The translations under genes were made by a program, and so were the position numbers. Under the pieces are notes generated by a model. The model did no database searches, was not told the origin of the DNA, and was given only the letters and a program-made list of their open reading frames with translations. Positions 1 to 64,000 of a stretch of DNA of 64,000 nucleotides are shown in pieces (the first letter of the stretch is position 1; every line of letters starts with the position of its first letter). Origin of the DNA: Marivibrio halodurans (GTDB taxonomy: Bacteria; Pseudomonadota; Alphaproteobacteria; UBA8366; Aestuariispiraceae). Where the stretch lies: assembly GCF_017963645.1 (NCBI RefSeq), contig NZ_JAGMWN010000002.1, forward strand, positions 372,001 through 436,000, read 5' to 3'.

Positions 1-324
1 ATGCTGGCCGGCTCCTACTGTCCGCGCTGGGTCCATTTGCTGGACGAGGAGACGGGCGCGCGGTTCCGCGCCATCTCCTTCGTGATGCGGCGGGAATGCG
101 ACCGCTATGCCGGTGATCTGGACCGGGACGAGGCCGCGCGGCGCATCGCGCATGCGGCGGGGCGGCTCGGCCCCTGCCGGGAGTATCTGGAGAACACGGT
201 CCTGGCGCTCCATGAACTCGGCATCGCCGACGGACCGATGCATGACCTTCTCCGCCGGGTGCGCGTGATCGCGGGTGGGGGTGAAGGAGCGGGGGAGGGT
301 CCCCGACTGACGGAGGCATCCTGA
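1..324 (+). CDS. ChaC-like gamma-glutamylcyclotransferase, C-terminal part (5' end outside window)
   Basis: The reading frame is open from the first base of the window, so the ATG at base 1 may be internal and the 5' end is probably missing. The visible 107 residues contain a C-terminal block ([16 protein letters not shown], then a short helix) that resembles the end of ChaC/GGCT-like enzymes, which release 5-oxoproline from gamma-glutamyl peptides such as glutathione in the cytoplasm. The N-terminal beta-barrel with the catalytic Glu of this family is not in the window, so activity cannot be judged. Its stop codon overlaps the msrB start by one base (TGATG), which suggests translational coupling with msrB in a small thiol/redox operon. 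Confidence 0.7.
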
Positions 325-731
325 TGGCCGATTTGGATATGCGGAAGGTCCGCAAGACGGACGAGGAATGGCGGCGTCAATTGACGCCCGACCAGTACAA
401 GGTCACCCGGAAGGGTGGGACGGAACGGCCCTTCAAGAACCAGTTCTGGAACTGCAAGGAACCGGGGACCTATCGCTGCGTTTGTTGCGATGCGCCCTTG
501 TTCGACGCGGAGACGAAGTACGACAGCCGCAGCGGCTGGCCCAGCTTCACCGAACCGGTGACGGACCACGCGGTGGCGGAACGCACGGATCGCTCTCTCT
601 TCATGACGCGCACGGAGGTCTTGTGCGCCACCTGCGACGCGCATCTGGGGCATGTCTTCCCGGATGGCCCGCCGCCGACGGGGTTGCGCTACTGCCTCAA
701 CTCGGCGGCGCTGACGCTCAAGAAGAAATAG
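324..731 (+). CDS. msrB: Peptide-methionine (R)-S-oxide reductase MsrB
   Basis: A cytoplasmic repair enzyme that reduces methionine-R-sulfoxide in proteins, usually recycled by thioredoxin. The 135-residue protein is a complete single SelR domain. The structural zinc cysteines are visible as two CxxC pairs (about C52/C55 and C101/C104), and the catalytic cysteine is C124 in the RYCLNS motif. GWPSF and [10 protein letters not shown] are further family signatures. No signal peptide is seen, so a cytoplasmic location is expected. The gene overlaps the upstream ChaC-like gene by one base, so the two are probably co-transcribed and act in thiol/oxidative stress. The start is fixed by the TGATG overlap. 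Confidence 0.96.
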
Positions 732-766
732 CCGGGGCGGGGCGAGTCGGTTAGCGTCCCGTCGTC

Positions 767-2752
767 ATGAATCGCAAGGAACGCAGAGCGGCCGCCAAGC
801 GCAAGGCCCAGACCGGCGGCGCGGGCGGCCTCGTCGTCGGCAACGCCGGTAAGGCGTCCAAGCACCGGGCCGAGGGGCGCGAGGCGCTGTTGACGCTCGG
901 CCGGCAATTGCATGAGCAAGGCCGGTTGCAGGCGGCCGACCGCTATTACGTCCAGGCATTGCAGGCCGATCCGGACGATGCGGAGGCGCTTCGCCTGCGC
1001 GGCGCGCTCGCGCTTCAGATCGGCAATCACGAGGCGGCGGCGGAACTGCTGCGCCGCGCCGCCAAGCATCTGCCGGGGGATGCGGAGGTGCATCTCCATC
1101 TGGCCGCCGCGCTGGAGGGGCTCGGCCGGGCGAAGGAGGCGGAGCGCATCTATCGCAGGGCCGTCGCGCTGGCCCCCGGGGATGTGGGCGCGCGCATGCA
1201 ACTTGGTGCCTTCCTGCGGCTTTCCGGAGATTTCGCGGCGGCGGAGCCGGTGCTGCGGGAGGCCCGCGCGCTCGACCCCGGCCATGCGGCGTCGGCCTAT
1301 CATCTGGCGGCGCTCTTGATCCAGGCGGGCCGGGGGGCGGAAGCCGTCGCCCATGCCGAGGCCGCCCATGCGGCCGACCCGGGGGATGCGGATATCCTGA
1401 TCGTCCTCGGCGTCGCGCGCCAGCATGCGGGCGATTTCTCGGGCGCGGAGGCGGCCTTCCGGTGGGTCGATCGGTTGAAGCCGGGCAATCTCGGCGCGGC
1501 GATCAATCTGGCCTCGCTTCTGGTGGCCGACGGCCGGTTGGTGGAGGCGGAAACGGCTGCGCGCGCGGCCGTCGATGCCGCGCCGGAGAGCGTGCCGGCG
1601 CTGCTCAATCTGGGCGTCGTGCTGACGGCCGCGGAACGGTTCGAGGAAGGGGAGGCGATCTATCGCCGGGCCCTCGACCTCGCGCCGGACTATGCCGAGG
1701 CTTGGGGCAACTATGCCAATCTGTTCCGCATGGCCGGCCGGCACGAGGAGGCGGAGACGGCCTATCGCCGCGCGCTGGCCCTCGATCCGGAGGGCGCGCG
1801 GCACCGTTTCCAGCTCGGCATGGGGCTTCTGGCCCTCGGCCGGTTGGAGGAGGGATGGGCGCTCTACGAACATGGTTTCGCCTGCGGCGAGCGCCGCCCG
1901 AATCGAGAGCCCGACGCCGCGCGCTGGCAGGGCGAGAGGTTGGAGGCGGCGCGCCTGCATATCTGGCCGGAACAGGGGGTGGGGGACGAAATCCGCTTCC
2001 TTGGCCTTGTCGGGGAGGCGGCCGCGCGCGCCGATGGCGAGACGCTTGTCGAATGCGATGCGCGGCTGCTGCCGCTCGCCCGGCGCTCCTTTCCGGGGCT
2101 CGCCTTCGCCGCCACGGACGCGGTCGCGGCGCGGGACGGCGACCGCCGCATTCCGATGGGAAGCCTTGCCGCCATGCTGCGCGCGCGGGTGGCGGATTTC
2201 CCCGACCGCGATGGCTATCTGAAAGCCGATCCGGCGGCCCGGGCGGATTTCGCGGCACGTCTCGCGGCGCTGGGGCCGGGGCTCAAGGTCGGAGTCGCCT
2301 GGCGCAGCGGGCTGACCAGTTCTCGGCGCGACAGCGCGCATGGCCCGCTCGACGAATGGGCGCCGATCCTGACGATGGCGGGTGTCCGGCCGGTCAGTCT
2401 GCAATATGGCGATGTGGAAGGGGAACTGGCCCGCGCCGAGACCGCCCACGACATCAGAATCGCCCGGTGGCCCGATCTCGACCTGAGGCAGGATCTCGAC
2501 CGCGTGGCGGCGTTGATCTCGGAATTGGATCTCGTGATCGCGACGGGAAGTTCCGTCTGCGACCTCGCGGGCGCGCTCGGCGCGCCGCTCTGGGCGCTCT
2601 ACCGGCCGCGGGACTGGGTCATGCTGGGGACCGACGGCACGCCCTGGTATCCCCGCGCGCGGGTCTTCTGCCGCCGTCCGGGAGAGGGCTGGGCGCGGCT
2701 CCTCACCGAGACGGTCGCGCCCAGCCTGGCCGGGCTTCGGGACCGAGGCTAA
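767..2752 (+). CDS. TPR-repeat protein with GT41/GT9-like glycosyltransferase C-terminus
   Basis: A 661-residue protein. It opens with a basic segment (MNRKERRAAAKRK), then about ten tetratricopeptide repeats from roughly residue 30 to 400, with the regular alanine/glycine spacing of TPRs. The C-terminal third (about 400-655) has the features of OGT-like or heptosyltransferase-like folds found behind bacterial TPR arrays: a GVAWRSG strand, a late DLVIATGSSVCDLAGALGAPLW segment and a PWYPRARVF end. This suggests transfer of a sugar to a protein or surface glycan, but donor and acceptor cannot be told from sequence. No signal peptide or membrane segment is seen. It starts 35 bp after msrB on the same strand. 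A purely scaffolding role is the alternative. Confidence 0.82.
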   Translation: MNRKERRAAAKRKAQTGGAGGLVVGNAGKASKHRAEGREALLTLGRQLHEQGRLQAADRYYVQALQADPDDAEALRLRGALALQIGNHEAAAELLRRAAKHLPGDAEVHLHLAAALEGLGRAKEAERIYRRAVALAPGDVGARMQLGAFLRLSGDFAAAEPVLREARALDPGHAASAYHLAALLIQAGRGAEAVAHAEAAHAADPGDADILIVLGVARQHAGDFSGAEAAFRWVDRLKPGNLGAAINLASLLVADGRLVEAETAARAAVDAAPESVPALLNLGVVLTAAERFEEGEAIYRRALDLAPDYAEAWGNYANLFRMAGRHEEAETAYRRALALDPEGARHRFQLGMGLLALGRLEEGWALYEHGFACGERRPNREPDAARWQGERLEAARLHIWPEQGVGDEIRFLGLVGEAAARADGETLVECDARLLPLARRSFPGLAFAATDAVAARDGDRRIPMGSLAAMLRARVADFPDRDGYLKADPAARADFAARLAALGPGLKVGVAWRSGLTSSRRDSAHGPLDEWAPILTMAGVRPVSLQYGDVEGELARAETAHDIRIARWPDLDLRQDLDRVAALISELDLVIATGSSVCDLAGALGAPLWALYRPRDWVMLGTDGTPWYPRARVFCRRPGEGWARLLTETVAPSLAGLRDRG

Positions 2753-2938
2753 GGAAATTGCGAAAAGATCGCGGATAAAGTTTTTTAATAATTCTAGAAT
2801 GCACTTGATTTCGCGCCGTCCAAACGCACATTAGAACTGTTCCAGGGACGAGCCTAGGGCTCGGACCTGACCCAGGTTTTCAGCCGCCGGATAGCTGGCG
2901 GTTTAACCATCTTCAATCCTGAAGGAGGAGGTTCATCC
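2753..2938 (+). promoter_or_regulatory. Peroxiredoxin upstream region with AT-rich 10-bp palindrome
   Basis: This 186-bp gap is the only place for the peroxiredoxin promoter. In a very GC-rich setting it holds an AT-rich block, bases 2778-2800, ending in the perfect palindrome ATTCTAGAAT (2791-2800). The palindrome loosely resembles Irr/ICE-type operators of alphaproteobacteria (inverted TTCTA/TAGAA), but a match by chance is possible. A strong ribosome-binding site (GGAGGAGG, about 2922-2931) precedes the ATG at 2939. Which regulator acts here is not known. Confidence 0.4.
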
Positions 2939-3451
2939 ATGTTGAAGGAAGGCGACAAGGTTCCGGGCGTTACGTTCCGCACGCGCGAGGACGGCAACTG
3001 GAAGGCCGTGACGACCGACGAGATTTTCGGCAACAAGCGCGTCGTCGTGTTCTCCCTGCCGGGGGCGTTCACGCCGACCTGCTCGTCCACGCACTTGCCG
3101 GGTTTCCTCGAGAAGAACGCGGAAGTGCGCGCCCAGGGCGTCGACGATATCTATTGCCTCAGCGTCAATGACAGCTTCGTCATGAACGCCTGGGCGAAGG
3201 AGCAGGGCGTCGACGACGAGGTCAAGATGATCCCGGACGGCAATGGCGAATTCTCGGACAAGATGGGGCAGCTCGTCGACAAGGCCGATCTCGGCTTCGG
3301 CAAGCGCAGCTGGCGCTATGCCATGGTCGTCAATGACGGCACGATCGAGAAGATGTTCGTCGAGCCGGAGAAGCCCGGCGATCCCTTCGAGGTCAGCGAC
3401 GTGGATACCGTCCTTGGCTATCTGAAGGAAGCCAAGGAAAAGGCGGCCTAA
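2939..3451 (+). CDS. Peroxiredoxin, Prx5/PrxII type
   Basis: A thiol peroxidase that reduces hydrogen peroxide and organic hydroperoxides in the cytoplasm. The 170-residue protein has the Prx5 hallmark PGAFTPTCS with the peroxidatic cysteine C48. A second cysteine lies at about C73 (IYCLSVND); the C-terminal resolving cysteine of some Prx5 proteins is absent, so it is probably a 1-Cys or glutaredoxin/glutathione-dependent enzyme. The length and the YAMVVNDG strand near the end fit the family. The gene is monocistronic: it has its own promoter region and is followed by a hairpin terminator at 3480-3514. The start is well set by a strong GGAGG ribosome-binding site. Confidence 0.95.
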
Positions 3452-3479
3452 GCGGCCACCTCCCGAGAGGGTACGACGG

Positions 3480-3514
3480 AAAGGGGCATCGCCTTGGCGG
3501 GCGGTGCCCCTTTT
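3480..3514 (+). terminator. Rho-independent terminator after the peroxiredoxin gene
   Basis: A 9-bp perfect stem (AAAGGGGCA at 3480-3488 pairing with TGCCCCTTT at 3505-3513) encloses a GC-rich loop and runs into four T residues. It lies 28 bp after the stop codon of the peroxiredoxin gene. Confidence 0.8.
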
Positions 3515-3546
3515 CTCGTTCGGGCTGTGGGCCCCTTCTTTCGTCT

Positions 3547-3788
3547 GATACCAAATCTTGTTGCTTCTGCCCCATGGGGACGTCCCTCCCGGGTTCTCGG
3601 CTAGGAGCGCGTGCCGTGGCGATGCGGGGCATGGCGAGGCGCGGGCGACGCGCCCTTCGGTCGCGTTCGGCTTCCGTCGGAGGGCGTCAACGCGGCTTGA
3701 CGATGCCCCGCATCGCCCGCGCCACCCTTCCTACCCGACCAAAGCCGAACGCGATCCGCATGAAGCAGGCGCAACAAGATTTGGTATC
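3547..3788. mobile_element. MITE-like element with 18-bp perfect terminal inverted repeats
   Basis: The 18-bp sequence at 3547-3564 (GATACCAAATCTTGTTGC) recurs exactly as its reverse complement at 3771-3788, bounding 242 bp. Inside are nested inverted pairs: 15 bp at 3618-3632 against 3703-3717, 13 bp at 3661-3673 against 3742-3754, and 11 bp at 3638-3648 against 3713-3723. No transposase is encoded; short reading frames inside show no codon-like composition. This is the look of a non-autonomous element or a large REP-type repeat. I could not see a clear target-site duplication. The right terminus overlaps the stop codon of the Rieske gene (TGA read at 3789-3787), so the element may have replaced that gene's original end. 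Confidence 0.65.
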
Positions 3789-5454
3789 ACGCTTCCGCGC
3801 GCACGAAGTCGATCGATTGCCGGGCGGTGCGCAGGGCATGCTTGCGCTTGAGGGGGCTGTGGAGGAAGCGGTCTAGGGCGGCGGCCGCGAGGCCGTGCCA
3901 CGGGGCCTCGGGGCGCTCCACCGCTTCCTCGGCCAGCGCGACGGTCAGCTTCAGCTTGTGGGCGGAGACGATATATTCGAACTCCCCATGATCGAGGAGC
4001 CCGTCCAGCACGTCGGCATGGAAGCGCTCCGGCATGTCGACCGCCCACGCCTCCGGAACCGTCCCGTATTCCCGCGTCCGGTCGGTGAAGGCCGCGTTGC
4101 GCCCGAGGAAACAACCGATTTGCAACAGACCCGCCGGCCAGATATCCGGCGCGCGTTCCGCCAGCTTGCGCACGGCGTTGCCGAAGGTCAGCGCGTGCGT
4201 GAAGTCGAGCCAGGTGACGTTCTGCGATACCGGGCCGTCGGTTCGTGCCTGCCAGGACAGATCGAAGCGCAGCATCTGGTCCGCCGCCGCCGCGAGAAGC
4301 CGGTCATAGAGCACCAGCGGATCGGCCGCCGCCCCGGCCCGGCGCGTCGCCGCCAGGACCTTGCGCACGGAATCGCGCGCGAGCGTTTCGGCCGCGGGCA
4401 AGTCGCCGGTGCCCGCGCGCCAGGCGGCGAGCGAGGGCGCGTACTCCTTGAATTCCGGAATCAGATCCTCGCGCGGGGCGAGGACGAGGCTTCGGGTCAG
4501 CATCGCCAGGATGGCTTCCAGCGTCTCCCGGTCGGGGGCGAGCCAGGCGATCAGGTCGCGGGTCTTGTAGGTATAGATCGCGGAATGGCCGAAATCGGCG
4601 TAATGGGCCAACGCCGCGCGGGCGAAGCTGGGCTCCAGCGCGTCCCAGGTAAGGCCCGCATCGAGCGCGCCGCGCATGCGGGCGAGCGCGCCCGCCTCGT
4701 CCTCCGCCTCGACGGCCGCCAGGAAGGCGGCCTCGTCCCAATCCGCCGTGCCGCCCGGAAAGGGATGGCGGGGGCAGCGCTGGCCGTCCCAGGCGAAATG
4801 GCCGATCGCCTCCAGATAGGCGACGAGGCGATGCTCCGGCGCGTTCGTGCTCGCTGGTGCCGGGTTCCGCGCCAGGCGTAGCCAATCCGCCGCCGCCGGC
4901 AAGGCGTGCGTCGCGCCATATTCCAAGCGGTCGGCCGTCTCGCGGATCGTCGCGGCGAGCGCGTCGTCGGCACTGCCGCCCGCCTTTTCCAGCCGCGCGA
5001 GCTCGCGCGCCATGCGGTCGTACTCGTGCCGGTCGAAACTGTCGAGAAGCGCCGCGATCGACCGCCGCGCGACCTCGGAGGCGGGCGGGTCGGCGAGGTC
5101 GAGTTCGATCCGTCCGGCCCGCTCGCGCGTGGGATAGGTTCTGAGCCGATCCCCGCCGACCAGCGTCTCGCCGCTTTCCAGATCGAATTTCCAATTATGC
5201 CAATTGCAGGTGAGGAGGCAGGCGCCATCCGCCCCCTTGCTGACACTCCCCTGGGAGAGCGGGTAGCCCTCATGCGGACACTGGTTGTTGCAGGCCCGCA
5301 CGCTCCCGTCGTCGAGGCGGAAGAGCGCGATCTGCTTGCCGCGATCGGTCTTCACCACCCGACGGGCACCGGGGGCCAAGTCATCGCTCGCCAATAGGTC
5401 GGTCCAGCGCGGCGCGCTGTCCGGGTCCGGGGACGTCATCGTGGCATGTCTCAT
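3787..5454 (-). CDS. Rieske [2Fe-2S] protein with long C-terminal helical domain
   Basis: A 555-residue protein. Residues about 16-120 form a Rieske ferredoxin domain with the cluster ligands C59-x-H61 and C83-x2-H86 in the order CPHEGYPLSQG ... CNWHNWKFD. The remaining ~430 residues are alanine-rich and probably all-helical, with several histidines (for example EHRLVAYLEAIGHFAWDG and HALTFGNAVRKL), and match no domain I recognise. No non-haem iron oxygenase motif is evident, so electron transfer to, or sensing by, the C-terminal part is the best guess. It lies 12 bp downstream of the epimerase gene and should share its operon. Its stop codon lies in the right arm of the inverted-repeat element. 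The start could also be Met6 (5439). Confidence 0.85.
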   Translation of the reverse strand: MRHATMTSPDPDSAPRWTDLLASDDLAPGARRVVKTDRGKQIALFRLDDGSVRACNNQCPHEGYPLSQGSVSKGADGACLLTCNWHNWKFDLESGETLVGGDRLRTYPTRERAGRIELDLADPPASEVARRSIAALLDSFDRHEYDRMARELARLEKAGGSADDALAATIRETADRLEYGATHALPAAADWLRLARNPAPASTNAPEHRLVAYLEAIGHFAWDGQRCPRHPFPGGTADWDEAAFLAAVEAEDEAGALARMRGALDAGLTWDALEPSFARAALAHYADFGHSAIYTYKTRDLIAWLAPDRETLEAILAMLTRSLVLAPREDLIPEFKEYAPSLAAWRAGTGDLPAAETLARDSVRKVLAATRRAGAAADPLVLYDRLLAAAADQMLRFDLSWQARTDGPVSQNVTWLDFTHALTFGNAVRKLAERAPDIWPAGLLQIGCFLGRNAAFTDRTREYGTVPEAWAVDMPERFHADVLDGLLDHGEFEYIVSAHKLKLTVALAEEAVERPEAPWHGLAAAALDRFLHSPLKRKHALRTARQSIDFVRAEA

Positions 5455-5466
5455 GACATCAGTCTC

Positions 5467-6423
5467 TCATGCGTCCGATAGGGAGGGAAGCGCGGCGCCG
5501 CCTCGATTGGGGCCGCCGCCCAGGGGAGTCGAGATGGGGGGAGTCGAGATGGGAGGGTCGAGATGGGGGACGGGCCGGCACGGCGTCCAGCCCAGGTCAC
5601 GCCGCGCCTTCCGCGCGTCGATCCGCTGGCTGCGGGCGAATCCGGCGGCGGCCGGCCCCTCGGCGGCGACCGCGGCCGAGACCGGCACGGTCTCGATGAC
5701 GGGGCGCGCGACCCCCCGCCTTGCCGCCAGGGCCCGGATCACCGCGTCGATCGGCACGCCGGAGACCGCGACGGCATTGACGCTTTCACCCCGGGGCAGG
5801 CCGGTCAGCGCGCGGCGATAGAGGTCCGCCAGATCGTCGGCATGGACCATCGGCCAACGTATTCCGGCGTCGCCAATGACCGGCACGGGACGACCGTCCT
5901 CCAGAGCCGCGATCCATGGCGCGATCGCGCCGCGTCCGGCCGAATCGAAGACGAGGCCCGGATGGATCATCACCGCGTCGATATGGGGAAGGTCGGCGAT
6001 GCGCCGCCAGTGATCGACCATCCAGGCGAAGGCGGGCAGGGGGTCGAGCGGCGATGTCTCGTCCCGGAAGATCTGCGGCCCGTCGGGATAGAGCCACACC
6101 CCACCGGTATAGAGAACCCGCGCCCCGGGGGCGAGCGGCAGGCGTCCCGCCTCCAGCGCCGTGATCAGGGGGACCTCCGCCGCGCCCATGTCGGCGGCGG
6201 CGAAATCGGCGGCGCAATGGATCAACGCATCGAAGGGCGCCATGCCCGCGACCGCCGTATCGAGGGTGGCGAGGTCGCCGGACACCACCGCCGCACCCGC
6301 CAGGTCGGGCCGCCGCGCCCCTGCCGGGTCGCGCGTCAGAACCGTGACGGAATGGAATCCGGTAAGCGCGCGCAGGACCGCGCCGCCGATCAATCCCGTT
6401 CCGCCCGTCAGCAGGATATGCAT
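5467..6423 (-). CDS. NAD(P)-binding epimerase/short-chain dehydrogenase-like protein
   Basis: A 318-residue extended-SDR protein that begins MHILLTGGTGLIGG, with the GxxGxxG nucleotide-binding motif at the very N-terminus. Later family features include DALIHCAADF, a YTGGVWLY active-site-like stretch, VMIHPGLVF and a WPMVHADDLADLY motif, typical of NAD-dependent epimerase/dehydratases acting on sugars or small carbonyls; the substrate is unknown. The catalytic YxxxK is not obvious, so it may be atypical. I placed the start at 6423 because an AAGGAAGG ribosome-binding site precedes two tandem ATGs (6426, 6423); longer upstream reading frame would run through the divergent regulator. The C-terminus ends in a short in-frame tandem repeat. 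It probably heads the operon with the Rieske gene. Confidence 0.85.
   Translation of the reverse strand: MHILLTGGTGLIGGAVLRALTGFHSVTVLTRDPAGARRPDLAGAAVVSGDLATLDTAVAGMAPFDALIHCAADFAAADMGAAEVPLITALEAGRLPLAPGARVLYTGGVWLYPDGPQIFRDETSPLDPLPAFAWMVDHWRRIADLPHIDAVMIHPGLVFDSAGRGAIAPWIAALEDGRPVPVIGDAGIRWPMVHADDLADLYRRALTGLPRGESVNAVAVSGVPIDAVIRALAARRGVARPVIETVPVSAAVAAEGPAAAGFARSQRIDARKARRDLGWTPCRPVPHLDPPISTPPISTPLGGGPNRGGAALPSLSDA
5526..5570 (-). repeat. 15-bp tandem repeat, three copies, in epimerase C-terminus
   Basis: Three 15-bp units (GAGTCGAGATGGGGG and two near copies at 5541-5555 and 5556-5570). On the minus strand they encode a repeated five-residue P-I-S-T-P type block near the end of the epimerase. 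The unit is a multiple of three, so copy-number change would not break the frame. Confidence 0.75.
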
Positions 6424-6507
6424 CATCCTTCCTTTATAAATGAATTTCTTTAGAAAGTATCGCGCCATGCGCTTTATTTTTTCAAGGAAAAACTTTATAA
6501 AATAGAT
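6424..6507. promoter_or_regulatory. Divergent promoter region with two TTTATAAA palindromes
   Basis: The 84 bp between the epimerase and the HTH regulator is far more AT-rich than its surroundings. The nine bases CTTTATAAA occur twice in direct orientation, at 6432-6440 and 6493-6501; their TTTATAAA core is an 8-bp palindrome. An imperfect dyad, TTTCTTTAGAAA, lies between them at 6445-6456. These are candidate operator half-sites for the divergent regulator and could also serve as -10 elements. Confidence 0.5.
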
Positions 6508-7236
6508 ATGAAGGAAAAGCCCCCCAACGGAAGCGATCCGGCGACCGCCCAGACACCGGCCCAGACACCGGCCCAGACACCGGCCCATACCCGGCGGCGA
6601 ATTCGCCGGTTGCTGAAACATGGCGGACCGCAACGCGCGGATGACCTGGCCGGGGCGCTTGGGCTTACCGCGATGGCGGTGCGCCAGCATCTCTATGCCA
6701 TGGCGGATGCAGGGGAGGTGGAGGGTACCGCCGTCCCGCAAGCGCGCGGCCGGCCGGCGAAGCATTGGGCGCTGACATCGCGGGCCGACGCCTTTTTCGC
6801 GGACGGGCACGCCGATCTGGCGGTCGGTCTCATCGAAAGTCTGCGTCGCACGCTGGGGGAGGCGGCGATGGAACGGTTGCTCGCCGACCGGACGGCGCAA
6901 CAGATCGCGGCCTATCGCGCGCGTGTCGGGCGGTACGAATCGCTCTATCGCCGGCTTCGGGAACTCGCCGCGATCCGGGGCGAGGAAGGCTATATGGCCG
7001 CCGTGGAACCCGATCCGGACGGTGCGCCCGAATGTTGGCTTCTGGTCGAGAACCATTGCCCCATCTGCCATGCGGCACGCGCCTGCACCGGCTTATGCGC
7101 CCAGGAGCTGACGGTTTTTCGCGAGGTGTTGGGGGAGGCGGTGTCGATCGAGCGGACGGACCATCTGCTCGACGGTGCGCGGCGTTGCGCCTATCGGGTG
7201 CGCGCGCGCGACGTCAGCGGCCGAGGCTCTGCTTGA
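6508..7236 (+). CDS. SufR-like HTH transcriptional regulator with cysteine cluster
   Basis: A 242-residue regulator. Residues about 28-90 form a winged helix-turn-helix (RRIRRLLKHGGPQRADDLAGALGL, then AVRQHL and a GRPAKHW wing). The C-terminal half holds C184, C187, C193, C197 and C227 in the order ENHCPICxxARACTGLC ... RRC, very like the [4Fe-4S]-binding region of SufR-type ArsR-family regulators. It probably senses iron-sulfur status or redox state and controls its own gene and the divergent epimerase-Rieske operon. The N-terminus carries an AQTP tandem repeat (about residues 14-27). The 3' end overlaps the convergent yqeY gene by 23 bp. Confidence 0.83.
   Translation: MKEKPPNGSDPATAQTPAQTPAQTPAHTRRRIRRLLKHGGPQRADDLAGALGLTAMAVRQHLYAMADAGEVEGTAVPQARGRPAKHWALTSRADAFFADGHADLAVGLIESLRRTLGEAAMERLLADRTAQQIAAYRARVGRYESLYRRLRELAAIRGEEGYMAAVEPDPDGAPECWLLVENHCPICHAARACTGLCAQELTVFREVLGEAVSIERTDHLLDGARRCAYRVRARDVSGRGSA
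6547..6590 (+). repeat. 12-bp tandem repeat in the regulator N-terminus
   Basis: Three exact copies of GCCCAGACACCG (6547-6558, 6559-6570, 6571-6582) and a degenerate fourth encode A-Q-T-P repeats before the DNA-binding domain. The 12-bp unit preserves frame, so the linker length may vary between strains. Confidence 0.8.
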
Positions 7237-7681
7237 CCAGCGCGGACGCCTTGCCGAAATCCATCCGTCCGGCATAGCGGGTGCGCAACTCGCCCATCAC
7301 CTTGCCCATCTCCTTCAGGCTGGCGGCATCGAGGGCGGCGATGGTGGAATCGACCGCGTCCCGGGTCTCGCTCTCGCTCAATTGCTTGGGAAGGAACTGG
7401 CGGATGACATCGATTTCCGCCTGTTCCTGTTCGGCGAGTTCGAGGCGCCCCCCCTGTTCGTACATCGCGATCGATTCCTCGCGCTGCTTCACCATGGACT
7501 GAAGCATCTGGAGGATTTCATCGTCGGTTATGCGGCCATCGGGACTCTTGCCCCGGGCGGCGATGTCGCGATCCTGCAGCGCGGCCAGGATCAAGCGCAA
7601 TGTGGAGATCGCGCGTTGATCCTTCGCGCGCATCGCTTCCTTCAGGGCTTGGTTGAGCCGCTCGCGGAAATCATTCGACAT
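7214..7681 (-). CDS. yqeY: GatB/YqeY domain-containing protein
   Basis: A 155-residue, single-domain YqeY protein, similar to the tail domain of the GatB amidotransferase subunit, which binds tRNA. Its cellular role is not firmly known. Family features are the N-terminal RERLNQALKEAMRAKDQ, the central MVKQREESIAMYEQGGR and QFLPKQL segments, and the closing GKVMGELRTRYAGRMDFGKASALVKQSL. It is transcribed away from carA and converges on the SufR-like regulator with a 23-bp overlap. In many alphaproteobacteria yqeY sits between carA and dnaG/rpoD, as it partly does here with carA. Confidence 0.94.
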   Translation of the reverse strand: MSNDFRERLNQALKEAMRAKDQRAISTLRLILAALQDRDIAARGKSPDGRITDDEILQMLQSMVKQREESIAMYEQGGRLELAEQEQAEIDVIRQFLPKQLSESETRDAVDSTIAALDAASLKEMGKVMGELRTRYAGRMDFGKASALVKQSLGR

Positions 7682-8033
7682 CGGGGTGCCTCTCCTTGGC
7701 TGATCAAGGCAGGGCGCGTGGACAGAATGGAGCCTTCAGGCGCCCCCACCCGACCGGTGGCGCACGATATGGGAAAGCATCAGGCGGCGCAACATAGGGT
7801 TATTCGTCTAACTTGTTGATTTTGCAGAAAATCGAAAAAATGACCGGACTTGACCGGGCGCCCCGGGCACCTTATCTCTGCGCTCTGGCTCCCGGCACGG
7901 GACGGGCGGGCCGGGGCCGATCGCGCCGTCGTCGAGTCCTACTGGCTCATGCTCCGGGACCCGCGGTATCGCAATCCACGTCGCCACCGCCCGGGCCGAT
8001 ACCGGCCGAATGCACGCCACCGGGAGCCATGCC
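7682..8033 (+). promoter_or_regulatory. carA/yqeY divergent upstream region (352 bp, no gene)
   Basis: No convincing coding sequence is seen here. An AT-rich stretch at about 7797-7842 is the likely promoter area for carA, with a long GC-rich leader behind it. I did not find a clear attenuator or a PyrR-type element. Confidence 0.4.
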
Positions 8034-9248
8034 ATGACAGAAACCGCCAAGCCGACCGCTTCCGAGAGGCCGATCTTCCCCGAGCGCCCCGAGGGCGCAA
8101 CCGCCGCGTTGGTCCTGGCCGACGGCACGGTTTTCTGGGGGCGCGGCGCGGGCGCGGCCGTCATCCGGGTGGGCGAGGTCTGCTTCAACACCGCGATGAC
8201 CGGCTATCAGGAGATCATGACCGATCCGTCCTATGCCGGGCAAATCGTGACCTTCACCTTTCCCCATATCGGCAATGTCGGTGCCAATATGGAGGATATA
8301 GAGACCATGACGCCTTCGGCCTGCGGCGCGGTGCTGCGGGCGGAGATCACGGAGCCCTCGAACTTCCGCGCGGCCTCTAATCTCGACGGATGGCTGAAGG
8401 CGCATGACCTGCCCGCCATCGCCGGCATCGACACCCGCGCGCTGACCCGGCGCATCCGGGACCAGGGCGCGCCCAACGGCGCGTTGCAGCATGCGCCGGA
8501 CGGCGCCATCGATCTGGAGGCGCTGTGGCGCATGGCGCGCGACTGGCCGGGGTTGGAAGGCATGGACCTCGCCAAGGGTGTGTCCTGCACGCAGCCCTAT
8601 GACTGGACGGAGACCGCCTGGACCCTCGGCCAGGGCTATGGCGAGATGGATGCGGGGACGGCGCGCTTCCACATCGTCGCCGTGGATTACGGCATCAAGC
8701 GCAATATTCTGCGCAACCTCGCCACGCTCGGCTGCAAGGTCACGGTCCTGCCGGCCACCGCGACGGCGGAGGATGTGCTGCGCCGGAAGCCCGACGGTGT
8801 CTTCCTCTCCAACGGGCCGGGCGACCCGGCGGCGACGGGCGAATATGCCGTGCCGATGATCAAGGCGGTGGTGGCGGCGGGGATACCGATTTTCGGCATC
8901 TGTCTTGGTCATCAGATGCTGGCGCTGGCGCTCGGCGCGCGGACGGCGAAGATGCATCTCGGCCATCATGGCGCCAATCATCCGATCAAGGACCTGACCA
9001 CGGGCAAGGTCGAGATCACGAGCCAGAATCACGGCTTCGTCGTGGTGCGGGAGAGCCTGCCGGACGCGGTGGAGGAAACCCATTTCTCCCTGTTCGACAA
9101 GTCGCTGGCCGGTATCCGGGTGACGGGCAAGCCGATCTTCTCGGTGCAGTACCATCCGGAAGCCTCCCCCGGCCCGCGCGACAGCCACTATCTCTTCAAG
9201 CGCTTCGTGGAGATGATCGAGGCGCACAAGGCCGAAGCGGTCGCCTGA
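8034..9248 (+). CDS. carA: Carbamoyl-phosphate synthase small (glutaminase) subunit CarA
   Basis: The glutamine amidotransferase subunit of carbamoyl-phosphate synthase, which hands ammonia to CarB for arginine and pyrimidine synthesis. The 404-residue protein has the N-terminal CPSase_sm_chain domain (LVLADGTVFWG ... FNTAMTGYQEIMTDPSYAGQIV) and a C-terminal class I amidotransferase domain. The nucleophile is in FGICLGHQML and the His/Glu pair is in YHPEASPGP. I chose the ATG at 8034 because of a GGGAG element 8-12 bases before it; an ATG at 8010 would add eight residues. carB is not adjacent; the next genes are the convergent F0 operon, so carB must lie elsewhere. Confidence 0.96.
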   Translation: MTETAKPTASERPIFPERPEGATAALVLADGTVFWGRGAGAAVIRVGEVCFNTAMTGYQEIMTDPSYAGQIVTFTFPHIGNVGANMEDIETMTPSACGAVLRAEITEPSNFRAASNLDGWLKAHDLPAIAGIDTRALTRRIRDQGAPNGALQHAPDGAIDLEALWRMARDWPGLEGMDLAKGVSCTQPYDWTETAWTLGQGYGEMDAGTARFHIVAVDYGIKRNILRNLATLGCKVTVLPATATAEDVLRRKPDGVFLSNGPGDPAATGEYAVPMIKAVVAAGIPIFGICLGHQMLALALGARTAKMHLGHHGANHPIKDLTTGKVEITSQNHGFVVVRESLPDAVEETHFSLFDKSLAGIRVTGKPIFSVQYHPEASPGPRDSHYLFKRFVEMIEAHKAEAVA

Positions 9249-9305
9249 TCGTCGGTCGGGCTTCCCCGCCCTTTCGATTGCGGCACGCGATACGGGACAA
9301 AAGAA

Positions 9306-9336
9306 AAGGGGCGGTCGCGCGTGGCGGCCGCCCCTT
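9306..9336. terminator. Bidirectional hairpin terminator between carA and atpF
   Basis: AAGGGGCGG (9306-9314) pairs exactly with CCGCCCCTT (9328-9336). Runs of A precede it and T/G-rich sequence follows it, so it can serve both carA on the plus strand and the F0 operon on the minus strand. Confidence 0.75.
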
Positions 9337-9359
9337 GTTCGTTCGGACTGTCGCGGCGA

Positions 9360-9851
9360 TCAGTTCAGCCGGGTCGAAACCGACTTGATCGCGTCGTCCA
9401 TCACCTTGGTGCCGGCGGCGCCCTTCATCTGATCGCCGATGACGATGCCGGCGGCGTCGATCGCCATGTCGACGGCCTTGCCGCGAACCTCCCGGATCGC
9501 ATTGGCCTCGGCCTGGGCGATCTTGTCCTCGGCCTGTTGCTCGCGGCGCTTGATGAAGTCGGCCAGACGCTCGTCGGCCTCCTTCTTCAGGGCCTTGGCT
9601 TCCTTCTTGGCGTTCTCGACGATCTTCTCGGCCTGGTCCTCGGCCTCGCGCTGCTTCTTCTTGGCGTCGGCGAGTTGCTTGTTCGCCTCCTCCTTGAGCT
9701 GCTCGGCCTGTTCGATCTCGGCGCGAATCCGGTCGATTCGGCCATGGACCGCCTCGCGGATCGGGCCCCGGCCCTTCACATAGGCCAGGATCACGAAGCC
9801 GACGAAGGAGACGCCGACCCAGAAAGTCGTGTTCTGCAGAAGCGCATCCAT
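9360..9851 (-). CDS. atpF: F0F1 ATP synthase subunit b
   Basis: The peripheral stalk subunit b, anchored in the membrane by one helix and reaching up to F1. The 163-residue protein has a single N-terminal membrane segment (about 8-24, FWVGVSFVGFVILAYV) followed by a long charged coiled coil rich in Glu, Lys and Ala. It is the last gene of the operon, four bases behind the b' gene. As in other alphaproteobacteria, a b/b' heterodimer is expected instead of a b homodimer. Confidence 0.95.
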   Translation of the reverse strand: MDALLQNTTFWVGVSFVGFVILAYVKGRGPIREAVHGRIDRIRAEIEQAEQLKEEANKQLADAKKKQREAEDQAEKIVENAKKEAKALKKEADERLADFIKRREQQAEDKIAQAEANAIREVRGKAVDMAIDAAGIVIGDQMKGAAGTKVMDDAIKSVSTRLN

Positions 9852-9855
9852 CGGA

Positions 9856-10452
9856 TCAGGCCTCCTTGCCGGCGGAATCGAGGGCGCTGTCGATCGCCTT
9901 CTTGGTCGGCGCCTTGCCGACCAGCTTGGCGACGGCGGCGGTCGCCGTCTCGCTCGCGACCTCGCGGATTTCGGCGAGCGCGGCGGTCCGGGCGTCGTCG
10001 ATCCGCTTCTCGGCCTCGGAAATCATGGTCGCCAGTTCGGTATCGTGGCGTTCCAGCTTCTTGTCCTGGTCGGCCTTGATACGGTCCTGCGCCTTCCGGA
10101 TTTCCTCGTTGGCGTCGGCCCGCGCGTCGGCCAGGAGCTTCTCATAGCCGGCGGCGATCTGGTCGACTTCCTCCTTCAGCTTCTCGGCCCGCTCCAGATC
10201 GGCGGAAACCTTCTGCTGGCGCTGCTCGATCACCTCGCCGACGCGCGGCAGGGCGACCTTCCACATCAACAGGAAGAGGATCAGGAAGCTGACGATCAGC
10301 CAGAAGATCTGGCTGGGAAAGGAGGTGGGGTCGAGCTGCGGCATGCCGCCACCGCCACCATGCGGTTCGGCCGCCATGGCGGCGCCCGCGCCGAACGCCA
10401 GGACGGCGGCGGCGAGACCCGCGATGCGGCTGTGCATCAGGATGTTCGTCAT
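9856..10452 (-). CDS. F0F1 ATP synthase subunit b'
   Basis: The second peripheral-stalk subunit, b', of 198 residues. The N-terminus carries a signal-like hydrophobic segment (about 9-27, AGLAAAVLAFGAGAAMA), then a short glycine-rich linker. The true anchor follows at about 49-65 (IFWLIVSFLILFLLMWKVALPRV), then a long coiled coil. An extended N-terminus of this kind is common in alphaproteobacterial b' subunits (atpG/atpX naming varies). It lies between atpE and atpF; the 159-bp gap to atpE contains stable hairpins. Confidence 0.94.
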   Translation of the reverse strand: MTNILMHSRIAGLAAAVLAFGAGAAMAAEPHGGGGGMPQLDPTSFPSQIFWLIVSFLILFLLMWKVALPRVGEVIEQRQQKVSADLERAEKLKEEVDQIAAGYEKLLADARADANEEIRKAQDRIKADQDKKLERHDTELATMISEAEKRIDDARTAALAEIREVASETATAAVAKLVGKAPTKKAIDSALDSAGKEA

Positions 10453-10490
10453 GAACGCGTCCCTTCGATCAGTTCGACCCGGATATCCCC

Positions 10491-10592
10491 GGGGACGATC
10501 CGTAACGGAAGGTCCCCGGCGTTCCGGGCCGTCACCCGGTTTGGGCGGGCAAGACGCGGGGGGCGGAACCCTGGGGTCCCAGGCGCCCCCGC
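10491..10592 (-). promoter_or_regulatory. Two hairpins in the atpE to b' spacer
   Basis: Hairpin one, 10491-10517: GGGGAC pairs with GTCCCC, continued by TCCG/CGGA around a TAA loop. Hairpin two, about 10556-10592: GCGGGG and CCCCGC outer arms around an inner CCTGGG/CCCAGG stem (read on the minus strand). Neither has a U-tract, so they are more likely RNA-processing or stabilising elements that protect the atpE message than terminators. Confidence 0.5.
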
Positions 10593-10611
10593 GCGACGTC
10601 GAGCCGGCCGA

Positions 10612-10836
10612 TCAGGTGAACAGGATCAGGAACGCGATCAGCAGCGCGAAGAGGCCGATGGCCTCAACCAGCGCGAAGCCCAGCATCGACAGGCCGAAGA
10701 CCTGACCGCGCGAGGCGGGATTGCGGGCGACCGACGAGATCAGCGAGGAGAAGATGTTGCCGATGCCGATACCGACACCGAACAGCGCGATACAGGCCAG
10801 GCCCGCACCGATCATCTTGGCGGCTTCAACTTCCAT
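10612..10836 (-). CDS. atpE: F0F1 ATP synthase subunit c
   Basis: The proton-carrying rotor subunit. It is 74 residues long with two membrane helices (about 5-28 and 48-72) joined by the polar loop ARNPASRGQ. The ion-binding acidic residue is the Glu in the second helix ([14 protein letters not shown]), and the sequence lacks the extra polar ligands of sodium-dependent rings, so proton coupling is expected. The start [12 protein letters not shown] is set by a GGAAAGGA ribosome-binding site; the longer upstream frame overlaps the spacer to atpB and has no support. Confidence 0.96.
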
Positions 10837-10959
10837 TGTACTGTCCTTTCCTTCTCTCAAGGTTGATCCCGGGGCCGAGGGGATTCGGTTGTAGGCCTCG
10901 ACCTCGGGATGCGGGGTAAAAGGGTACGCTTGCTCCGTCGCCTCCGGCCGGCGCCGCAC

Positions 10960-11688
10960 TCAGTGCAGATGCAGCGCGTCGTTCAGATAGAGGCAGGTCA
11001 GGATCGTGAACACATAGGCCTGGATGAAGGCGATCATGAACTCGAACCCGATCAGCAGGACGTTGATCGCGATCGGCGCCAGCGCGCCGATGCCGAAGGT
11101 GGCAGCGCCCAGCCCGAAGACGAAGCCCGCGAAGACCTTCAGCATAGTGTGGCCGGCGACCATGTTCGCGAACAGTCGCACCGACAGGCTGATGGGACGC
11201 GAGAGATAGCTGATGATCTCGATCGGAATGATCAGCGGATAGAGGAACTTCGGCGCGCCGTCCGGCACGAAGAAGCTGAAGAAATGCAGCCCGTGCTTGG
11301 CCAGCCCGACGAGCGTCACGAAGACGAAGACGGCGAGCGCCATCGCGAAGGTGACGATGATGTGGCTGGTGTAGGTGAAGGCGCCAGGAACGAGGCCGAG
11401 CGCGTTGCCGAACAGCACGAACATGAAGATCGTGAAGATGAGCGGGAAGAACTTCCGCCCCTCCGATCCGACATTGTCCCGGATCATGTTGCCGATGAAT
11501 TCGTAGACCGACTCCGCCATCGACTGCCAGGGGCCCGGCACCATCGCGCGCTTGCGCATGCCGCCGACCAGGAAGACGGTCGCGGTGACGACCGCGATGG
11601 TCATCCACAGCGAGGAGTTGGTGTAGTCGAAGCCGCCCGGGACCTCGACCAACGGCTTGATCGTGAACTGCTCTAGCGGACTGGCCAC
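10960..11688 (-). CDS. atpB: F0F1 ATP synthase subunit a
   Basis: The stator subunit that forms the proton half-channels. The 242-residue protein has five to six membrane helices. The essential arginine is in SLSVRLFANMVAGH, and polar channel residues lie in the last helices (FEFMIAFIQAYVFTIL). It lies between atpI and atpE in the usual order. The length and the N-terminal PLEQFTIKPL match alphaproteobacterial a subunits. Confidence 0.97.
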   Translation of the reverse strand: MASPLEQFTIKPLVEVPGGFDYTNSSLWMTIAVVTATVFLVGGMRKRAMVPGPWQSMAESVYEFIGNMIRDNVGSEGRKFFPLIFTIFMFVLFGNALGLVPGAFTYTSHIIVTFAMALAVFVFVTLVGLAKHGLHFFSFFVPDGAPKFLYPLIIPIEIISYLSRPISLSVRLFANMVAGHTMLKVFAGFVFGLGAATFGIGALAPIAINVLLIGFEFMIAFIQAYVFTILTCLYLNDALHLH

Positions 11689-11832
11689 TGCTCACCCCAT
11701 TCGCTTGGCGTTGCGGACCGGCCGGACGCAACGCCCCGCCGACCCCCTAATTCCCGAAAAGCCGGCCGCGCATCGCGCCGCCGCGCCCCCATGACCCGCG
11801 CCATGATCCGCGCGGTGCCGTTTCCGTCGTCC

Positions 11833-12213
11833 TCAGCCGCCCTTCCCGTCATCCGCCTCGTTGCCCGGATCATGGTCCGGACGCTTCCAGCCGATCCCGG
11901 CATCCTTGCCCTCGACCAGGCGATAGACGTTCATGACCCCCGCCGCGCCGCCGATGAACAGGAACAGCGCCATCAGCCACGGCCGCGTGCCCAGCCATTC
12001 GTCCAACAGATAGCCGATCCCGACGCCCACGATCAGGGCCGCGATCAGCTCGCTGCCGACTCGCATGGCATAGCCGATGCCTTGCCAGCGGCTGCGTTCC
12101 TCCGGCGAGCGTTTCCGATCCGACCCATGCGCGGCCTCGTACTGGGCCCGCGCGGCCTTCAGCCGCCGGTCGAAATCGTCTCCGTCCCCACCCCCGCCAC
12201 CGTTCCCGGTCAT
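11833..12213 (-). CDS. atpI: AtpI family protein (ATP synthase accessory subunit)
   Basis: A 126-residue small membrane protein heading the F0 operon. It has a charged, glycine-rich N-terminus and two membrane helices (about 54-72 and 79-98), the second with the LFLFIGGAAGVMNVYR motif of the alphaproteobacterial AtpI/AtpQ family. These proteins help c-ring assembly or supply Mg2+, but are not always essential. It lies 144 bp upstream of atpB. The 142 bp to the smc stop should hold the operon promoter. Confidence 0.9.
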   Translation of the reverse strand: MTGNGGGGGDGDDFDRRLKAARAQYEAAHGSDRKRSPEERSRWQGIGYAMRVGSELIAALIVGVGIGYLLDEWLGTRPWLMALFLFIGGAAGVMNVYRLVEGKDAGIGWKRPDHDPGNEADDGKGG

Positions 12214-12355
12214 GGCGTGGCCTTTCCGAACGCATGGTCGGCGACGCGGACGCGCCGAACACGATCATACCAATGCCGGGGTGGGTGCCCCCCTCCCGAC
12301 GCGCGCGGAGAATAGGGACGGCGACCCGGAGCGTCAAGTTGCCGAATGGCGGAAA

Positions 12356-15300
12356 TCAGGCGTTTTCGCGCAAGCGGACGGCTTGGCTCAGATCGACGGA
12401 GACGAGTTGCGAGATCCCGCGTTCGGCCATGGTCACGCCGAACAGCCGGTCCACCCGCGCCATGGTCAGCCGGTGGTGGGTGACGATCAGGAAGCGGGTG
12501 GTGCCGTTATGCGCGATCTCGTCGAGCAGGGTGCAGAACCGGTCCACATTGGAATCGTCGAGCGGGGCGTCTACCTCGTCCAGCACGCAGATCGGCGCCG
12601 GGTTGGTCAGGAACACGCCGAACAGCAGCGCGAGCGCCGTCAGCGCCTGTTCTCCCCCCGACAACAGGGAAAGGATCTGCATCTTCTTGCCCGGCGGGCT
12701 CGCCATGATCTCCAGGCCCGCTTCCAGGGGGTCGTCGGATTCGGTCAGCGTCAGCTTCGCCTCGCCCCCGCCGAAGAGCCGCACGAAAAGTTCCTGAAAA
12801 TGCGCGTCCACCTTCTCGAAGGCGGCCAGCAGGCGCTCCCGGCCCTCCCGGTTCAGCGCATTGATTCCCTGACGCAGGCGCGCGATGGCGGCCAGCAGGT
12901 CTTCCCGCTCGCTCGTCATGCTCTCGATCTGCTCGGCCAGTTCGCTCGCCTCCTGCTCGGCGCGCAGATTGACCGGGCCGATATTGTCGCGCTCTCGCTT
13001 CAGGCGCTCGATCTTCGCCTCGACCTGATCCAGTTCGGGCAGGGGCGCGCCGTCCTCCAGATCCGCGATGGCGAGCACCTGGTCGGGCCGAACCTCCAGT
13101 TTCTCCGAGATCTGGTCGGCGACGGCGCCGGCGGCCTGTTCGGCATTCTCGATCTCGGCTTCCCGGCGGACCCGGCGTTCGCGCGCCTCGGCCAGTTGGC
13201 TCTCGGCCTGGCGCAGCATGCGGTCGGCCTCGATCTGCTCGGCCTCGGCCGCGGCCAGTTTCTCCGCCGCCATCTTGCGCCGCGTGTCGCTTTCCGCGAT
13301 TTGGGTCAACAGGCCGTCGCGCTGGCCGGCGATTTCCTCCGGCCGGGAATCGATGGCGGCGAGATCGTCGCGCGCCTGGGCACGGCGCGCTTCCAGGTCG
13401 GCCATGCGACCGCCCGCGCCTTCCGCGCGCTCGCGCCAGCCCTTCTCCTCCTGCGCGATCGCCTGCAGGCGGCGGCCGCGCACCTCGGCCTCGCGGCGCA
13501 GTTCCTCGTAGGCGCCGCGCTTCTCCACCTGGTCGGCGCGCAATTCCGCCAGCGTCGTGCGCATGGCGCTGACCCGTTCACGCGCGGCGAGGGGGTTCTC
13601 CAGCACCTTGAGCGCGCTTTCGGCGGCGGCGATGGTTTCCTCCACCTCCGCCCGGTCGGCGGTCAGGCGCGTCTCCTCCTCCGCGATCGAATCGAGGCGC
13701 GAACGCGCCGCCGCCGATTTGTTCTCCAACCCAGCCAGATGCTGACGCGCGTCGTTCAGCGCCTGGAAGGCATGGCTATAGGTGGCGCGGGCGGTCTTCG
13801 CGGCTTCCTGAGCCGATGTCTCGGCGCCCAGCGCCTCGTCCCGTGCCGTCACCATCGCCTGAATCTCCGCCTCGGCGGCGGCGCGGGCCTCCTCGGCGGC
13901 ACGGTCGTTGGCGGCGCGGGCCTCGGCTGTCTCGGCCTCCGCCTTCTCGCGCTCGCGCTCCAGGGCGCGTTCGGCCTCCGTCTTCTGGGCGCGCACATCC
14001 TCCAGGCGGTTGCGCTGCTCCAGCCGCTTGGCCGCGGGGGTCTCCGTCCCCGGCCGGACGGTCAATCCGTCCCAGCGCCAGAACCCGCCGTCGCGGCTGA
14101 CCAGTCGCTGGCCGGTGGTCAGCGCGGGATGCAGGCGCTCCCCCTCATCGGCGGTTTCTACGACGCCGATCTGGGTGAGACGCCGGGCCAGCGCCTCCGG
14201 CGCGCGCACATGGGCCGACAAAGGCTCCGCCCCCCTGGGCAGGGCCGGCGCGTCGGCAAGCGGTGCCAGGGTCTTCCAATGGCTCGCCGCCGCCTCGTCC
14301 AGCGCGGCCTCCAGATCCTCGCCCAGCGCGACGCCGAGCGCCGCCTCGAACCCGCCATCGACGGAGACACGATCGATCGCCGGGGGGAAATTGTCGTCCT
14401 CGTCCCGCTCGACCAGCCGGGCGAGGGTCCTTTCCTCCGTCGCCAGCGCGTTGAAGGCCTTGTCCGCCGCCTGCACGCGCTCGCGCGCGGCGCGCTCGGT
14501 TTCCTCCAGGCTCTTGCGGGCCTCGGCGATCGCGGTCTCGATCCGCTGCCGGCTGGCGCGCTCGGCCTCGGCCACCTCGTCGCGCAGGCGGCTTGCTTCC
14601 GCGCTCCTGGCGGTGGCATCGGCATCCGCGCGTTCCGACGCGCCCTCGGCCTCCGCCAGCGCGGTTTCCGCCGCCTCGGCCTTGGCGCGGGCGCCGTCGA
14701 TATCGCCGGCGCCCGCGATATCCGATTCTAGCTCCCCGCGCTCCGCCGTCAGCGCCTCGCGCCGGGCGGCGATCCGGTCGAGGCGCTGACGCCCTTCCTC
14801 GATCCGCCGGGTCAGGCTGTCGCGCTGGGCCTCGACGCCGGCGACATGCTCGGTCAGTTCCTCGAGTTCCGCTTCCTTTTCCGAAACGGCGGCGTCCGCC
14901 TTCTCGCGCGCGGCGCGGGCGGCCTCGCCCGCCTCCTTCTCGCCGGCGCGGGCGGCCTCGATCTCCTTCGCCTCGGCGGAAAGACGCTCGACCGCGGATT
15001 CCGCGTCGGATTTCAGCGTCCCCTCGCGCTCGATATCGGCGGCGAGTTGCTCCAGGCGCGTGGCGAGTTCCTGTTTCTGCGCGATCAGGCGGTTCTCCTC
15101 CTGATCGAGCTCCCGCTCCGCCAGCGTCAGGCGCTGAAGGTCCGCCGCCGCCTCGGCCTCGGCCTTGCGTAGTTCGGGCAGGGCGGTTTGCGCGTCGGCC
15201 TGGCGCCGGGAGGCGCTGGCGGCGGCGGCCGTGCGCTCGTGAACCGCGTTCTCCGCCTCGGCCATGCGGGCCTTGGCGCTGTCCACGCCTTCCTGCGCGG

Positions 15301-16015
15301 CGGTCCATTTGAGGTGCAGGAAGACGGCCTCCTGCTGGCGCAATTGCTCGGAAATGCGGCGATAGCGGTTGGCCTGCCGGGCCTGGCGTTGCAGGCCGCT
15401 CGACTGGCTTTCCAGCGCGCCGATCACGTCCTCCAGCCGCTCCAGATTGCTTTCCGCCGCGCGTAGGCGCAGTTCCGCCTCGTGTCGGCGGGAATGCAGG
15501 CCCCGGATACCGGCGGCCTCCTCCAGCAGGGTGCGCCGTTCGGTCGGTTTCGCGCCGATCAGCGCGCCGACGCGGCCCTGGCTGACGATCGCGGTGGAAT
15601 TGGCGCCGGAGGCGAGGTCGGCGAACAGGAGCTGCACGTCGCGCGCACGCACCTCCTTGCCGTTGATCCGGTAGGTCGAGCCCTGGCCACGATCGATGCG
15701 GCGGGTGATCTCGATCTCGTCGACATCGTTATAGGCCGAGGGGGCAAGCCGGGAGGCGTTGTCGAGGACGATCGCCACCTCGGCCGAATTGCGCTGGGCG
15801 CGGTTGGAGGACCCGCCGAAGATGACGTCGTCCATCTCCCCGCCGCGCATGCGCTTGGCGGAGGTCTCGCCCATCACCCAGCGCAGGGATTCGATGACGT
15901 TGGACTTGCCGCAGCCATTGGGACCGACGACTCCGGTTATGCCCGGCTCGATCAGGAGCTCGGTCTGGTCCACGAAGGACTTGAAGCCGTGCAGTCGGAT
16001 CTTCTTGAAGTCCAC
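12356..16015 (-). CDS. smc: Chromosome segregation protein SMC
   Basis: A 1219-residue SMC ATPase that, with ScpA and ScpB, loads near the origin and aligns and condenses the chromosome arms. The Walker A motif GPNGCGKSN is at residues 31-39. A long coiled coil runs on either side of a central hinge at about 515-665, and the head re-forms at the end with the signature LSGGEQALTALALLFGVFL and Walker B ICVLDEVDAPLDD. The start codon is GTG. It follows the dsbA-like gene by 171 bp on the same strand, a conserved arrangement in alphaproteobacteria. scpA/scpB are not in the window. Confidence 0.97.
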   Translation of the reverse strand: MDFKKIRLHGFKSFVDQTELLIEPGITGVVGPNGCGKSNVIESLRWVMGETSAKRMRGGEMDDVIFGGSSNRAQRNSAEVAIVLDNASRLAPSAYNDVDEIEITRRIDRGQGSTYRINGKEVRARDVQLLFADLASGANSTAIVSQGRVGALIGAKPTERRTLLEEAAGIRGLHSRRHEAELRLRAAESNLERLEDVIGALESQSSGLQRQARQANRYRRISEQLRQQEAVFLHLKWTAAQEGVDSAKARMAEAENAVHERTAAAASASRRQADAQTALPELRKAEAEAAADLQRLTLAERELDQEENRLIAQKQELATRLEQLAADIEREGTLKSDAESAVERLSAEAKEIEAARAGEKEAGEAARAAREKADAAVSEKEAELEELTEHVAGVEAQRDSLTRRIEEGRQRLDRIAARREALTAERGELESDIAGAGDIDGARAKAEAAETALAEAEGASERADADATARSAEASRLRDEVAEAERASRQRIETAIAEARKSLEETERAARERVQAADKAFNALATEERTLARLVERDEDDNFPPAIDRVSVDGGFEAALGVALGEDLEAALDEAAASHWKTLAPLADAPALPRGAEPLSAHVRAPEALARRLTQIGVVETADEGERLHPALTTGQRLVSRDGGFWRWDGLTVRPGTETPAAKRLEQRNRLEDVRAQKTEAERALEREREKAEAETAEARAANDRAAEEARAAAEAEIQAMVTARDEALGAETSAQEAAKTARATYSHAFQALNDARQHLAGLENKSAAARSRLDSIAEEETRLTADRAEVEETIAAAESALKVLENPLAARERVSAMRTTLAELRADQVEKRGAYEELRREAEVRGRRLQAIAQEEKGWRERAEGAGGRMADLEARRAQARDDLAAIDSRPEEIAGQRDGLLTQIAESDTRRKMAAEKLAAAEAEQIEADRMLRQAESQLAEARERRVRREAEIENAEQAAGAVADQISEKLEVRPDQVLAIADLEDGAPLPELDQVEAKIERLKRERDNIGPVNLRAEQEASELAEQIESMTSEREDLLAAIARLRQGINALNREGRERLLAAFEKVDAHFQELFVRLFGGGEAKLTLTESDDPLEAGLEIMASPPGKKMQILSLLSGGEQALTALALLFGVFLTNPAPICVLDEVDAPLDDSNVDRFCTLLDEIAHNGTTRFLIVTHHRLTMARVDRLFGVTMAERGISQLVSVDLSQAVRLRENA

Positions 16016-16186
16016 CGCGTCGATCCGTCCTCAACCGTCACCGTTTGGGCGTCATAATCCGGGTCGATCCCGGCCCGGTCCCTGGGGCCGGGCCGTCGAT
16101 TCCCATTCGTTCGCGTTCACTGAGTCCCGATTCTTAATACCCCGCAAGCCATGCGGCCGGATAGGGCCCCGGCCAAGGGCGATTCG

Positions 16187-16828
16187 TCAGCCGAGCGCGC
16201 TGTCGATCGCCTCGGCGAAGGTCTCGAAGGGCTGGGCGCCGACGATCTTCGTCTCCCCGATCAGGAAGGTGGGGGTGGAATTGATGTCGTTCATCTCGGC
16301 GGCCTCGTTGCGCGCGTCGCGGATGGCGTTGAACAGCGCCTCGTTCTCGAAGCAGGCCTGAAGCGTTTCCTGGCTCATACCCGCGAAGCGCCCGACCTGG
16401 GAGAGCGCGTCCAGCACATTCTCGGACCGCGCCCAATCCTGTTGCTTGTCGAACAGGGTGGAGATGATCGGGAAATAGCGCTCCTTCGGCGCGCAGCGCG
16501 CCATCATGGAGCCGGCCGCCGCCGCGCCGTCGAGCGGGAACTCGTGCATCACCAGCTTCGCCTTGCCCGGATCGATATAGGCTTCCTTCACCTGGGGTAG
16601 GGTGTCGTCGTGGAATTCCTTGCAATGCGGACAGGTGAGGGAGGCGTATTCATGGATCGTCACCGGCGCGTCCGGATCGCCCATCACGCGCTGTGCCATC
16701 ATCTCCTCGATGCTGGGCAGGTCCGCCAGGGCGCGGCCCGTTCCCAGGAACGGCACGGCGGCAAGGCCGGCGGCCGCGACGGCGAGGCCATGGAAACGGC
16801 GGCGGGTGATGGTCGGCGAAGCGGTCAT
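16187..16828 (-). CDS. DsbA-family thioredoxin-fold oxidoreductase, exported
   Basis: A 213-residue thiol oxidoreductase of the DsbA/DSBA-like (Thioredoxin_4) family. It begins with a twin-arginine-like signal (TRRRFHGLAVAAAGLAAVPFL), so it should act in the periplasm. The active-site CPHC is C66-C69 in YASLTCPHCKEFHD, and the cis-proline loop is seen in NSTPTFLIGE. It may oxidise or isomerise cysteine pairs of exported proteins; a specific partner is not evident. It lies between dciA and smc. Confidence 0.9.
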   Translation of the reverse strand: MTASPTITRRRFHGLAVAAAGLAAVPFLGTGRALADLPSIEEMMAQRVMGDPDAPVTIHEYASLTCPHCKEFHDDTLPQVKEAYIDPGKAKLVMHEFPLDGAAAAGSMMARCAPKERYFPIISTLFDKQQDWARSENVLDALSQVGRFAGMSQETLQACFENEALFNAIRDARNEAAEMNDINSTPTFLIGETKIVGAQPFETFAEAIDSALG

Positions 16829-16940
16829 GACGGGTCGTCTCCTCGAATCGTCGCGGTAATCGGCGGATCATTCAGCATCGGGGCCGGAGTATAGGTAGGC
16901 GCGCGGCCCCGAACAACAGGCGCCTGGGGCTCTTCCCAGC

Positions 16941-17561
16941 CTATTCCTGGTCCGGCTTTGTGGCGGTATCGCGGCGCAGGACGGCGCGTCCGAGGCGGTG
17001 CAGACGCTCGCGCAGTTCCGGGTCCTCGATATGGGCGAGGCGCGCGTCGAGGCTTTCCGTCTCCGTCGCGTTCAATGGCCTTTGCGGCGGTTTCGGGGCC
17101 TTGCGCGGCCCGTCCGCGCCGGGGCGGCGGATGGGCGCCTGGATCAGCTTCAGCCGCGCGACCGCGTTATAGCCGAAATAGCCGTTGATCCGCTCGATCA
17201 CCTGCGGCTCCAGATGCATCAGTTCGGTGGCCAGCGGGCCGTCCACGCGGATGGTGAGCGTGCCGCGATCGCGCTCCCCCCGGGCGAAGCGAAGCTGTTC
17301 CGGCTGCGATTGGCGGGCGAGATCGGGGCCGACGATGCGGGCCCAGTCGGTCACGATCTTGGCGGTGGTGAAGCCGCGCTTGCCGATCGCCTGGCGGGTA
17401 AGGCCGGGGACGAGCGCGGCGATGGACCGCATGCCGCCCCGGCGCTGGGCGTCGCGCTTATCCCCGCCCTTACCGTTGCCCTTACCGCTAACCTTGCTGC
17501 TGGGCGCCGTTTTCCCCTTAAGCTTGGCTGCGTTGGCGTCTTTATCGGGCGTGTCGTCCAT
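16941..17561 (-). CDS. dciA: DciA family (DUF721) protein, replicative helicase loader candidate
   Basis: A 206-residue protein. The N-terminal ~40 residues are lysine- and glycine-rich and probably disordered; the DUF721 domain follows (about 45-145), with DWARIVGPDLARQSQPEQLRF and TLTIRVDGPLATELMHLEPQVIERINGYFGY. DciA recruits the DnaB helicase in bacteria lacking DnaC/DnaI. The start at 17561 follows a GGAG ribosome-binding site; a longer frame adds 23 unlikely residues. It is divergent from mutY and upstream of the dsbA-like gene. Confidence 0.88.
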   Translation of the reverse strand: MDDTPDKDANAAKLKGKTAPSSKVSGKGNGKGGDKRDAQRRGGMRSIAALVPGLTRQAIGKRGFTTAKIVTDWARIVGPDLARQSQPEQLRFARGERDRGTLTIRVDGPLATELMHLEPQVIERINGYFGYNAVARLKLIQAPIRRPGADGPRKAPKPPQRPLNATETESLDARLAHIEDPELRERLHRLGRAVLRRDTATKPDQE

Positions 17562-17702
17562 GACCGCTCCAATTCCGGCACCGTCCGAACGGAGAAGGGG
17601 CGCCCCTCTCGACCCGCCCGCGCCGGACACTATAGTGGAGCGGCATAGTCACATGTCCCCACCCGCCGAGAAAGACCGGGACCGAACCTGGACAGGACGG
17701 AA

Positions 17703-18827
17703 ATGGCCCGACCCGCGACGAAAGCGGAAATCGCCGCCGAGGCGGCGCATGATCTGACGCTCGCCGGCGGCGCGGCGGCCGGGGATATCGCGCCCCGGTT
17801 GCTCGACTGGTACGACCGGCACCGGCGGCGCCTGCCCTGGCGCGCCGAACCGGGAGAGGCGACCGACCCCTATATCGTCTGGCTTTCCGAGATCATGCTG
17901 CAGCAGACGACGGTCGCGACCGTCGGGGACTACTTCGCGCGCTTCACCGCGCGCTGGCCGACGGTGGAAGCGCTGGCGGTGGCCGATCTGGACGATGTGC
18001 TGACGGAGTGGGCGGGGCTCGGCTATTACGCCCGCGCGCGCAATCTGCATGCCTGCGCCCGCATGGTGTCGGCGGAGCATGGCGGGCGATTTCCCGATAC
18101 GGAGGAGGGGCTGCGCGCCCTGCCGGGCATCGGCGCCTATACGGCCGCGGCGATCGCCGCCATCGCCTTCGGCCGGCGCGCGGTGGTGATGGACGGCAAT
18201 ATCGAACGGGTGACCGCGCGCCTTTTCGCCGTGGAGACGCCGTTGCCGGCGGCGAAGCCGGTGCTTCACGCGCTGACCGACCGGATAACGCCGGCCCGCC
18301 GCGCGGGCGATTTCGCGCAGGCGATGATGGATCTGGGCGCCACCATCTGCGTGCCCCGGAGCCCGCGCTGCATGCTCTGTCCGCTCTCCGCCCCGTGCGC
18401 GGGGCAGGGGATCGCGGCGCGCCTGCCGGCCAAGGCGCCGAAGAAGGCGAAACCGACCCGCCGCGCCGTCGCCTTCTGGATCGAACGGCCGGACGGCGCC
18501 GTCCTGATCCGCCGCCGGCCGGAGAGCGGATTGCTGGGCGGCATGATGGAGGTGCCGTCGAGCGAATGGCGCGCGGACGAGTCGCCGGCGATCGCGCAAG
18601 CCTTGACCGAGGCGCCGATCCCGGTTGAAAGCGCGCATCCGGTCGGCACCGTGCGCCATACCTTCACCCATTTCCATCTGGAACTGGCGGTGGCGCGCGT
18701 CGCGGTACCGGACGACGCGGCCGCGCCGGAGGCTTGCCGCTGGGTCATGCCGGACGGGTTGGGCGGCCTTGCCTTGCCGACGGTAATGCGCAAGGTGGCG
18801 GAGCGCGCGCTGGGCGCCACGCCATAG
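17703..18827 (+). CDS. mutY: A/G-specific adenine glycosylase MutY
   Basis: A base-excision repair glycosylase that removes adenine opposite 8-oxoguanine. In the 374-residue protein the catalytic Glu is E63 (LSEIMLQQT), the helix-hairpin-helix is LPGIGAYTAAAIAAIAFG with the catalytic Asp D164 (VVMDGNIERV), and the [4Fe-4S] cluster ligands are C216-x6-C-x2-C-x5-C232. The C-terminal NUDIX-like domain (about 255-370) recognises 8-oxoG. It is transcribed divergently from dciA and is 29 bp upstream of the MscS gene. Confidence 0.97.
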   Translation: MARPATKAEIAAEAAHDLTLAGGAAAGDIAPRLLDWYDRHRRRLPWRAEPGEATDPYIVWLSEIMLQQTTVATVGDYFARFTARWPTVEALAVADLDDVLTEWAGLGYYARARNLHACARMVSAEHGGRFPDTEEGLRALPGIGAYTAAAIAAIAFGRRAVVMDGNIERVTARLFAVETPLPAAKPVLHALTDRITPARRAGDFAQAMMDLGATICVPRSPRCMLCPLSAPCAGQGIAARLPAKAPKKAKPTRRAVAFWIERPDGAVLIRRRPESGLLGGMMEVPSSEWRADESPAIAQALTEAPIPVESAHPVGTVRHTFTHFHLELAVARVAVPDDAAAPEACRWVMPDGLGGLALPTVMRKVAERALGATP

Positions 18828-18856
18828 ACGATAACGACCAAGATCAAGGACAGCCC

Positions 18857-20170
18857 ATGGCCGAGGATCAACCGACGATCACCCAACCGCTGGAGCGGAT
18901 TGCCCAGATCGATAATCTGCGGGAGTTCTGGGGCCTGACGGTCGATGTCTGGCAACATGGGGTGTTCGGTATAGACCTCGGCAAGATCCTGATCGCCATC
19001 GGGATTTTCGTGATCTTCATGGCGATCCGGCGGCTCTTCACCTGGGCGGTGCTGAACCGGCTCGAAAACTATGCCCGGCGCAGCGACACCGCCGTCGATG
19101 ACCGGGCGGTCGCCGCCTTGCGCCCACCGGTACGATTCGTGCCGATCGTGATGGGCGTCTTCTTCGCCTTCAGCTATCTCGATCTGGACGGCAAGGTCGC
19201 GCAGTTCTCGAACAATATCGTCCGCTCGCTCATCATCTTCACGCTGTTCTGGGCCTTCTTCCGGCTGGTGACGCCGCTTTCCTTCCTGCTCGGCCGGGTC
19301 GAGCGGATCTTCACCAGCGCCATGGTCGAATGGCTGGTGAAGGCGATCAAGGTGCTGGTCGCCTTCCTGGGGGCGGCGACGATTCTGGAGGTCTGGGGAA
19401 TCGAGATCGGGCCGATCCTGGCCGGCCTCGGCCTCTTCGGCGTGGCGGTCGCGCTGGGCGCGCAGGACCTGTTCAAGAATCTGATCGCCGGAATCCTGAT
19501 CCTGATGGAGAAACGTTTCTCCATCGGCGAATGGGTCAAGGTGGACGGCATCGTGGAGGGGATCGTGGAATCGATCGGGTTCCGCTCCACCTTCATCCGG
19601 CGGTTCGATCAGGCGCCGGTCTATGTGCCGAACGCGCATCTGTCCGACAGCGCCATCACCAATTTCAGCCGCATGACCTATCGCCGGATTTTCTGGCTGA
19701 TCGGGCTGGAATATCGCACGGACAGCCAGACGCTCGCCCGCATCCGCGACCGGCTGGAGAAATATATCCTGGACGGGCAGGAATTCGTCGGCCCCGACGA
19801 CGCGCCGACCTTCGTGCGGTTGGATTCCTTCAACGCCAGTTCGATCGACCTGATGCTCTATTGCTTCACCAAGACCACGATCTGGGGCGAGTGGCTGGAG
19901 ATCAAGGAGAAGCTGGCCTTCGAGATCAAGCATATCGTCGAGGAGGAGGGCGCCTCCTTCGCCTTCCCCAGCACCTCGCTCTATGTCGAGAAACTGCCCG
20001 AGGACCGGCCAGAAACCTACACCCCGCCGGAGGAGGGCGGCGACCCGTCGCAAGGCGGCAAGACCGCGGCCAGGGGCGGGAAGACACCCGATCCCTCCGT
20101 CCATCAATCCAAGGCGAGGCGCGGCTCTACCTCCGAGGAGGCGGCGGAGGACGAAGGCGAGGGCGAATAG
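18857..20170 (+). CDS. MscS-family mechanosensitive ion channel
   Basis: A 437-residue inner-membrane protein. It has four to five membrane helices (from about residue 40) ending in the pore-lining, glycine/alanine-rich helix (GPILAGLGLFGVAVALGAQDLFKNLIAGILILMEKRF). The beta domain (GEWVKVDGIVEGIVESIGFRSTFIRRFD) and the alpha/beta domain follow. The last ~50 residues are charged and low-complexity. It should open on membrane tension to release solutes at hypo-osmotic shock. The start is set by an AAGGA ribosome-binding site six bases before the ATG; the longer frame overlaps mutY. Confidence 0.93.
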   Translation: MAEDQPTITQPLERIAQIDNLREFWGLTVDVWQHGVFGIDLGKILIAIGIFVIFMAIRRLFTWAVLNRLENYARRSDTAVDDRAVAALRPPVRFVPIVMGVFFAFSYLDLDGKVAQFSNNIVRSLIIFTLFWAFFRLVTPLSFLLGRVERIFTSAMVEWLVKAIKVLVAFLGAATILEVWGIEIGPILAGLGLFGVAVALGAQDLFKNLIAGILILMEKRFSIGEWVKVDGIVEGIVESIGFRSTFIRRFDQAPVYVPNAHLSDSAITNFSRMTYRRIFWLIGLEYRTDSQTLARIRDRLEKYILDGQEFVGPDDAPTFVRLDSFNASSIDLMLYCFTKTTIWGEWLEIKEKLAFEIKHIVEEEGASFAFPSTSLYVEKLPEDRPETYTPPEEGGDPSQGGKTAARGGKTPDPSVHQSKARRGSTSEEAAEDEGEGE

Positions 20171-20202
20171 ACGTCCCTCCAGCCTTTCAACTGCCGCGCC
20201 CC

Positions 20203-20889
20203 TCAATCGTTGTCGCTTAGTCCCGCCCCGGCGCCGGAGAGGCGGGAGCCGTCGCTGGCCGGCACATAGGTGCGGTGGGCGAGGCGTTCGGCGCGCGCCC
20301 ATACGCGGCGATCCACCGCGACCCCGCGCGCGATACGGGGTGTCGCCCTCTCGGAACGGGTGCCGCCGTCCGTCGCGGGACGGATGAGGATGTCGGCCTC
20401 CCCCGGCAGGCGGGGCAGGGGCCCGGTCGGCCCGTCCGGGGAAAGTTGGGTAATTGCCGGGTCTCCCCCTGGCGCGCCGCATGTCATTTCGAAGCGCCGC
20501 CCTTCCTCCGCCGCCGCGCGGGCGATGAAGGGGAGGAGCAGAAGCGGCGTCCGAACTATGTGGAGACGGATCGAGGCATCCGCCCGCCGCAGATCGAAGG
20601 CGAAATCGACGAGGGCCGTGCCGGCCGCGACGGGGCAGAGCGCGCCGCCCGCCGCCTGCCATAGACGCGCGCCGTCCGCGCCGGTCGTCTCGTGCGGGCG
20701 CAGCGTCTCATGCGCGCGGCCGTCGCGCCATTCCAGCAGGTCGACCAGGGCGGCGAGCCCCGGCTGGTCGTGCAGCGCCAGCCAGCGGGCGGCCTTGCCC
20801 GCCTCCTCCGCCAGCCCCCAGCTCATCCCGGCGCCGCGCGCGGCCTTGCGCGCCACCGCCTCGATCTCGTTCAGCGACGCGGCCAGCAT
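20203..20889 (-). CDS. DUF3726 domain-containing protein
   Basis: A 228-residue protein starting MLAASLNEIEAVARKAARGAGMSWG, which I recognise as DUF3726-like; the molecular function is unknown. It appears soluble, with mixed alpha/beta character (VDLLEWRDGRA ... LVDFAFDLRRAD ... RTPLLLLPFIARAAAEEG). Its start overlaps the stop of the 592-residue gene by one base (TGATG), so the pair is probably translated together. It is the last gene of the aldehyde dehydrogenase-dipeptidase-BCCT cluster. I infer a role in the same pathway from position only. Confidence 0.75.
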   Translation of the reverse strand: MLAASLNEIEAVARKAARGAGMSWGLAEEAGKAARWLALHDQPGLAALVDLLEWRDGRAHETLRPHETTGADGARLWQAAGGALCPVAAGTALVDFAFDLRRADASIRLHIVRTPLLLLPFIARAAAEEGRRFEMTCGAPGGDPAITQLSPDGPTGPLPRLPGEADILIRPATDGGTRSERATPRIARGVAVDRRVWARAERLAHRTYVPASDGSRLSGAGAGLSDND

Positions 20890-22667
20890 CAGATGTCCTC
20901 CGCGCCATCCAGGGGCGGATAGGCCCAGTCGTCGGCCGGCATGTCGGCCAACTCCTCCGGATAGGGGGCGTTCTGATACATCGTGATGCGGACCCACCGG
21001 TCGGATCGCGGATCGAAGCGCGTGGCGCCGAAGAAGCTTAACTTGCAGCGCAGCAGATCGATCGGCAGCAGCGCATCGGCGACCAGATTGTCCCTGATCT
21101 CCGCGTACGGGTGGTCGGCCAGGATTTGGACGCGGCGCGCGACATGGCGGTGTTCCGGCCGTTCGATCAGGAACCGGGCCAGCGGCTCCTCCGGTGGCCA
21201 GACGGAAAGATCGCGGTCGAGCGCCGCGACATCCCGCCCGACGGCCAGCGGTTGCTCCAACTCGGCCCCCGGCTCCTGCCGGCGTCGGCCGAGGCGGGGT
21301 TCCAGCTTCTCCTCCGAGACATACCAGAAATGATCCTGGGCTCCCGGCGCCGCGTAATCGATGGAAAGCGCCCAGTCGTAATGCATCGCGATCAGATCGC
21401 GCATCGCGCCGCAGGACAGTGCGCCGTCGATGCGGAAGCCGATCGTCTCGTCCGCCGCCATGCGCGTCGTCAGATCGTCCACCAGGGGGCCGTGCGGCTC
21501 GATCACCAAGCTCGCCAGCATCTCCTGCCCTTCCAGGGTGAAGCTGTCCTCGCCACGCCGGATCAACGCGTCCCAGGGATAGGCGCCATCGAGGAGACCG
21601 CCTTCGTCGAGCCATTCGGCCAGCCGGGCGAGGTCGGCGGCGAGGTCGGCGGTCCGGGCCGCCTGCCGCTCATCCCCGGTACGCCAGTCGGCGACGCCGG
21701 CGCGTGCGCGCCGGACGATGTCGTGGAAGGCCGTCTTCGCCCCGTCCTCCGCCCGGGGCAGGGCGCGCACGCGGGCCAGCGCCTCCTCCCGCGCGGCGAT
21801 CCAGCGATGCAGCAATTGCGGATGGGTCACCAGGAACGGCGCCATGCCGAGGCCGGTGGAATTGCCGACCCCGAGGCGCCGCCGCAGCGCGGGGTCGAGA
21901 CGCGCGGCGCGTCCCGGCGCGCCGTCGACCCGGCGATCGTTCTGATCGCGGGCCTGGGCCAAATGCTCCGCCAGATCGACGGTGAAGGCGCGGATCAGAT
22001 AAACGGCCAGCATCTCCGCCCGGAAGGGACCGGCGAGTTCGGGCCGGTCGCAGACCCGCTCCCGGTCGGCCAGGCCGAACTTGCCGTTGCCGTAGACCGC
22101 CGTCGTGCGCATCAGATAGCCGACGGCCTCGATCTCCGCGCGGTCGGGTTGGCGCCCCTCCGCCAGCCGGCCGACCACATGGTCGAAAAGCCGCACCGAC
22201 CGGTTCGCGCGGGAAAGGACGAGTTCCCGGTCGCTGACGCGGCCGGCCTCCTGGCGCGGAACGTTGGCTTCCAGGCGCGCGATGTCGGCCGCCGTCGGGG
22301 CCCCGTCGAACAGCGCGAAGGTCGCGTCCCACGCCTCCGCGATGACCCGGTCGGACCGGCTCTCGGGCGGCAGGTCGTGGGAGAAACAGACGAGGCTGTA
22401 GGCCCGCCCGTCCACCCGCACGCGATAGACGGCATGGCCGAAGCCCTCCGCGTCGATGGCCCAGACGGGCCGGTCGAAGCGCCAGGCATCCCGCTTCATC
22501 CGCCGCATCAGCGCGCGCATGAAGCTGAGCCGCGATTGATGGAAGGCACCCAACCGCGCCAGCCGCATCACCTGGACGGGCGGGCGCGGACCGGAGGGCA
22601 CGTGGCCGGTGGGGGCGCCGTCCGGCGCCTCCGCCCGGGGAAGGGGGGCTCGATCACCTGTCGTCAT
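20889..22667 (-). CDS. Unrecognised 592-residue protein of the BCCT/dipeptidase cluster
   Basis: I do not recognise this family. The protein is soluble, with no signal peptide or membrane segment, and rich in Arg, Asp and Glu. Striking stretches are the AYSLVCFSHDLPPESRSDRVIAEAWDATFALFDG block (about 86-119), YLMRTTAVYGNGKFGLADRERV (about 182-203), GVGNSTGLGMAPFLVTHP (about 270-287), and a Cys-Gly pair in IDGALSCGAMRDLIAMHYDWAL. A conserved-looking enzyme is likely. It is coupled to the DUF3726 gene and lies 97 bp behind the BCCT gene. I chose Met at 22667 because of a GAGAGGG element; 22682 is the alternative. Confidence 0.72.
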   Translation of the reverse strand: MTTGDRAPLPRAEAPDGAPTGHVPSGPRPPVQVMRLARLGAFHQSRLSFMRALMRRMKRDAWRFDRPVWAIDAEGFGHAVYRVRVDGRAYSLVCFSHDLPPESRSDRVIAEAWDATFALFDGAPTAADIARLEANVPRQEAGRVSDRELVLSRANRSVRLFDHVVGRLAEGRQPDRAEIEAVGYLMRTTAVYGNGKFGLADRERVCDRPELAGPFRAEMLAVYLIRAFTVDLAEHLAQARDQNDRRVDGAPGRAARLDPALRRRLGVGNSTGLGMAPFLVTHPQLLHRWIAAREEALARVRALPRAEDGAKTAFHDIVRRARAGVADWRTGDERQAARTADLAADLARLAEWLDEGGLLDGAYPWDALIRRGEDSFTLEGQEMLASLVIEPHGPLVDDLTTRMAADETIGFRIDGALSCGAMRDLIAMHYDWALSIDYAAPGAQDHFWYVSEEKLEPRLGRRRQEPGAELEQPLAVGRDVAALDRDLSVWPPEEPLARFLIERPEHRHVARRVQILADHPYAEIRDNLVADALLPIDLLRCKLSFFGATRFDPRSDRWVRITMYQNAPYPEELADMPADDWAYPPLDGAEDI

Positions 22668-22764
22668 CCAACCCTCTCGCATGATGGCCGGGGTCGCGCG
22701 GCCTGGGCGGAACCATGGTTCCCCACGCCGCGCGGCCCCGGCAACCTCGATTACGACGTCCCGG

Positions 22765-24336
22765 TCATTCGGCCGCCGTGGCCGCCGCCTCGCGCCGCTG
22801 CCGGCCGAGGGCGAGCACGATCCGCGCCGGGTCCCAGATGCTGGGCAACAGTACCAGCGAGACCGGCACCGCCGTCACCACGATGAAGCTTTGCAGCTTC
22901 GAGATGCCGCCGGAGCCGAGCGAGATCAGGATCAGCGCCATCGCGCCCATGGCCACGCCCCAGAAGACGCGGACCGGGGTGGAGGAGCGATCCTCGTCCG
23001 ACATCGCGACCGAGATGACATAGGTCATGGAATCGCCCGTGGTCGCCACGAAGATCGTGGTCAATGCCAGGAACAGCACCGAGACCAGGAAGCCGAGCGG
23101 CAGGTTCTGGGTGATCGCCAGCAGCGCGGCGGGCAGGTTGAAGCCTTCGAACGCGGTCGCGACCACGCCCGGTTCCGCCAGTTCGAAGGCGATGCCGGAG
23201 CCGCCCACGATGCTGAACCAGAAATTGGTCACCAACGGCGCGATGATGGACAGCATGATGATGATCGCGCGTACCGAGCGCCCGCGCGATACCCGCGCGA
23301 TGAACATCGCCATCATCGGCCCATAGCCCAGGAACCAGCCCCAGAAGAACACGGTCCACCAGCCGAGCCAGCCCGGATCGCCGAACAGCCCCGCATCGCC
23401 CCGGAACAACGCCATGGAGAAGAAGTTGGTCGCGTAGGTGCCGAGCCCGCCGAAGAACGCCTCCAGGATGAAGACGGTCGGCCCCGCGATCAGGATGAAG
23501 GCCAGTAGGATGAAGGCCAGGATCACGTTGACCCGGCTCAGGAACTGGATGCCGCGCGACAGGCCCGTGACGGCGGAGATGGTGTAGAGCGCGACCAGAC
23601 CCGCGACAACCACCGCCTGCGTGCCGAACCCGTCGGGGATGCCGAACAGCGTCTCCAGCCCATAGGAGACCTGGAGGCCCAGGAAACCGATCGGCCCGAC
23701 GGTGCCGGCGACCACCGCGATGATGCAGGACGCGTCGGCGATCCAGCCGATCGGCCCCTCGATCGCATGGCGTCCGAAGATCGGGTAGAGCAGCGTGCGC
23801 GGCGCCAGCGGCAGGCCCTTGTCATAGTGGTAATGCATCAGCATCACGGTCGTGAGCGATCCCAGGATCGCCCAGGCCAGGAAGCCCCAATGCATGAAGC
23901 TTTGCGCCATGGCGGGATAGGCGGCCTCGGGCGTGCTGGATTCCACGCCGAAGAGCGGGGGCGAGGAGAGGAAGTGCGCCATCGGCTCCCCCGCCGCCCA
24001 GAACACGCCGCCGCCGGCCAGCAGCGTGCACATGATCATCGCGGCCCATTGGAAGAGCGTGAATTCCGGCGTCTCCCGTCCGCCGAGCCGCGCCTTGGCG
24101 CCCGGCAGGAAGCAGATCACGAGGCCGATCAGGAAGGTCGCCAGCAGCAGCACCTGCCAATAGAGGCCGAAGAACCGCGCCGACCATCCGAAAGCGGTAT
24201 CGACCATGCCGCTCAACAGATCCAGATCGATCAGGGCCGTCAGGCAGAACACCAGGATGAACCCGCCCGTGATCGCGAATAACGGTTTGTTGATATGGCC
24301 GAGGTCCGCGCCCCCGCCTTGCTTGTCGTCCGACAT
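22765..24336 (-). CDS. BCCT-family transporter with altered aromatic box
   Basis: A 523-residue transporter with about 12 membrane helices. It belongs to the betaine-carnitine-choline transporter family, which imports quaternary ammonium or sulfonium zwitterions by Na+ or H+ symport. The family signature is visible at 325-354 (FFWGWFLGYGP then MMAMFIARVSRGR). Aligned by eye to BetP, the aromatic-box residues W374 and W377 are F335 and Y338 here, and BetP Y197 is L158. This suggests a substrate other than glycine betaine. There is no long osmosensory C-terminal tail, which fits uptake of a nutrient. It lies in the catabolic cluster. Confidence 0.92.
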   Translation of the reverse strand: MSDDKQGGGADLGHINKPLFAITGGFILVFCLTALIDLDLLSGMVDTAFGWSARFFGLYWQVLLLATFLIGLVICFLPGAKARLGGRETPEFTLFQWAAMIMCTLLAGGGVFWAAGEPMAHFLSSPPLFGVESSTPEAAYPAMAQSFMHWGFLAWAILGSLTTVMLMHYHYDKGLPLAPRTLLYPIFGRHAIEGPIGWIADASCIIAVVAGTVGPIGFLGLQVSYGLETLFGIPDGFGTQAVVVAGLVALYTISAVTGLSRGIQFLSRVNVILAFILLAFILIAGPTVFILEAFFGGLGTYATNFFSMALFRGDAGLFGDPGWLGWWTVFFWGWFLGYGPMMAMFIARVSRGRSVRAIIIMLSIIAPLVTNFWFSIVGGSGIAFELAEPGVVATAFEGFNLPAALLAITQNLPLGFLVSVLFLALTTIFVATTGDSMTYVISVAMSDEDRSSTPVRVFWGVAMGAMALILISLGSGGISKLQSFIVVTAVPVSLVLLPSIWDPARIVLALGRQRREAAATAAE

Positions 24337-24454
24337 CCCCCATTACTCCCAGTTTCGCGCCCGCGCCGTTCGCGGACGTCCTTGCTTGGGCGCCGCCGGG
24401 GTTCCGGCGGGCGCCTCTCGATTCACTCGGTCCCGCTCGGGACCCGCGCGGCCG

Positions 24455-25444
24455 TCACGGCGCGGCGGGACGAAAACTCTTCTCGAAGAAGGCGAGCCAG
24501 TTGCCCCCCATGATCCGGGCGACGTCCTCGGCCGAGAAACCGGCGGCGCGCAGCCCCTTCTCCACGGTCGGAAAATCGCGATTGTCGCGGAACCAGTCCG
24601 GCTGCCTCGGAAAGCCGGGATTGGCTTTCGATCCCTCCCCGAGATCGACGCCCTTGGTCCAGCGGCCGGAGCGCATCCAATCGACCACGCTGTCCGGCTG
24701 ATCCTGGACGAGGTCGCTGCCGATGCCGATATGCTCCATGCCCATCAGCTCGGCCGTGCGCGCGACCATGTCGCAGAAGCCGGAGAGCGTGCAGGCGCCG
24801 CCGTCCCTCAGATGATGGGGATAGAGCGAGAAGCCGAGCATCCCGCCCGACTGCCCCAGCGCGCGCAGCACGTCGTCCGACTTGTTGCGCAACGCCGCGT
24901 GCCAGGAGAGCGGGTTGGCGTGGGTGATGGCGATCGGGCGCGTCGAAAGCTCGATCGCCTCCAATGTCGACCGTTCGGCCGAATGCGACATGTCGACGAC
25001 GAGGCCGACCCGGTTCATCTCCCGGATCACCTCGCGCCCCATGCGGGTGATGCCGGGGTCCTCCGCCTCGTAGCAGCCGGTCGCCAGCAGCGATTGATTG
25101 TTATAGCTGAGCTGCATGAAGCGCGCGCCCAGCCGGTGCAGGATCTCGACCAGACCGATGTCGTCCTCCATCGGGCTGCAATTCTGGAAGCCGAAGAAGA
25201 TCGCCGTGCGGCCGGTTTTCCGGGCGATATCGACATCTTCCGCCCAATAGCCCGGCATGATCAGGTCGGCGTGACGCTCGAACCGGCGGTTCCATTCCTC
25301 GAACCGGGTCACGGTCTCGCGGAACAGCTCGTGATAGGCGATGGTGACATGGACCGCGTCGACCCCGCCCTTGCGCATCTGGCGGAAGATCTTCTCCGAC
25401 CAGTTGGCATATTGCAGGCAGTCGATGCGGATCGGCCGGGCCAT
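24455..25444 (-). CDS. Membrane-dipeptidase-like (renal dipeptidase family) hydrolase
   Basis: A 329-residue zinc-dependent hydrolase of the renal/membrane dipeptidase family (COG2355, amidohydrolase fold). Family features are ARKTGRTAIFFGFQN, the RFMQLSYNNQSLLATGC core, GLVVDMSHSAERSTLEAIELSTRPIAITHANPLSWHAALRNKSDD and HIGIGSDLV. A member of this family sits in glycine betaine catabolism operons of Pseudomonas, so such proteins are not always peptidases; the natural substrate here is unknown. There is no signal peptide. It starts five bases after the aldehyde dehydrogenase stop. Confidence 0.9.
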   Translation of the reverse strand: MARPIRIDCLQYANWSEKIFRQMRKGGVDAVHVTIAYHELFRETVTRFEEWNRRFERHADLIMPGYWAEDVDIARKTGRTAIFFGFQNCSPMEDDIGLVEILHRLGARFMQLSYNNQSLLATGCYEAEDPGITRMGREVIREMNRVGLVVDMSHSAERSTLEAIELSTRPIAITHANPLSWHAALRNKSDDVLRALGQSGGMLGFSLYPHHLRDGGACTLSGFCDMVARTAELMGMEHIGIGSDLVQDQPDSVVDWMRSGRWTKGVDLGEGSKANPGFPRQPDWFRDNRDFPTVEKGLRAAGFSAEDVARIMGGNWLAFFEKSFRPAAP

Positions 25445-25449
25445 GGCGG

Positions 25450-26904
25450 TCACTCCGGCGTGCCGGCCGCGATATAGGCCGTCTTGACGGTGGTATAGAA
25501 TTCCTTGGCATAGCGGCCCTGTTCGCGCGGGCCGAAGGAACTGTCGCCGCGCCCGCCGAAGGGCACGTGATAATCCGTGCCCGCCGTCGGCAGGTTGACC
25601 ATGACGCAGCCCGTGCGCGCGTTGCGCCGGAAATGATTGGCCCGGGCGAGCGAGCGCGTGACGATCCCCGATGTCAGGCCGAAGCGCGTGTCGTTGGCGA
25701 CCGTCAGCGCCTCCTCGTAGGAGCCGACCTTGATCACGCAGGCGATGGGCGCGAACATCTCCTCCCGGTTGATGCGCATGGCGTTGGTCGTGCCGGCATA
25801 GAGCGCCGGGGCCTGGTAATAGCCGTCCTGGGGAAGGGAGAGCCGTTCCCCGCCGCACAGATGCTCCGCGCCTTCCTCCTCGGCCAGCGCGACATAGGCG
25901 AGATTGGCCTCCAACTGCGCCGCGCTGACGACGGGGCCGATCTGCGTGCCGTCCGCCAGCGCATGGCCGACCTTGAGCGCGCGGACCGCGGCCGCCGTCT
26001 TCTCCACGAAGGCGTCATGCACGCCCTCATGCACGATCAGGCGCGAGGAGGCGGTGCATTTCTGGCCCGTGCCGCCATAGGCGCCGCCGACCGCGATCGA
26101 TACGGCGAGGTCGAGATCCGCGTCGTCCATCACGACCAGCGGGTTCTTGGAGCCCATCTCCATCTGCAGCTTGGTGCGGTTGACGGCGGCGGCGGCCGCG
26201 ATGGTCCGGCCGACCTCGACCGAGCCGGTGAAGCTGATCGCGTCCACCCCGTCGCTTTCCACCAGCGTCTGGCCGACGGAGCCGCCGGGCCCCATCACCA
26301 GATTGAAGGTCCCCGTCGGCAGCTTCGCCTGGCGCGAGACGATATCGGCCAACGCCCAGGCGCTCGCCGGGGTCTGGTTCGCGGGCTTCCACAAGACCGC
26401 GTTGCCGAAGGCCAGGGCCGGGGCAATCTTCCAAACCGCCGTCGCCATCGGGAAGTTCCAGGGGCTGATGATCGCGACGGTGCCGACCGGCTCGCGCCGC
26501 ACGTCGATCTCGACGCCCGGGCGGACGCTATCCGTCGTATCGCCGATCTGGCGCAGCACCTCGGCGGCGTAATAGGTGAAGAACTGACCGGCGCGATAGA
26601 CCTCGCCCTTGCCTTCGGCCAGTGGCTTGCCCTCCTCGCGGGAGAGCTGGCGGCCCAGTTCCTCGGCGCGCGCCTTCAATTCCTCCCCGATCGCCATCAG
26701 GGTGGCGTAGCGATCCTCCAATCCCGTGGCGGCCCAGGTCGGTTGGGCGGCGCGCGCGGCCTCGATCGCGCGACGGGTCTGGCCGGCATCCGCCTGGGCG
26801 AACTGGCCCAGGCTGTCGCTCAGATCGGAGGGGTTGCGGTTATCGACCGTGTCCGCGCCCGCGATCCATTCGCCCGCGATATAGTTCCGAAACTGCTCCG
26901 CCAT
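25450..26904 (-). CDS. Aldehyde dehydrogenase (NAD(P)+), cluster member
   Basis: A 484-residue aldehyde dehydrogenase that oxidises an aldehyde to an acid. It has the usual ALDH features: the cofactor segment SPWNFPMATAVWKIAPALAFGNAVLWKPANQTP, the catalytic Glu in LQMEMGSKNPLVVMDDADLDLAV, the catalytic Cys in YGGTGQKCTASSRL, and the closing NLPTAGTDYHVPFGGRGDSSFGPREQG. The last motif recalls alpha-ketoglutarate semialdehyde and betaine-type subfamilies. I chose Met at 26904 after a GAAGGAAAC ribosome-binding site; 26931 and 26979 are weaker. It is the promoter-proximal gene of the cluster. Confidence 0.94.
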   Translation of the reverse strand: MAEQFRNYIAGEWIAGADTVDNRNPSDLSDSLGQFAQADAGQTRRAIEAARAAQPTWAATGLEDRYATLMAIGEELKARAEELGRQLSREEGKPLAEGKGEVYRAGQFFTYYAAEVLRQIGDTTDSVRPGVEIDVRREPVGTVAIISPWNFPMATAVWKIAPALAFGNAVLWKPANQTPASAWALADIVSRQAKLPTGTFNLVMGPGGSVGQTLVESDGVDAISFTGSVEVGRTIAAAAAVNRTKLQMEMGSKNPLVVMDDADLDLAVSIAVGGAYGGTGQKCTASSRLIVHEGVHDAFVEKTAAAVRALKVGHALADGTQIGPVVSAAQLEANLAYVALAEEEGAEHLCGGERLSLPQDGYYQAPALYAGTTNAMRINREEMFAPIACVIKVGSYEEALTVANDTRFGLTSGIVTRSLARANHFRRNARTGCVMVNLPTAGTDYHVPFGGRGDSSFGPREQGRYAKEFYTTVKTAYIAAGTPE

Positions 26905-27027
26905 CGTTTCCTTCGCCTCTGCATCGATCATTACCGTCGCGTGACGGGCAGAGTGCGGAGTCGGCGAGTTTTCAGTCAAACGCGAAAAAATTCATGAAAT
27001 TTCAGAAAATCTGAATATTCTGTGATC
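26905..27027. promoter_or_regulatory. Divergent ALDH/LysR promoter with stacked palindromes
   Basis: This 123-bp region holds a dense set of dyads next to the LysR start. They are TTCATGAA (26991-26998), TGAAATTTCA (26995-27004) and TTCAGAAAATCTGAA (27001-27015, 6-bp arms around AAA). The last contains a T-N11-A LysR box (27002-27014). It is AT-rich relative to the flanks, which fits binding of the LysR protein and control of both directions. Confidence 0.65.
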
Positions 27028-27948
27028 ATGAGCCTGTCCCTGAATGCCCTTCGCGCCTTCGCGGTCACCGCCGATACCGGGTCGGTGACGCGGGCGGCGG
27101 AGATTCTGCATCGCACGCCCTCGGCCGTCTCCATGACCCTGAAGCAGTTGGAGGCGGAGATCGGTCCCCCCCTGTTCGAGGGGGAGCGGAAGGGCACCCT
27201 GACCCCGACCGGCCATGCGGTGTTGGCGGAGGCGCGGGCCGCGCTCGACCGGTTCGACCGGGCGGAGGCCGCGATTCGCGCCCATGCGGCCGGGGCTGCG
27301 GGGCGTCTGGTGCTTTCCGCGACACCGTCGGCGACGACGCATCTTCTGCCGGAGGCGCTGGTCGCCTTCCGCGCGCGCTTTCCGGACGTGGAGATCGATC
27401 TGCACGACGCCGACAGTGCCCGCGTGGCGGAGGAACTGCTGGCCGGGACGGTGGAACTCGGCATCGCCAGCGCGCCGACGACGGCGCAGGGCCTCGCCTT
27501 TCAACCGCTCTACCGCGACGCGCTCGGCCTTGTCTGCCGGGCCGACGACCCGCTGGCCGCCATGACCGGGCCGATCGGGTGGGCGCATCTGACCGGCCGC
27601 ACGGTCATGGCCCATGCATTGAGCCCCTCGACCCCGCTCCCCTCGGCGGGTGGCGCGACGTCCCACGGCGACGAGGGGGCGGTGACCGCGCGTACGGTGA
27701 CGGCGGCGCTGGCCCTGGTCCGCGCCGGGCTGGGCGTTACCATCCTGCCGCGCCTGACGGTGCCGGGGGCGGATGGCGATCTCGCCTTCGTGGAGATGGA
27801 CGGCGCGTCCGCGCCGCCCCGCACCGTCGGCCTGCTGACGCGGAAGGGAGAGAGCCTGTCGGCGCCCGCGCGCATGTTCCTGGAGACGCTCGGCCCCTGT
27901 CTCGACCGCTTGGCCGGGCGCCTGGGCGGAACGTTCGAGCGTCTATAG
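27028..27948 (+). CDS. LysR-family transcriptional regulator
   Basis: A 306-residue LysR-type regulator. The N-terminal winged HTH (LNALRAFAVTADTGSVTRAAEILHRTPSAVSMTLKQLEAEIGPPLFEGERKG, about 5-57) is followed by a linker helix and a substrate-binding domain (about 90-295) that should bind the effector. It is divergent from the aldehyde dehydrogenase and very likely activates or represses the 20.2-26.9 kb cluster in answer to its substrate. I chose ATG at 27028; GTG at 27022 is also possible. The stop is only six bases from the convergent proS. Confidence 0.92.
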   Translation: MSLSLNALRAFAVTADTGSVTRAAEILHRTPSAVSMTLKQLEAEIGPPLFEGERKGTLTPTGHAVLAEARAALDRFDRAEAAIRAHAAGAAGRLVLSATPSATTHLLPEALVAFRARFPDVEIDLHDADSARVAEELLAGTVELGIASAPTTAQGLAFQPLYRDALGLVCRADDPLAAMTGPIGWAHLTGRTVMAHALSPSTPLPSAGGATSHGDEGAVTARTVTAALALVRAGLGVTILPRLTVPGADGDLAFVEMDGASAPPRTVGLLTRKGESLSAPARMFLETLGPCLDRLAGRLGGTFERL

Positions 27949-27954
27949 ACGCTC

Positions 27955-29448
27955 TTAATAAGCCTTGGCCAGGATCACGTCCGTGGTCGCGTCCTTGCCG
28001 GTCAGGACGCATTTGCCGGCGGTGCCCGATTGCTCATGGGGGATGCAGCGGATGGTGACGCCGAACTCGTCCAGGCCGCCTTCGCTGCCCGGGTCCCCGC
28101 ACCATTTCGCGCGTACGAAGCCGGTCTTGTTCTCGCCCGCGAAATGCGCCTTCAGATCCGCGAAATCGGTGATGTCGTCGCGGCTCTGGGCCTTGCGGAA
28201 GGCATTCGCCTGATCGAACAGGGCCTGGTCGATCTCCCCCAGATAGGCGGCGGCCTGGGCCACGAGGTCTTCCTGCTTGGGGAAGCTCTTCTCGTTCGGC
28301 GCGAGGTCGCGGCGGAAGAGGGCAAGGGTGCCGTTCTCAAGATCGCGCGGGCCGATCTCGCAGATGATCGGCACGCCCTTCTTGATCCAGGCCCAACGCT
28401 TGTTGGCGGCGCTGTCCTCGCGGGTGTCGACGAAGGCGCGCACCGGCTCGCCGGCGAAGCGTTGCTGGCCGAGCTGACCGGCCAGCTTCTGGCAGGCTTC
28501 CATCACGGGGCCGCGCGCGCTCTCGTCGCGGATGATCGGCAGGATCACGATCTGATGCGGGGCGATGATCGGCGGCAGGCGCAGCCCGTCATCGTCGGAA
28601 TGGGTCATGATCAGACCGCCGACGAGACGGGTGGAGGCCCCCCAGCTCGTGGTGTGCACCAGCTTCTGCTGCCCGGTCTCGTCCTGGAAGGCGATATTGG
28701 CGGCCTTGGCGAAATTCTGGCCGAGATAGTGCGAGGTGCCGGCCTGAAGCGCGCGGCCGTCCTGCATCATTGCCTCGATCGTATGGGTCTCGACCGCGCC
28801 GGGGAACCGCTCGCCGGGGGATTTCTCACCCGGAATCAGCGGGATGCGCATCATGTCCTCGACCACCTGGCGATAGACCTCAAGCATGGTCTTGGTCTCG
28901 TCCATCGCGTCCTCGGCCGTGGCGTGCGCCGTATGCCCCTCCTGCCAGAGGAATTCGGAGGTCCGCAGGAACAGGCGCGGGCGCATCTCCCAGCGCACCA
29001 CGTTCGCCCATTGGTTCAGCTTCAGCGGCAGGTCGCGGTAGCTCTCGATCCAGCGGGCGAAGGCCTCCCCGATCATGGTCTCGGAAGTGGGACGCACGAC
29101 CAGCGGCTCCTCCAGCGGGGCGGCGGGCTTCAACTGCCCTTCCTCCATCACCAGCCGGTGGTGGGTGACGACCGCCATCTCCTTGGCGAAGCCCTCGACA
29201 TGGCTCGCTTCCTTCTGGATCAGGCTAAGCGGGATGAAGAGCGGGAAATAGCAGTTGTCGTGCCCCGTCTCCTGAATGCGGTTGTCCAGCAGGCGCTGGA
29301 TGCGTTCCCAGATCTTATAGCCCCAGGGCTTGATGACCATGCAGCCGCGCACGCCGGAATGTTCGGCCATGTCGGCGGCCTTGATGACCTCCTGGTACCA
29401 ATTCGCGAAATTCTCCGCTCGCGTCACCGGCAGCGCGTTCTTGGCCAT
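27955..29448 (-). CDS. proS: Prolyl-tRNA synthetase, class 3 (archaeal/eukaryal-like) form
   Basis: A class II aminoacyl-tRNA synthetase that charges tRNA-Pro. The 497-residue protein has motif 2 (RWEMRPRLFLRTSEFLWQEGHTAHAT), motif 3 (HSDDDGLRLPPIIAPHQIVILPI), an anticodon-binding domain (RAFVDTREDSAANKRWAWIKKGVPIICEIGPRDLENG) and a C-terminal extension. The extension ends with zinc-domain-like cysteines (CGDPG, IRCIPHE, GKCVLTGKD) and a closing Tyr. It lacks the editing insert of the bacterial long form. This architecture is ProS type 3, less common in alphaproteobacteria than the short type 2 enzyme. Whether a second proS exists cannot be seen here. Confidence 0.93.
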   Translation of the reverse strand: MAKNALPVTRAENFANWYQEVIKAADMAEHSGVRGCMVIKPWGYKIWERIQRLLDNRIQETGHDNCYFPLFIPLSLIQKEASHVEGFAKEMAVVTHHRLVMEEGQLKPAAPLEEPLVVRPTSETMIGEAFARWIESYRDLPLKLNQWANVVRWEMRPRLFLRTSEFLWQEGHTAHATAEDAMDETKTMLEVYRQVVEDMMRIPLIPGEKSPGERFPGAVETHTIEAMMQDGRALQAGTSHYLGQNFAKAANIAFQDETGQQKLVHTTSWGASTRLVGGLIMTHSDDDGLRLPPIIAPHQIVILPIIRDESARGPVMEACQKLAGQLGQQRFAGEPVRAFVDTREDSAANKRWAWIKKGVPIICEIGPRDLENGTLALFRRDLAPNEKSFPKQEDLVAQAAAYLGEIDQALFDQANAFRKAQSRDDITDFADLKAHFAGENKTGFVRAKWCGDPGSEGGLDEFGVTIRCIPHEQSGTAGKCVLTGKDATTDVILAKAY

Positions 29449-29535
29449 ATCGAAACGGGTCCTCGTCCCAAGCTGAAGCGTTCAAATCCGGCCGGATGAA
29501 TGCGCGAGCGGGCACGGCTTTGCAAGCCCGCTCAT

Positions 29536-29571
29536 GGTCGGGGCCTGGGTCGGGGCCTGGGTTGGAGCCTG
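29536..29571. repeat. Three-unit 12-bp tandem repeat
   Basis: GGTCGGGGCCTG at 29536-29547 and 29548-29559, with a degenerate copy at 29560-29571. It is intergenic, between proS and doxX. It may be a strain-variable minisatellite. Confidence 0.7.
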
Positions 29572-29590
29572 GGATCGGGCGCCGGGACGG

Positions 29591-29621
29591 AAAAGGGGCC
29601 GGGACGATCGCCCGGCCCCTT
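29591..29621 (-). terminator. Rho-independent terminator of the doxX gene
   Basis: An 11-bp perfect stem (AAGGGGCCGGG at 29593-29603 with CCCGGCCCCTT at 29611-29621). Read on the minus strand it ends in a TTTT run (plus-strand AAAA at 29591-29594). Confidence 0.8.
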
Positions 29622-29660
29622 GCCGACATTGGAACGCGGCGCCGCGCGCCGTGCGGTCGG

Positions 29661-30137
29661 TCAGAATTCCCGCCCGATGGCGCGGTCGAGACTGAAGCGC
29701 CCACCGCCGCGAACGGCGAAGAACAGAGCGGCGATCATCCACATCAGCGGATATTCATAGCCGCCATTGGTCCACAGGAACCCGTTGGCCGCGTGGAACA
29801 GAACCGCGTTCGCCATGAAGACGGCGACCGCGACCGCGACCGGCCGCGTCAACAGGCCGAGCACCAGGGCGATACCGCCCACGAGTTCGACCAGCCCGAC
29901 CAGGAGCGCCAGGAGATAGGCGGGTTCGAACCCGACGCTGGCGAAGAAATCGGCCGTGCCCTGGAGCCCGCCGCCCAGCAGCTTGCCATAGCCGTGCGGA
30001 ATCAACAGCGCGCCGACGGTGATCCGCAGCACCGGCTCCGCATAGGGGGTAAGCGCATCCGTGATCGGCGCCGCGAAGGCCAGCAGACGCTTCGGGGGAA
30101 CAGACGGGGACGCGGTCTTATCGGTCATGTCGCTCAT
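29661..30137 (-). CDS. DoxX family membrane protein
   Basis: A 158-residue DoxX protein with four membrane helices. Family features are RITVGALLIPHGYGKLLGGGLQGTADFF, the LVGLVELVGGIALVLGLLTRPVAV region and the AANGFLWTNGGYEYPLMWMIAALFFAVRGGG end. DoxX proteins are small membrane subunits whose role varies (thiosulfate:quinone oxidoreductase-like, redox or detoxification). It has its own terminator. The chosen start follows a GGAGGAGG ribosome-binding site. Confidence 0.88.
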   Translation of the reverse strand: MSDMTDKTASPSVPPKRLLAFAAPITDALTPYAEPVLRITVGALLIPHGYGKLLGGGLQGTADFFASVGFEPAYLLALLVGLVELVGGIALVLGLLTRPVAVAVAVFMANAVLFHAANGFLWTNGGYEYPLMWMIAALFFAVRGGGRFSLDRAIGREF

Positions 30138-30269
30138 CAAACGCCTCCTCCACTCTCAAGTCGGCGGGCCGGAATGGCACGCTTTCGGGTGGAAAAGTGC
30201 GCTCAATCTCGACGAAAAACAATCACCATAGCATGTGACGCATTGTTTCCATTCGGAGACAATCGGCCC

Positions 30270-31997
30270 TCAAGGCTTGTAACCAAGCCGTTGATTGCCC
30301 CATTGCCGCCCGCCGACCGTGATGGGCACCGTCATGTCCTTCATGAGAACGAACGCCCCGCCGCCCATGTCACGCAGATAGCTTTGGATCAGGAAGGGCT
30401 TGGTATTGGCGCCGGCGGCCTTGCCCGTTCGGTCGGTGAAGATGCGCCGATTGCGGCAATTGGCGGCGTTCCAGACCGGGTCGTCGGGTCGCTGGGGCTT
30501 GGAATAGACCAGATTGTGGGTCGGCAGATAGCCGTTGATGTCCACCGCCGCGCAGAAGGCCACCCGTTCGTCCACTTCCAGCATCGGCTCTTGCAGAGGT
30601 GGCAGGATGCGATCCAGCACGTCGGTATATCGCGTCGTATGCTGCTTCGGGTTGCTGCCCTCCACGGGGCGATAGTCGGTGTCGAACAGATCATCCATGG
30701 TTAGCTCGCCGGTGGCGACCGCCTTCTCGAAAGCATCGGCGACGGCATGCGCGGTCGCCGTCAACCGTTCGATCAGCGGCTGGTCGAGGGCGATATTCGC
30801 CTCGATGAAGCGATGCAGCGCGTCGCCCTGGCCGCCGTCGAGGGCAAGGTGCCCCGCCGCCACCGTTCCGCTTAAGGTTCCCAGACCGTCGATCCGCACG
30901 CGTGTCGGGCCGTCGGGGACCGCGTCCGCCTGGCCCTCGGCCGGTGCGATCGCGCAACCGGAGGAATCCAATCCGTCGAGAGCGACGCGCCGTGCCCCGC
31001 TCCCACTTCCCTGCCAGCCGATCAGGGTGACCGGCAGGACCGCGGGCTCATATTCCCCCTTTCGGGTCTTGGTGTCGGCGATGGCGGTGCCGAGGCGTCC
31101 TTCCAGTGCCGCCACCATGTTCTTCATCTGCTCGGCCCGCTCGCGTTGGCCGTCGGCTAGGCGGCTGGTTTCCTCCACCTCCTGCGAGACGGAGCCGAGC
31201 GCGTCCGCCACCGCATGCGCCCCGCGCGAGGTTTCCTGCGCGTTATGCCCGATCTCGTCGATCGCCTTCATTTGCTCCGACACGGCTTCGGCGGCTTCGT
31301 TGGAGCAGGATTCGACCTCGCCGATCGCGCCCTCGATCGTCTTGATCGCCTCGACCGCGCGCTTGGTGACCTGCTGGATTTCCTCGATCTGGGCGGCGAT
31401 CTCCTTGGTCGCGTCGGCGGTTTGCCGGGCCAGCGACTTGACCTCGCTGGCGACGACCGCGAAGCCCTTGCCGGCCTCCCCGGCGCGCGCCGCCTCGATC
31501 GTGGCGTTGAGGGCGAGCAGGTTGGTCTGGCTGGCGATGTCGTTGATCAGCTTCACGATGGCGCCGATCTTGTCCGACGCGTCGGCCAGCGTGCCGACCA
31601 CCTCGGCCGCGCGGCGGGTCTCGGCGACCGCGCCCTGCGATTGGGTGCTGGTGCGGCCGACCTGGCTCTCGATCGTGGCGGCGGAGGCGGCGAGCTGTTC
31701 CGTCGCCACGGCCACCGCATCGATGCTGTCGCTTGCCTGGGAGGCGGTCTGGGTCAGTTCCTCGCACAGCCGCGTCACGGTCGCCAGCGCCTGCGCGATC
31801 CCCTCCGCCGCCTCGCCCATATGGGCGCCGGTGGCATTGGCCTGGGCGACGGTGCCCTCGATCTCGCCCTGGAGTGCGTCGGCGAGCGTCATCAACTCGC
31901 GTCGTTGCCATAGGATGGCCCGATCGATTTCTCTTTGGTTGGGAAGCGACGCCCCCGCGTCGGTTCGCATATCGCTCGACTGGCGATTCTCGTCCAT
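30270..31997 (-). CDS. Soluble methyl-accepting chemoreceptor, PilZ-like middle and C-terminal sensor
   Basis: A 575-residue chemoreceptor without any membrane helix. The signalling domain is N-terminal (about 60-290), with the hairpin tip [55 protein letters not shown] middle segment (about 305-400, [16 protein letters not shown]) looks PilZ-like. The C-terminal ~170 residues ([23 protein letters not shown] ... RIFTDRTG ... [13 protein letters not shown] ... [13 protein letters not shown]) resemble a Cache-like ligand domain. The order is reversed from classic MCPs, with the sensor placed at the C-terminus in the cytoplasm. I chose the start at 31997 after a GAGGAAAA ribosome-binding site. 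No other che gene lies in the window. Confidence 0.85.
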
Positions 31998-32355
31998 CGG
32001 GATTTTCCTCCACTGCGCCCTGGTGCGGCCGATATTCGCGGCGGCACATGTCGCCCTCTTCGAGGGGCGAGCCCATGCCGGACGACGGGGAGGCTCTTCG
32101 TGGCCCGCTATCAATCCCGAAGCCCATCGAACGCGAACGCGCCGATAGGTATTTCATAGAACGATTCTCGTTACGATACCAAACTGTAACAAACGGATGC
32201 CCCATGCTCGGCGTTCGCGACGATTGTTCGTATACGAATGAAATTGACCCTATCCCGGAATTCGGAGACGCTTTCGCCGGACATGACCGAAGGTCATTTG
32301 GCGCTCCACGTGGCGGCCCGCTACTTGACCGGGGCCATGGGAACGGGATTGAGCG
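31998..32355. promoter_or_regulatory. MCP/hyuA divergent region with perfect 12-bp palindrome
   Basis: About 358 bp without a convincing gene. The perfect palindrome TTCGTATACGAA at 32227-32238, within a GTTCGTATACGAAT context, fits the N-G-T-N-N-A-C-N dyad of GntR-family operators. It is 118 bp before the hyuA ATG. No GntR gene is in the window, so the cognate regulator would be encoded elsewhere. Confidence 0.6.
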
Positions 32356-34455
32356 ATGGCGACACGAATCGTCGGCTGCGATGTCGGCGGCACCTTCACC
32401 GATCTGATCCTGCTCGAGACCGGGGGGGATGGCGCGCCGGGAAGCGGGAGCGGGAGGGATGCCGTCCGCACGCGCACCCGCATCGCCAAGGTGCCGACCA
32501 CCCTCGACAATCAGGCGTTCGGGGTGCTGCGCGCGCTGGAGGCCGCCGACGCGGCGCCGGAGACGCTGGATGCGCTGGTCCACGGCACGACGACGACGAC
32601 CAATGCGCTGCTGGAGCGTAAGCTGGCCAGGACCGGGCTGATCACCACCAGGGGATTCCGCGATGTGCTGGAACTGGGCCGGCGCACGCGGCCCAGCAGC
32701 TATGGGTTGAAGGGCGGGTTCACGCCGTTGATCCCGCGCGAATTGCGCCTTGAGGTGGCGGAGCGGATGGATGCCGACGGCGGCGTCGTCATCCCGCTGG
32801 ACGAGGCGGCGGTGCGCGCGGCGGCGGAACAGTTGGCGGCGGCGGGTTGCCAGGCGCTGGTGATCCATTTCCTGCATGCCTACAAGAATCCCGCCCATGA
32901 GCGCCGCGCGATGGAGATCGCGCGCGATGTCTGGCCCAACGCCTATGTCACCGCCGGCCATCAGGTCCTGAGCGAATATCGCGAATATGAGCGCGGCGTG
33001 ACCGCGACCGTGAATGCCGCCGTGCAACCGATCCTGGAGCGTTATATCGCCCGGCTGGTAGCGGAACTCTCGGGGCGCGGCTATCGCCACGACCTGCTGG
33101 TAATGCAGGGTAACGGCGGCGTCGTCTCCGGCCGCATCGTGGCGGAGAGCGCGGTCAACACGGTGATGTCCGGCCCGGCCTCCGGCGTGATGGCGGCGGC
33201 CTATACGGGCGCCGCGGCGGGGCACCCAAACCTCGTCACCTTCGACATGGGCGGGACGAGTTGCGATGTCGGCCTGATCAAGGACGGCGTGCCTCAGGTC
33301 TCCAACGAGTTGGAGATCGAATACGCCATGCCGGTCCATGTTCCGATGGTGGATGTCCACACGATCGGCGCCGGCGGCGGCTCCATCGCCGCGATCGACG
33401 AGGGCGGCCTGCTGCGTGTCGGACCGGAAAGCGCGGGCGCGACGCCCGGTCCCATCTGCTATGGCCGGGGCGGGGAGGCGCCGACCATCACGGACGCCAA
33501 TCTGGTGCTCGGCCGGCTCGACGCGCAGGCGCTGCTCGCCGTCGACAATCCGGTCGGGATAGAGGATGTGCGCGCGGCGATCGCGACGCGGCTCGGCGCG
33601 CCCCTCGGCCTGTCCTGGGAGGAGGCGGCGGGCGCCATTCTGCGCATCGCCAACGACAAGATGGCGGGCGCGGTGCGCATGGTATCGCTCTCGCGCGGGC
33701 ACGATCCGCGCGATTTCGCGCTCTTCCCCTTCGGTGGGGCGGGGCCGTTGCACGCCGCGGCCATCGCGCGCGAACTCGGCATCCCCAGCCTGCTGGTGCC
33801 CGCGCGGCCGGGGATCACCAACGCGCTCGGCTGCGTGGTGGCGGATGTGCGTCACGACTATGTGCAGACGATCAACGAGCCGCTCGACAAGGTGGATATG
33901 GACCTCGTTCACCGCACGCTGGCCGATCAGATCGCGGCGGGCCGCGAGACCATCGCCCGCGAGGGGGTCTCGGTCGAGGATATCCGGATCGTCCACGGCG
34001 CCGACATGCAGTTCGTCGGGCAGAGCCATCTGCTCTCCGTGCCCCTCGCGGAGGCCGGGGTCGATCGCGGAACGCTGCAAGACGCCTTCGAATGGGTCTA
34101 TTGGGAACGGTTCGAGGTCGCCCTGCCGGAAATCAAGGCGAACCTCGTCAACCTGCACACGGCCGTTATCGGCAAGCGGCCGGCGGTCGATCTTTCCAAC
34201 CTGATCGACGAGGAGCGGGCGGCCGATCTTGACGGCGCGCGCCTCGGCCGGCGATCGGTCTGGTTCGAGGGCGAGGGCTGGGTCGACACGCCGCGCTATG
34301 CCCGGGGCAAGCTGGCCGCCGGGTTCGAGATCGAAGGCCCCGCGATCGTCGAGCAGCTCGACACCACGGTCCTGATCGAACCCGGCATGCGCGCCGTGGT
34401 CGATGTGCTGGGCAATCTCGAAATCCGGATAGAAGCCCGGACCGGGAGGGGATGA
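32356..34455 (+). CDS. hyuA: Hydantoinase/oxoprolinase subunit A
   Basis: A 699-residue ATP-dependent ring-opening amidohydrolase subunit of the HyuA/5-oxoprolinase/acetone carboxylase beta family. It begins VGCDVGGTFTDLIL with a sugar-kinase/Hsp70-like phosphate-binding loop, and carries the second phosphate motif FDMGGTSCDVGLI and the GHDPRDFALFPFGGAGPLHA segment. It acts with HyuB on hydantoins, 5-oxoproline or related lactams; the substrate is unknown. The stop overlaps the hyuB start by four bases. Confidence 0.94.
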   Translation: MATRIVGCDVGGTFTDLILLETGGDGAPGSGSGRDAVRTRTRIAKVPTTLDNQAFGVLRALEAADAAPETLDALVHGTTTTTNALLERKLARTGLITTRGFRDVLELGRRTRPSSYGLKGGFTPLIPRELRLEVAERMDADGGVVIPLDEAAVRAAAEQLAAAGCQALVIHFLHAYKNPAHERRAMEIARDVWPNAYVTAGHQVLSEYREYERGVTATVNAAVQPILERYIARLVAELSGRGYRHDLLVMQGNGGVVSGRIVAESAVNTVMSGPASGVMAAAYTGAAAGHPNLVTFDMGGTSCDVGLIKDGVPQVSNELEIEYAMPVHVPMVDVHTIGAGGGSIAAIDEGGLLRVGPESAGATPGPICYGRGGEAPTITDANLVLGRLDAQALLAVDNPVGIEDVRAAIATRLGAPLGLSWEEAAGAILRIANDKMAGAVRMVSLSRGHDPRDFALFPFGGAGPLHAAAIARELGIPSLLVPARPGITNALGCVVADVRHDYVQTINEPLDKVDMDLVHRTLADQIAAGRETIAREGVSVEDIRIVHGADMQFVGQSHLLSVPLAEAGVDRGTLQDAFEWVYWERFEVALPEIKANLVNLHTAVIGKRPAVDLSNLIDEERAADLDGARLGRRSVWFEGEGWVDTPRYARGKLAAGFEIEGPAIVEQLDTTVLIEPGMRAVVDVLGNLEIRIEARTGRG

Positions 34456-36212
34456 GCATGGCGGAGGCGAAGGATATGGCGGACGAAACCGCGATCGACC
34501 CCGTGACCCTGACGGTGATTCAGAACGGCCTCGCCCAGGTCTGCAACGAGATGGACCTGGCCTTCTGCCGGGCGGCCTTCTCGCCGGTCATCTCGGAGGC
34601 GATGGACCGTTCCGACGGGATCTATGCCGCCGGGGACGGTGCGCTGATCGCGCAGGGCGATCTCGGCCTGCCGGTTTTCGTCGGCACCATGCAATACGGC
34701 ACCCAGGCGGTGATCGAGCGGGTGACGGACCCAAGGCCCGACGATGTCGTCATCTGCAACGACCCCTATCTGGGCGGCACGCATCTGATGGATGTGCGGT
34801 TCTATCGGCCGTTCTTCTATCGGGGGGAGTTGTTCTGCTGGCTCGCCAATACCGGCCATTGGCCGGATACGGGCGGGATGGTGCCGGGCGGTTTCTCCGC
34901 GCGCGCGACGGAGGTCGAGCAGGAGGGGCTGCGCCTGCCGCCGGTGAAACTCTTCAAGCAGGGCGAACTCGATCCCGAGATTCTGGCGATCATCCAATCG
35001 AATATCCGCATCTCCGAACAGCGCATCGGCGATATCAAGGCCCAGGCGGCGGCGCTGAAGATCGGAGATAAGCGGCTGACGGCGCTGCTGGACCGCTATG
35101 GGGCGGAGACGGTGAAGGCGGCGATCGCCCAGCTCCGCGCGCGTTCCAGCCAACTGATGCGCGCCAAGATCGCCACCATCCCCGACGGCACCTATGAGGG
35201 CGAGGCCTTCGTCGATAGCGACGGCGTGGTGGACGAGCCGCTGCGCATCGCCATGCGCATCACGGTCGCGGGCGAGGAAATGACCTTCGACATGTCGGAA
35301 AGCTCGCCACCCTGCCGCGGGCCGATGAACAGCGTGATCGCAACGACGCGTTCCTCCGTCTATCTGGCGATGAAGCACATCTTCCCCGACGTGCCGCTGA
35401 ATGCCGGAACCTACGAGCCGCTGCATATTGTCGATCCCCGGGGCACCTTCCTCTATGCGGAATATCCGCGTCCCGTTTCCGGCTGCGCGGCAGAGGTGTC
35501 CCAACGCATCGCGGAGGCGGTGTTCGCCGCGCTGACCAAGGCTATTCCGGACCAGCTCTTCGCCGCGCCGGCGGGCTCCAGCGGCAATTTCGCGCTCGGT
35601 GGGCACGACCCGGTGAAGGGACGGTCCTATGTGATGTATGTGATCTCCGGCGGCGGCTATGGCGGCTATGCCGAGGGGGATGGCCTCACGAACGGCTGCT
35701 CCACCATCGGGATTTCCAAGTCCCAGCCGGTCGAGGTGTTGGAGCAGTATTTCCCCGTCCTCTTCCACGAATATGCGTTGCATGAGGGCTCGGGCGGGGC
35801 GGGCGCGTCGCGCGGTGGCTTCGGGCTCAACTATGCGCTCTCCGTCCGGCGGGGGGAGGCGCGGGCCTCCATGGTGATGGATCACGGCCGCACCGGCCCG
35901 CAGGGTGTGCTGGGCGGTAAGGACGGCGGGCCGAACAGGGTGCGCGTCGATTTCGCCGACGGGAAAAGTCACGCGCCCGCCCATCTCTCGAAGGATCAGG
36001 ATATCGCCATCGGGCCGGGCGACGTGGTGCGGGTCTCCACCCCCGGCGGGGGCGGATATGGCGCGCCCTTCGCGCGCGATCCGGCCAAGGTGGCCGCCGA
36101 CGTCGCGCGCGGCTATTACAGCGCCGAGGAGGCGGCCGCCCTGTTCGGCGTCGCGCTCGACGAGGGCGGCGTGGTGGACGCGGCCGCGACCGCGCGGCTG
36201 CGCGGGACGTGA
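34452..36212 (+). CDS. hyuB: Hydantoinase/oxoprolinase subunit B
   Basis: A 586-residue partner of HyuA, with the typical NDPYLGGTHLMDVRFYRPFF motif, GHWPDTGGMVPGGFSARATEVEQEGLRLPPVKL, and a glycine-rich end (VVRVSTPGGGGYGAPFARDP). The pair opens a cyclic amide using ATP in this family. The ATGA overlap with hyuA points to translational coupling. No transporter is attached, so the source of substrate is unclear. Confidence 0.94.
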   Translation: MSMAEAKDMADETAIDPVTLTVIQNGLAQVCNEMDLAFCRAAFSPVISEAMDRSDGIYAAGDGALIAQGDLGLPVFVGTMQYGTQAVIERVTDPRPDDVVICNDPYLGGTHLMDVRFYRPFFYRGELFCWLANTGHWPDTGGMVPGGFSARATEVEQEGLRLPPVKLFKQGELDPEILAIIQSNIRISEQRIGDIKAQAAALKIGDKRLTALLDRYGAETVKAAIAQLRARSSQLMRAKIATIPDGTYEGEAFVDSDGVVDEPLRIAMRITVAGEEMTFDMSESSPPCRGPMNSVIATTRSSVYLAMKHIFPDVPLNAGTYEPLHIVDPRGTFLYAEYPRPVSGCAAEVSQRIAEAVFAALTKAIPDQLFAAPAGSSGNFALGGHDPVKGRSYVMYVISGGGYGGYAEGDGLTNGCSTIGISKSQPVEVLEQYFPVLFHEYALHEGSGGAGASRGGFGLNYALSVRRGEARASMVMDHGRTGPQGVLGGKDGGPNRVRVDFADGKSHAPAHLSKDQDIAIGPGDVVRVSTPGGGGYGAPFARDPAKVAADVARGYYSAEEAAALFGVALDEGGVVDAAATARLRGT

Positions 36213-36236
36213 GCGGGCGGGCAGGGAAGAGGTGGC

Positions 36237-36554
36237 CTATCGCGTCGGCGGGTTGGTCGCGCGGCACATCGCGTCGGCGCGGGATTTGAACAGCTTCTCC
36301 TGCGCGTCCTCGATCATGCCCTCCGCGCGCATCTGGTCGATATCCCCGAAGCGTTCGTCCCGGCAGGCGCGATAGGCGGCGAGCGCCGGGTCCTCGCTTA
36401 CCGTGGCCGCGGCGGGAAACAACGTCTCGCGCTCGTACCAGACGAGGAAGCCGGCGGCCGCCAGCACCACCCCGGCGGCGGCGAGGCGCGCCGGCCGCCC
36501 GTCGAGGGCCGAGCGGGACCGACCGGCATCGTCATCGAAACCCGTATCACCCAT
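36237..36554 (-). CDS. Small membrane-anchored protein of unknown function
   Basis: A 105-residue protein with one membrane helix (about 24-43, LAAAGVVLAAAGFLVWY). It has an acidic N-terminus and an exported or cytoplasmic tail containing two cysteines (AYRACRDERFGDIDQM and DAMCRATNPP). I do not recognise the family. The two cysteines in helical segments suggest an envelope protein with a disulfide. The gene is convergent with hyuB. Start at 36554 or 36575. Confidence 0.6.
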   Translation of the reverse strand: MGDTGFDDDAGRSRSALDGRPARLAAAGVVLAAAGFLVWYERETLFPAAATVSEDPALAAYRACRDERFGDIDQMRAEGMIEDAQEKLFKSRADAMCRATNPPTR

Positions 36555-36718
36555 TTCCGGGGCGCCTCCATCCACGTTCGCCGGATAGCCGCGACGACCA
36601 TATCAGATTTCCGGGGGCGTGTCGGCGTCCAACGGCCTCGATTGACAGGCGCGGCCGGTGGGGCTATCGCCCAACGACGCGCGCCCCCGAGACCCGCCCG
36701 AGAGCAAGGATCGGTTCC

Positions 36719-37972
36719 ATGTACGAAAATCCCGTCATCACCGTCGTCGGGCTCGGCTATGTCGGCTTGCCGCTGGCCGTGGCGCTGGCCCGTCATTTCG
36801 AGGTGATGGGCTATGACATCGACGAGAAGCGGATTGCCGAACTGCGCTCCGGTCACGACCGAACGGGGGAGTTGAGCCGGGGCGAACTGACCGACAGCGC
36901 GCTGGAATATGTGACCGATCCCGAGGCGCTGAAAGAGGCGCATATCTTCATCGTTACCGTGCCGACGCCGGTCGATGCGGAGAACAAGCCCGATCTGCGC
37001 GCGGTAGAAAGCGCGTCGCGCTTCGTCGGCTCGTTGATCCGCATGGGCTCCGTCGTCGTTTATGAAAGCACGGTCTATCCCGGCTGCACGGAGGCGTTCT
37101 GCGGCCCGATCCTGGAGGCGGAATCGGACCTGATCGCGGGACAGGATTTCTTCCTCGGCTATTCGCCGGAACGGATCAATCCGGGCGACAAGGTGCACCG
37201 CGTCGACAGCATCACCAAGGTCGTGGCGGGCCAGACCGAGAAAGTCGCCCAGTTGCTGGCCCAGGTCTATGGTGCGATGAATGGCAACGATACCTTCATC
37301 GCCCGCGATATCCGCACGGCCGAGGCGTCCAAGGTGATCGAGAACGCCCAGCGCGACATCAACATCGCCTTCGTCAACGAGATCGCGGAGATCTTCGGCA
37401 AGATGGGCCTCTCCATCTACGACGTGCTGGAAGCCGCGAACACGAAATGGAACTTCCTGCCCTTTAGCCCGGGGTTGGTCGGCGGGCACTGCATCGGGGT
37501 CGATCCCTATTACCTCGCCCATGCGGCGGAGAAGATTGGCGTCGATCCCCGGGTCATCCTTTCCGGCCGGCGGATCAACGACAACATGGCGCGGTCGATC
37601 GCCGCGCGTCTCGACGCGGAACTGCCGCGCGGCGCGCGGATCTTGATGCTGGGCTTCACCTTCAAGGAGAACGTGCCCGACATCCGCAACACGAAGGTGA
37701 TCGACCTCGTCCGCGCGCTGGAGGAGAAAGGCCACGACGTCGCGGTTTACGATCCCATCGCCGACGCCGATGAGATCCGCGCGCATTACGACCTCTCCGT
37801 GATCGAGACGCCGGAACTGGCCTATGACGCCGTGGTCGGCGCCGTGCCGCATAGCGGCTTCGCGGAATTGCCGTTGCGCGGGCTGGTGCGGGCGGACGGT
37901 CTGGTCGCCGACATCAAGGGGATATGGCGCAAGCGCTCGGTCCCGCAGGGCTTGCGCTACTGGACGCTTTAG
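36719..37972 (+). CDS. tviB: UDP-sugar 6-dehydrogenase (TviB/WbpA type)
   Basis: A 417-residue nucleotide-sugar dehydrogenase, probably oxidising UDP-N-acetyl-hexosamine to the uronic acid for a surface glycan. Features are the N-terminal VVGLGYVGLPLAVALARHF NAD site, VPTPVDAENKPDLRAV, VYESTVYPGCTE, the catalytic Cys in GLVGGHCIGVDPYYLAHAAEKIG, and the C-terminal TFKENVPDIRNTKVIDLVRALEEKGHDVAVYDP. UDP-glucose dehydrogenase is less likely given the TviB-like insertion and length. No other capsule or LPS gene adjoins it, so it is an isolated member of that pathway. Confidence 0.9.
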   Translation: MYENPVITVVGLGYVGLPLAVALARHFEVMGYDIDEKRIAELRSGHDRTGELSRGELTDSALEYVTDPEALKEAHIFIVTVPTPVDAENKPDLRAVESASRFVGSLIRMGSVVVYESTVYPGCTEAFCGPILEAESDLIAGQDFFLGYSPERINPGDKVHRVDSITKVVAGQTEKVAQLLAQVYGAMNGNDTFIARDIRTAEASKVIENAQRDINIAFVNEIAEIFGKMGLSIYDVLEAANTKWNFLPFSPGLVGGHCIGVDPYYLAHAAEKIGVDPRVILSGRRINDNMARSIAARLDAELPRGARILMLGFTFKENVPDIRNTKVIDLVRALEEKGHDVAVYDPIADADEIRAHYDLSVIETPELAYDAVVGAVPHSGFAELPLRGLVRADGLVADIKGIWRKRSVPQGLRYWTL

Positions 37973-37991
37973 GTCGGCCGGGCCGGGCCGC

Positions 37992-38576
37992 CTATCCCAG
38001 CAGCACGCCCGCGCGCATGCCGATGACGAGTTGCCCCAGGAAGAAATCCGCCGCCGCCAGTCCGATCGCCACGCCCATCGGGCAGTCGAAGACGCGCCGG
38101 GCGAGCTTTATCCGGAACAGGATCAGCCAGAACATCAGCACGATCCCCGGCAGGCCCAGCGTCCCGCCGGTGGCCCCGAATCCGACCAGGATACCCGTCG
38201 CGATGACGGAGGCCGGGACGATCACCCAGTTATAGGCGCTGATATAGCGAGCATAAGCCTCCGGCTGCTTCAGCACCAGATCGCAAATCATCACCATGGC
38301 CAGCGGCCAATAGACCACGTCGATCGCATAGGCCGAAAGCTCCGCGATCAACCGCGTGAGCCAGGGCACATCCTCCGCCGCCGTGCCGCCGTCGAGGGTC
38401 AGCGCGATCAGCAGATGCAGCGGCAGCACGAGGACCGGCGCCCAGAAGCTTTTCCACACATCCTCGATATCGTCGCCGAAACGCGGCAGTTGCTTGGCGT
38501 CGAAGGTCAGGAAGAAGCGGAAGGCGGCCTCGATCCGGCCGGCGGCCTCGGCGGGGGATATGGGGTGAAGTCGCAT
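37992..38576 (-). CDS. Multi-pass membrane protein of unknown function
   Basis: A 194-residue protein with about four membrane helices (about 45-61, 86-105, 118-138, 139-154, and a C-terminal hydrophobic stretch). The cytoplasmic start contains RFFLTFDAKQLPRFGDDIEDVWKSFW. I see no enzymatic motif and do not recognise it with certainty; alphaproteobacteria carry similar hypothetical proteins near dapE. It starts 22 bp downstream of dapE on the same strand, so it may be co-transcribed. Confidence 0.65.
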   Translation of the reverse strand: MRLHPISPAEAAGRIEAAFRFFLTFDAKQLPRFGDDIEDVWKSFWAPVLVLPLHLLIALTLDGGTAAEDVPWLTRLIAELSAYAIDVVYWPLAMVMICDLVLKQPEAYARYISAYNWVIVPASVIATGILVGFGATGGTLGLPGIVLMFWLILFRIKLARRVFDCPMGVAIGLAAADFFLGQLVIGMRAGVLLG

Positions 38577-38598
38577 CGCGTCCGGCGCTCCCCGCCGG

Positions 38599-39816
38599 TC
38601 AGGCGCGCGCGAAATAGCCGGCGATCACCCGGCCATAGATTCGCGTCAGTGCCGCTATATCCGAGACGGATACCCGCTCGTCCACCTTGTGCATGGTCTG
38701 TCCGACCAAACCGAAATCGACCACCATGGGGCAGTAGTCCTTGATGAAGCGACTGTCGGACGTGCCGCCGGTGGTGCTGGGCGCGCAGGTCTCGCCGGTT
38801 TCGGTCAGGCAGGCCTCCGCGATCAATTCGCTCAACAGGCAGGGCGGGGTGACGAAGCTCTCCCCGGAGACGCGCACCTCGAAGTCATAGCGCGCATCCT
38901 CGCCCGCCGCCTCCGCCAGCACGGCGCGCAGCCGTTCCTCCAGCGAGGCGCCGCTATGCAGATCGTTGAAACGGATGTTGAAGACGGCCCGCGCTTCCCC
39001 CGGCACGATATTGGTCGCGCTGTTGCCGACATCCACGGTGGAAATGGCGAGGGTCGAGGGCTGGAAATGCTCCGACCCCCGGTCGAGTTCCATCGCCAGT
39101 AGCGCGTTCAGCATGCGCACGATCCGGTGCGCGGCATTGTCCGCCAGATGGACGTATCCGGTATGGCCCTGCACCCCGTGAACGGTAAGGAAGCCGTTCA
39201 GGCTGCCGCGCCGGCCGATCTTCATCATCTCGCCCAGGCGCGTGGGGTTCGTCGGCTCGCCGGTGATGCAGGCGTCGATCCGCTCCCCCCGTTCCGCCAG
39301 GGCGGGCAGCATCTTGCGCGTGCCGTTGATCGAGGGGCCTTCCTCGTCGCCGGTGATCAGCAGGCTGATGGAGCCGCGTCCGGCCTTTCCCTCTCCCCCG
39401 TCACCGGCCAGATAGGCCGCCGCCGCGGCGACGAAGCAGGCGATCGCGCCCTTCATGTCGCTCGCCCCCCGGCCGAAGAGCGTGCCGTCGATCACCTCCG
39501 CGGCGAAGGGATCGACCGTCCAGCCGGCGGGGTTGCCGACCGGCACCACGTCGGTATGTCCGGCGAAGCAGAGGTTCGGACCCTCCCGCCCGATGCGGGC
39601 ATAGAGATTGTCGACCGGGTCGGTCCCCGCCTCCTCGAAGGGCAGGCGGATGCAATCGAAGCCGAGTTTCTCCAGAACCTCCTGCAGCAGGTCGAGCGCG
39701 CCGCCCTCCGCCGGTGTCACGCTCTCGCACCGGATCAGGTCGCGGGCGAGCGCCAGCGCGTCGATCCTCGGGCCCTCACTCGGGTGTTCCTGATGCGTGC
39801 GGGTCTCGTCCGGCAT
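38599..39816 (-). CDS. dapE: Succinyl-diaminopimelate desuccinylase DapE
   Basis: A zinc metallohydrolase of the M20 family that removes succinate from N-succinyl-LL-diaminopimelate in lysine and peptidoglycan precursor synthesis. The 405-residue protein has the metal-site motifs [12 protein letters not shown] and [14 protein letters not shown], and the catalytic Glu in [16 protein letters not shown]. The closing [19 protein letters not shown] is typical. The start at 39816 follows an AGGAG element; a longer frame is not supported. It is behind dapD by 34 bases, so both lysine steps sit in one operon. Confidence 0.94.
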
Positions 39817-39850
39817 GGGGGGGCGGGGCTCCTGTCTCGGTACCCTTGTC

Positions 39851-40699
39851 TCAGGTGCGCAGCAATTCGGTGATCGAGGTCTTGGAGCGCGTCCTGTCAT
39901 CGACGCGCTTGACGATCACGGCGCAATAGAGACCCGGGCCCGGGCTGCCGTCCGGCAGGTCCTTGCCGGGCATGGTGCCGGGCACGACGACGGCGTTGGC
40001 CGGTACGCGGCCGGTGAAGATCTCGCCCGTCGTGCGGTCGACGATCTTGGTCGAGGCGCCGATATAGACGCCCATGGAGAGGACGGCGCCGCTTTCCACG
40101 ATCACGCCCTCGGCCACCTCGGCGCGCGCGCCGATGAAGGCGCCGTCCTCGATGATGACGGGGCCCGCCTGCAGCGGCTCCAGCACGCCGCCGATACCGG
40201 CGCCGCCTGAGAGGTGGACGCCCTTGCCGATCTGCGCGCACGAGCCGACGGTCGCCCAGGTGTCGACCATCGTGCCCTCGTCCACATAGGCGCCGAGATT
40301 GACGAAGCTCGGCATCAGCACGACGCCCTTGGCGATATAGGCGGAGCGGCGCACGACGCAGTTCGGCACGGCGCGGAAGCCGGCCTCGCGGAATTCCTTC
40401 TCGCCCCAGCCGGAGAACTTGCTGGGCACCTTGTCCCACCAATTGGCGTCGCCGCCGGGACCGCCCGCGATCGTCGTCATGTCGTTCAGGCGGAAGGACA
40501 GCAGCACCGCCTTCTTCAGCCACTGATTGACCGTCCAGCCGTCGTCGCCCTTCTCGGCCACGCGCGCGGCCCCGGAATCGAGCAGGTTGAGCGCGTCATC
40601 GACCGCTTCGCGGATCGCGCCGCCGGTCTTTGCGTCGATCTCGCCGATCTTGTTGTCGAAGGCGTCGTCGATGGTCGCTTGCAGGTCTTCATGGGCCAT
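39851..40699 (-). CDS. dapD: Tetrahydrodipicolinate N-succinyltransferase DapD
   Basis: The succinyltransferase that acts on tetrahydrodipicolinate with succinyl-CoA, one step before the aminotransferase and DapE. The 282-residue protein has an N-terminal helical domain ([14 protein letters not shown]) and a left-handed beta helix of hexapeptide repeats ([60 protein letters not shown]). The end [26 protein letters not shown] is family-like. It sits just upstream of dapE. Confidence 0.97.
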
Positions 40700-40852
40700 G
40701 GCGCGCGCGTTCCTTCCCGTTTCCTCGCGTGCTTGGAGGGCGTCGTCCCGGATCGCGCGATCCGGGCCGGGTCCGTCCGAATGGCGCGCACTCTACCGAC
40801 CGGACCTAGGGCGTCAAGCGGCGCACGCGCGGCCGGAGGAAGCGCGCGAGCG

Positions 40853-41296
40853 CTATTTCACGACGACGACCGTGCAGTCGGCGAGCGAGGTGACCTTGTG
40901 GCTGACGGAGCCGAGCAGCGCGGCCTCCAGATCGCCCAGGCCGCGGCTGCCGATCACCGCGCAATCCACCTTCGTGCGCTTGATATAGTCGCAGATGGTG
41001 CGTGCCGGCTGCCCCTCCAGCACGACGGTCTCCACCCGCACCGTCTCGCGCGATTTGGCACGTTTCTTGGCCTCGTCCAGCACGCCTTCCGTCATCGGCT
41101 CCAGGACATAGGTCGCCTCGCCCATCAGGCTCTCGCTCTGGAAGAATTCCTTCAGTTTCGGCGATAGTTTCATGGGCTTGGCGACGGTCAGGATCGTCAG
41201 TGTCGCGCCGAACTTCTCCGCCATCTCGCTCGCCACCTCGACCGAGCGCAGCGAATGTTCCGAGCCGTCGACGGCGCATAGAATCTTCTTGAACAT
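40853..41296 (-). CDS. Universal stress protein (UspA family)
   Basis: A 147-residue single Usp domain. It has the start MFKKILCAVDGSEHSLRSVEVA and the ATP-binding loop VIGSRGLGDLEAALLGSVSHKVTSLADCTVVVVK at the end (G-x2-G-x9-G-S). It probably binds ATP and helps survival under stress. It is separated from dapD by 153 bp and from the divergent rpe by 217 bp. No specific partner is evident. Confidence 0.94.
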   Translation of the reverse strand: MFKKILCAVDGSEHSLRSVEVASEMAEKFGATLTILTVAKPMKLSPKLKEFFQSESLMGEATYVLEPMTEGVLDEAKKRAKSRETVRVETVVLEGQPARTICDYIKRTKVDCAVIGSRGLGDLEAALLGSVSHKVTSLADCTVVVVK

Positions 41297-41513
41297 GGCT
41301 TTCCCCCTTGTTTCCCCCGCGAAGTGTTCACCCCGGCGGACAGCCTAGCCGGGTTTCTTGCACGGGGGCCAGCGCAATACTGTTCCCTTCGCGCCGGTTT
41401 CGCCCTCTTCAGGGGCGTCGGTGGGAAGTGTCCATGCCCTCGATCGCTACCGAAAGCGGCGATGACGGCGTGGGCGCTTGCGTGCCGTCCTCTGGGGGAC
41501 TACGTAAACCGTC

Positions 41514-42173
41514 ATGCAACAGCCCGTGCGCATCGCCCCGTCGATTCTGTCCGCCGACTTCGCGAGGTTGGGGGAGGAGGTGCGCGCCATCGACGCCGCC
41601 GGCGCGGATTATATCCATATCGATGTGATGGACGGCCATTTCGTGCCCAATATCACGATCGGCCCCGCCGTCGTCGCGGCGCTGCGCCCGCACAGCGACA
41701 AGGTGTTCGACGCGCACCTGATGATCGCGCCGGCCGATCCCTACCTGGAAGCCTTCGCGCAGGCCGGGGCCGACATCATCTCCATCCATCCGGAGGCGGG
41801 GCCGCATCTCCATCGCTCGCTCCAGACCATCAAGGCGCTCGGCCGGAAGGCGGGGGTCGTTCTCAATCCCGCGACGCCGGTCGCGGTGGTGGCGGAGGTG
41901 CTGGACCTGATCGACCTGGTGCTGGTGATGTCGGTCAATCCCGGCTTCGGCGGGCAGAGCTTCATCGAGAGTCAATTGCCGAAGATCGAACGGCTGCGCG
42001 CGATGATCGACGCGAGCGGCCGCGCGATCGATCTGGAGGTCGATGGCGGCGTCAACCGGGAGACCGCGCGGCGCTGCATCGCCGCCGGCGCGGATGTCCT
42101 GGTCGCCGGCAGCGCCACCTTCAAGGGCGGTCCGTCCGCCTATGCCGAGAACATCGCCCGCCTGCGCGGGTAG
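41514..42173 (+). CDS. rpe: Ribulose-phosphate 3-epimerase
   Basis: It interconverts ribulose-5-phosphate and xylulose-5-phosphate in the pentose phosphate or Calvin pathways. The 219-residue TIM barrel has [34 protein letters not shown] (metal ligands), [17 protein letters not shown] and the phosphate-binding loop [11 protein letters not shown] ... LVAGSATF. No other pentose phosphate gene is adjacent. The heparinase gene follows after 36 bp. Confidence 0.97.
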
Positions 42174-42209
42174 GAATCCGTCCACGTCACCCAGGGGTCG
42201 CCGCGCGCC

Positions 42210-43874
42210 ATGGATGAGGACCCGTCACCGCCCAGCCGCTTTTGGTCCGGCCTGAAATACGGCGCGGTCAAGGCCGCGCGCGGGGCCGGTCTCTATGGCG
42301 TGATGCTGACCGGCCGGCGCGCCCCGCCGCCGATGCTGGTGCCGCCCGCGCCCTTCTCCGGCGATCCGGAGCGCGGCGCCGACATCGTCGATGGCGCCTT
42401 CGTCTTCGCCGGGGAGCGGATCGCCCAGGCCCGCAATCCGTGGAGCGCGATCGGCGCCGGTCCCGGCTGGCTGGAGAGTGCCAACGGCTTCGGCTGGCTC
42501 GACGATCTGGTCGCTCATGGCGGGCAGGTGGCGCAGGGCAGGGCCCGTGCGCTGGTCGCCGATTGGATCGCCGCCGATCAGGCCGGCAAGCTGGAGGCGG
42601 AGACGGTCGCCTGGCGCGCGGACGTAACCGGGCGCCGGGTCTGGTCGTGGCTTACCCGCTATGCCTGGTTGGTCGAAGGGGCGGAGGCGTCGGATCGCGA
42701 TGCGTTGCTGGAGAGCCTGGGCCGCCAGGTCCGCCATCTCGCCCGCGTCGCCGGGCACGAGGGGCGGGACGAAGGGCGCCTGACCGGCATCGCCGGTTTC
42801 GTGGTGGCGACGCTCTGCCTGGAGAGCTGGGCGGAGGAACGCCGGACCGCGATCGGCCTGCTGGCGGACGAGGTGTCCCGCGCGATCCTGCCGGACGGCT
42901 GTCACGCGACGCGCAGTCCGCGCGTGCAGGTGGCGGTGCTCAAGGATCTGACGGCGCTGCGCGAGGTCTTCCGGGCGGTGCAGTTGGAAGTCCCGACCGC
43001 GCTTCAGACCGCGATCGACCGGATGGCACCGATGGTGCGCTTCTTCCGCCATGGCGATGGCGGGCTTGCCCTCTTCAACGACAGCCGCGAGGGCGACCCG
43101 GCGGAGATCGATGCGGTCCTGGCGCTCGCCGACGCGCGCGGCCGTCCCCCGAAACGCGCGCCGCATGGGGGGTTCGAGCGTCTGGTGGCCGGACGGTTGA
43201 CATTGCTGGCCGATACCGGCGCGCCGCCGGCGGACGGCTATGACGGCCATGCCCATGCCGGTGCCCTTTCGATGGAGGTGAGCGCGGGACAGGAACGCCT
43301 GATCGTCAATTGCGGCGCGGCGCTTCGCCCCGACGGCGAATGGTCCTCGGCCCAGCGCGCGACGGCGGCCCATTCGGTGCTGGGCGTCGCCGATACGAAC
43401 AGCACGGAAATCCTGACCCGCGGCGGCGGCATCGTCGGACGGCGGCGCGCGCGCACCGAGTGCGAGCGGCGCGAGGCGGAGGAGAATATCTGGATCGAGG
43501 CCGGACATGACGGCTATTGGCGGAATTTCGGCCTGACCTATCGCCGCCGCCTGTTCCTGGCCGCCGGCGGGGACGATCTGCGCGGCGAGGAGGCGCTGGA
43601 GGGCGAGGCCGGCCATCCCTTCACGGTGCGCTTTCATCTGCATCCGAAGGTGCAGGTCTCGCTTCTGCATAATCACACGGCCGCGCTGTTGCGCACGCCG
43701 TCCGGCCAGGGATGGCGCCTGCGGGCATCGGGCGCGGACATGGCGCTGACGGACAGCGTCTATCTCGGCCGGGGCGAGGGACGGCGCGGCCAGCAGCTCA
43801 TCCTGACCGGGGTGACGACGGAGGCGGGCGCCACCGTCAAATGGGCCCTGCAGCGCGAGGCGAGGAAGGGATAG
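42210..43874 (+). CDS. Heparinase II/III family protein
   Basis: A 554-residue protein with an N-terminal alpha-helical (toroid-like) region and a beta-rich C-terminal heparinase II/III domain. Visible features are DDLVAHGG..., a Trp/Tyr-rich region, DGYDGHAHAGALSMEVSAGQERLIVNCG, AHSVLGVADTNSTEIL and FHLHPKVQVSLLHNHTAALLRTPSGQGWRL. No signal peptide is clear. Such proteins accompany rpe and 16S methyltransferase genes in alphaproteobacteria and may process uronate-rich surface polysaccharide; the true substrate is unknown. Confidence 0.88.
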   Translation: MDEDPSPPSRFWSGLKYGAVKAARGAGLYGVMLTGRRAPPPMLVPPAPFSGDPERGADIVDGAFVFAGERIAQARNPWSAIGAGPGWLESANGFGWLDDLVAHGGQVAQGRARALVADWIAADQAGKLEAETVAWRADVTGRRVWSWLTRYAWLVEGAEASDRDALLESLGRQVRHLARVAGHEGRDEGRLTGIAGFVVATLCLESWAEERRTAIGLLADEVSRAILPDGCHATRSPRVQVAVLKDLTALREVFRAVQLEVPTALQTAIDRMAPMVRFFRHGDGGLALFNDSREGDPAEIDAVLALADARGRPPKRAPHGGFERLVAGRLTLLADTGAPPADGYDGHAHAGALSMEVSAGQERLIVNCGAALRPDGEWSSAQRATAAHSVLGVADTNSTEILTRGGGIVGRRRARTECERREAEENIWIEAGHDGYWRNFGLTYRRRLFLAAGGDDLRGEEALEGEAGHPFTVRFHLHPKVQVSLLHNHTAALLRTPSGQGWRLRASGADMALTDSVYLGRGEGRRGQQLILTGVTTEAGATVKWALQREARKG

Positions 43875-43902
43875 GGCGCGCCCGCGCGCCCTGCCGCCGC
43901 CC

Positions 43903-45969
43903 CTATTCGTCGATGTCCTCGCCGCGCTCGCGGGCGGCGAAATAGTCGCCGGTGGTACGGGGGCGGGGGCGGTCGCCGCCGCGGAAGATTTCTCCCTCGC
44001 CCGCATCGAAGACCGCCTGGACGCGGCAATCCTCGCACATCTTGAGGCGTTCCATCTGGCCGCCCTTGAACATCCAATGCTTGTCGCCGAGCGTCGCGAG
44101 CATCTTCTCGATCGTGCTCTTGGAGGCGAAGGGCTTGCCGCAGGACACGCACTCGAACGGCTCCTCCTCCTTTATGACATGGCGTTCGGCGGCGTCGTCG
44201 CGGAAATTGTAGCGCGGCTCCAGGCTGATCACCTTCTCCGGGCAGGTGTTCTTGCACAGGCCGCATTGGATGCAGGCATCCTCCGAGAAGGAAAGCTGCG
44301 GCATGTCCGGATTGTCGCCGAGCGCGCCCGTCGGGCACGCCCCCACGCAGGCGAGGCAGAGCGTGCAGCCCGCCACGTCGACATGCACCGTCCCGAAGGC
44401 CGCCCCCTTGGCCAGCGCGATGTGATCGCGCGGGTCGGGCGCGTGCTTGCGCAGATGCGCGCTCGCCAGACGCAGATTGGTGCGTTTCCTCTCTTGCGGG
44501 GCGAAGGCGGCGGCTTTGGGCATGGACAGCTTGCGCCGCGCCGCCGGGCTGTCATGCAGCGCGTCCTCCAGCGCGTCGGGATCGGCGGCGGTCAGCACCT
44601 CGACCAATCCGCTTTCATAGCCGAGGCCGCCCAGCATGGTCTCGACCAGGCCGGTCTGATGGGCGAGGCCCTCCAGTTCGTCCCGCTTGGTGGGATGCAC
44701 CAGGATCACGACGCGATGCGCGCCCATGGCGATGGCGGAGATCAGCATCTCCGCGTTAAGCTGCGTCGGCTCGTTGATCGGGACGGGGATCGTCGCGGCG
44801 GGCAGGCCGCGTCCGAAGCGGGCGGAGGCCTCGATCGTCTCGAAGCTGCGCCCTTCCGCATGGAAGAGCAGCGTCGGCCGTTTCCCGCCCGCGTCGAGAT
44901 AGGTCTTGAGCAGCGTGCGCACGCGGGTCAGCAGATGCTGGTCGCGCGGATAGGCATAGCGCGCCGCCTCCGTCGGGCAGACACTGTTGCACGCCCCGCA
45001 GCCGCCGCAGACATAGGGGTCGATCGTCACATGATCGCCGTCCGGCTGGATCGCCGAGGCCGGGCATACATCCAGGCAGCGCGTGCAGCCCGTGACCCGC
45101 GCGCGGCTGTGCGCGCAGACATCCGGGTCGAAGGCGACATAGCGCGGCTTCTCGAATTCGCCGACCAGGTCGCTGGCCTGGAGGATCGCCTTCTGCACCG
45201 CGACCGGGTCGCTCGGATCGACGCGGATATAGCCGTCGCGCTTCTCGTGCGCGGGGAAGAGCGGCGCCTCCCCCGACATGTCCAGGATGATATCGCATTG
45301 GCTGGCGGCCTGGTTCGACGGCCGCCCCCAGGCCAGTTCGCCACGCGAAGCGGGATCGAGCGGGGCATAGCGGTCGACCACGATCTCGAATCCGCCGAGA
45401 TGGCCGCTCGCCCCCGCGACGCGCCCGCGGGCCACCAGCAAATCCATGATGCCGAGCGGCATGACATCCCCGGGGTCGGTCAACAGAAGCGAGACGTCGA
45501 GCCGCCCCTCCAACTGCCGCGCGGCGTCGACGGCGGCCTGACCGGCACCGTAGAGCAGGCAGATGCCGGCCGATTCCATCTTCACCGTCGCGACGTCGGG
45601 ACGATCCAGCGCGGCGGCGCTCAGCAGCGCGGCGATCTTCGGATGGGCCTTGTCGGCCTCCACGCTCCAGCCCGCATATTCGCGGATATTGGCGAAAAGG
45701 GGCGGGTGCGCCGGGTCCTGTCCGGTCTCGCTCAACGCCTCCTCGAAGGCGGTGCGTTCCTGGGTGCAGGCGACCAGGGTGCCCGCCCCCTCCGCCTCCG
45801 CGTCGCCGACCAGATGGGCGAAGCGCTCCAGCTCCCGCCGGCAGAGATTGCGATGCACGGGCGGCGCCTCGCCCGCCTTGTGGCCGCAGGCCTTGGCGAA
45901 CTTGGCGCCGTCCAGCGGCATCGTGTCCTCGCAGTCGCAGATCAGGACGGTCTTGCCGTTGAGTTTCAT
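43903..45969 (-). CDS. Multi-cluster 4Fe-4S ferredoxin-type protein
   Basis: A 688-residue cytoplasmic iron-sulfur protein. One ferredoxin pair lies at about 280-340 (CTRCLDVCP ... CGGCGACNSVCP), and a second at about 530-595 (CTLCLACVGACP and CIQCGLCKNTCP). A C-terminal zinc- or iron-like CVSCGKPF ... MCEDCRV arrangement follows. Further cysteines near the N-terminus (LICDCEDTMP) may add a cluster. It resembles the 4Fe-4S protein found beside formate dehydrogenase maturation genes in alphaproteobacteria, but no such genes are here. Electron transfer is the likely role. Confidence 0.88.
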   Translation of the reverse strand: MKLNGKTVLICDCEDTMPLDGAKFAKACGHKAGEAPPVHRNLCRRELERFAHLVGDAEAEGAGTLVACTQERTAFEEALSETGQDPAHPPLFANIREYAGWSVEADKAHPKIAALLSAAALDRPDVATVKMESAGICLLYGAGQAAVDAARQLEGRLDVSLLLTDPGDVMPLGIMDLLVARGRVAGASGHLGGFEIVVDRYAPLDPASRGELAWGRPSNQAASQCDIILDMSGEAPLFPAHEKRDGYIRVDPSDPVAVQKAILQASDLVGEFEKPRYVAFDPDVCAHSRARVTGCTRCLDVCPASAIQPDGDHVTIDPYVCGGCGACNSVCPTEAARYAYPRDQHLLTRVRTLLKTYLDAGGKRPTLLFHAEGRSFETIEASARFGRGLPAATIPVPINEPTQLNAEMLISAIAMGAHRVVILVHPTKRDELEGLAHQTGLVETMLGGLGYESGLVEVLTAADPDALEDALHDSPAARRKLSMPKAAAFAPQERKRTNLRLASAHLRKHAPDPRDHIALAKGAAFGTVHVDVAGCTLCLACVGACPTGALGDNPDMPQLSFSEDACIQCGLCKNTCPEKVISLEPRYNFRDDAAERHVIKEEEPFECVSCGKPFASKSTIEKMLATLGDKHWMFKGGQMERLKMCEDCRVQAVFDAGEGEIFRGGDRPRPRTTGDYFAARERGEDIDE

Positions 45970-46038
45970 GCGGGACGTCCCTTCAGCTGCCGCGCGGGAC
46001 CGCCGCCGGACCCGCTGGCGCCGGAAGGGGCCGCGCGG

Positions 46039-46290
46039 TCAGTCCTTTCCAATCAGGCTTTTGAAGGCGCGCCATTCGACGAATCCCTGGATTCCGGGCT
46101 TCAACGAATCGGCGCGACGGATCTTCTGCTTGGGGTTGAGCGCGATGGCTTCGTATTGGACCGCATTCGGGTGGTCGAAGGCGAGTTGCACGGCCGCGCC
46201 TTCCGTCGCCGCCGCGACGATCATCACGACCGACGGGTTCGCGTCCTTGTCCGGATAACAGTCGAGCGCGTAGAGTCGCGTGACCTCCAT
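46039..46290 (-). CDS. Small conserved-looking hypothetical protein
   Basis: An 83-residue protein starting MEVTRLYALDCYPDKDANPSV after a strong GGGAGGAAACGG ribosome-binding site. It appears to be a soluble alpha/beta peptide with no signal peptide. I do not recognise the family. The good ribosome-binding site supports it as a real gene. It is 69 bp upstream of the 4Fe-4S gene. Confidence 0.6.
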   Translation of the reverse strand: MEVTRLYALDCYPDKDANPSVVMIVAAATEGAAVQLAFDHPNAVQYEAIALNPKQKIRRADSLKPGIQGFVEWRAFKSLIGKD

Positions 46291-46510
46291 CCGTTTCCTC
46301 CCGGCTATGCGTTCGTCGCCCGGTCTTTTGTATTCTCGCCGGGTCGCTACCCCTAGCAAAGACCGGGTAATGCGCGTTTGGCAAGAGATGAGTGGTCCTA
46401 CCAATCACCTTTTCCGTCCGGTGGTTCGGCCGGTGGGGATTTGACGGCCACGGGCCATTGGTGTTGATGGAAGGGCGCGGCAGACGACTAACGGATAAGG
46501 GTAAAGCGGA

Positions 46511-47515
46511 ATGGCGGACGATATCGAACGGGTTTCGGTCTCCATCGACATCGAGGCGGAGGGCGTGCGGCACGGTTATCTTTCCGTCCCTTACAGCCAT
46601 GACGAATCCGCCTGGGGCGCGGTGCGGGTGCCGGTCGCCACGATCCGCAACGGCGACGGCCCCACGGTACTGTTCACCGCCGGCAATCACGGCGACGAAT
46701 ATGAAGGGCAGATCGCGCTGCATAAGCTGGTGCGGGAACTCGCCGCCGATCCGGGACAACTCTCCGGCCGGGTGATCGTCTTGCCCGCGCTGAACGCGCC
46801 CGCGGTGACGGCGGGCAAGCGAACCTCGCCGATCGACGGCGGCAATATGAACCGCTCCTTCCCCGGCGATCGTTACGGCACGGTCACGCCGATGATCGCG
46901 GATTTCGTCTATCGCCATCTGGTGCCGGCGGCGGACGCGGTGGTCGATCTGCATTCGGGGGGGCGCACGCTTTCCTTCCTGCCCTTCGCGGCGATCCATG
47001 ACCTGCCCGACGCGGACCAGCGCGCGCGAAGCCTGGCCGCCATGAAGGCGTTCGGCGCGCCCTACGGCCTGATCATGACCGAACTGGACAGCGCCGGGAT
47101 GCTGGACACGGCGGTGGAGGCGATGGGCAAGATATTCGTCACCACCGAGCTTGCCGGCGGCGGCACCGCCAGCGCGGAGACCGTCGCCATCGCCGACCGT
47201 GGGGTGCGCAATATCCTGAAGCATTTCGGCATGATCGCGGGCACGCCCGACATCCCCGGCGCCACCCGCTTCATGGACATGCCGGAAGGCGGCGTGCATG
47301 TCGCCGACGATCCGGGCCTGTTCGAGATCGCGGCCGATCTGGGCGCCGCCGTCTCCAAGGGCGATCTGCTGGCGCGGATCTATCCGCTGCACCGGACCGA
47401 TCTGCCCGCGACGGAAATTCGCGCGCGGATCGACGGTGTCGTTCTGCAACGGCATTTCCCGGGGCTGATCAAGGTAGGCGATTGCCTGATGATCCTCGGG
47501 CGCGACATGGATTGA
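46511..47515 (+). CDS. Succinylglutamate desuccinylase/aspartoacylase-family deacylase, DoeB-like
   Basis: A 334-residue zinc-dependent deacylase (M14-like). The metal ligands are in AGNHGDEYEGQIAL and VVDLHSGGRTL, with the family-like RTSPIDGGNMNRSFPGDRYGTVT. It is most like DoeB, the N-acetyl-diaminobutyrate deacetylase of ectoine degradation, from memory of family features. No doeA, doeC, doeD or ectABC genes are in the window, so the ectoine assignment is not firm; another acyl-amino acid could be the substrate. It is followed by the LysE gene after 27 bp. Confidence 0.82.
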   Translation: MADDIERVSVSIDIEAEGVRHGYLSVPYSHDESAWGAVRVPVATIRNGDGPTVLFTAGNHGDEYEGQIALHKLVRELAADPGQLSGRVIVLPALNAPAVTAGKRTSPIDGGNMNRSFPGDRYGTVTPMIADFVYRHLVPAADAVVDLHSGGRTLSFLPFAAIHDLPDADQRARSLAAMKAFGAPYGLIMTELDSAGMLDTAVEAMGKIFVTTELAGGGTASAETVAIADRGVRNILKHFGMIAGTPDIPGATRFMDMPEGGVHVADDPGLFEIAADLGAAVSKGDLLARIYPLHRTDLPATEIRARIDGVVLQRHFPGLIKVGDCLMILGRDMD

Positions 47516-47542
47516 AGGCGCCTAAGCGCATGCGGGGGGCGG

Positions 47543-48190
47543 ATGAGCATGGGGGTCGACGGCATCGGCGCGCTTTGGACCGTCGCCCTTATCTGGGGCG
47601 CCGCGGCGCTCGTCCCCGGGCCGGATTTCCTGGCGATCGCGCGAGCCTCGATCGGGGGCGGCCATCGGCACGGCCTCGCCTGCGTCGTGGGCGTCCTGTG
47701 CGGGACGGCGGCCTGGGGCGCGGCCGGGGTACTGGGGGTCAGCGCGCTGTTCGTGGCGGCGCCCTGGCTTTATCTGGGCTTCAAGGTCGTCGGCGGGGGA
47801 TATCTGATCCTGGTTGGGCTTCAATTGCTGCGTGGTGCCCTTTGGGGCGGGACGACGGCGGCCGGGGCCCCATCCGTCGCCGCGCGGGGTGACGCGACGG
47901 CGTGGCGGAGCTTCACGCGGGGGCTGGCGGCCAATCTCTCCAATCCCAAGACGGCGATCTTCGTCGCCAGTATCTTCGCGACCATCCTGCCGCCGAGCCC
48001 GTCGGCCGCGCTCGCGCTCTCGACCGTCGGGGTGACGACGGGCGTCTCTCTTCTCTGGTACGCGGCCGTCGCCTGCTTCCTCTCCACGCCCACGGTCCGG
48101 CGGGCCTATCAGCGCGCATGGCGCTGGCTGGCGGGGATCGCGGGCGGGCTCTTCATCCTGTTCGGCGCGCGCTTGGCGGTGGAGCGATAG
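47543..48190 (+). CDS. LysE family amino-acid exporter
   Basis: A 215-residue exporter with six membrane helices. It has the family start (ALVPGPDFLAIARASIGGGHRHGLACVVGVLCGTAAW), the LYLGFKVVGGGYLILVGLQLLRGA segment and the NPKTAIFVASIFATIL motif. It probably exports an amino acid or related compound such as lysine or threonine. It lies just behind the DoeB-like deacylase and may export its product; this link is an inference. Confidence 0.92.
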   Translation: MSMGVDGIGALWTVALIWGAAALVPGPDFLAIARASIGGGHRHGLACVVGVLCGTAAWGAAGVLGVSALFVAAPWLYLGFKVVGGGYLILVGLQLLRGALWGGTTAAGAPSVAARGDATAWRSFTRGLAANLSNPKTAIFVASIFATILPPSPSAALALSTVGVTTGVSLLWYAAVACFLSTPTVRRAYQRAWRWLAGIAGGLFILFGARLAVER

Positions 48191-48217
48191 GGGGAGCGGT
48201 AGGGCGCATTCGCGCGC

Positions 48218-48478
48218 TCACCCTTGCGCCATGTTGCCGGCGAAATAGGCGGCGGCGAAGGCGATGCCGCCGAGCAGCACGGCGATAATCAACCAGACCG
48301 CGACACCCGGTCCCGTCCTTACCCGCACCTCGGCGGTGCCCGTTCCGAGTTCCGCTTGCAATCTTTCGATCGTCGCGGCGAGTTCCCTGGCCGCCTCGTT
48401 CTTCTCGTCCGGCATCGAACGATGCATCTGGCGCAGGCGTTCAAGCTCCCGCGCCGTTTCCTCCCGCGAACGCGCCAT
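48218..48478 (-). CDS. Small membrane protein with coiled-coil N-terminus
   Basis: An 86-residue protein with a charged helical region (about 5-46, rich in Glu and Arg) and one membrane helix near the end (about 63-82, AVWLIIAVLLGGIAFAAAYFAG). The start follows a GGGAG ribosome-binding site. The family is not recognised. It is convergent with the LysE gene. Confidence 0.55.
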   Translation of the reverse strand: MARSREETARELERLRQMHRSMPDEKNEAARELAATIERLQAELGTGTAEVRVRTGPGVAVWLIIAVLLGGIAFAAAYFAGNMAQG

Positions 48479-48664
48479 CCGTCGGTCTCCCCCGCTGTTG
48501 CCTCGCGGCCCGTTCCGGCCATACCCCTCCCCTAATCCCATCCCTATCACCAGCCTAACGCGATGCAATATCGCCGCGCCAGAATAGATTTATGTTAATT
48601 ATCAATTGGTTGTAAGATTTATTCCGGAATTTTGGATGGGCGGACCCGATAGCGGATCATTCAG

Positions 48665-48697
48665 TTGTCGTGAAACCGTCACCGAACCGTAAAGGCT
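48665..48697 (+). promoter_or_regulatory. Candidate Pho box (three 11-bp repeats) upstream of phnC
   Basis: TTGTCGTGAAA (48665-48675), CCGTCACCGAA (48676-48686) and CCGTAAAGGCT (48687-48697) lie at 11-bp spacing, as in PhoB boxes (CTGTCAT-like half-sites). They are 110 to 142 bp before phnC. This supports control by phosphate starvation through PhoB. Confidence 0.65.
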
Positions 48698-48806
48698 CTC
48701 GGATAAGCATGCGCCCGTCGTCGGCGACGGCGACAGGGGCCGCGCCACCTTGGGGAGGGTGGCACGGGCTTTTCCGCGATTGGGTTGCCGACAGCGAGAG
48801 CCGCGC

Positions 48807-49661
48807 ATGCTCGACTTCAAGTCCGTGTCTAAACGTTTCGGCTCCGTCACCGCCGTCGACCGGGTGACGCTGCGCGTGGAAGAGGGCGAGATGCTCGGCA
48901 TCATCGGCCGGTCCGGCGCGGGGAAATCCACGTTGCTGAAGATGACCAACCGGTTGAGCGACCCGACGAGCGGCGAGATCGCCTATGGCGGCCGGTCCGT
49001 CTCCGCGCTCAAGGGCAAGGACTTGCTGGCTTGGCGCCGCGACTGCGCGATGATCTTCCAGCAATTCAATCTGGTGCCCCGCCTCGACGTGCTGACCAAT
49101 GTGATGCTCGGCCGGCTCAACGGTCTCGGCACGCTGAAAAGCGTCTTCAAGCTGTTCTCCGACGAGGATCGTCGCGACGCGCTGCGGGCGCTCGACCGGC
49201 TCGATATCGCGCAGACGGCCTTGCAGCAGGCGGGCACCCTCTCCGGCGGCCAGCAGCAGCGCGTCGCGATCGCCCGCGCGCTGGTTCAGCGCCCCCGGAT
49301 CATCCTGGCGGACGAGCCGATCGCCTCGCTCGACCCGCTCAATGCCAAGCTCGTGATGGACGCGCTCCAGCGCATCAATCGCGAGGAGGGGCTGACCGTC
49401 ATCTGCAATCTCCACACGCTCGACACCGCGCGGCAGTACTGCCGGCGTATCGTCGGCATGCGCAAGGGCGCCCTCGTCTTCGAGGGCGCGCCGGAGGATC
49501 TGACCAAGGACGCCGCGCGCGACATCTATGGCGCGGGCGAGGAATTCGACGAGGCCACGACCTCCACCAGCCTGGGCTCTAGCCCGGGCGCGGATGCGGC
49601 CGCGTCGGGGACGGCGGCGGTACCCGCCGAGAGCGAGCGGCCAAGGGTCGTCGGACTCTGA
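48807..49661 (+). CDS. phnC: Phosphonate/phosphate ABC transporter ATP-binding protein (PhnC/PhoC type)
   Basis: A 284-residue ABC ATPase, with Walker [13 protein letters not shown] (about 36-47), signature [15 protein letters not shown], Walker [13 protein letters not shown] and the H-loop [11 protein letters not shown]. Of the ABC family, PhnC is the best fit. The tail after about residue 250 is extra low-complexity. I chose the ATG at 48807; the longer frame overlaps the Pho-box leader. It is first in the operon phnC-phnD-phnE1-phnE2. Confidence 0.93.
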
Positions 49662-49835
49662 ACGAAAGGGCCGGGGCCGTGGGCGCCCGGCCCAACGATA
49701 CGGAAGAACGGTCGATCGAACCGGACCGGTAAGAAGCAAGCCGTCGTCACGAACGGCCGGTTCCGGACATCTCACGAAGGGGTCGGCCCCGACAGCGGGC
49801 CGCCATCCGAAACAGAGGGCAAAGAGGCAAACATC

Positions 49836-50762
49836 ATGAGCAAGATCCGCAACCTCGCGGCGGTCGCCGCGCTCGCCGCGACCGTGACCGGCATGACCGC
49901 CGTCGCGCCGGCGTCGGCCCAGGAAATCGAGGAATTCCGCATCGGCATTCTCGGCGGCGAGAACGCCAACGACCGCCTGCGCTCGAACGAGTGCGTCCGG
50001 GCCAAGACCGAGGAACTGCTCGGCGTCGAGACCAAGCTCTACGCCCCCGCCGACTATAACGGCGTGATCGAGGGGCTGCTGGGCGGCACGATCGACATGG
50101 CCTGGTTGGGCGCGTCGGGCTATGCCGCCGTTTATCTGGAGGACCCGGAGGCGGTCGAGCCCGTCCTGGTGAAGGTCAATGTCGACGGCAGCTACGGCTA
50201 CCATTCGATCGGCTTCGCCCGCGCCGACAGCGGCATCACGGAACTGGCCGATCTCGAAGGCAAGGTCTTCGCCTTCGGCGACCCGAACTCCACCTCGGGC
50301 TATCTGATCCCCTCGATCGAGATCCCGAAGGCCGGCTATTCCATGAAGCCGGGTGAGTTCTTCGGCGACGTCGTCTTCGCGGGCGGCCATGAGCAGACCA
50401 TCGTCGGCGTCTATAACGGCGATTACGACGCGGGCGTGAGCTGGGCCGACGGTCTCGGCGCCTGGGAGGACGGCTACAATAGCGGTGCCTTCCGCAAGGC
50501 GGTCGACAGCGGTCTCGTCGATATGACGGAGATGGTCGAGATCTGGCGTTCCAACGTCATCCCGGAAGGCCCGATCGTCCTGCGCAAGGAACTGCCGACC
50601 GACGTTAAGACCAAGATGGTCGGTCTGCTGGCCAGCCTGGAATCGATGGATGCCGAGTGTGCCTACGGCTTCATGGCCGGTGAGATCAAGGGCATCGCGC
50701 CCATCACCCACGCCGCCTATGAAAGCGTGATCGAGGCCCGTAAGGCCAAGATCGGCAATTGA
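49836..50762 (+). CDS. phnD: Phosphonate/phosphate ABC transporter substrate-binding protein (PhnD type)
   Basis: A 308-residue periplasmic binding protein with a signal peptide (about 1-28, LAAVAALAATVTGMTAVAPASAQ). Family features are FRIGILGGENANDRLRSNECV, TIDMAWLGASGYAA, FAFGDPNSTSGYLIPSIEI and IKGIAPITHAAYESVIEA. The ligand may be phosphate, a phosphonate or phosphite. It is followed by two stable hairpins, which fits higher expression than the permeases. Confidence 0.94.
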   Translation: MSKIRNLAAVAALAATVTGMTAVAPASAQEIEEFRIGILGGENANDRLRSNECVRAKTEELLGVETKLYAPADYNGVIEGLLGGTIDMAWLGASGYAAVYLEDPEAVEPVLVKVNVDGSYGYHSIGFARADSGITELADLEGKVFAFGDPNSTSGYLIPSIEIPKAGYSMKPGEFFGDVVFAGGHEQTIVGVYNGDYDAGVSWADGLGAWEDGYNSGAFRKAVDSGLVDMTEMVEIWRSNVIPEGPIVLRKELPTDVKTKMVGLLASLESMDAECAYGFMAGEIKGIAPITHAAYESVIEARKAKIGN

Positions 50763-50783
50763 TCGCCGATCGTCCCTACCGCG

Positions 50784-50829
50784 CCGGCGCCGGGAAGTCC
50801 TCCCGGCGCCGGTTTCGGTCTTCACCGAA
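50784..50829 (+). terminator. Two hairpins after phnD (attenuating terminator or stabiliser)
   Basis: A 12-bp perfect stem (CCGGCGCCGGGA at 50784-50795 with TCCCGGCGCCGG at 50801-50812) is followed by TTT. A second stem, TTCGGT and ACCGAA around CTTC (50814-50829), comes next. They lie between phnD and phnE1 and could reduce read-through or protect the phnD message. Confidence 0.7.
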
Positions 50830-50847
50830 GACGGATCGACGCGCCCC

Positions 50848-51726
50848 ATGACCGCGACCAGCCCAGGCGATCACGCGCCGCGCATGATCGACCAGATCGA
50901 CCAGGAATTCGGCAAGGCGGAGCGCAAGCGCCGGCTCTATACGGCCTTGTTCATCGCCGCGACGCTTTTCGTCATGGTCGGCGGCTTCGGCATCGCCGAG
51001 GACATGAATTCCGGCAGTTTCATCGGCGGTCTGCATAAGTTCTTCGACTATCCCGCCAATATCGTGGCGGAGAGCTTCGAGGCCGGCTGGGGCTGGTATC
51101 CGCTGCTGCTGCATTTCGCGCCGGCCCTGATCGAAACGGTCAACATGGCCGCCGTGGGCACGATCCTGGGGGGCGTGCTGGCCTTGGTGCTGGCCTTCTG
51201 CTCGACCCGGGGCCTGGGGGTCTGGCCGCCGCTGATTCCGATTTGCCGGCGTTTCATGGACGGCGCGCGCGCCTTCCCGGAACTGATCCTGGCGCTCTTC
51301 CTGATCTTCGTGCTGGGGGCGAGCCCGGTGCCGGCGATCATCGCGGTCGCCTTCCACACCGCCGGCGCGCTCGGCAAGCAGTTCTCGGAGGTGAACGAGA
51401 ATATCGACCGCGGGCCGCTCGACGGCCTTGCGGCGGCCGGGGCCAACTGGACCCAGCGCATGCGCTACGGCGTGCTGCCACAGGTCCTGCCGAATTATAC
51501 GAGCTATCTGCTGATGCGCTTCGAGATCAACATCCGGGCCTCCGCCATCCTCGGTTTCGTCGGCGCGGGCGGCATCGGGCAGGAACTGCGCAAGGCGATC
51601 GGCTGGACCCAGGGGGCGGAGACCTCCGCGCTCTTCGTGCTGCTGTTCCTCGCCATCGTCGCGATCGATCAGATTTCCAGCACCCTGCGTCGCCGGCTTA
51701 CCGGCGATGGCGTGGGTCACGTCTGA
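50848..51726 (+). CDS. phnE: Phosphonate/phosphate ABC permease PhnE (first)
   Basis: A 292-residue permease with about six membrane helices. The ABC permease motif is the EAA-like loop AFHTAGALGKQFSEVNENIDRGPLDGLAAAGANWTQRMRYGVLPQVLP. It pairs with the second permease to form the channel. It ends 19 bp before the second permease gene. Confidence 0.93.
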   Translation: MTATSPGDHAPRMIDQIDQEFGKAERKRRLYTALFIAATLFVMVGGFGIAEDMNSGSFIGGLHKFFDYPANIVAESFEAGWGWYPLLLHFAPALIETVNMAAVGTILGGVLALVLAFCSTRGLGVWPPLIPICRRFMDGARAFPELILALFLIFVLGASPVPAIIAVAFHTAGALGKQFSEVNENIDRGPLDGLAAAGANWTQRMRYGVLPQVLPNYTSYLLMRFEINIRASAILGFVGAGGIGQELRKAIGWTQGAETSALFVLLFLAIVAIDQISSTLRRRLTGDGVGHV

Positions 51727-51745
51727 GCGGGGAAGGGGACGCGCC

Positions 51746-53095
51746 ATGACCACCGCTTCCGCTACGACGCTCGGCACGGACGAGATCGACCGGCGCTTCG
51801 CCGCTGTCCTTGCGCGCTCGCGCCGCCAGATATTCTGGCCGGTCGGCCTCGCGCTCGGTGTGCTCGTCTATCTGGTCTATGCGTGGATCGCCTTCGACAT
51901 GACGTCGCTGGTCCAGCAGTCGCGCTTCGACCGGGCGGCGATTCTGGCGCTCGACAGTTTCGCCTATAAGGTTCACGTGACCGAGGATCTGCGCGATGCC
52001 GGGGCGCCGCTGGAAATCAGCATCGAGGGCGCGCGCCAAGGCGGCTTCCGCGAGGACCCGGATTGGGTCGTGCGCACCGAAACCGGCGCCGCGGTCGATC
52101 TCGGCGACGGCTACCGGGCGGTGATCGAGGGGAGGACTCTGACGCTGACCGGCCCCGGCCTCGACGGCCCGGTGGAGGCGCGGGTTCTGGAGGACGGCAC
52201 GGTCGAGGCGACGGGTTCCCGGCCGGATTGGGTGAAGGTCAACGACCGCCGCTTCGAGGCCCGCCCGACCCTGTTCCAGCGCGTGCGGATCACCCGGACC
52301 CGGATCGAGCTTCACCGCTATTTCGTGGGCTGGGAGAATTTCTGGTTCGATTACGATAGCCCCTATCACGGCATGGGCCTGATGCAGGCCTGGGCCTATG
52401 CGGGAAGCCAGCCTCAGATCGAGGAAGGGATATCCAACCGGGCGCTGATCTTCTCCAACTTCTGGACCAACAAGGAATGGCAGCATGGCGACGTCTTCAA
52501 GGCGCTGCTGGAAACCATCCTGATGGCGCTTCTGGGGACGCTCGTCGCCTCGATCGTGGGGCTGCCGCTCGCCTTCCTGGCCGCGCGCAACTTCAATCCG
52601 GTGATGGCCAGTCGCATGGCGGTGCGGCGCGTCTTCGACTTCCTGCGCGGCATCGACATGCTGGTCTGGTCGCTGATCTTCATTCGCGCCTTTGGGCTGG
52701 GACCGCTGACCGGTATCATGGCGATCGCCTTCACGGATACCGGCACGCTCGGCAAGTTGTTCTCGGAGGCGATCGAGAATATCGACGGCAAGCAGGTGGA
52801 CGGCGTCAAATCGACCGGCGCCTCCCCGGTGCAGCGCTATCGTTTCGGGGTAATCCCGCAGATATTGCCGATCTTCGTCGCGCAGTCGCTCTATTATCTC
52901 GAATCCAACACGCGATCCGCGACGATCATCGGCGCCCTCGGCGCCGGTGGCATCGGGCTCAAGCTGGTGGAGACGCTACGCACCGGCGTGGATTGGGAGA
53001 ACACCTTCTATATCATCCTGCTGACCATCGCGGTGGTGATCGCGATGGATATCTTCTCCGGCTGGCTGCGCCGCAAGCTGATTACGGACGCCTAA
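51746..53095 (+). CDS. phnE: Phosphonate/phosphate ABC permease PhnE (second), with periplasmic insert
   Basis: A 449-residue permease, longer than its partner. A first helix (about 28-47, FWPVGLALGVLVYLVYAWIAF) is followed by about 190 hydrophilic residues predicted in the periplasm. The ABC permease core comes next (LLETILMALLGTLVASIVGLPLAFLAARN) with the coupling loop AFTDTGTLGKLFSEAIENIDGKQVDGVKSTGASPVQRYRFGVIPQILP. This matches the PhoT-like permease of Sinorhizobium phoCDET, a phosphate/phosphonate system. The start at 51746 follows a GGAAGGGGA ribosome-binding site. Confidence 0.9.
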   Translation: MTTASATTLGTDEIDRRFAAVLARSRRQIFWPVGLALGVLVYLVYAWIAFDMTSLVQQSRFDRAAILALDSFAYKVHVTEDLRDAGAPLEISIEGARQGGFREDPDWVVRTETGAAVDLGDGYRAVIEGRTLTLTGPGLDGPVEARVLEDGTVEATGSRPDWVKVNDRRFEARPTLFQRVRITRTRIELHRYFVGWENFWFDYDSPYHGMGLMQAWAYAGSQPQIEEGISNRALIFSNFWTNKEWQHGDVFKALLETILMALLGTLVASIVGLPLAFLAARNFNPVMASRMAVRRVFDFLRGIDMLVWSLIFIRAFGLGPLTGIMAIAFTDTGTLGKLFSEAIENIDGKQVDGVKSTGASPVQRYRFGVIPQILPIFVAQSLYYLESNTRSATIIGALGAGGIGLKLVETLRTGVDWENTFYIILLTIAVVIAMDIFSGWLRRKLITDA

Positions 53096-53119
53096 GGAGA
53101 GGCGGGAGGCGCGCGGATA

Positions 53120-53839
53120 TCAGACGCCCAGATGGCGGTGCAGGAAATCCTGATCGGCCATCAGATCTTCGCCGTTGCCGTCGAAGACCAATTCGCCCTT
53201 CACCAGCAACAGGTGCCGGTCGCAGATTTCGACCAGTCGCTTGACGTTCTTGTCGACGACCAGGCAGGCGATGCCCGTCGCCTTGATCTCGCCCAGCACG
53301 CGCCAGATCTCCTCGCGGATCAGTGGCGCCAGCCCCTCCGTCGCCTCGTCCAGCAACAGCACCGACGGGTTCGTCATCAGGGCGCGGCCGATGGTCAGCA
53401 TCTGCTGCTCGCCGCCGGAGAGGTTGTTGCCCCAATTGTCGATCCGTTCCGCCAGCCGGGGGAAGAGGGCGAGCACGCGCTCCAGTGTCCAGTCGGTCCG
53501 CCCTTCCCGTCCCGGCCGGGCGGCGACCATCAGGTTCTCGCGCACCGTCAGGTTCGGGAAGATGCCGCGCCCCTCCGGCACGAAGGCGATACCGGCATTG
53601 GCGGATTTGTAGGAAGGACGCCCGTTGGCGCCGACGCCGAAATGCGCGACCTGGCCGCGCACGGGCGGGACGAGACCCATCGCGGTGCGCAGGGTCGTGG
53701 ACTTGCCCATGCCGTTGCGGCCCATCAGGCTGACGCATTCGCCGCGCGCCAGGCGAAAGCTCACGCCGCGCAGGATATGGCTCTGGCCGTAATAGGTATG
53801 CACGGCGTCGAAGGAGAGGACGGTTTCTGACTCGCTCAT
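53120..53839 (-). CDS. livF: Branched-chain amino acid ABC ATPase LivF
   Basis: A 239-residue ABC ATPase with Walker A GRNGMGKSTTLRTAMG, signature LSGGEQQMLTIGRALMTNP and Walker B VLLLDEATEGLAPLI. It is the last gene of the liv set and ends 24 bp from the convergent phnE2. It forms the ATPase pair with LivG. Substrates may be Leu/Ile/Val or another small acid or amide. Confidence 0.93.
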   Translation of the reverse strand: MSESETVLSFDAVHTYYGQSHILRGVSFRLARGECVSLMGRNGMGKSTTLRTAMGLVPPVRGQVAHFGVGANGRPSYKSANAGIAFVPEGRGIFPNLTVRENLMVAARPGREGRTDWTLERVLALFPRLAERIDNWGNNLSGGEQQMLTIGRALMTNPSVLLLDEATEGLAPLIREEIWRVLGEIKATGIACLVVDKNVKRLVEICDRHLLLVKGELVFDGNGEDLMADQDFLHRHLGV

Positions 53840-53850
53840 CGGCCGTTTCC

Positions 53851-54603
53851 TCAAATCATCTCATCGCCGAGATAGGCTTCGCGCACGGTCTGGCTTTCGC
53901 GGATCTGGTCGGGCGTGCCGGTTTCCAGAACCGTGCCGTTGACCATCACCGTCAACCGGTCCGCGACGGCGAAGACCGCGTCCATGTCGTGCTCAATCAG
54001 CACGACGCAATGCGTCGCCTTCAGGCGGTTGATCAGGGCGACGATATTCGCCGTCTCCTCCGGCCCCATGCCCGCCAGCGGCTCGTCCAGCAGCAGCACC
54101 TCCGGCTCCGTCGCCAGCAGCATGGCGACCTCGAGCTGGCGTTGCTCGCCATGGCTGACGGTGGCGGCCACGGTATCGGCGCGATGGGAAAGGCCGGCCA
54201 GATCGATCGCGCGTTCCGCGCGCGCCGCCACATCCTTGCGGTGATGGGCCGGGCGGATGAAGCGCATGGAGGAACGCATGCGCGACTGGGCCGCGAGCCA
54301 GACATTCCGCATGCAGGTGAATTCGGGGAAGATGTTGGTGCGCTGATAGCTGCGCCCGATGCCGAGTTGGCTGATCCGGTGCGGCGGCATGGTCGTGATG
54401 TCCCGGCCGCGGAAGGCGATGCGCCCGGCGCTCGGCGGCAGATCGCCGGAGAGCAGATTGATCAGCGTCGTCTTGCCCGCGCCGTTCGGGCCGATCACCA
54501 CATCGACCTGGCCGGTGTGGAAGTCGAGCGTGACGTCGCGCACCGCATGCAGGCCGCCGAAGCTCTTCGAGACGCCCCTGGTCGCGAGGACGGGATCGCT
54601 CAT
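53851..54603 (-). CDS. livG: Branched-chain amino acid ABC ATPase LivG
   Basis: A 250-residue ABC ATPase with Walker A GPNGAGKTTLINLLSG, signature SHGEQRQLEVAMLLATEPEVLLLDEP (Walker B at its end) and the H-loop LIEHDMDAVFAVADRL. The LivG-type middle block is RISQLGIGRSYQRTNIFPEFT. It overlaps the livM stop by four bases (ATGA), so it is translationally coupled. It is 11 bp upstream of livF. Confidence 0.94.
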   Translation of the reverse strand: MSDPVLATRGVSKSFGGLHAVRDVTLDFHTGQVDVVIGPNGAGKTTLINLLSGDLPPSAGRIAFRGRDITTMPPHRISQLGIGRSYQRTNIFPEFTCMRNVWLAAQSRMRSSMRFIRPAHHRKDVAARAERAIDLAGLSHRADTVAATVSHGEQRQLEVAMLLATEPEVLLLDEPLAGMGPEETANIVALINRLKATHCVVLIEHDMDAVFAVADRLTVMVNGTVLETGTPDQIRESQTVREAYLGDEMI

Positions 54604-55616
54604 GGCTTCTCTCCCCCGGGCACCTCGGTTTCGACCGGGTCGGGCTTGGCGCGCGGAGCGCCGCCGAGTGAGCCGGCGAGCCCGTTGCGCAGCATCAGGA
54701 CGACGGCGATCACGAAACAGCCCATGATGATCTGGAAGTGATCGGCGAGGAAGCCGACCAGCTCGCGCTCGCGCGCCAGTTCCTCGACCCCGATGAAGGC
54801 GACCGCGCCGACGATCGGGCCGAACAGCGTCCCCATGCCGCCGAGAATGACCATGGCGAGGCCGATCCCGCTTTCCTTCCAGCCGAGCAGTTCCGGCGAG
54901 ATATAGCCGTCGATGCAGGCATAGACGAACCCGGCGAGCGAGGCGACGGCGGCCGAGATCACGTAGCTGACGAGCTTGTAGCGATAGGTGTCGTAGCCGA
55001 GCGCGCGCATCCGGTGTTCGTTCACCTTGATGCCCTGGATGACCTGCCCGAAGGGCGAGCGCAGCAGCATGATGAGAAGGCCATAGACCGCCAGCATCAG
55101 CCCCAGCGCGAACCAGAGCAGCGTCGCGCGATCCTCGAAGTCGATCAGGATGGTTTCGCCCACCGCCAGGACCGGCTTCACCCAGATATAGGCGCCGTCG
55201 CTGCCGCCCGCGATCTGGCTGTCGTGGAAGAAGTAGAACATCATCTGCGCGAAGGCGAGCGTCACCATGATGAAGTAGATGCCGCTGGTGCGCACGACGA
55301 GCGCGCCGATCAACGCGCCGACGAAGGCCGTCACGCCGATCACGACCGGCAGGGCGAGGGCGATGTTCACCGCCTCGTATTCCGGGGAATAGATCTGCAG
55401 CGTATAGGCCGCGAGCCCGAAGAAGGCCGCGTGGCCGAAGCTGACCAGCCCGGTATAGCCGAGCAGCAGATCGAGGCTCATCGCGAAGATCGCGAAGACG
55501 ATCATGCGCGTGGCGACCTTGATCGCGTAGGTCTCGCCAAAGACCGGGACGAGGGCCAGCCCGATCGCCACGGCGGCGAGCAGCAGGAGCGCGGGCCAGC
55601 GGGGGACGACGGTCAT
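54600..55616 (-). CDS. livM: Branched-chain amino acid ABC permease LivM
   Basis: A 338-residue permease with about ten membrane helices. It has the LivM-type GYTGLVSFGHAAFFGLAAYT motif, the coupling loop IKVNEHRMRALGYDTYRYKLVSYVISA and GWKESGIGLAMVILGGMGTLFGPIVGA. It forms the channel with LivH. Confidence 0.94.
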   Translation of the reverse strand: MTVVPRWPALLLLAAVAIGLALVPVFGETYAIKVATRMIVFAIFAMSLDLLLGYTGLVSFGHAAFFGLAAYTLQIYSPEYEAVNIALALPVVIGVTAFVGALIGALVVRTSGIYFIMVTLAFAQMMFYFFHDSQIAGGSDGAYIWVKPVLAVGETILIDFEDRATLLWFALGLMLAVYGLLIMLLRSPFGQVIQGIKVNEHRMRALGYDTYRYKLVSYVISAAVASLAGFVYACIDGYISPELLGWKESGIGLAMVILGGMGTLFGPIVGAVAFIGVEELARERELVGFLADHFQIIMGCFVIAVVLMLRNGLAGSLGGAPRAKPDPVETEVPGGEKP

Positions 55617-55643
55617 GATGTCCGCATGCCTCCTTCGTGTCGC

Positions 55644-56555
55644 CTAATGCGCCCGGCCGTAGAGGCCGGCCGGCCGCCACAGCAGGATCGCGGCCATCAA
55701 CGCGTAGACCGTGACGGAGGTGAGATTATCGACGCTGAGGCCGCTCATCAGTTCAACGTCGTCGAAGGCGCGCAGGATCGTCGCGCCGAGACTGTCCATC
55801 AGGCCGATCATCATGGCGCCGACGAAGGCCCCCTTGATCGAGCCGATACCGCCGATCACGACGACGACGAAGCTGATGATCAGCACCTGCTCGCCGATAC
55901 CGGGATAGACGGAGCGCTCCGGCGCGGCCAGCAGGCCGGCGAGCGCGGCCATCGTCGTTCCGATCGAGAACACGGTGGCGAACAGAACCTTGGTGTTGAT
56001 GCCGAGCGCCTGGATCATCTCCGGATTGGAGGAACCGGCGCGGATGCGCATGCCGAGCCGCGTCTTCTGCACGACCCAATACATGACGCCCGCGAGCACG
56101 AGACAGACCGCCGCCAGGAACAGATTGTAGGCGGGATAGGACTGAACCTCCGTCAGCGGGATGGAGAACTGCAGGAAGTCCGGCTTGGGCACGCTGTGCG
56201 GATCGTCGCCCCAGATGATCGACTGCATCTCGTTAAAGATCAGGATCAGCCCGAAAGTCAGCAGCACCTGTTGCAGATGGTCGCGGTTATAGAGGTGGAC
56301 GATGAAAAGCCGCTCCACCAATAGGCCGAGCATCGCCGCCAGCGGCACGCCGAGCAGCAGCGCCCAGAAGATGCTGCCCGTCCAGGCGGTCAGCGACCAG
56401 GCGAGATAGGCCCCGACCATGTAGAAGGACCCGTGCGCCAGATTGATGACGCCCATGATGCCGAAAACGATCGTCAGGCCACTGGCGATCAGGAACAGCA
56501 GCAGCCCGTACTGAACGCCGTTCAGCAATTGGATGAGCAGTAACGTGAGATCCAT
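55644..56555 (-). CDS. livH: Branched-chain amino acid ABC permease LivH
   Basis: A 303-residue permease with about eight membrane helices. It has the LivH start (LIQLLNGVQYGLLLFLIASGLTIVFGIMGVINLAHGSFYMVGAYLAW), the coupling loop KTRLGMRIRAGSSNPEMIQALGI and GGIGSIKGAFVGAMMIG. It is separated from livK by 107 bp containing a terminator hairpin, and is 27 bp upstream of livM. Confidence 0.95.
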   Translation of the reverse strand: MDLTLLLIQLLNGVQYGLLLFLIASGLTIVFGIMGVINLAHGSFYMVGAYLAWSLTAWTGSIFWALLLGVPLAAMLGLLVERLFIVHLYNRDHLQQVLLTFGLILIFNEMQSIIWGDDPHSVPKPDFLQFSIPLTEVQSYPAYNLFLAAVCLVLAGVMYWVVQKTRLGMRIRAGSSNPEMIQALGINTKVLFATVFSIGTTMAALAGLLAAPERSVYPGIGEQVLIISFVVVVIGGIGSIKGAFVGAMMIGLMDSLGATILRAFDDVELMSGLSVDNLTSVTVYALMAAILLWRPAGLYGRAH

Positions 56556-56590
56556 CGAATCCTGCTTCCCGCGCCTCGCGATCCTCTAAA

Positions 56591-56624
56591 AACCCGGCCG
56601 TGAGCCTTGGGCCCACGGCCGGGT
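56591..56624 (-). terminator. Terminator between livK and livH
   Basis: An 11-bp perfect stem (ACCCGGCCGTG at 56592-56602 with CACGGCCGGGT at 56614-56624). Read on the minus strand it runs into TTTTT (plus-strand AAAAA at about 56588-56592). It probably stops most livK transcription, with some read-through into livHMGF. Confidence 0.85.
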
Positions 56625-56662
56625 CGTTTATACGCCGGAACTGGTGCCGTAAAGCGTCGGCC

Positions 56663-57871
56663 TCAGCCCAGGCGGCAGCCTTTCGCCGGGTCGGACAGCG
56701 CCTCGACGGCGATGCTCTGGACCTCGTTGACGCCGTTTACGACCTTGCGCAGATAGAAGTTCTGCACCGGGTTGTGCGCGGCGGACAGCTTGAAGGGACC
56801 GCGCGGGCTGTCATAGACCGTGTTCTCGATCGCCTTGATCATGTCGTCCTTGGCGCCCGTGTCGCCGTCGGTGGCCTCCAGGGCGACGCGGATCATCTCG
56901 GCCGCGTCATAGCCTTGAACGGCGTAGACGTCGGCTTCCGAGCCCCACATTTCCTTGTAGTTCCGACGGAACACGTTGTTGACGTCGTTATCGAGCGTGT
57001 CGGCATAGTGCAGCGTCGTGCGCAGCCCCTCGGCCGCCGCGCCCTGCGCCTCGGTCACGCCCTCGGTCAGGAAGCCCGAGCCGGTGAGCTCGATCCCCGA
57101 ATCCTTCAGGCCGGCCGCCGCCCAGTCCTTCACGAACTTCACCGCGCCGCCGCCGGCGAAGAAGGTGTAGACCGCATCCGGCTTCAGCGAGGCGATCTCG
57201 CTCAGCACCGACTGGAACTCGACCTCCGGGAAGGGGACGCCGATTTCCTTGATGATCTCGCCGCCGCTTTCCGCGAAGCCGTCCTTGAAGCCCTGGGCCG
57301 ATTGCTGACCGGCGCCGTAGTTCCAATAGCACAGGACCACGCGCTTCTTGCCCTCGGCACCCAGGACCCGGCCCATCGGATAGCCCGGCTGCCAGTTCGA
57401 GAAGGAGGAACGGAAGATGTTCGGCGCGCACAGCGGGCCGGTGATCTGATCGGCGCCGGCATTCGGGATGATCGTCATCACCCCTTCCTCGCGCGCGATC
57501 TTGGCCATCGCCATGGCCACGCCCGAATGGACGGGGCCGACCAGGAAATCGACCTTCTCGCTGTTGATCAGCTTGGAGGTGTTCTCGGTCGCCTTCGGGG
57601 GGGCGGCCTCGGAATCGAGCTTGATCAGTTCGATCTCGCGCGATCCGATCATCTCCTTCGATTGCGCGAAGCGCATCTGCATGGCGTTGGTGATGGCCTC
57701 GCCCAGGCGGGCGTAAGTGCCGCTATAGGGCAGCAGGGTGCCGACGCGCACCTTGGCCTGCTGGCCGATCGCGAACTTGGTCGGCGTGAAGCCGGCGAGC
57801 GTGCCGACGCCCGCGGCGGCGCCCATGAGGCCGAGGGCCCCGCGACGCGAATATGTCTTCCTCGTGCTCAC
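56663..57871 (-). CDS. ABC substrate-binding protein (LivK type)
   Basis: A 402-residue periplasmic binding protein of the Leu/Ile/Val-type (Peripla_BP_6) family. It starts with GTG and a twin-arginine-like signal (RKTYSRRGALGLMGAAAGVGTLAGF). Features are VRVGTLLPYSGTYARLGEAI, VDFLVGPVHSGVAMAMAKIAREEGVMTIIPNAGAD, and late AAEMIRVALEATDG. The ligand may be a branched-chain amino acid, urea or an aromatic acid. The GTG at 57871 follows a GGGAG element; the long in-frame upstream extension has no ribosome-binding site or family similarity. Confidence 0.9.
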   Translation of the reverse strand: MSTRKTYSRRGALGLMGAAAGVGTLAGFTPTKFAIGQQAKVRVGTLLPYSGTYARLGEAITNAMQMRFAQSKEMIGSREIELIKLDSEAAPPKATENTSKLINSEKVDFLVGPVHSGVAMAMAKIAREEGVMTIIPNAGADQITGPLCAPNIFRSSFSNWQPGYPMGRVLGAEGKKRVVLCYWNYGAGQQSAQGFKDGFAESGGEIIKEIGVPFPEVEFQSVLSEIASLKPDAVYTFFAGGGAVKFVKDWAAAGLKDSGIELTGSGFLTEGVTEAQGAAAEGLRTTLHYADTLDNDVNNVFRRNYKEMWGSEADVYAVQGYDAAEMIRVALEATDGDTGAKDDMIKAIENTVYDSPRGPFKLSAAHNPVQNFYLRKVVNGVNEVQSIAVEALSDPAKGCRLG

Positions 57872-58512
57872 TTGTCGTTTCTCCCAGACTGTACGCGACC
57901 TCGATGGAAGGCGCGCCTGTTGTCCCGGCACGGGTCCGCCGGTTATCCGGCGGGCACGCACCATTCGTGCGAACGGGTTGTTTTTCGAAGAGGATCGAGC
58001 CGGCGAACGCCGTGGTCGCATGCTCCAAGCCGTATGACGGACATGCGGCCCCGCCGCCATGTCCCCCTTCCGTGCAGCCAGCCATCCGTGCGTGGCGCCT
58101 CTGCCCCCTTCAGACCCGCATATATCCGTTCCAGCGCGGTTCTTGCCGACCGCTTCGGGCGCTCCCCGGCCGAGCACGGTGCATGGGGCACGGTACCCCA
58201 CCGCATCCGGTCGCGGACATCGCCCAACCATGACCCGATCCACTATTCCTTGGCAATATTTTAAATTTAAAACAATGCCGAGGGCGCCATTGGTGGGTGG
58301 GCCGTGGGTCCCTATTGAGAACCCAGAGTCATGAACTATATTGCACATATTGAGACGCCGCAAGACCGGACATTCAGCCGGGTTTGCTACTCCTGGCGAG
58401 AGGGACTGCTTGGAGCGGGGCATCTACTGCATTATGATGCATAAACATTTGGTTGCCGTCGGACGATCCGGTCTGTCCGCGAGGAGAATTCGAGACGAAG
58501 GGAGCGACCAGC
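57872..58512. promoter_or_regulatory. livK/thioesterase divergent intergenic region (641 bp)
   Basis: No convincing gene. The region is notably AT-rich from about 58245, and includes the perfect 14-bp palindrome TTTTAAATTTAAAA (58259-58272) and the inverted repeat TGCAT-TATG-ATGCA (58428-58441). Promoters for both directions must lie here. GC-rich stretches at 57960-58240 show no clear codon signal. Confidence 0.45.
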
Positions 58513-58962
58513 ATGGCGGAGAATTTAAGCGAGAACTGGACGGAAACCTTCCGGGGGGCGGTCCTGGCGGCCGAGTACGACCCGGAATCGACGATGAACT
58601 CCCGTCTTTATATCGAACGTTTCGATCAGGCGACATGGTTCCTGATGCATTCGATCGGTCTGACCCCGCGCGGCGTCAAGGCGGATGGGCAGCGCATCGC
58701 CGTCGTTCGCCAAAGCTTTCAATATGTGCGTGAGTTGAAGGGCGGGGAACTCGTCACCATTCGTTCCGGCTTCATTGCCGTGGGCGGCAAGCATTTCCGT
58801 TTCATCCATCGTATGTTGGACGTGGAGAGTGGCGCGCTGATCGCCAGCGCCGACATGACCGCGGTGCTGGCGAGCCTGGAGACGAGCAAGACCCTGCCCT
58901 TGCCGGAGGACAAGGTGACGAAGGCCCGTGAACTGACCATCACGGAGGCGGAGATCGATTGA
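58513..58962 (+). CDS. Thioesterase, 4HBT hotdog type
   Basis: A 149-residue single-domain protein with hotdog-fold character: SRLYIERFDQATWFLMHSIGL near the N-terminus, then strands VVRQSFQYVRELKGGELVTIRSGF and FRFIHRMLDVESGALIASADMTAVLASLE. It probably hydrolyses an acyl-CoA. The usual acidic catalytic residue is not certain (the Asp in FDQATWF is a candidate). The start follows an AAGGGAG ribosome-binding site. No pathway partner adjoins it. Confidence 0.82.
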   Translation: MAENLSENWTETFRGAVLAAEYDPESTMNSRLYIERFDQATWFLMHSIGLTPRGVKADGQRIAVVRQSFQYVRELKGGELVTIRSGFIAVGGKHFRFIHRMLDVESGALIASADMTAVLASLETSKTLPLPEDKVTKARELTITEAEID

Positions 58963-59070
58963 TCGCCGCGCCGGTCAGTGCGTCTCGGTGGGGCGTCATC
59001 GGCACGTCATCGGCGATGGGCTAGACTGCCGTCCTTCCCGCCCATCGGGCCGTCGGGAGCCGTGAAGCAC

Positions 59071-60300
59071 GTGCGTCAGTCGTTACGATCGGTACTGTTC
59101 TTGTTGCTGTGCGCCCTTGCCGGCGCCCTTGCCGGCATGGGGACGCCGTCCGCCCATGCCGACGACCCGGTGGAGGTCGGGGTGCGGCCGCTTCATCTCC
59201 TGGACCGGCTGGAGGAGGGGGCGCTGAAACGGCGCCTATCGGCCTGTGTCGGCCGCCCCGTCGCGCGCACCGCCTTCTCCATCTCCCATCGCGGCGCGCC
59301 CCTGCAGTTTCCTGAGCATACGAAGGAATCCTACCTGGCCGCCTATCGCCAGGGGGCGGGCGTTCTCGAATGCGATGTCACCTTCACGAAGGATCGCGCG
59401 TTGGTCTGCCGTCATTCCCAGTGCGACCTGCACCGCACGACCAATATTCTGGCGACGCCACTCGCCGCGCGCTGCCGCCAGCCCTTCGTTCCGGCCGATC
59501 CCACGACCGGGCGGCAGGCGACGGCGGAATGCTGTACCAGTGACCTGACGCGCGACGAGTTCCTGAGCCTCCAAGGGAAGATGGACGCGGCCGACCCGAT
59601 GGCGACCGACGTGGCGGGCTATATGGACGCGACGGAGTCATGGCGGACCGATCTGCACGCCCCGGGCACCTTGATGACCCATGCGCAGAGCATCGGGCTC
59701 TTCCAATCGCTCGGCGTCGCCATGACGCCGGAATTGAAGGCGCCGGAGGTGACGATGCCGTTCGACGCTGACTTCAGCTATGGCGACTATGCCGACAAGA
59801 TGCTGGCGGAATACGAGGCCGCCGGCGTTCCGGCCGAGCGTGTCATGCCGCAGAGTTTCGATCCCGACATCCTGCGTCATTGGATCGCGAACCACCCGGT
59901 CTTCGCGGACCGTGCCGTGTTCCTCGATTCCGGCCCGTGGGGGGATCTCGGCATGGCGGGCGCGATCGAAAGGCTGCCGGGTCTCGCGGCGTCCGGCGTG
60001 CGCATCGTGGCGCCGCCGATCTGGGTGCTGCTCGACCTGAAGGACGGGCGCATCGTGCCGTCGGCCTATGCGCGCGCGGCGAAGGCGGCGGGGCTCGATA
60101 TCGTGACCTGGTCGCTGGAGCGTTCCGGCCCGCTCGCGAACGGCGGCGGGTGGTATTATCGCAGCGTCTCGGAGGCGATCGACGATGACGGCGACATGCT
60201 GACGGTCCTCGACGTGCTGGCGCGGGACGTTGGCGTGATCGGCGTCTTCAGCGATTGGCCGGCGACCGTCAGTTTCTATGCGAGTTGCATGTTGGAATAA
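59071..60300 (+). CDS. Secreted glycerophosphodiester phosphodiesterase
   Basis: A 409-residue enzyme that splits glycerophosphodiesters into glycerol-3-phosphate and an alcohol. The signal peptide is SLRSVLFLLLCALAGALAG, so it is expected in the periplasm. The GDPD features are ISHRGAPLQFPEHTKESYLAAYRQGAGVLECDVTFTKDRALVCRHSQCDLHRTT (catalytic His pair and metal Glu/Asp) and late MPQSFDPDILRHWIA. It has extra cysteines and inserts relative to GlpQ. I chose GTG at 59071 (ribosome-binding site GGGAG); GTG at 59062 is the alternative. It could feed the Pho transporter, but this is not shown. Confidence 0.9.
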   Translation: MRQSLRSVLFLLLCALAGALAGMGTPSAHADDPVEVGVRPLHLLDRLEEGALKRRLSACVGRPVARTAFSISHRGAPLQFPEHTKESYLAAYRQGAGVLECDVTFTKDRALVCRHSQCDLHRTTNILATPLAARCRQPFVPADPTTGRQATAECCTSDLTRDEFLSLQGKMDAADPMATDVAGYMDATESWRTDLHAPGTLMTHAQSIGLFQSLGVAMTPELKAPEVTMPFDADFSYGDYADKMLAEYEAAGVPAERVMPQSFDPDILRHWIANHPVFADRAVFLDSGPWGDLGMAGAIERLPGLAASGVRIVAPPIWVLLDLKDGRIVPSAYARAAKAAGLDIVTWSLERSGPLANGGGWYYRSVSEAIDDDGDMLTVLDVLARDVGVIGVFSDWPATVSFYASCMLE

Positions 60301-60410
60301 GCGAACGCCCCTCCCCCCGAACGAACGACGCGAGCGATGCCACGTTTTACAGCTTGACGGAGGGCGGTTTCCCCCGTGACCCTTTAGGAGAGCGAAACGG
60401 GGGTGGAGTA

Positions 60411-61127
60411 ATGCGTCTTTTCTTGATCGGCGCGGCGGCGCTGGCGCTGATCGCGATGGGCGTTCCCTTCGGGCCGGCCCAGGCCGATGGTGGAACCGGT
60501 GACGCCGCCGACGCGCGACTGCTTTTCGGCGATATCGATAATCGCGCGCTCAAATACGAGTTTCTTGTGGATGAGCAGCGTGTCGGCATCGGGGAGGGCC
60601 GAATCCGCAAGGTCGGCGAGGCACGCTGGCAGGTCGATATCCGCTATGAGATCGATGTCGAATTGCTGGGCGTCGATGTCTACACCCTTCACCTCGAAGC
60701 GCGGGAGACTTATGAGGGGGCCCGTCTCGTCGCCCTGGATTCCGACAGCACCGAGGATGGGGAGCATCACGAGGTCTCCGGCAGGGCCGATGGCGATGTC
60801 TTCCGCTATACCCACAATGGCGAGGAGGCGGAGGCGGTCTCCGACATTGTGCCGAGCACGGAGCTATGGCGTCGTCAGTTGCTGAAACGCACGCGCGTTC
60901 TGCATGTGGTGGAGGGGGAACCCTTCGAGCGCACGACCGAGCCGGCCGAGGATAGGCGGATAGAGGGGCCGGACGGCGAGACCGTCGTCCTGGAGGGCGT
61001 TTATATCGAGACACCTTACGAAACGGCGACCCTCTGGTTCGACGCGGAAGGTCTGCTGCAACGGGCCGTCGTCGATCGGATGGGCACCACCTTGGACATC
61101 CGCAGGATGGCGATGGAGGAGGAGTAG
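60411..61127 (+). CDS. DUF6134-like secreted protein
   Basis: A 238-residue exported protein with a signal peptide (about 1-24, RLFLIGAAALALIAMGVPFGPAQA). It is beta-rich, with the pattern KYEFLVDEQRVGIGEGRIRKVGEARWQVDIRYEIDVELLGVDVYTLHLEARETYEGARLVALDSDSTEDGE, which I match to DUF6134 from memory. The function is unknown, probably an outer-envelope or periplasmic beta protein. It follows the GDPD gene by 110 bp and may be in the same unit. The start follows a GGTGGAG element. Confidence 0.7.
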   Translation: MRLFLIGAAALALIAMGVPFGPAQADGGTGDAADARLLFGDIDNRALKYEFLVDEQRVGIGEGRIRKVGEARWQVDIRYEIDVELLGVDVYTLHLEARETYEGARLVALDSDSTEDGEHHEVSGRADGDVFRYTHNGEEAEAVSDIVPSTELWRRQLLKRTRVLHVVEGEPFERTTEPAEDRRIEGPDGETVVLEGVYIETPYETATLWFDAEGLLQRAVVDRMGTTLDIRRMAMEEE

Positions 61128-61155
61128 TCGCCGACGGCCGATCGGTCGGCTATAG

Positions 61156-61172
61156 ACGTCGGGCACCGACGT
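61156..61172. terminator. Weak hairpin between convergent DUF6134-like gene and ctaA
   Basis: ACGTCGG and CCGACGT pair around a GCA loop at the convergent gene ends; a nearby GCCGAC/GTCGGC dyad (61130-61150) may contribute. There is no clear T-run, so the terminator call is weak. Confidence 0.3.
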
Positions 61173-62251
61173 TAGGCCGGGTTGCCGCGCAACTCCTTCA
61201 AGGCCCAGAGAGTCAGGCAGAAGACCGTCGCCGCGCCCGCCTGATGCAAGACCGCGACCGGCAGCCAGACGATCGTCAGCAGCGCCGCGATGCCGAGCCC
61301 CGCCTGCACCAGAACCCCCGCCATCAACGCATGCGCCGCCCACCGCACGCGGGGCGCCAGCGTCCGGGCCCGCGCGCATGTCGTCAGCCAGAAGGCGGCG
61401 GTGACGGCGAGCGTCAGATAGGCCATCATCCGGTGGTCGAATTGCACGACCTCCAGCGTCTCGAACAGGTTGCGCCAGCCCAGCGCGGCGTTCCAGAACG
61501 GGTCGGGGATGAAACGCCCGCCCATGTCCGGCCAGTCGTTGTAGATGAAGCCCGCCCGGCTGCCCGCGACGATCGCGCCGGAGATCACGGTGAAGAAGAC
61601 GACCGCATGGCACCACGCGCCGAGCCGCCGATAGCCGCGCGGCGCGGGCGCGCGGCCCGCCTCCATCGGCCAGAGGAGCCCCAGCGCCAGCCAGACCAGA
61701 TAGCCCAGGATGAGGAAGGCCATGCCGAGATGGACGGCGAGGCGGTATTGGCTCACCTCCGTCCGGTCGACGAAGCCGCTCTTCACCATCCACCAGCCGA
61801 TGACACCTTGCAGCCCGCCCAGCGCCAACAAAATCCAACCATGTTTCGCATGGCCGGTCGGCAGCCGCCCCCGGATCAGGAACCACAGGAAGGGCAGGGC
61901 GAAGACCACCCCGATCAACCGCCCCCAAAGCCGGTGCAGCCATTCCCAGAAGAAGATCTCCTGGAACGCCTCCAGGCTCATGCCCGAATTCATCAGGCGA
62001 TACTGGGAGGTTTCCTTGTAGAGGGCGAAGACGCGCGCCCACTCGCCCTCGTTCATCGGCGGCAGGAAGCCGATCAGCGGGCGCCATTCCACCATCGAAA
62101 GCCCGCTTTCGGTCAGCCGGGTGATCGCGCCGATGATCATCATCGCGAAGACCATCAGCGCGCTGGCGACCAGCCATAGGCCGACGGCGCGGCGGTCGCG
62201 GCCCTCGTCGCGGATCTTGGGGGGGTCGATATCCTGGGTCATGCTCGCCAT
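61172..62251 (-). CDS. ctaA: Heme A synthase CtaA (Cox15)
   Basis: A 359-residue membrane protein with eight helices that oxidises the methyl group of heme O to the formyl group of heme A for aa3 oxidases. Conserved histidine-bearing segments are FFWEWLHRLWGRLIG, HLGMAFLILGYLVWLALG, FDHRMMAYLTLAVTAAFWL and VLHQAGAATVFCLTLWAL. The ITRLTESGLSMVEWRPLIGFLPPMNEGEWARVF start is Cox15-like (type 2). Other ctaBCD genes are not in the window. Confidence 0.96.
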   Translation of the reverse strand: MASMTQDIDPPKIRDEGRDRRAVGLWLVASALMVFAMMIIGAITRLTESGLSMVEWRPLIGFLPPMNEGEWARVFALYKETSQYRLMNSGMSLEAFQEIFFWEWLHRLWGRLIGVVFALPFLWFLIRGRLPTGHAKHGWILLALGGLQGVIGWWMVKSGFVDRTEVSQYRLAVHLGMAFLILGYLVWLALGLLWPMEAGRAPAPRGYRRLGAWCHAVVFFTVISGAIVAGSRAGFIYNDWPDMGGRFIPDPFWNAALGWRNLFETLEVVQFDHRMMAYLTLAVTAAFWLTTCARARTLAPRVRWAAHALMAGVLVQAGLGIAALLTIVWLPVAVLHQAGAATVFCLTLWALKELRGNPA

Positions 62252-62338
62252 GGCCGCTTCATAGCGCCGACCGCCGCCGCTTTCCAGCCCGCCGGCGCGG
62301 GCTGCGGCGGCGGGTCGCGGCGCCGCGATCCGTCGGGT

Positions 62339-62755
62339 TCAAACCGCCCAGACACCCGCCATGTTCCTGAACCCCTTGATCTCGATCGGATTGCCGGACG
62401 GGTCGCGGAAGAACATCGTCCATTGCTCGCCCGGCTCGCCCTCGTAGCGAACGGTCGGGGCGATCACGAAATCGGTGCCGGCGGCTTCCAGCCGGTCGGC
62501 CAGATCGCGCCAATCCTCATAGGCCAGAATCGCGCCCAGATGCGGCATCGGCACCTTGTGCTCACCCACCTTGCCGGTCGGCGCGGTGGCGAAGGGTTCT
62601 CCCAGGTGCAGGGATATCTGATGGCCGAAGAAATCGAAATCGACCCAGCTTTCCGTGCTGCGCCCTTCCCGGCAGCCGAGCAGGTCCGTGTAGAACCGCC
62701 GCGCGGCGTCGAGGTCGCGCACATTATAGGCGAGATGGAAGAGGGCGCGGGTCAT
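62339..62755 (-). CDS. VOC-family (glyoxalase-like) protein
   Basis: A 138-residue protein with the paired beta-alpha-beta modules of the vicinal oxygen chelate fold. It has LFHLAYNVRDLDAARRFYTDLLGCREGRS at the start, GHQISLHLGEP in the middle and WTMFFRDPSGNPIEIKGF at the end. Metal ligands of the VOC type are likely His8, His54 and Glu near the C-terminus. The substrate is unknown. Confidence 0.92.
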   Translation of the reverse strand: MTRALFHLAYNVRDLDAARRFYTDLLGCREGRSTESWVDFDFFGHQISLHLGEPFATAPTGKVGEHKVPMPHLGAILAYEDWRDLADRLEAAGTDFVIAPTVRYEGEPGEQWTMFFRDPSGNPIEIKGFRNMAGVWAV

Positions 62756-62915
62756 GGCGTTCGGTTCTTTCGCGGCTGCGCTTGCGCTTCATCCTGCTTA
62801 GTCCTCCATGGGCCCCGCGCGCAAGAGCGGCCTCCACCCGAACCGGAAAATGGCGCTTCAGACCGACCGCGCGATGGCGTAAGCAGCCATGCTTCCCTGT
62901 TTTGGAGACACCCCG

Positions 62916-63626
62916 ATGACATCTCACCGGAACGATCTCGACCAGCCGATCGGCGCGCCGGTCCTGGACTGGACGGCCCGGCCCCACCCGGACGGGCGGA
63001 CACTCGCCGGGCGGTTCTGCCGGCTGGAACGGCTCGACCCCGACGGGCACGGCGCCGATCTCTTCGCCGCCGACAGCGCGGATCGGGAGGGGCGGAGCTG
63101 GACCTACCTTCCCTACGGGCCCTTCGCGGGGGTCGGGGACTATATGGGCTGGCTGCGTGCGCAGGCGGCGTTGAGCGACCCGTTCTTCTACACCATCGTC
63201 GAGGCGGAGGGCGGGAAACCGGTCGGACTCGCCAGCTATCTGCGCATCGCGCCCGAGGCCGGCGCGATCGAGGTCGGGCACCTGCATTTCTCTCCCGCCC
63301 TGCAGCGCCGGCCCGCGGCGACGGAGGCGATGGCGCTGATGATGGCCCATGCCTTCGAGGATTTGGGATACCGCCGGTATGAGTGGAAATGCAACGCGCT
63401 CAACGCCGCGTCCTGCCGCGCGGCGGAGCGGCTCGGCTTCACCTTCGAGGGAGTATTCCGGCAGGCGGGCGTGGTTAAGGGGCATAACCGCGATACGGCC
63501 TGGTATTCGATCCTCGACCACGAATGGCCGGGCATGAAGCGGGCCTTCGAATCCTGGCTCTCGCCCGGTAATTTCGAGGAAGATGGAACCCAACGCCGTG
63601 CCTTGAGGGATTTTCGACCCGCATAA
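62916..63626 (+). CDS. GNAT-family N-acetyltransferase
   Basis: A 236-residue acetyltransferase similar to the RimJ/RimL group. An N-terminal VLDWTARPHPDGRTLAGRFCRLERLDP is followed by the GNAT core, with the acetyl-CoA loop AIEVGHLHFSPALQRRPAATEAMALMMAHAFEDLGYRRYEWKCNALNAASCRAAERLGFTFEGVFRQA. It could acetylate a protein N-terminus or a small molecule. The start follows a GGAG element. Confidence 0.92.
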   Translation: MTSHRNDLDQPIGAPVLDWTARPHPDGRTLAGRFCRLERLDPDGHGADLFAADSADREGRSWTYLPYGPFAGVGDYMGWLRAQAALSDPFFYTIVEAEGGKPVGLASYLRIAPEAGAIEVGHLHFSPALQRRPAATEAMALMMAHAFEDLGYRRYEWKCNALNAASCRAAERLGFTFEGVFRQAGVVKGHNRDTAWYSILDHEWPGMKRAFESWLSPGNFEEDGTQRRALRDFRPA

Positions 63627-63637
63627 AGGGGCCCGCC

Positions 63638-64000
63638 TCATTCCCCCTTCAGCACCACCATCCCCGGGGGCATCAGCAACGGCCCGTCGATCAGCGGCAG
63701 GGCGAGGGCGTCTCCCGCGCTCACCGGCCGGCCCGGCCGGGTTTCGACCCGGATGGAGGGCCCCTCGCAGGCGAAGAGGTCGGCACGAAGCCCAATACGC
63801 CCGACATAGAGCGCCTGACCGGCCGCGACCGCGATGATCGGGACCGGCGTGCTGTTTACGTCCGGCAGGCGTGCGGCATAGACGGCGCGCGTCGTCGGCG
63901 CCTCCGTCGGGGCGCCGCAGGGGCGGCCGTCCTCCACCGCCATCACGCGGGCGAGGCTGTAGGTGCCCGGCGGCACGGCCCGGGCGACGGCGTGAACGCC
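63638..64000 (-). CDS. Unidentified protein, 5' end outside window
   Basis: The reading frame is open to the right edge, so the N-terminus is missing. The visible ~120 residues (PPGTYSLARVMAVEDGRPCGAPTE ... PVPIIAVAAGQALYVGRIGLRADLFACEGPSIRVETRPG) are beta-rich with two isolated cysteines and resemble an exported lipoprotein-type beta domain. I do not recognise the family. It is convergent with the GNAT gene, with an 11-bp gap. Confidence 0.55.
   Translation of the reverse strand, partial: GVHAVARAVPPGTYSLARVMAVEDGRPCGAPTEAPTTRAVYAARLPDVNSTPVPIIAVAAGQALYVGRIGLRADLFACEGPSIRVETRPGRPVSAGDALALPLIDGPLLMPPGMVVLKGE

Follow-up and report, generated by a model that had tools for sequence, protein, structure and literature searches.

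A conserved two-gene unit in a betaine-type catabolic operon of Marivibrio halodurans as a candidate ring opener for homarine

The Marivibrio halodurans gene P0001 is a real and conserved gene that is functionally tied to the adjacent DUF3726 gene and to a betaine-type catabolic operon. We propose that the substrate broken down by this operon is an N-methylated pyridine carboxylate, with homarine as the likeliest candidate, and that the products of P0001 and the DUF3726 gene form a two-subunit ring opener; we give this proposal about an even chance of being correct. The gene content of the operon, the pairing of the two genes, their fusions, the fold of the partner protein and the nearest families of the neighbouring proteins were all computed. 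Within the window, meaning the whole 64,000-nucleotide stretch that was analyzed, the operon extends over 27028-20203 and comprises the following features.

27028..27948, plus strand: LysR-type regulator, divergent from the operon, in the same arrangement in many homologous loci
25450..26931, minus strand: aldehyde dehydrogenase, with 2,5-dioxovalerate / alpha-ketoglutaric semialdehyde dehydrogenase as its closest NCBIfam models
24455..25444, minus strand: M19 membrane-dipeptidase-family metal amidohydrolase (PF01244, E 1.5e-73), proposed N-formyl hydrolase
22765..24336, minus strand: BCCT family (betaine-type) transporter
20889..22667, minus strand: P0001, 592 aa, family not known, putative catalytic subunit of the ring-opening enzyme
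20887..20891, minus strand: TGATG stop-start overlap of P0001 and DUF3726, translational coupling
20203..20889, minus strand: DUF3726 partner (P0002), 228 aa, apparently Ldh_2-derived, without the NAD lobe or the SHG histidine

Evidence that P0001 is a functional gene came from its composition and its divergence. The frame (window 20889-22667, minus strand) consists of 592 codons and a TGA stop codon, with no internal stop; an ATG five codons upstream, at 22682, is also a possible start. GC content at the three codon positions is 0.76/0.50/0.87, and comparison with the orthologue from the same genus (75-76% identity) gave a dN of ~0.18, a dS of ~0.71 and a dN/dS of ~0.26. These data argue that the frame is a coding sequence under purifying selection, as expected from an earlier, sequence-only reading of this DNA that had claimed a full-length coding sequence; that reading had also named a pseudogene as the finding that would speak against it, and codon-position GC and dN/dS rule this out. 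A 591-aa open reading frame on the plus strand (21111-22886), antisense to P0001, was rejected as a high-GC shadow on the same two measures, and is one that automatic gene callers could take for a gene.

The overlap with DUF3726 that had been noted earlier can be read directly: the TGA of P0001 (20891-20889) and the ATG of DUF3726 (20889-20887) have one base in common, and an ATGA or TGATG overlap terminates 84 of 140 P0001-type open reading frames. A scan of genome contigs confirmed at least 575 relatives of P0001. In the best 80 of these, a census biased to close relatives, DUF3726 is directly downstream of P0001 or fused to it at every locus (80/80). The two genes are naturally fused at four loci of the main clade (L031, L084, L085 and L089) and again in the distant L037. 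The earlier suggestion that the coupling marks subunits is supported by both the constant pairing and the fusions. Distant clades with no Pfam-visible DUF3726 have a 231-317-aa partner in the same position, and these partners have in common a C-terminal tail that follows the pattern AP/TP.[ST]..SR..[GH]AG; at one locus, L035, the partner gene begins after the dipeptidase gene. In a predicted model of the L085 fusion, the P0001 half is of low quality (pTM 0.59) and only the DUF3726 half is reliable, and we therefore claim no interface between the two proteins.

The DUF3726 half of this model (pLDDT mostly 86-98) is predicted to have the same fold as Ldh_2, the type 2 malate/lactate dehydrogenase family that includes DpkA, YiaK and AllD. 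It matched all 15 Ldh_2 entries listed with Z scores of 10.7-13.8, against 4.6 for the next unrelated family; Foldseek gave the same ranking, with Ldh_2 first and a best E of just 0.02-0.05. Sequence comparisons give independent, though weak, support for this relationship. The window protein matches PF12525 (E 5e-22) and has no match to PF02615 in Pfam, while the Natrinema partner matches PF02615 (E 4.8e-9, 36.2 bits against a cut-off of 38.8), the sole match among the distant partners tested. A profile comparison of DUF3726 with Ldh_2 aligned the first 55 residues with a probability of 41%. The differences between the families are also clear. DUF3726 is ~210 aa long and Ldh_2 335 aa, the missing part being the central ~120-145 residues that correspond to the NAD lobe; in alignments, the catalytic histidine of the SHG motif is replaced by a GLPG-type sequence; and DUF3726 has a conserved C-terminal tail of its own (AP.[ST]..SR..GAG). 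Given the fold match and the loss of both the histidine and the lobe, the model of DUF3726 is best read as a derivative of Ldh_2 that is no longer a dehydrogenase.

P0001 itself resembles no described family. Its sequence matches no Pfam family up to E 10 and no NCBIfam model, and PDB sequences contain no relative by single sequence or by a 24-sequence family profile (rows with E >0.5 being chance). The predicted structure is confident (mean pLDDT 90.7, pTM 0.91); searched as a whole chain, it has no Foldseek match at E<=0.001 and a best VIA Z of 4.2 over 145 residues. The N-domains of ornithine cyclodeaminase and pyrroline-2-carboxylate reductase were considered as fold relatives and rejected as too weak (Z 3.3-3.7). 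Thus, the earlier description of a protein of no recognised family agrees with the Pfam, NCBIfam, PDB sequence and fold searches, and the fold comparison proposed with it yielded a confident model that matches no solved structure over the whole chain. Since the fold search used the whole chain, the absence of a match is not proof of a new fold.

Across 24 diverse homologues, with identity down to 27%, the invariant residues of P0001 are R107, D114, R143, S157, L168, Q173, P174, Y184, R187, G195, G198, R226, G266, G268, N269, G274, P283, W448, S451, R458, R512, G547 and P568. The sequence-only reading had proposed looking for invariant Cys, His, Asp and Arg; the alignment has one such Asp (D114) and several Arg, and no invariant Cys or His, which makes a classical metal site unlikely. 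That reading had also pointed to three repeated, conserved-looking motifs. YGNGKFG and GVGNSTGLGMAPF are indeed conserved, and contain the invariant G195, G198, G266, G268, N269 and G274; IDGALSCGAM is mostly variable across the homologues, and the motifs are not repeats of each other.

Of 385 genomes sampled from the class, 53 carry a relative of P0001, as do 168 plasmid records, which belong to roseobacters, rhizobia, Pseudomonas, Caballeronia and the haloarchaeon Natrinema; the viral collection searched contained no relative on any contig. The 80 loci include SAR116 single cells and acidimicrobial and gammaproteobacterial bins, and the family extends to actinobacteria.

The conserved order of the neighbouring genes is LysR, aldehyde dehydrogenase, M19 dipeptidase, BCCT or betaine-ABC transporter, P0001 and DUF3726, followed by a DpkA-like Ldh2 or RidA. 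At the loci of the best 80 of at least 575 relatives, the M19 gene lies upstream of P0001 in 70 and an aldehyde dehydrogenase gene is present in 51. P0001 therefore sits in a conserved catabolic operon of transporter, dehydrogenase, amidohydrolase and regulator, in line with the substrate-specific cluster suggested previously. The window aldehyde dehydrogenase scores 484 and 464 bits against models of C5 dioxo-acid semialdehyde dehydrogenases, below their cut-offs, and 309 bits against 2-hydroxymuconic semialdehyde dehydrogenase. In Anderseniella (L067:8926-9951), the M19 slot beside P0001 is filled by an HDAC-family amidohydrolase (PF00850) unrelated to M19, and an amide-type intermediate is therefore likely.

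The Ldh2 encoded in the clusters has as its best PDB relative 1wtj, a delta1-piperideine-2-carboxylate reductase (E 1.6e-97, 330 bits against 226 for the next). Two papers describe the DpkA class as combining methylamine with 2-oxo acids to form N-methyl amino acids (PMC6110843, PMC8070496). Among the 385 class genomes, P0001 is present in 22 of the 24 with a member of the close Ldh2 subfamily (at least 290 bits) and in 31 of the 361 others (p 3e-19); part of this association is linkage, because the Ldh2 query came from the cluster. Ldh2 and P0001 lie on different contigs in at least four of those genomes (G057, G064, G117 and G338). Around the pair, Ldh2 and RidA come close to mutual exclusion (1/27 vs 15/56, p 0.016).

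The substrate, each reaction step, the identity of the catalytic subunit and the cofactor are what we infer from this gene content. As a set, the betaine-type transporter, the C5 semialdehyde-type aldehyde dehydrogenase, the amidohydrolase and the imine reductase, which is of the class that forms N-methyl amino acids, would suit a route in which the ring of N-methylpicolinate is cleaved at C5-C6, and the ring-opening role is proposed for P0001 and DUF3726 because they are the sole proteins of the set without an assigned step. The BCCT transporter would take up the substrate, most probably homarine (N-methylpicolinate). P0001/DUF3726 would then dearomatise the ring and open it at C5-C6, giving N-formyl-N-methyl-2-amino-5-oxopent-2-enoate; by stoichiometry this would require a reductant and O2, and P0001 would have to act with no conserved Cys/His metal site. 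The aldehyde dehydrogenase would oxidise the C5 aldehyde to the acid and the M19 amidohydrolase would take off the N-formyl group, leaving the enamine/imine of 2-oxoglutarate and methylamine. This product could be reduced by the DpkA-like Ldh2 to N-methylglutamate, which an Mgd or sarcosine-oxidase-type enzyme would convert to glutamate, or it could be hydrolysed by RidA to 2-oxoglutarate. DUF3726, with the Ldh_2 core retained and the NAD lobe and catalytic His lost, would be a structural or substrate-holding subunit.

A parallel for such a route is the trigonelline pathway of Acinetobacter baylyi (TgnAB/TgnC/TgnD), where two-component opening of an N-methylpyridinium carboxylate gives an N-formyl aldehyde that is processed by an aldehyde dehydrogenase and a hydrolase. 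By analogy, the proposed homarine route may pass through an N-formyl aldehyde and the same two types of enzyme. TgnA is a flavin monooxygenase and TgnB a flavin reductase; neither P0001 nor DUF3726 matches these families, and in Pfam at E <=10 P0001 has no family match to flavin-dependent ring-opening monooxygenases of the TgnA/luciferase type. Some observations count against the proposal: no structural or sequence match of P0001 to any enzyme was found, the operon conserves neither a flavin reductase nor an oxygenase as partner, and the window operon has no Ldh2, its genome encoding just a distant one (35%).

We considered three other explanations. The one with most in its favor, although we give it only about one chance in four, is that the same enzyme logic serves another cyclic or quaternary betaine, such as trigonelline, pipecolate betaine or proline betaine, with homologous clades differing in substrate. 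Transporters do differ between loci (BCCT, ProU-type, PotD-type and branched-chain-type), and distant clades (27-36% identity) have AA_synth, CMD and aldo/keto reductase genes in Bosea and M. ciceri; however, the DpkA-like imine reductase and the C5 semialdehyde-type aldehyde dehydrogenase fit a carboxylate at the picolinate position better than at the nicotinate position. It is rather improbable that P0001 and DUF3726 are instead accessory to another, unlinked enzyme, as chaperone, sensor or assembly factor. While P0001 carries no recognised catalytic signature and DUF3726 resembles a dead dehydrogenase, P0001 is the sole large protein of the conserved set without an assignment, many of its Arg, Tyr, Trp, Asn, Gln and Asp residues are invariant over ~30% identity, and the streamlined genome L040 keeps just dipeptidase, P0001 and DUF3726 together. 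Least probable, by a little, is hydrolytic opening without O2, where the pair would add water at C6 and open N-C6 to give N-methyl-2-aminomuconate semialdehyde, for oxidation by the aldehyde dehydrogenase and deamination by RidA: the lack of a conserved metal site or flavin partner and the presence in some clusters of RidA, whose family includes the 2-aminomuconate deaminases, favor it, but it leaves the near-universal M19/HDAC amidohydrolase without a role, and the aldehyde dehydrogenase is closer to C5 than to C6 semialdehyde models.

Homarine, N-methylpicolinate, is an abundant marine metabolite. A homarine catabolic operon, named homABCDER, was reportedly described by Ferrer-Gonzalez et al. 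in Nat Microbiol in 2026; it is said to be conserved in Rhodobacterales, SAR11 and SAR116, and to yield N-methylglutamate that is handled by Mgd. The P0001 family has an overlapping distribution, with members from Rhodobacterales, SAR116 single cells (L078 and L092) and genomes of 1.2-1.6 Mb. Going by these taxa and this product, the P0001 operon may be the same operon; the pathway would then not be new, and the novelty would lie in the descent of DUF3726 from Ldh_2 and in a P0001 without a recognisable fold. Rapid consumption of homarine by Ruegeria pomeroyi has been demonstrated (PMC12817926), and another paper states that Mgd is reported in homarine catabolism (PMC13390433).

If the ring-opening proposal is correct, a reaction would be assigned to two dark families, the unnamed ~560-aa family and DUF3726, both of which span marine Rhodobacterales, SAR116, streamlined ocean bacteria, rhizobia, actinobacteria and haloarchaea. 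It would also identify the reaction with which homarine breakdown probably starts, and a dehydrogenase fold would have been recruited as a non-redox subunit. A bolder version, which we hold tentatively and think closer to one chance in three, is that P0001 is the founder of an enzyme superfamily of novel fold, able to open N-methylpyridinium rings although it has no classical metal site, and active only with a structural or substrate-holding subunit derived from a dehydrogenase that has lost its NAD lobe.

Several other genes lie close to these clusters or in the same genomes. In favor of the proposed route, a SoxA-type operon lies beside the P0001 cluster of TM1040, of P. italicus, of L111 and of a streamlined genome of 1.6 Mb, and the loci with adjoining SoxBDAG-type operons are L033, L039, L097 and L111. 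The window genome has a second sarcosine-oxidase-type operon (L149; G000 contig 15, 162000-178000), whose neighbours, from N-termini read by eye, look like a gamma-butyrobetaine hydroxylase and a CaiB-type CoA transferase. A HyuA/HyuB hydantoinase/oxoprolinase pair is encoded on the plus strand of the window at 32356-36209, 4.4 kb beyond the LysR gene of the cluster, and a HyuA/HyuB-type pair lies ~6 kb from the P0001-like gene of Natrinema (L053). Finally, a distant P0001 clade (L055 and L057, 27-30% identity) has genes for PF06684 AA_synth, an alpha/beta hydrolase, an aldo/keto reductase and a carboxymuconolactone-decarboxylase-like protein nearby, company that suggests another substrate.
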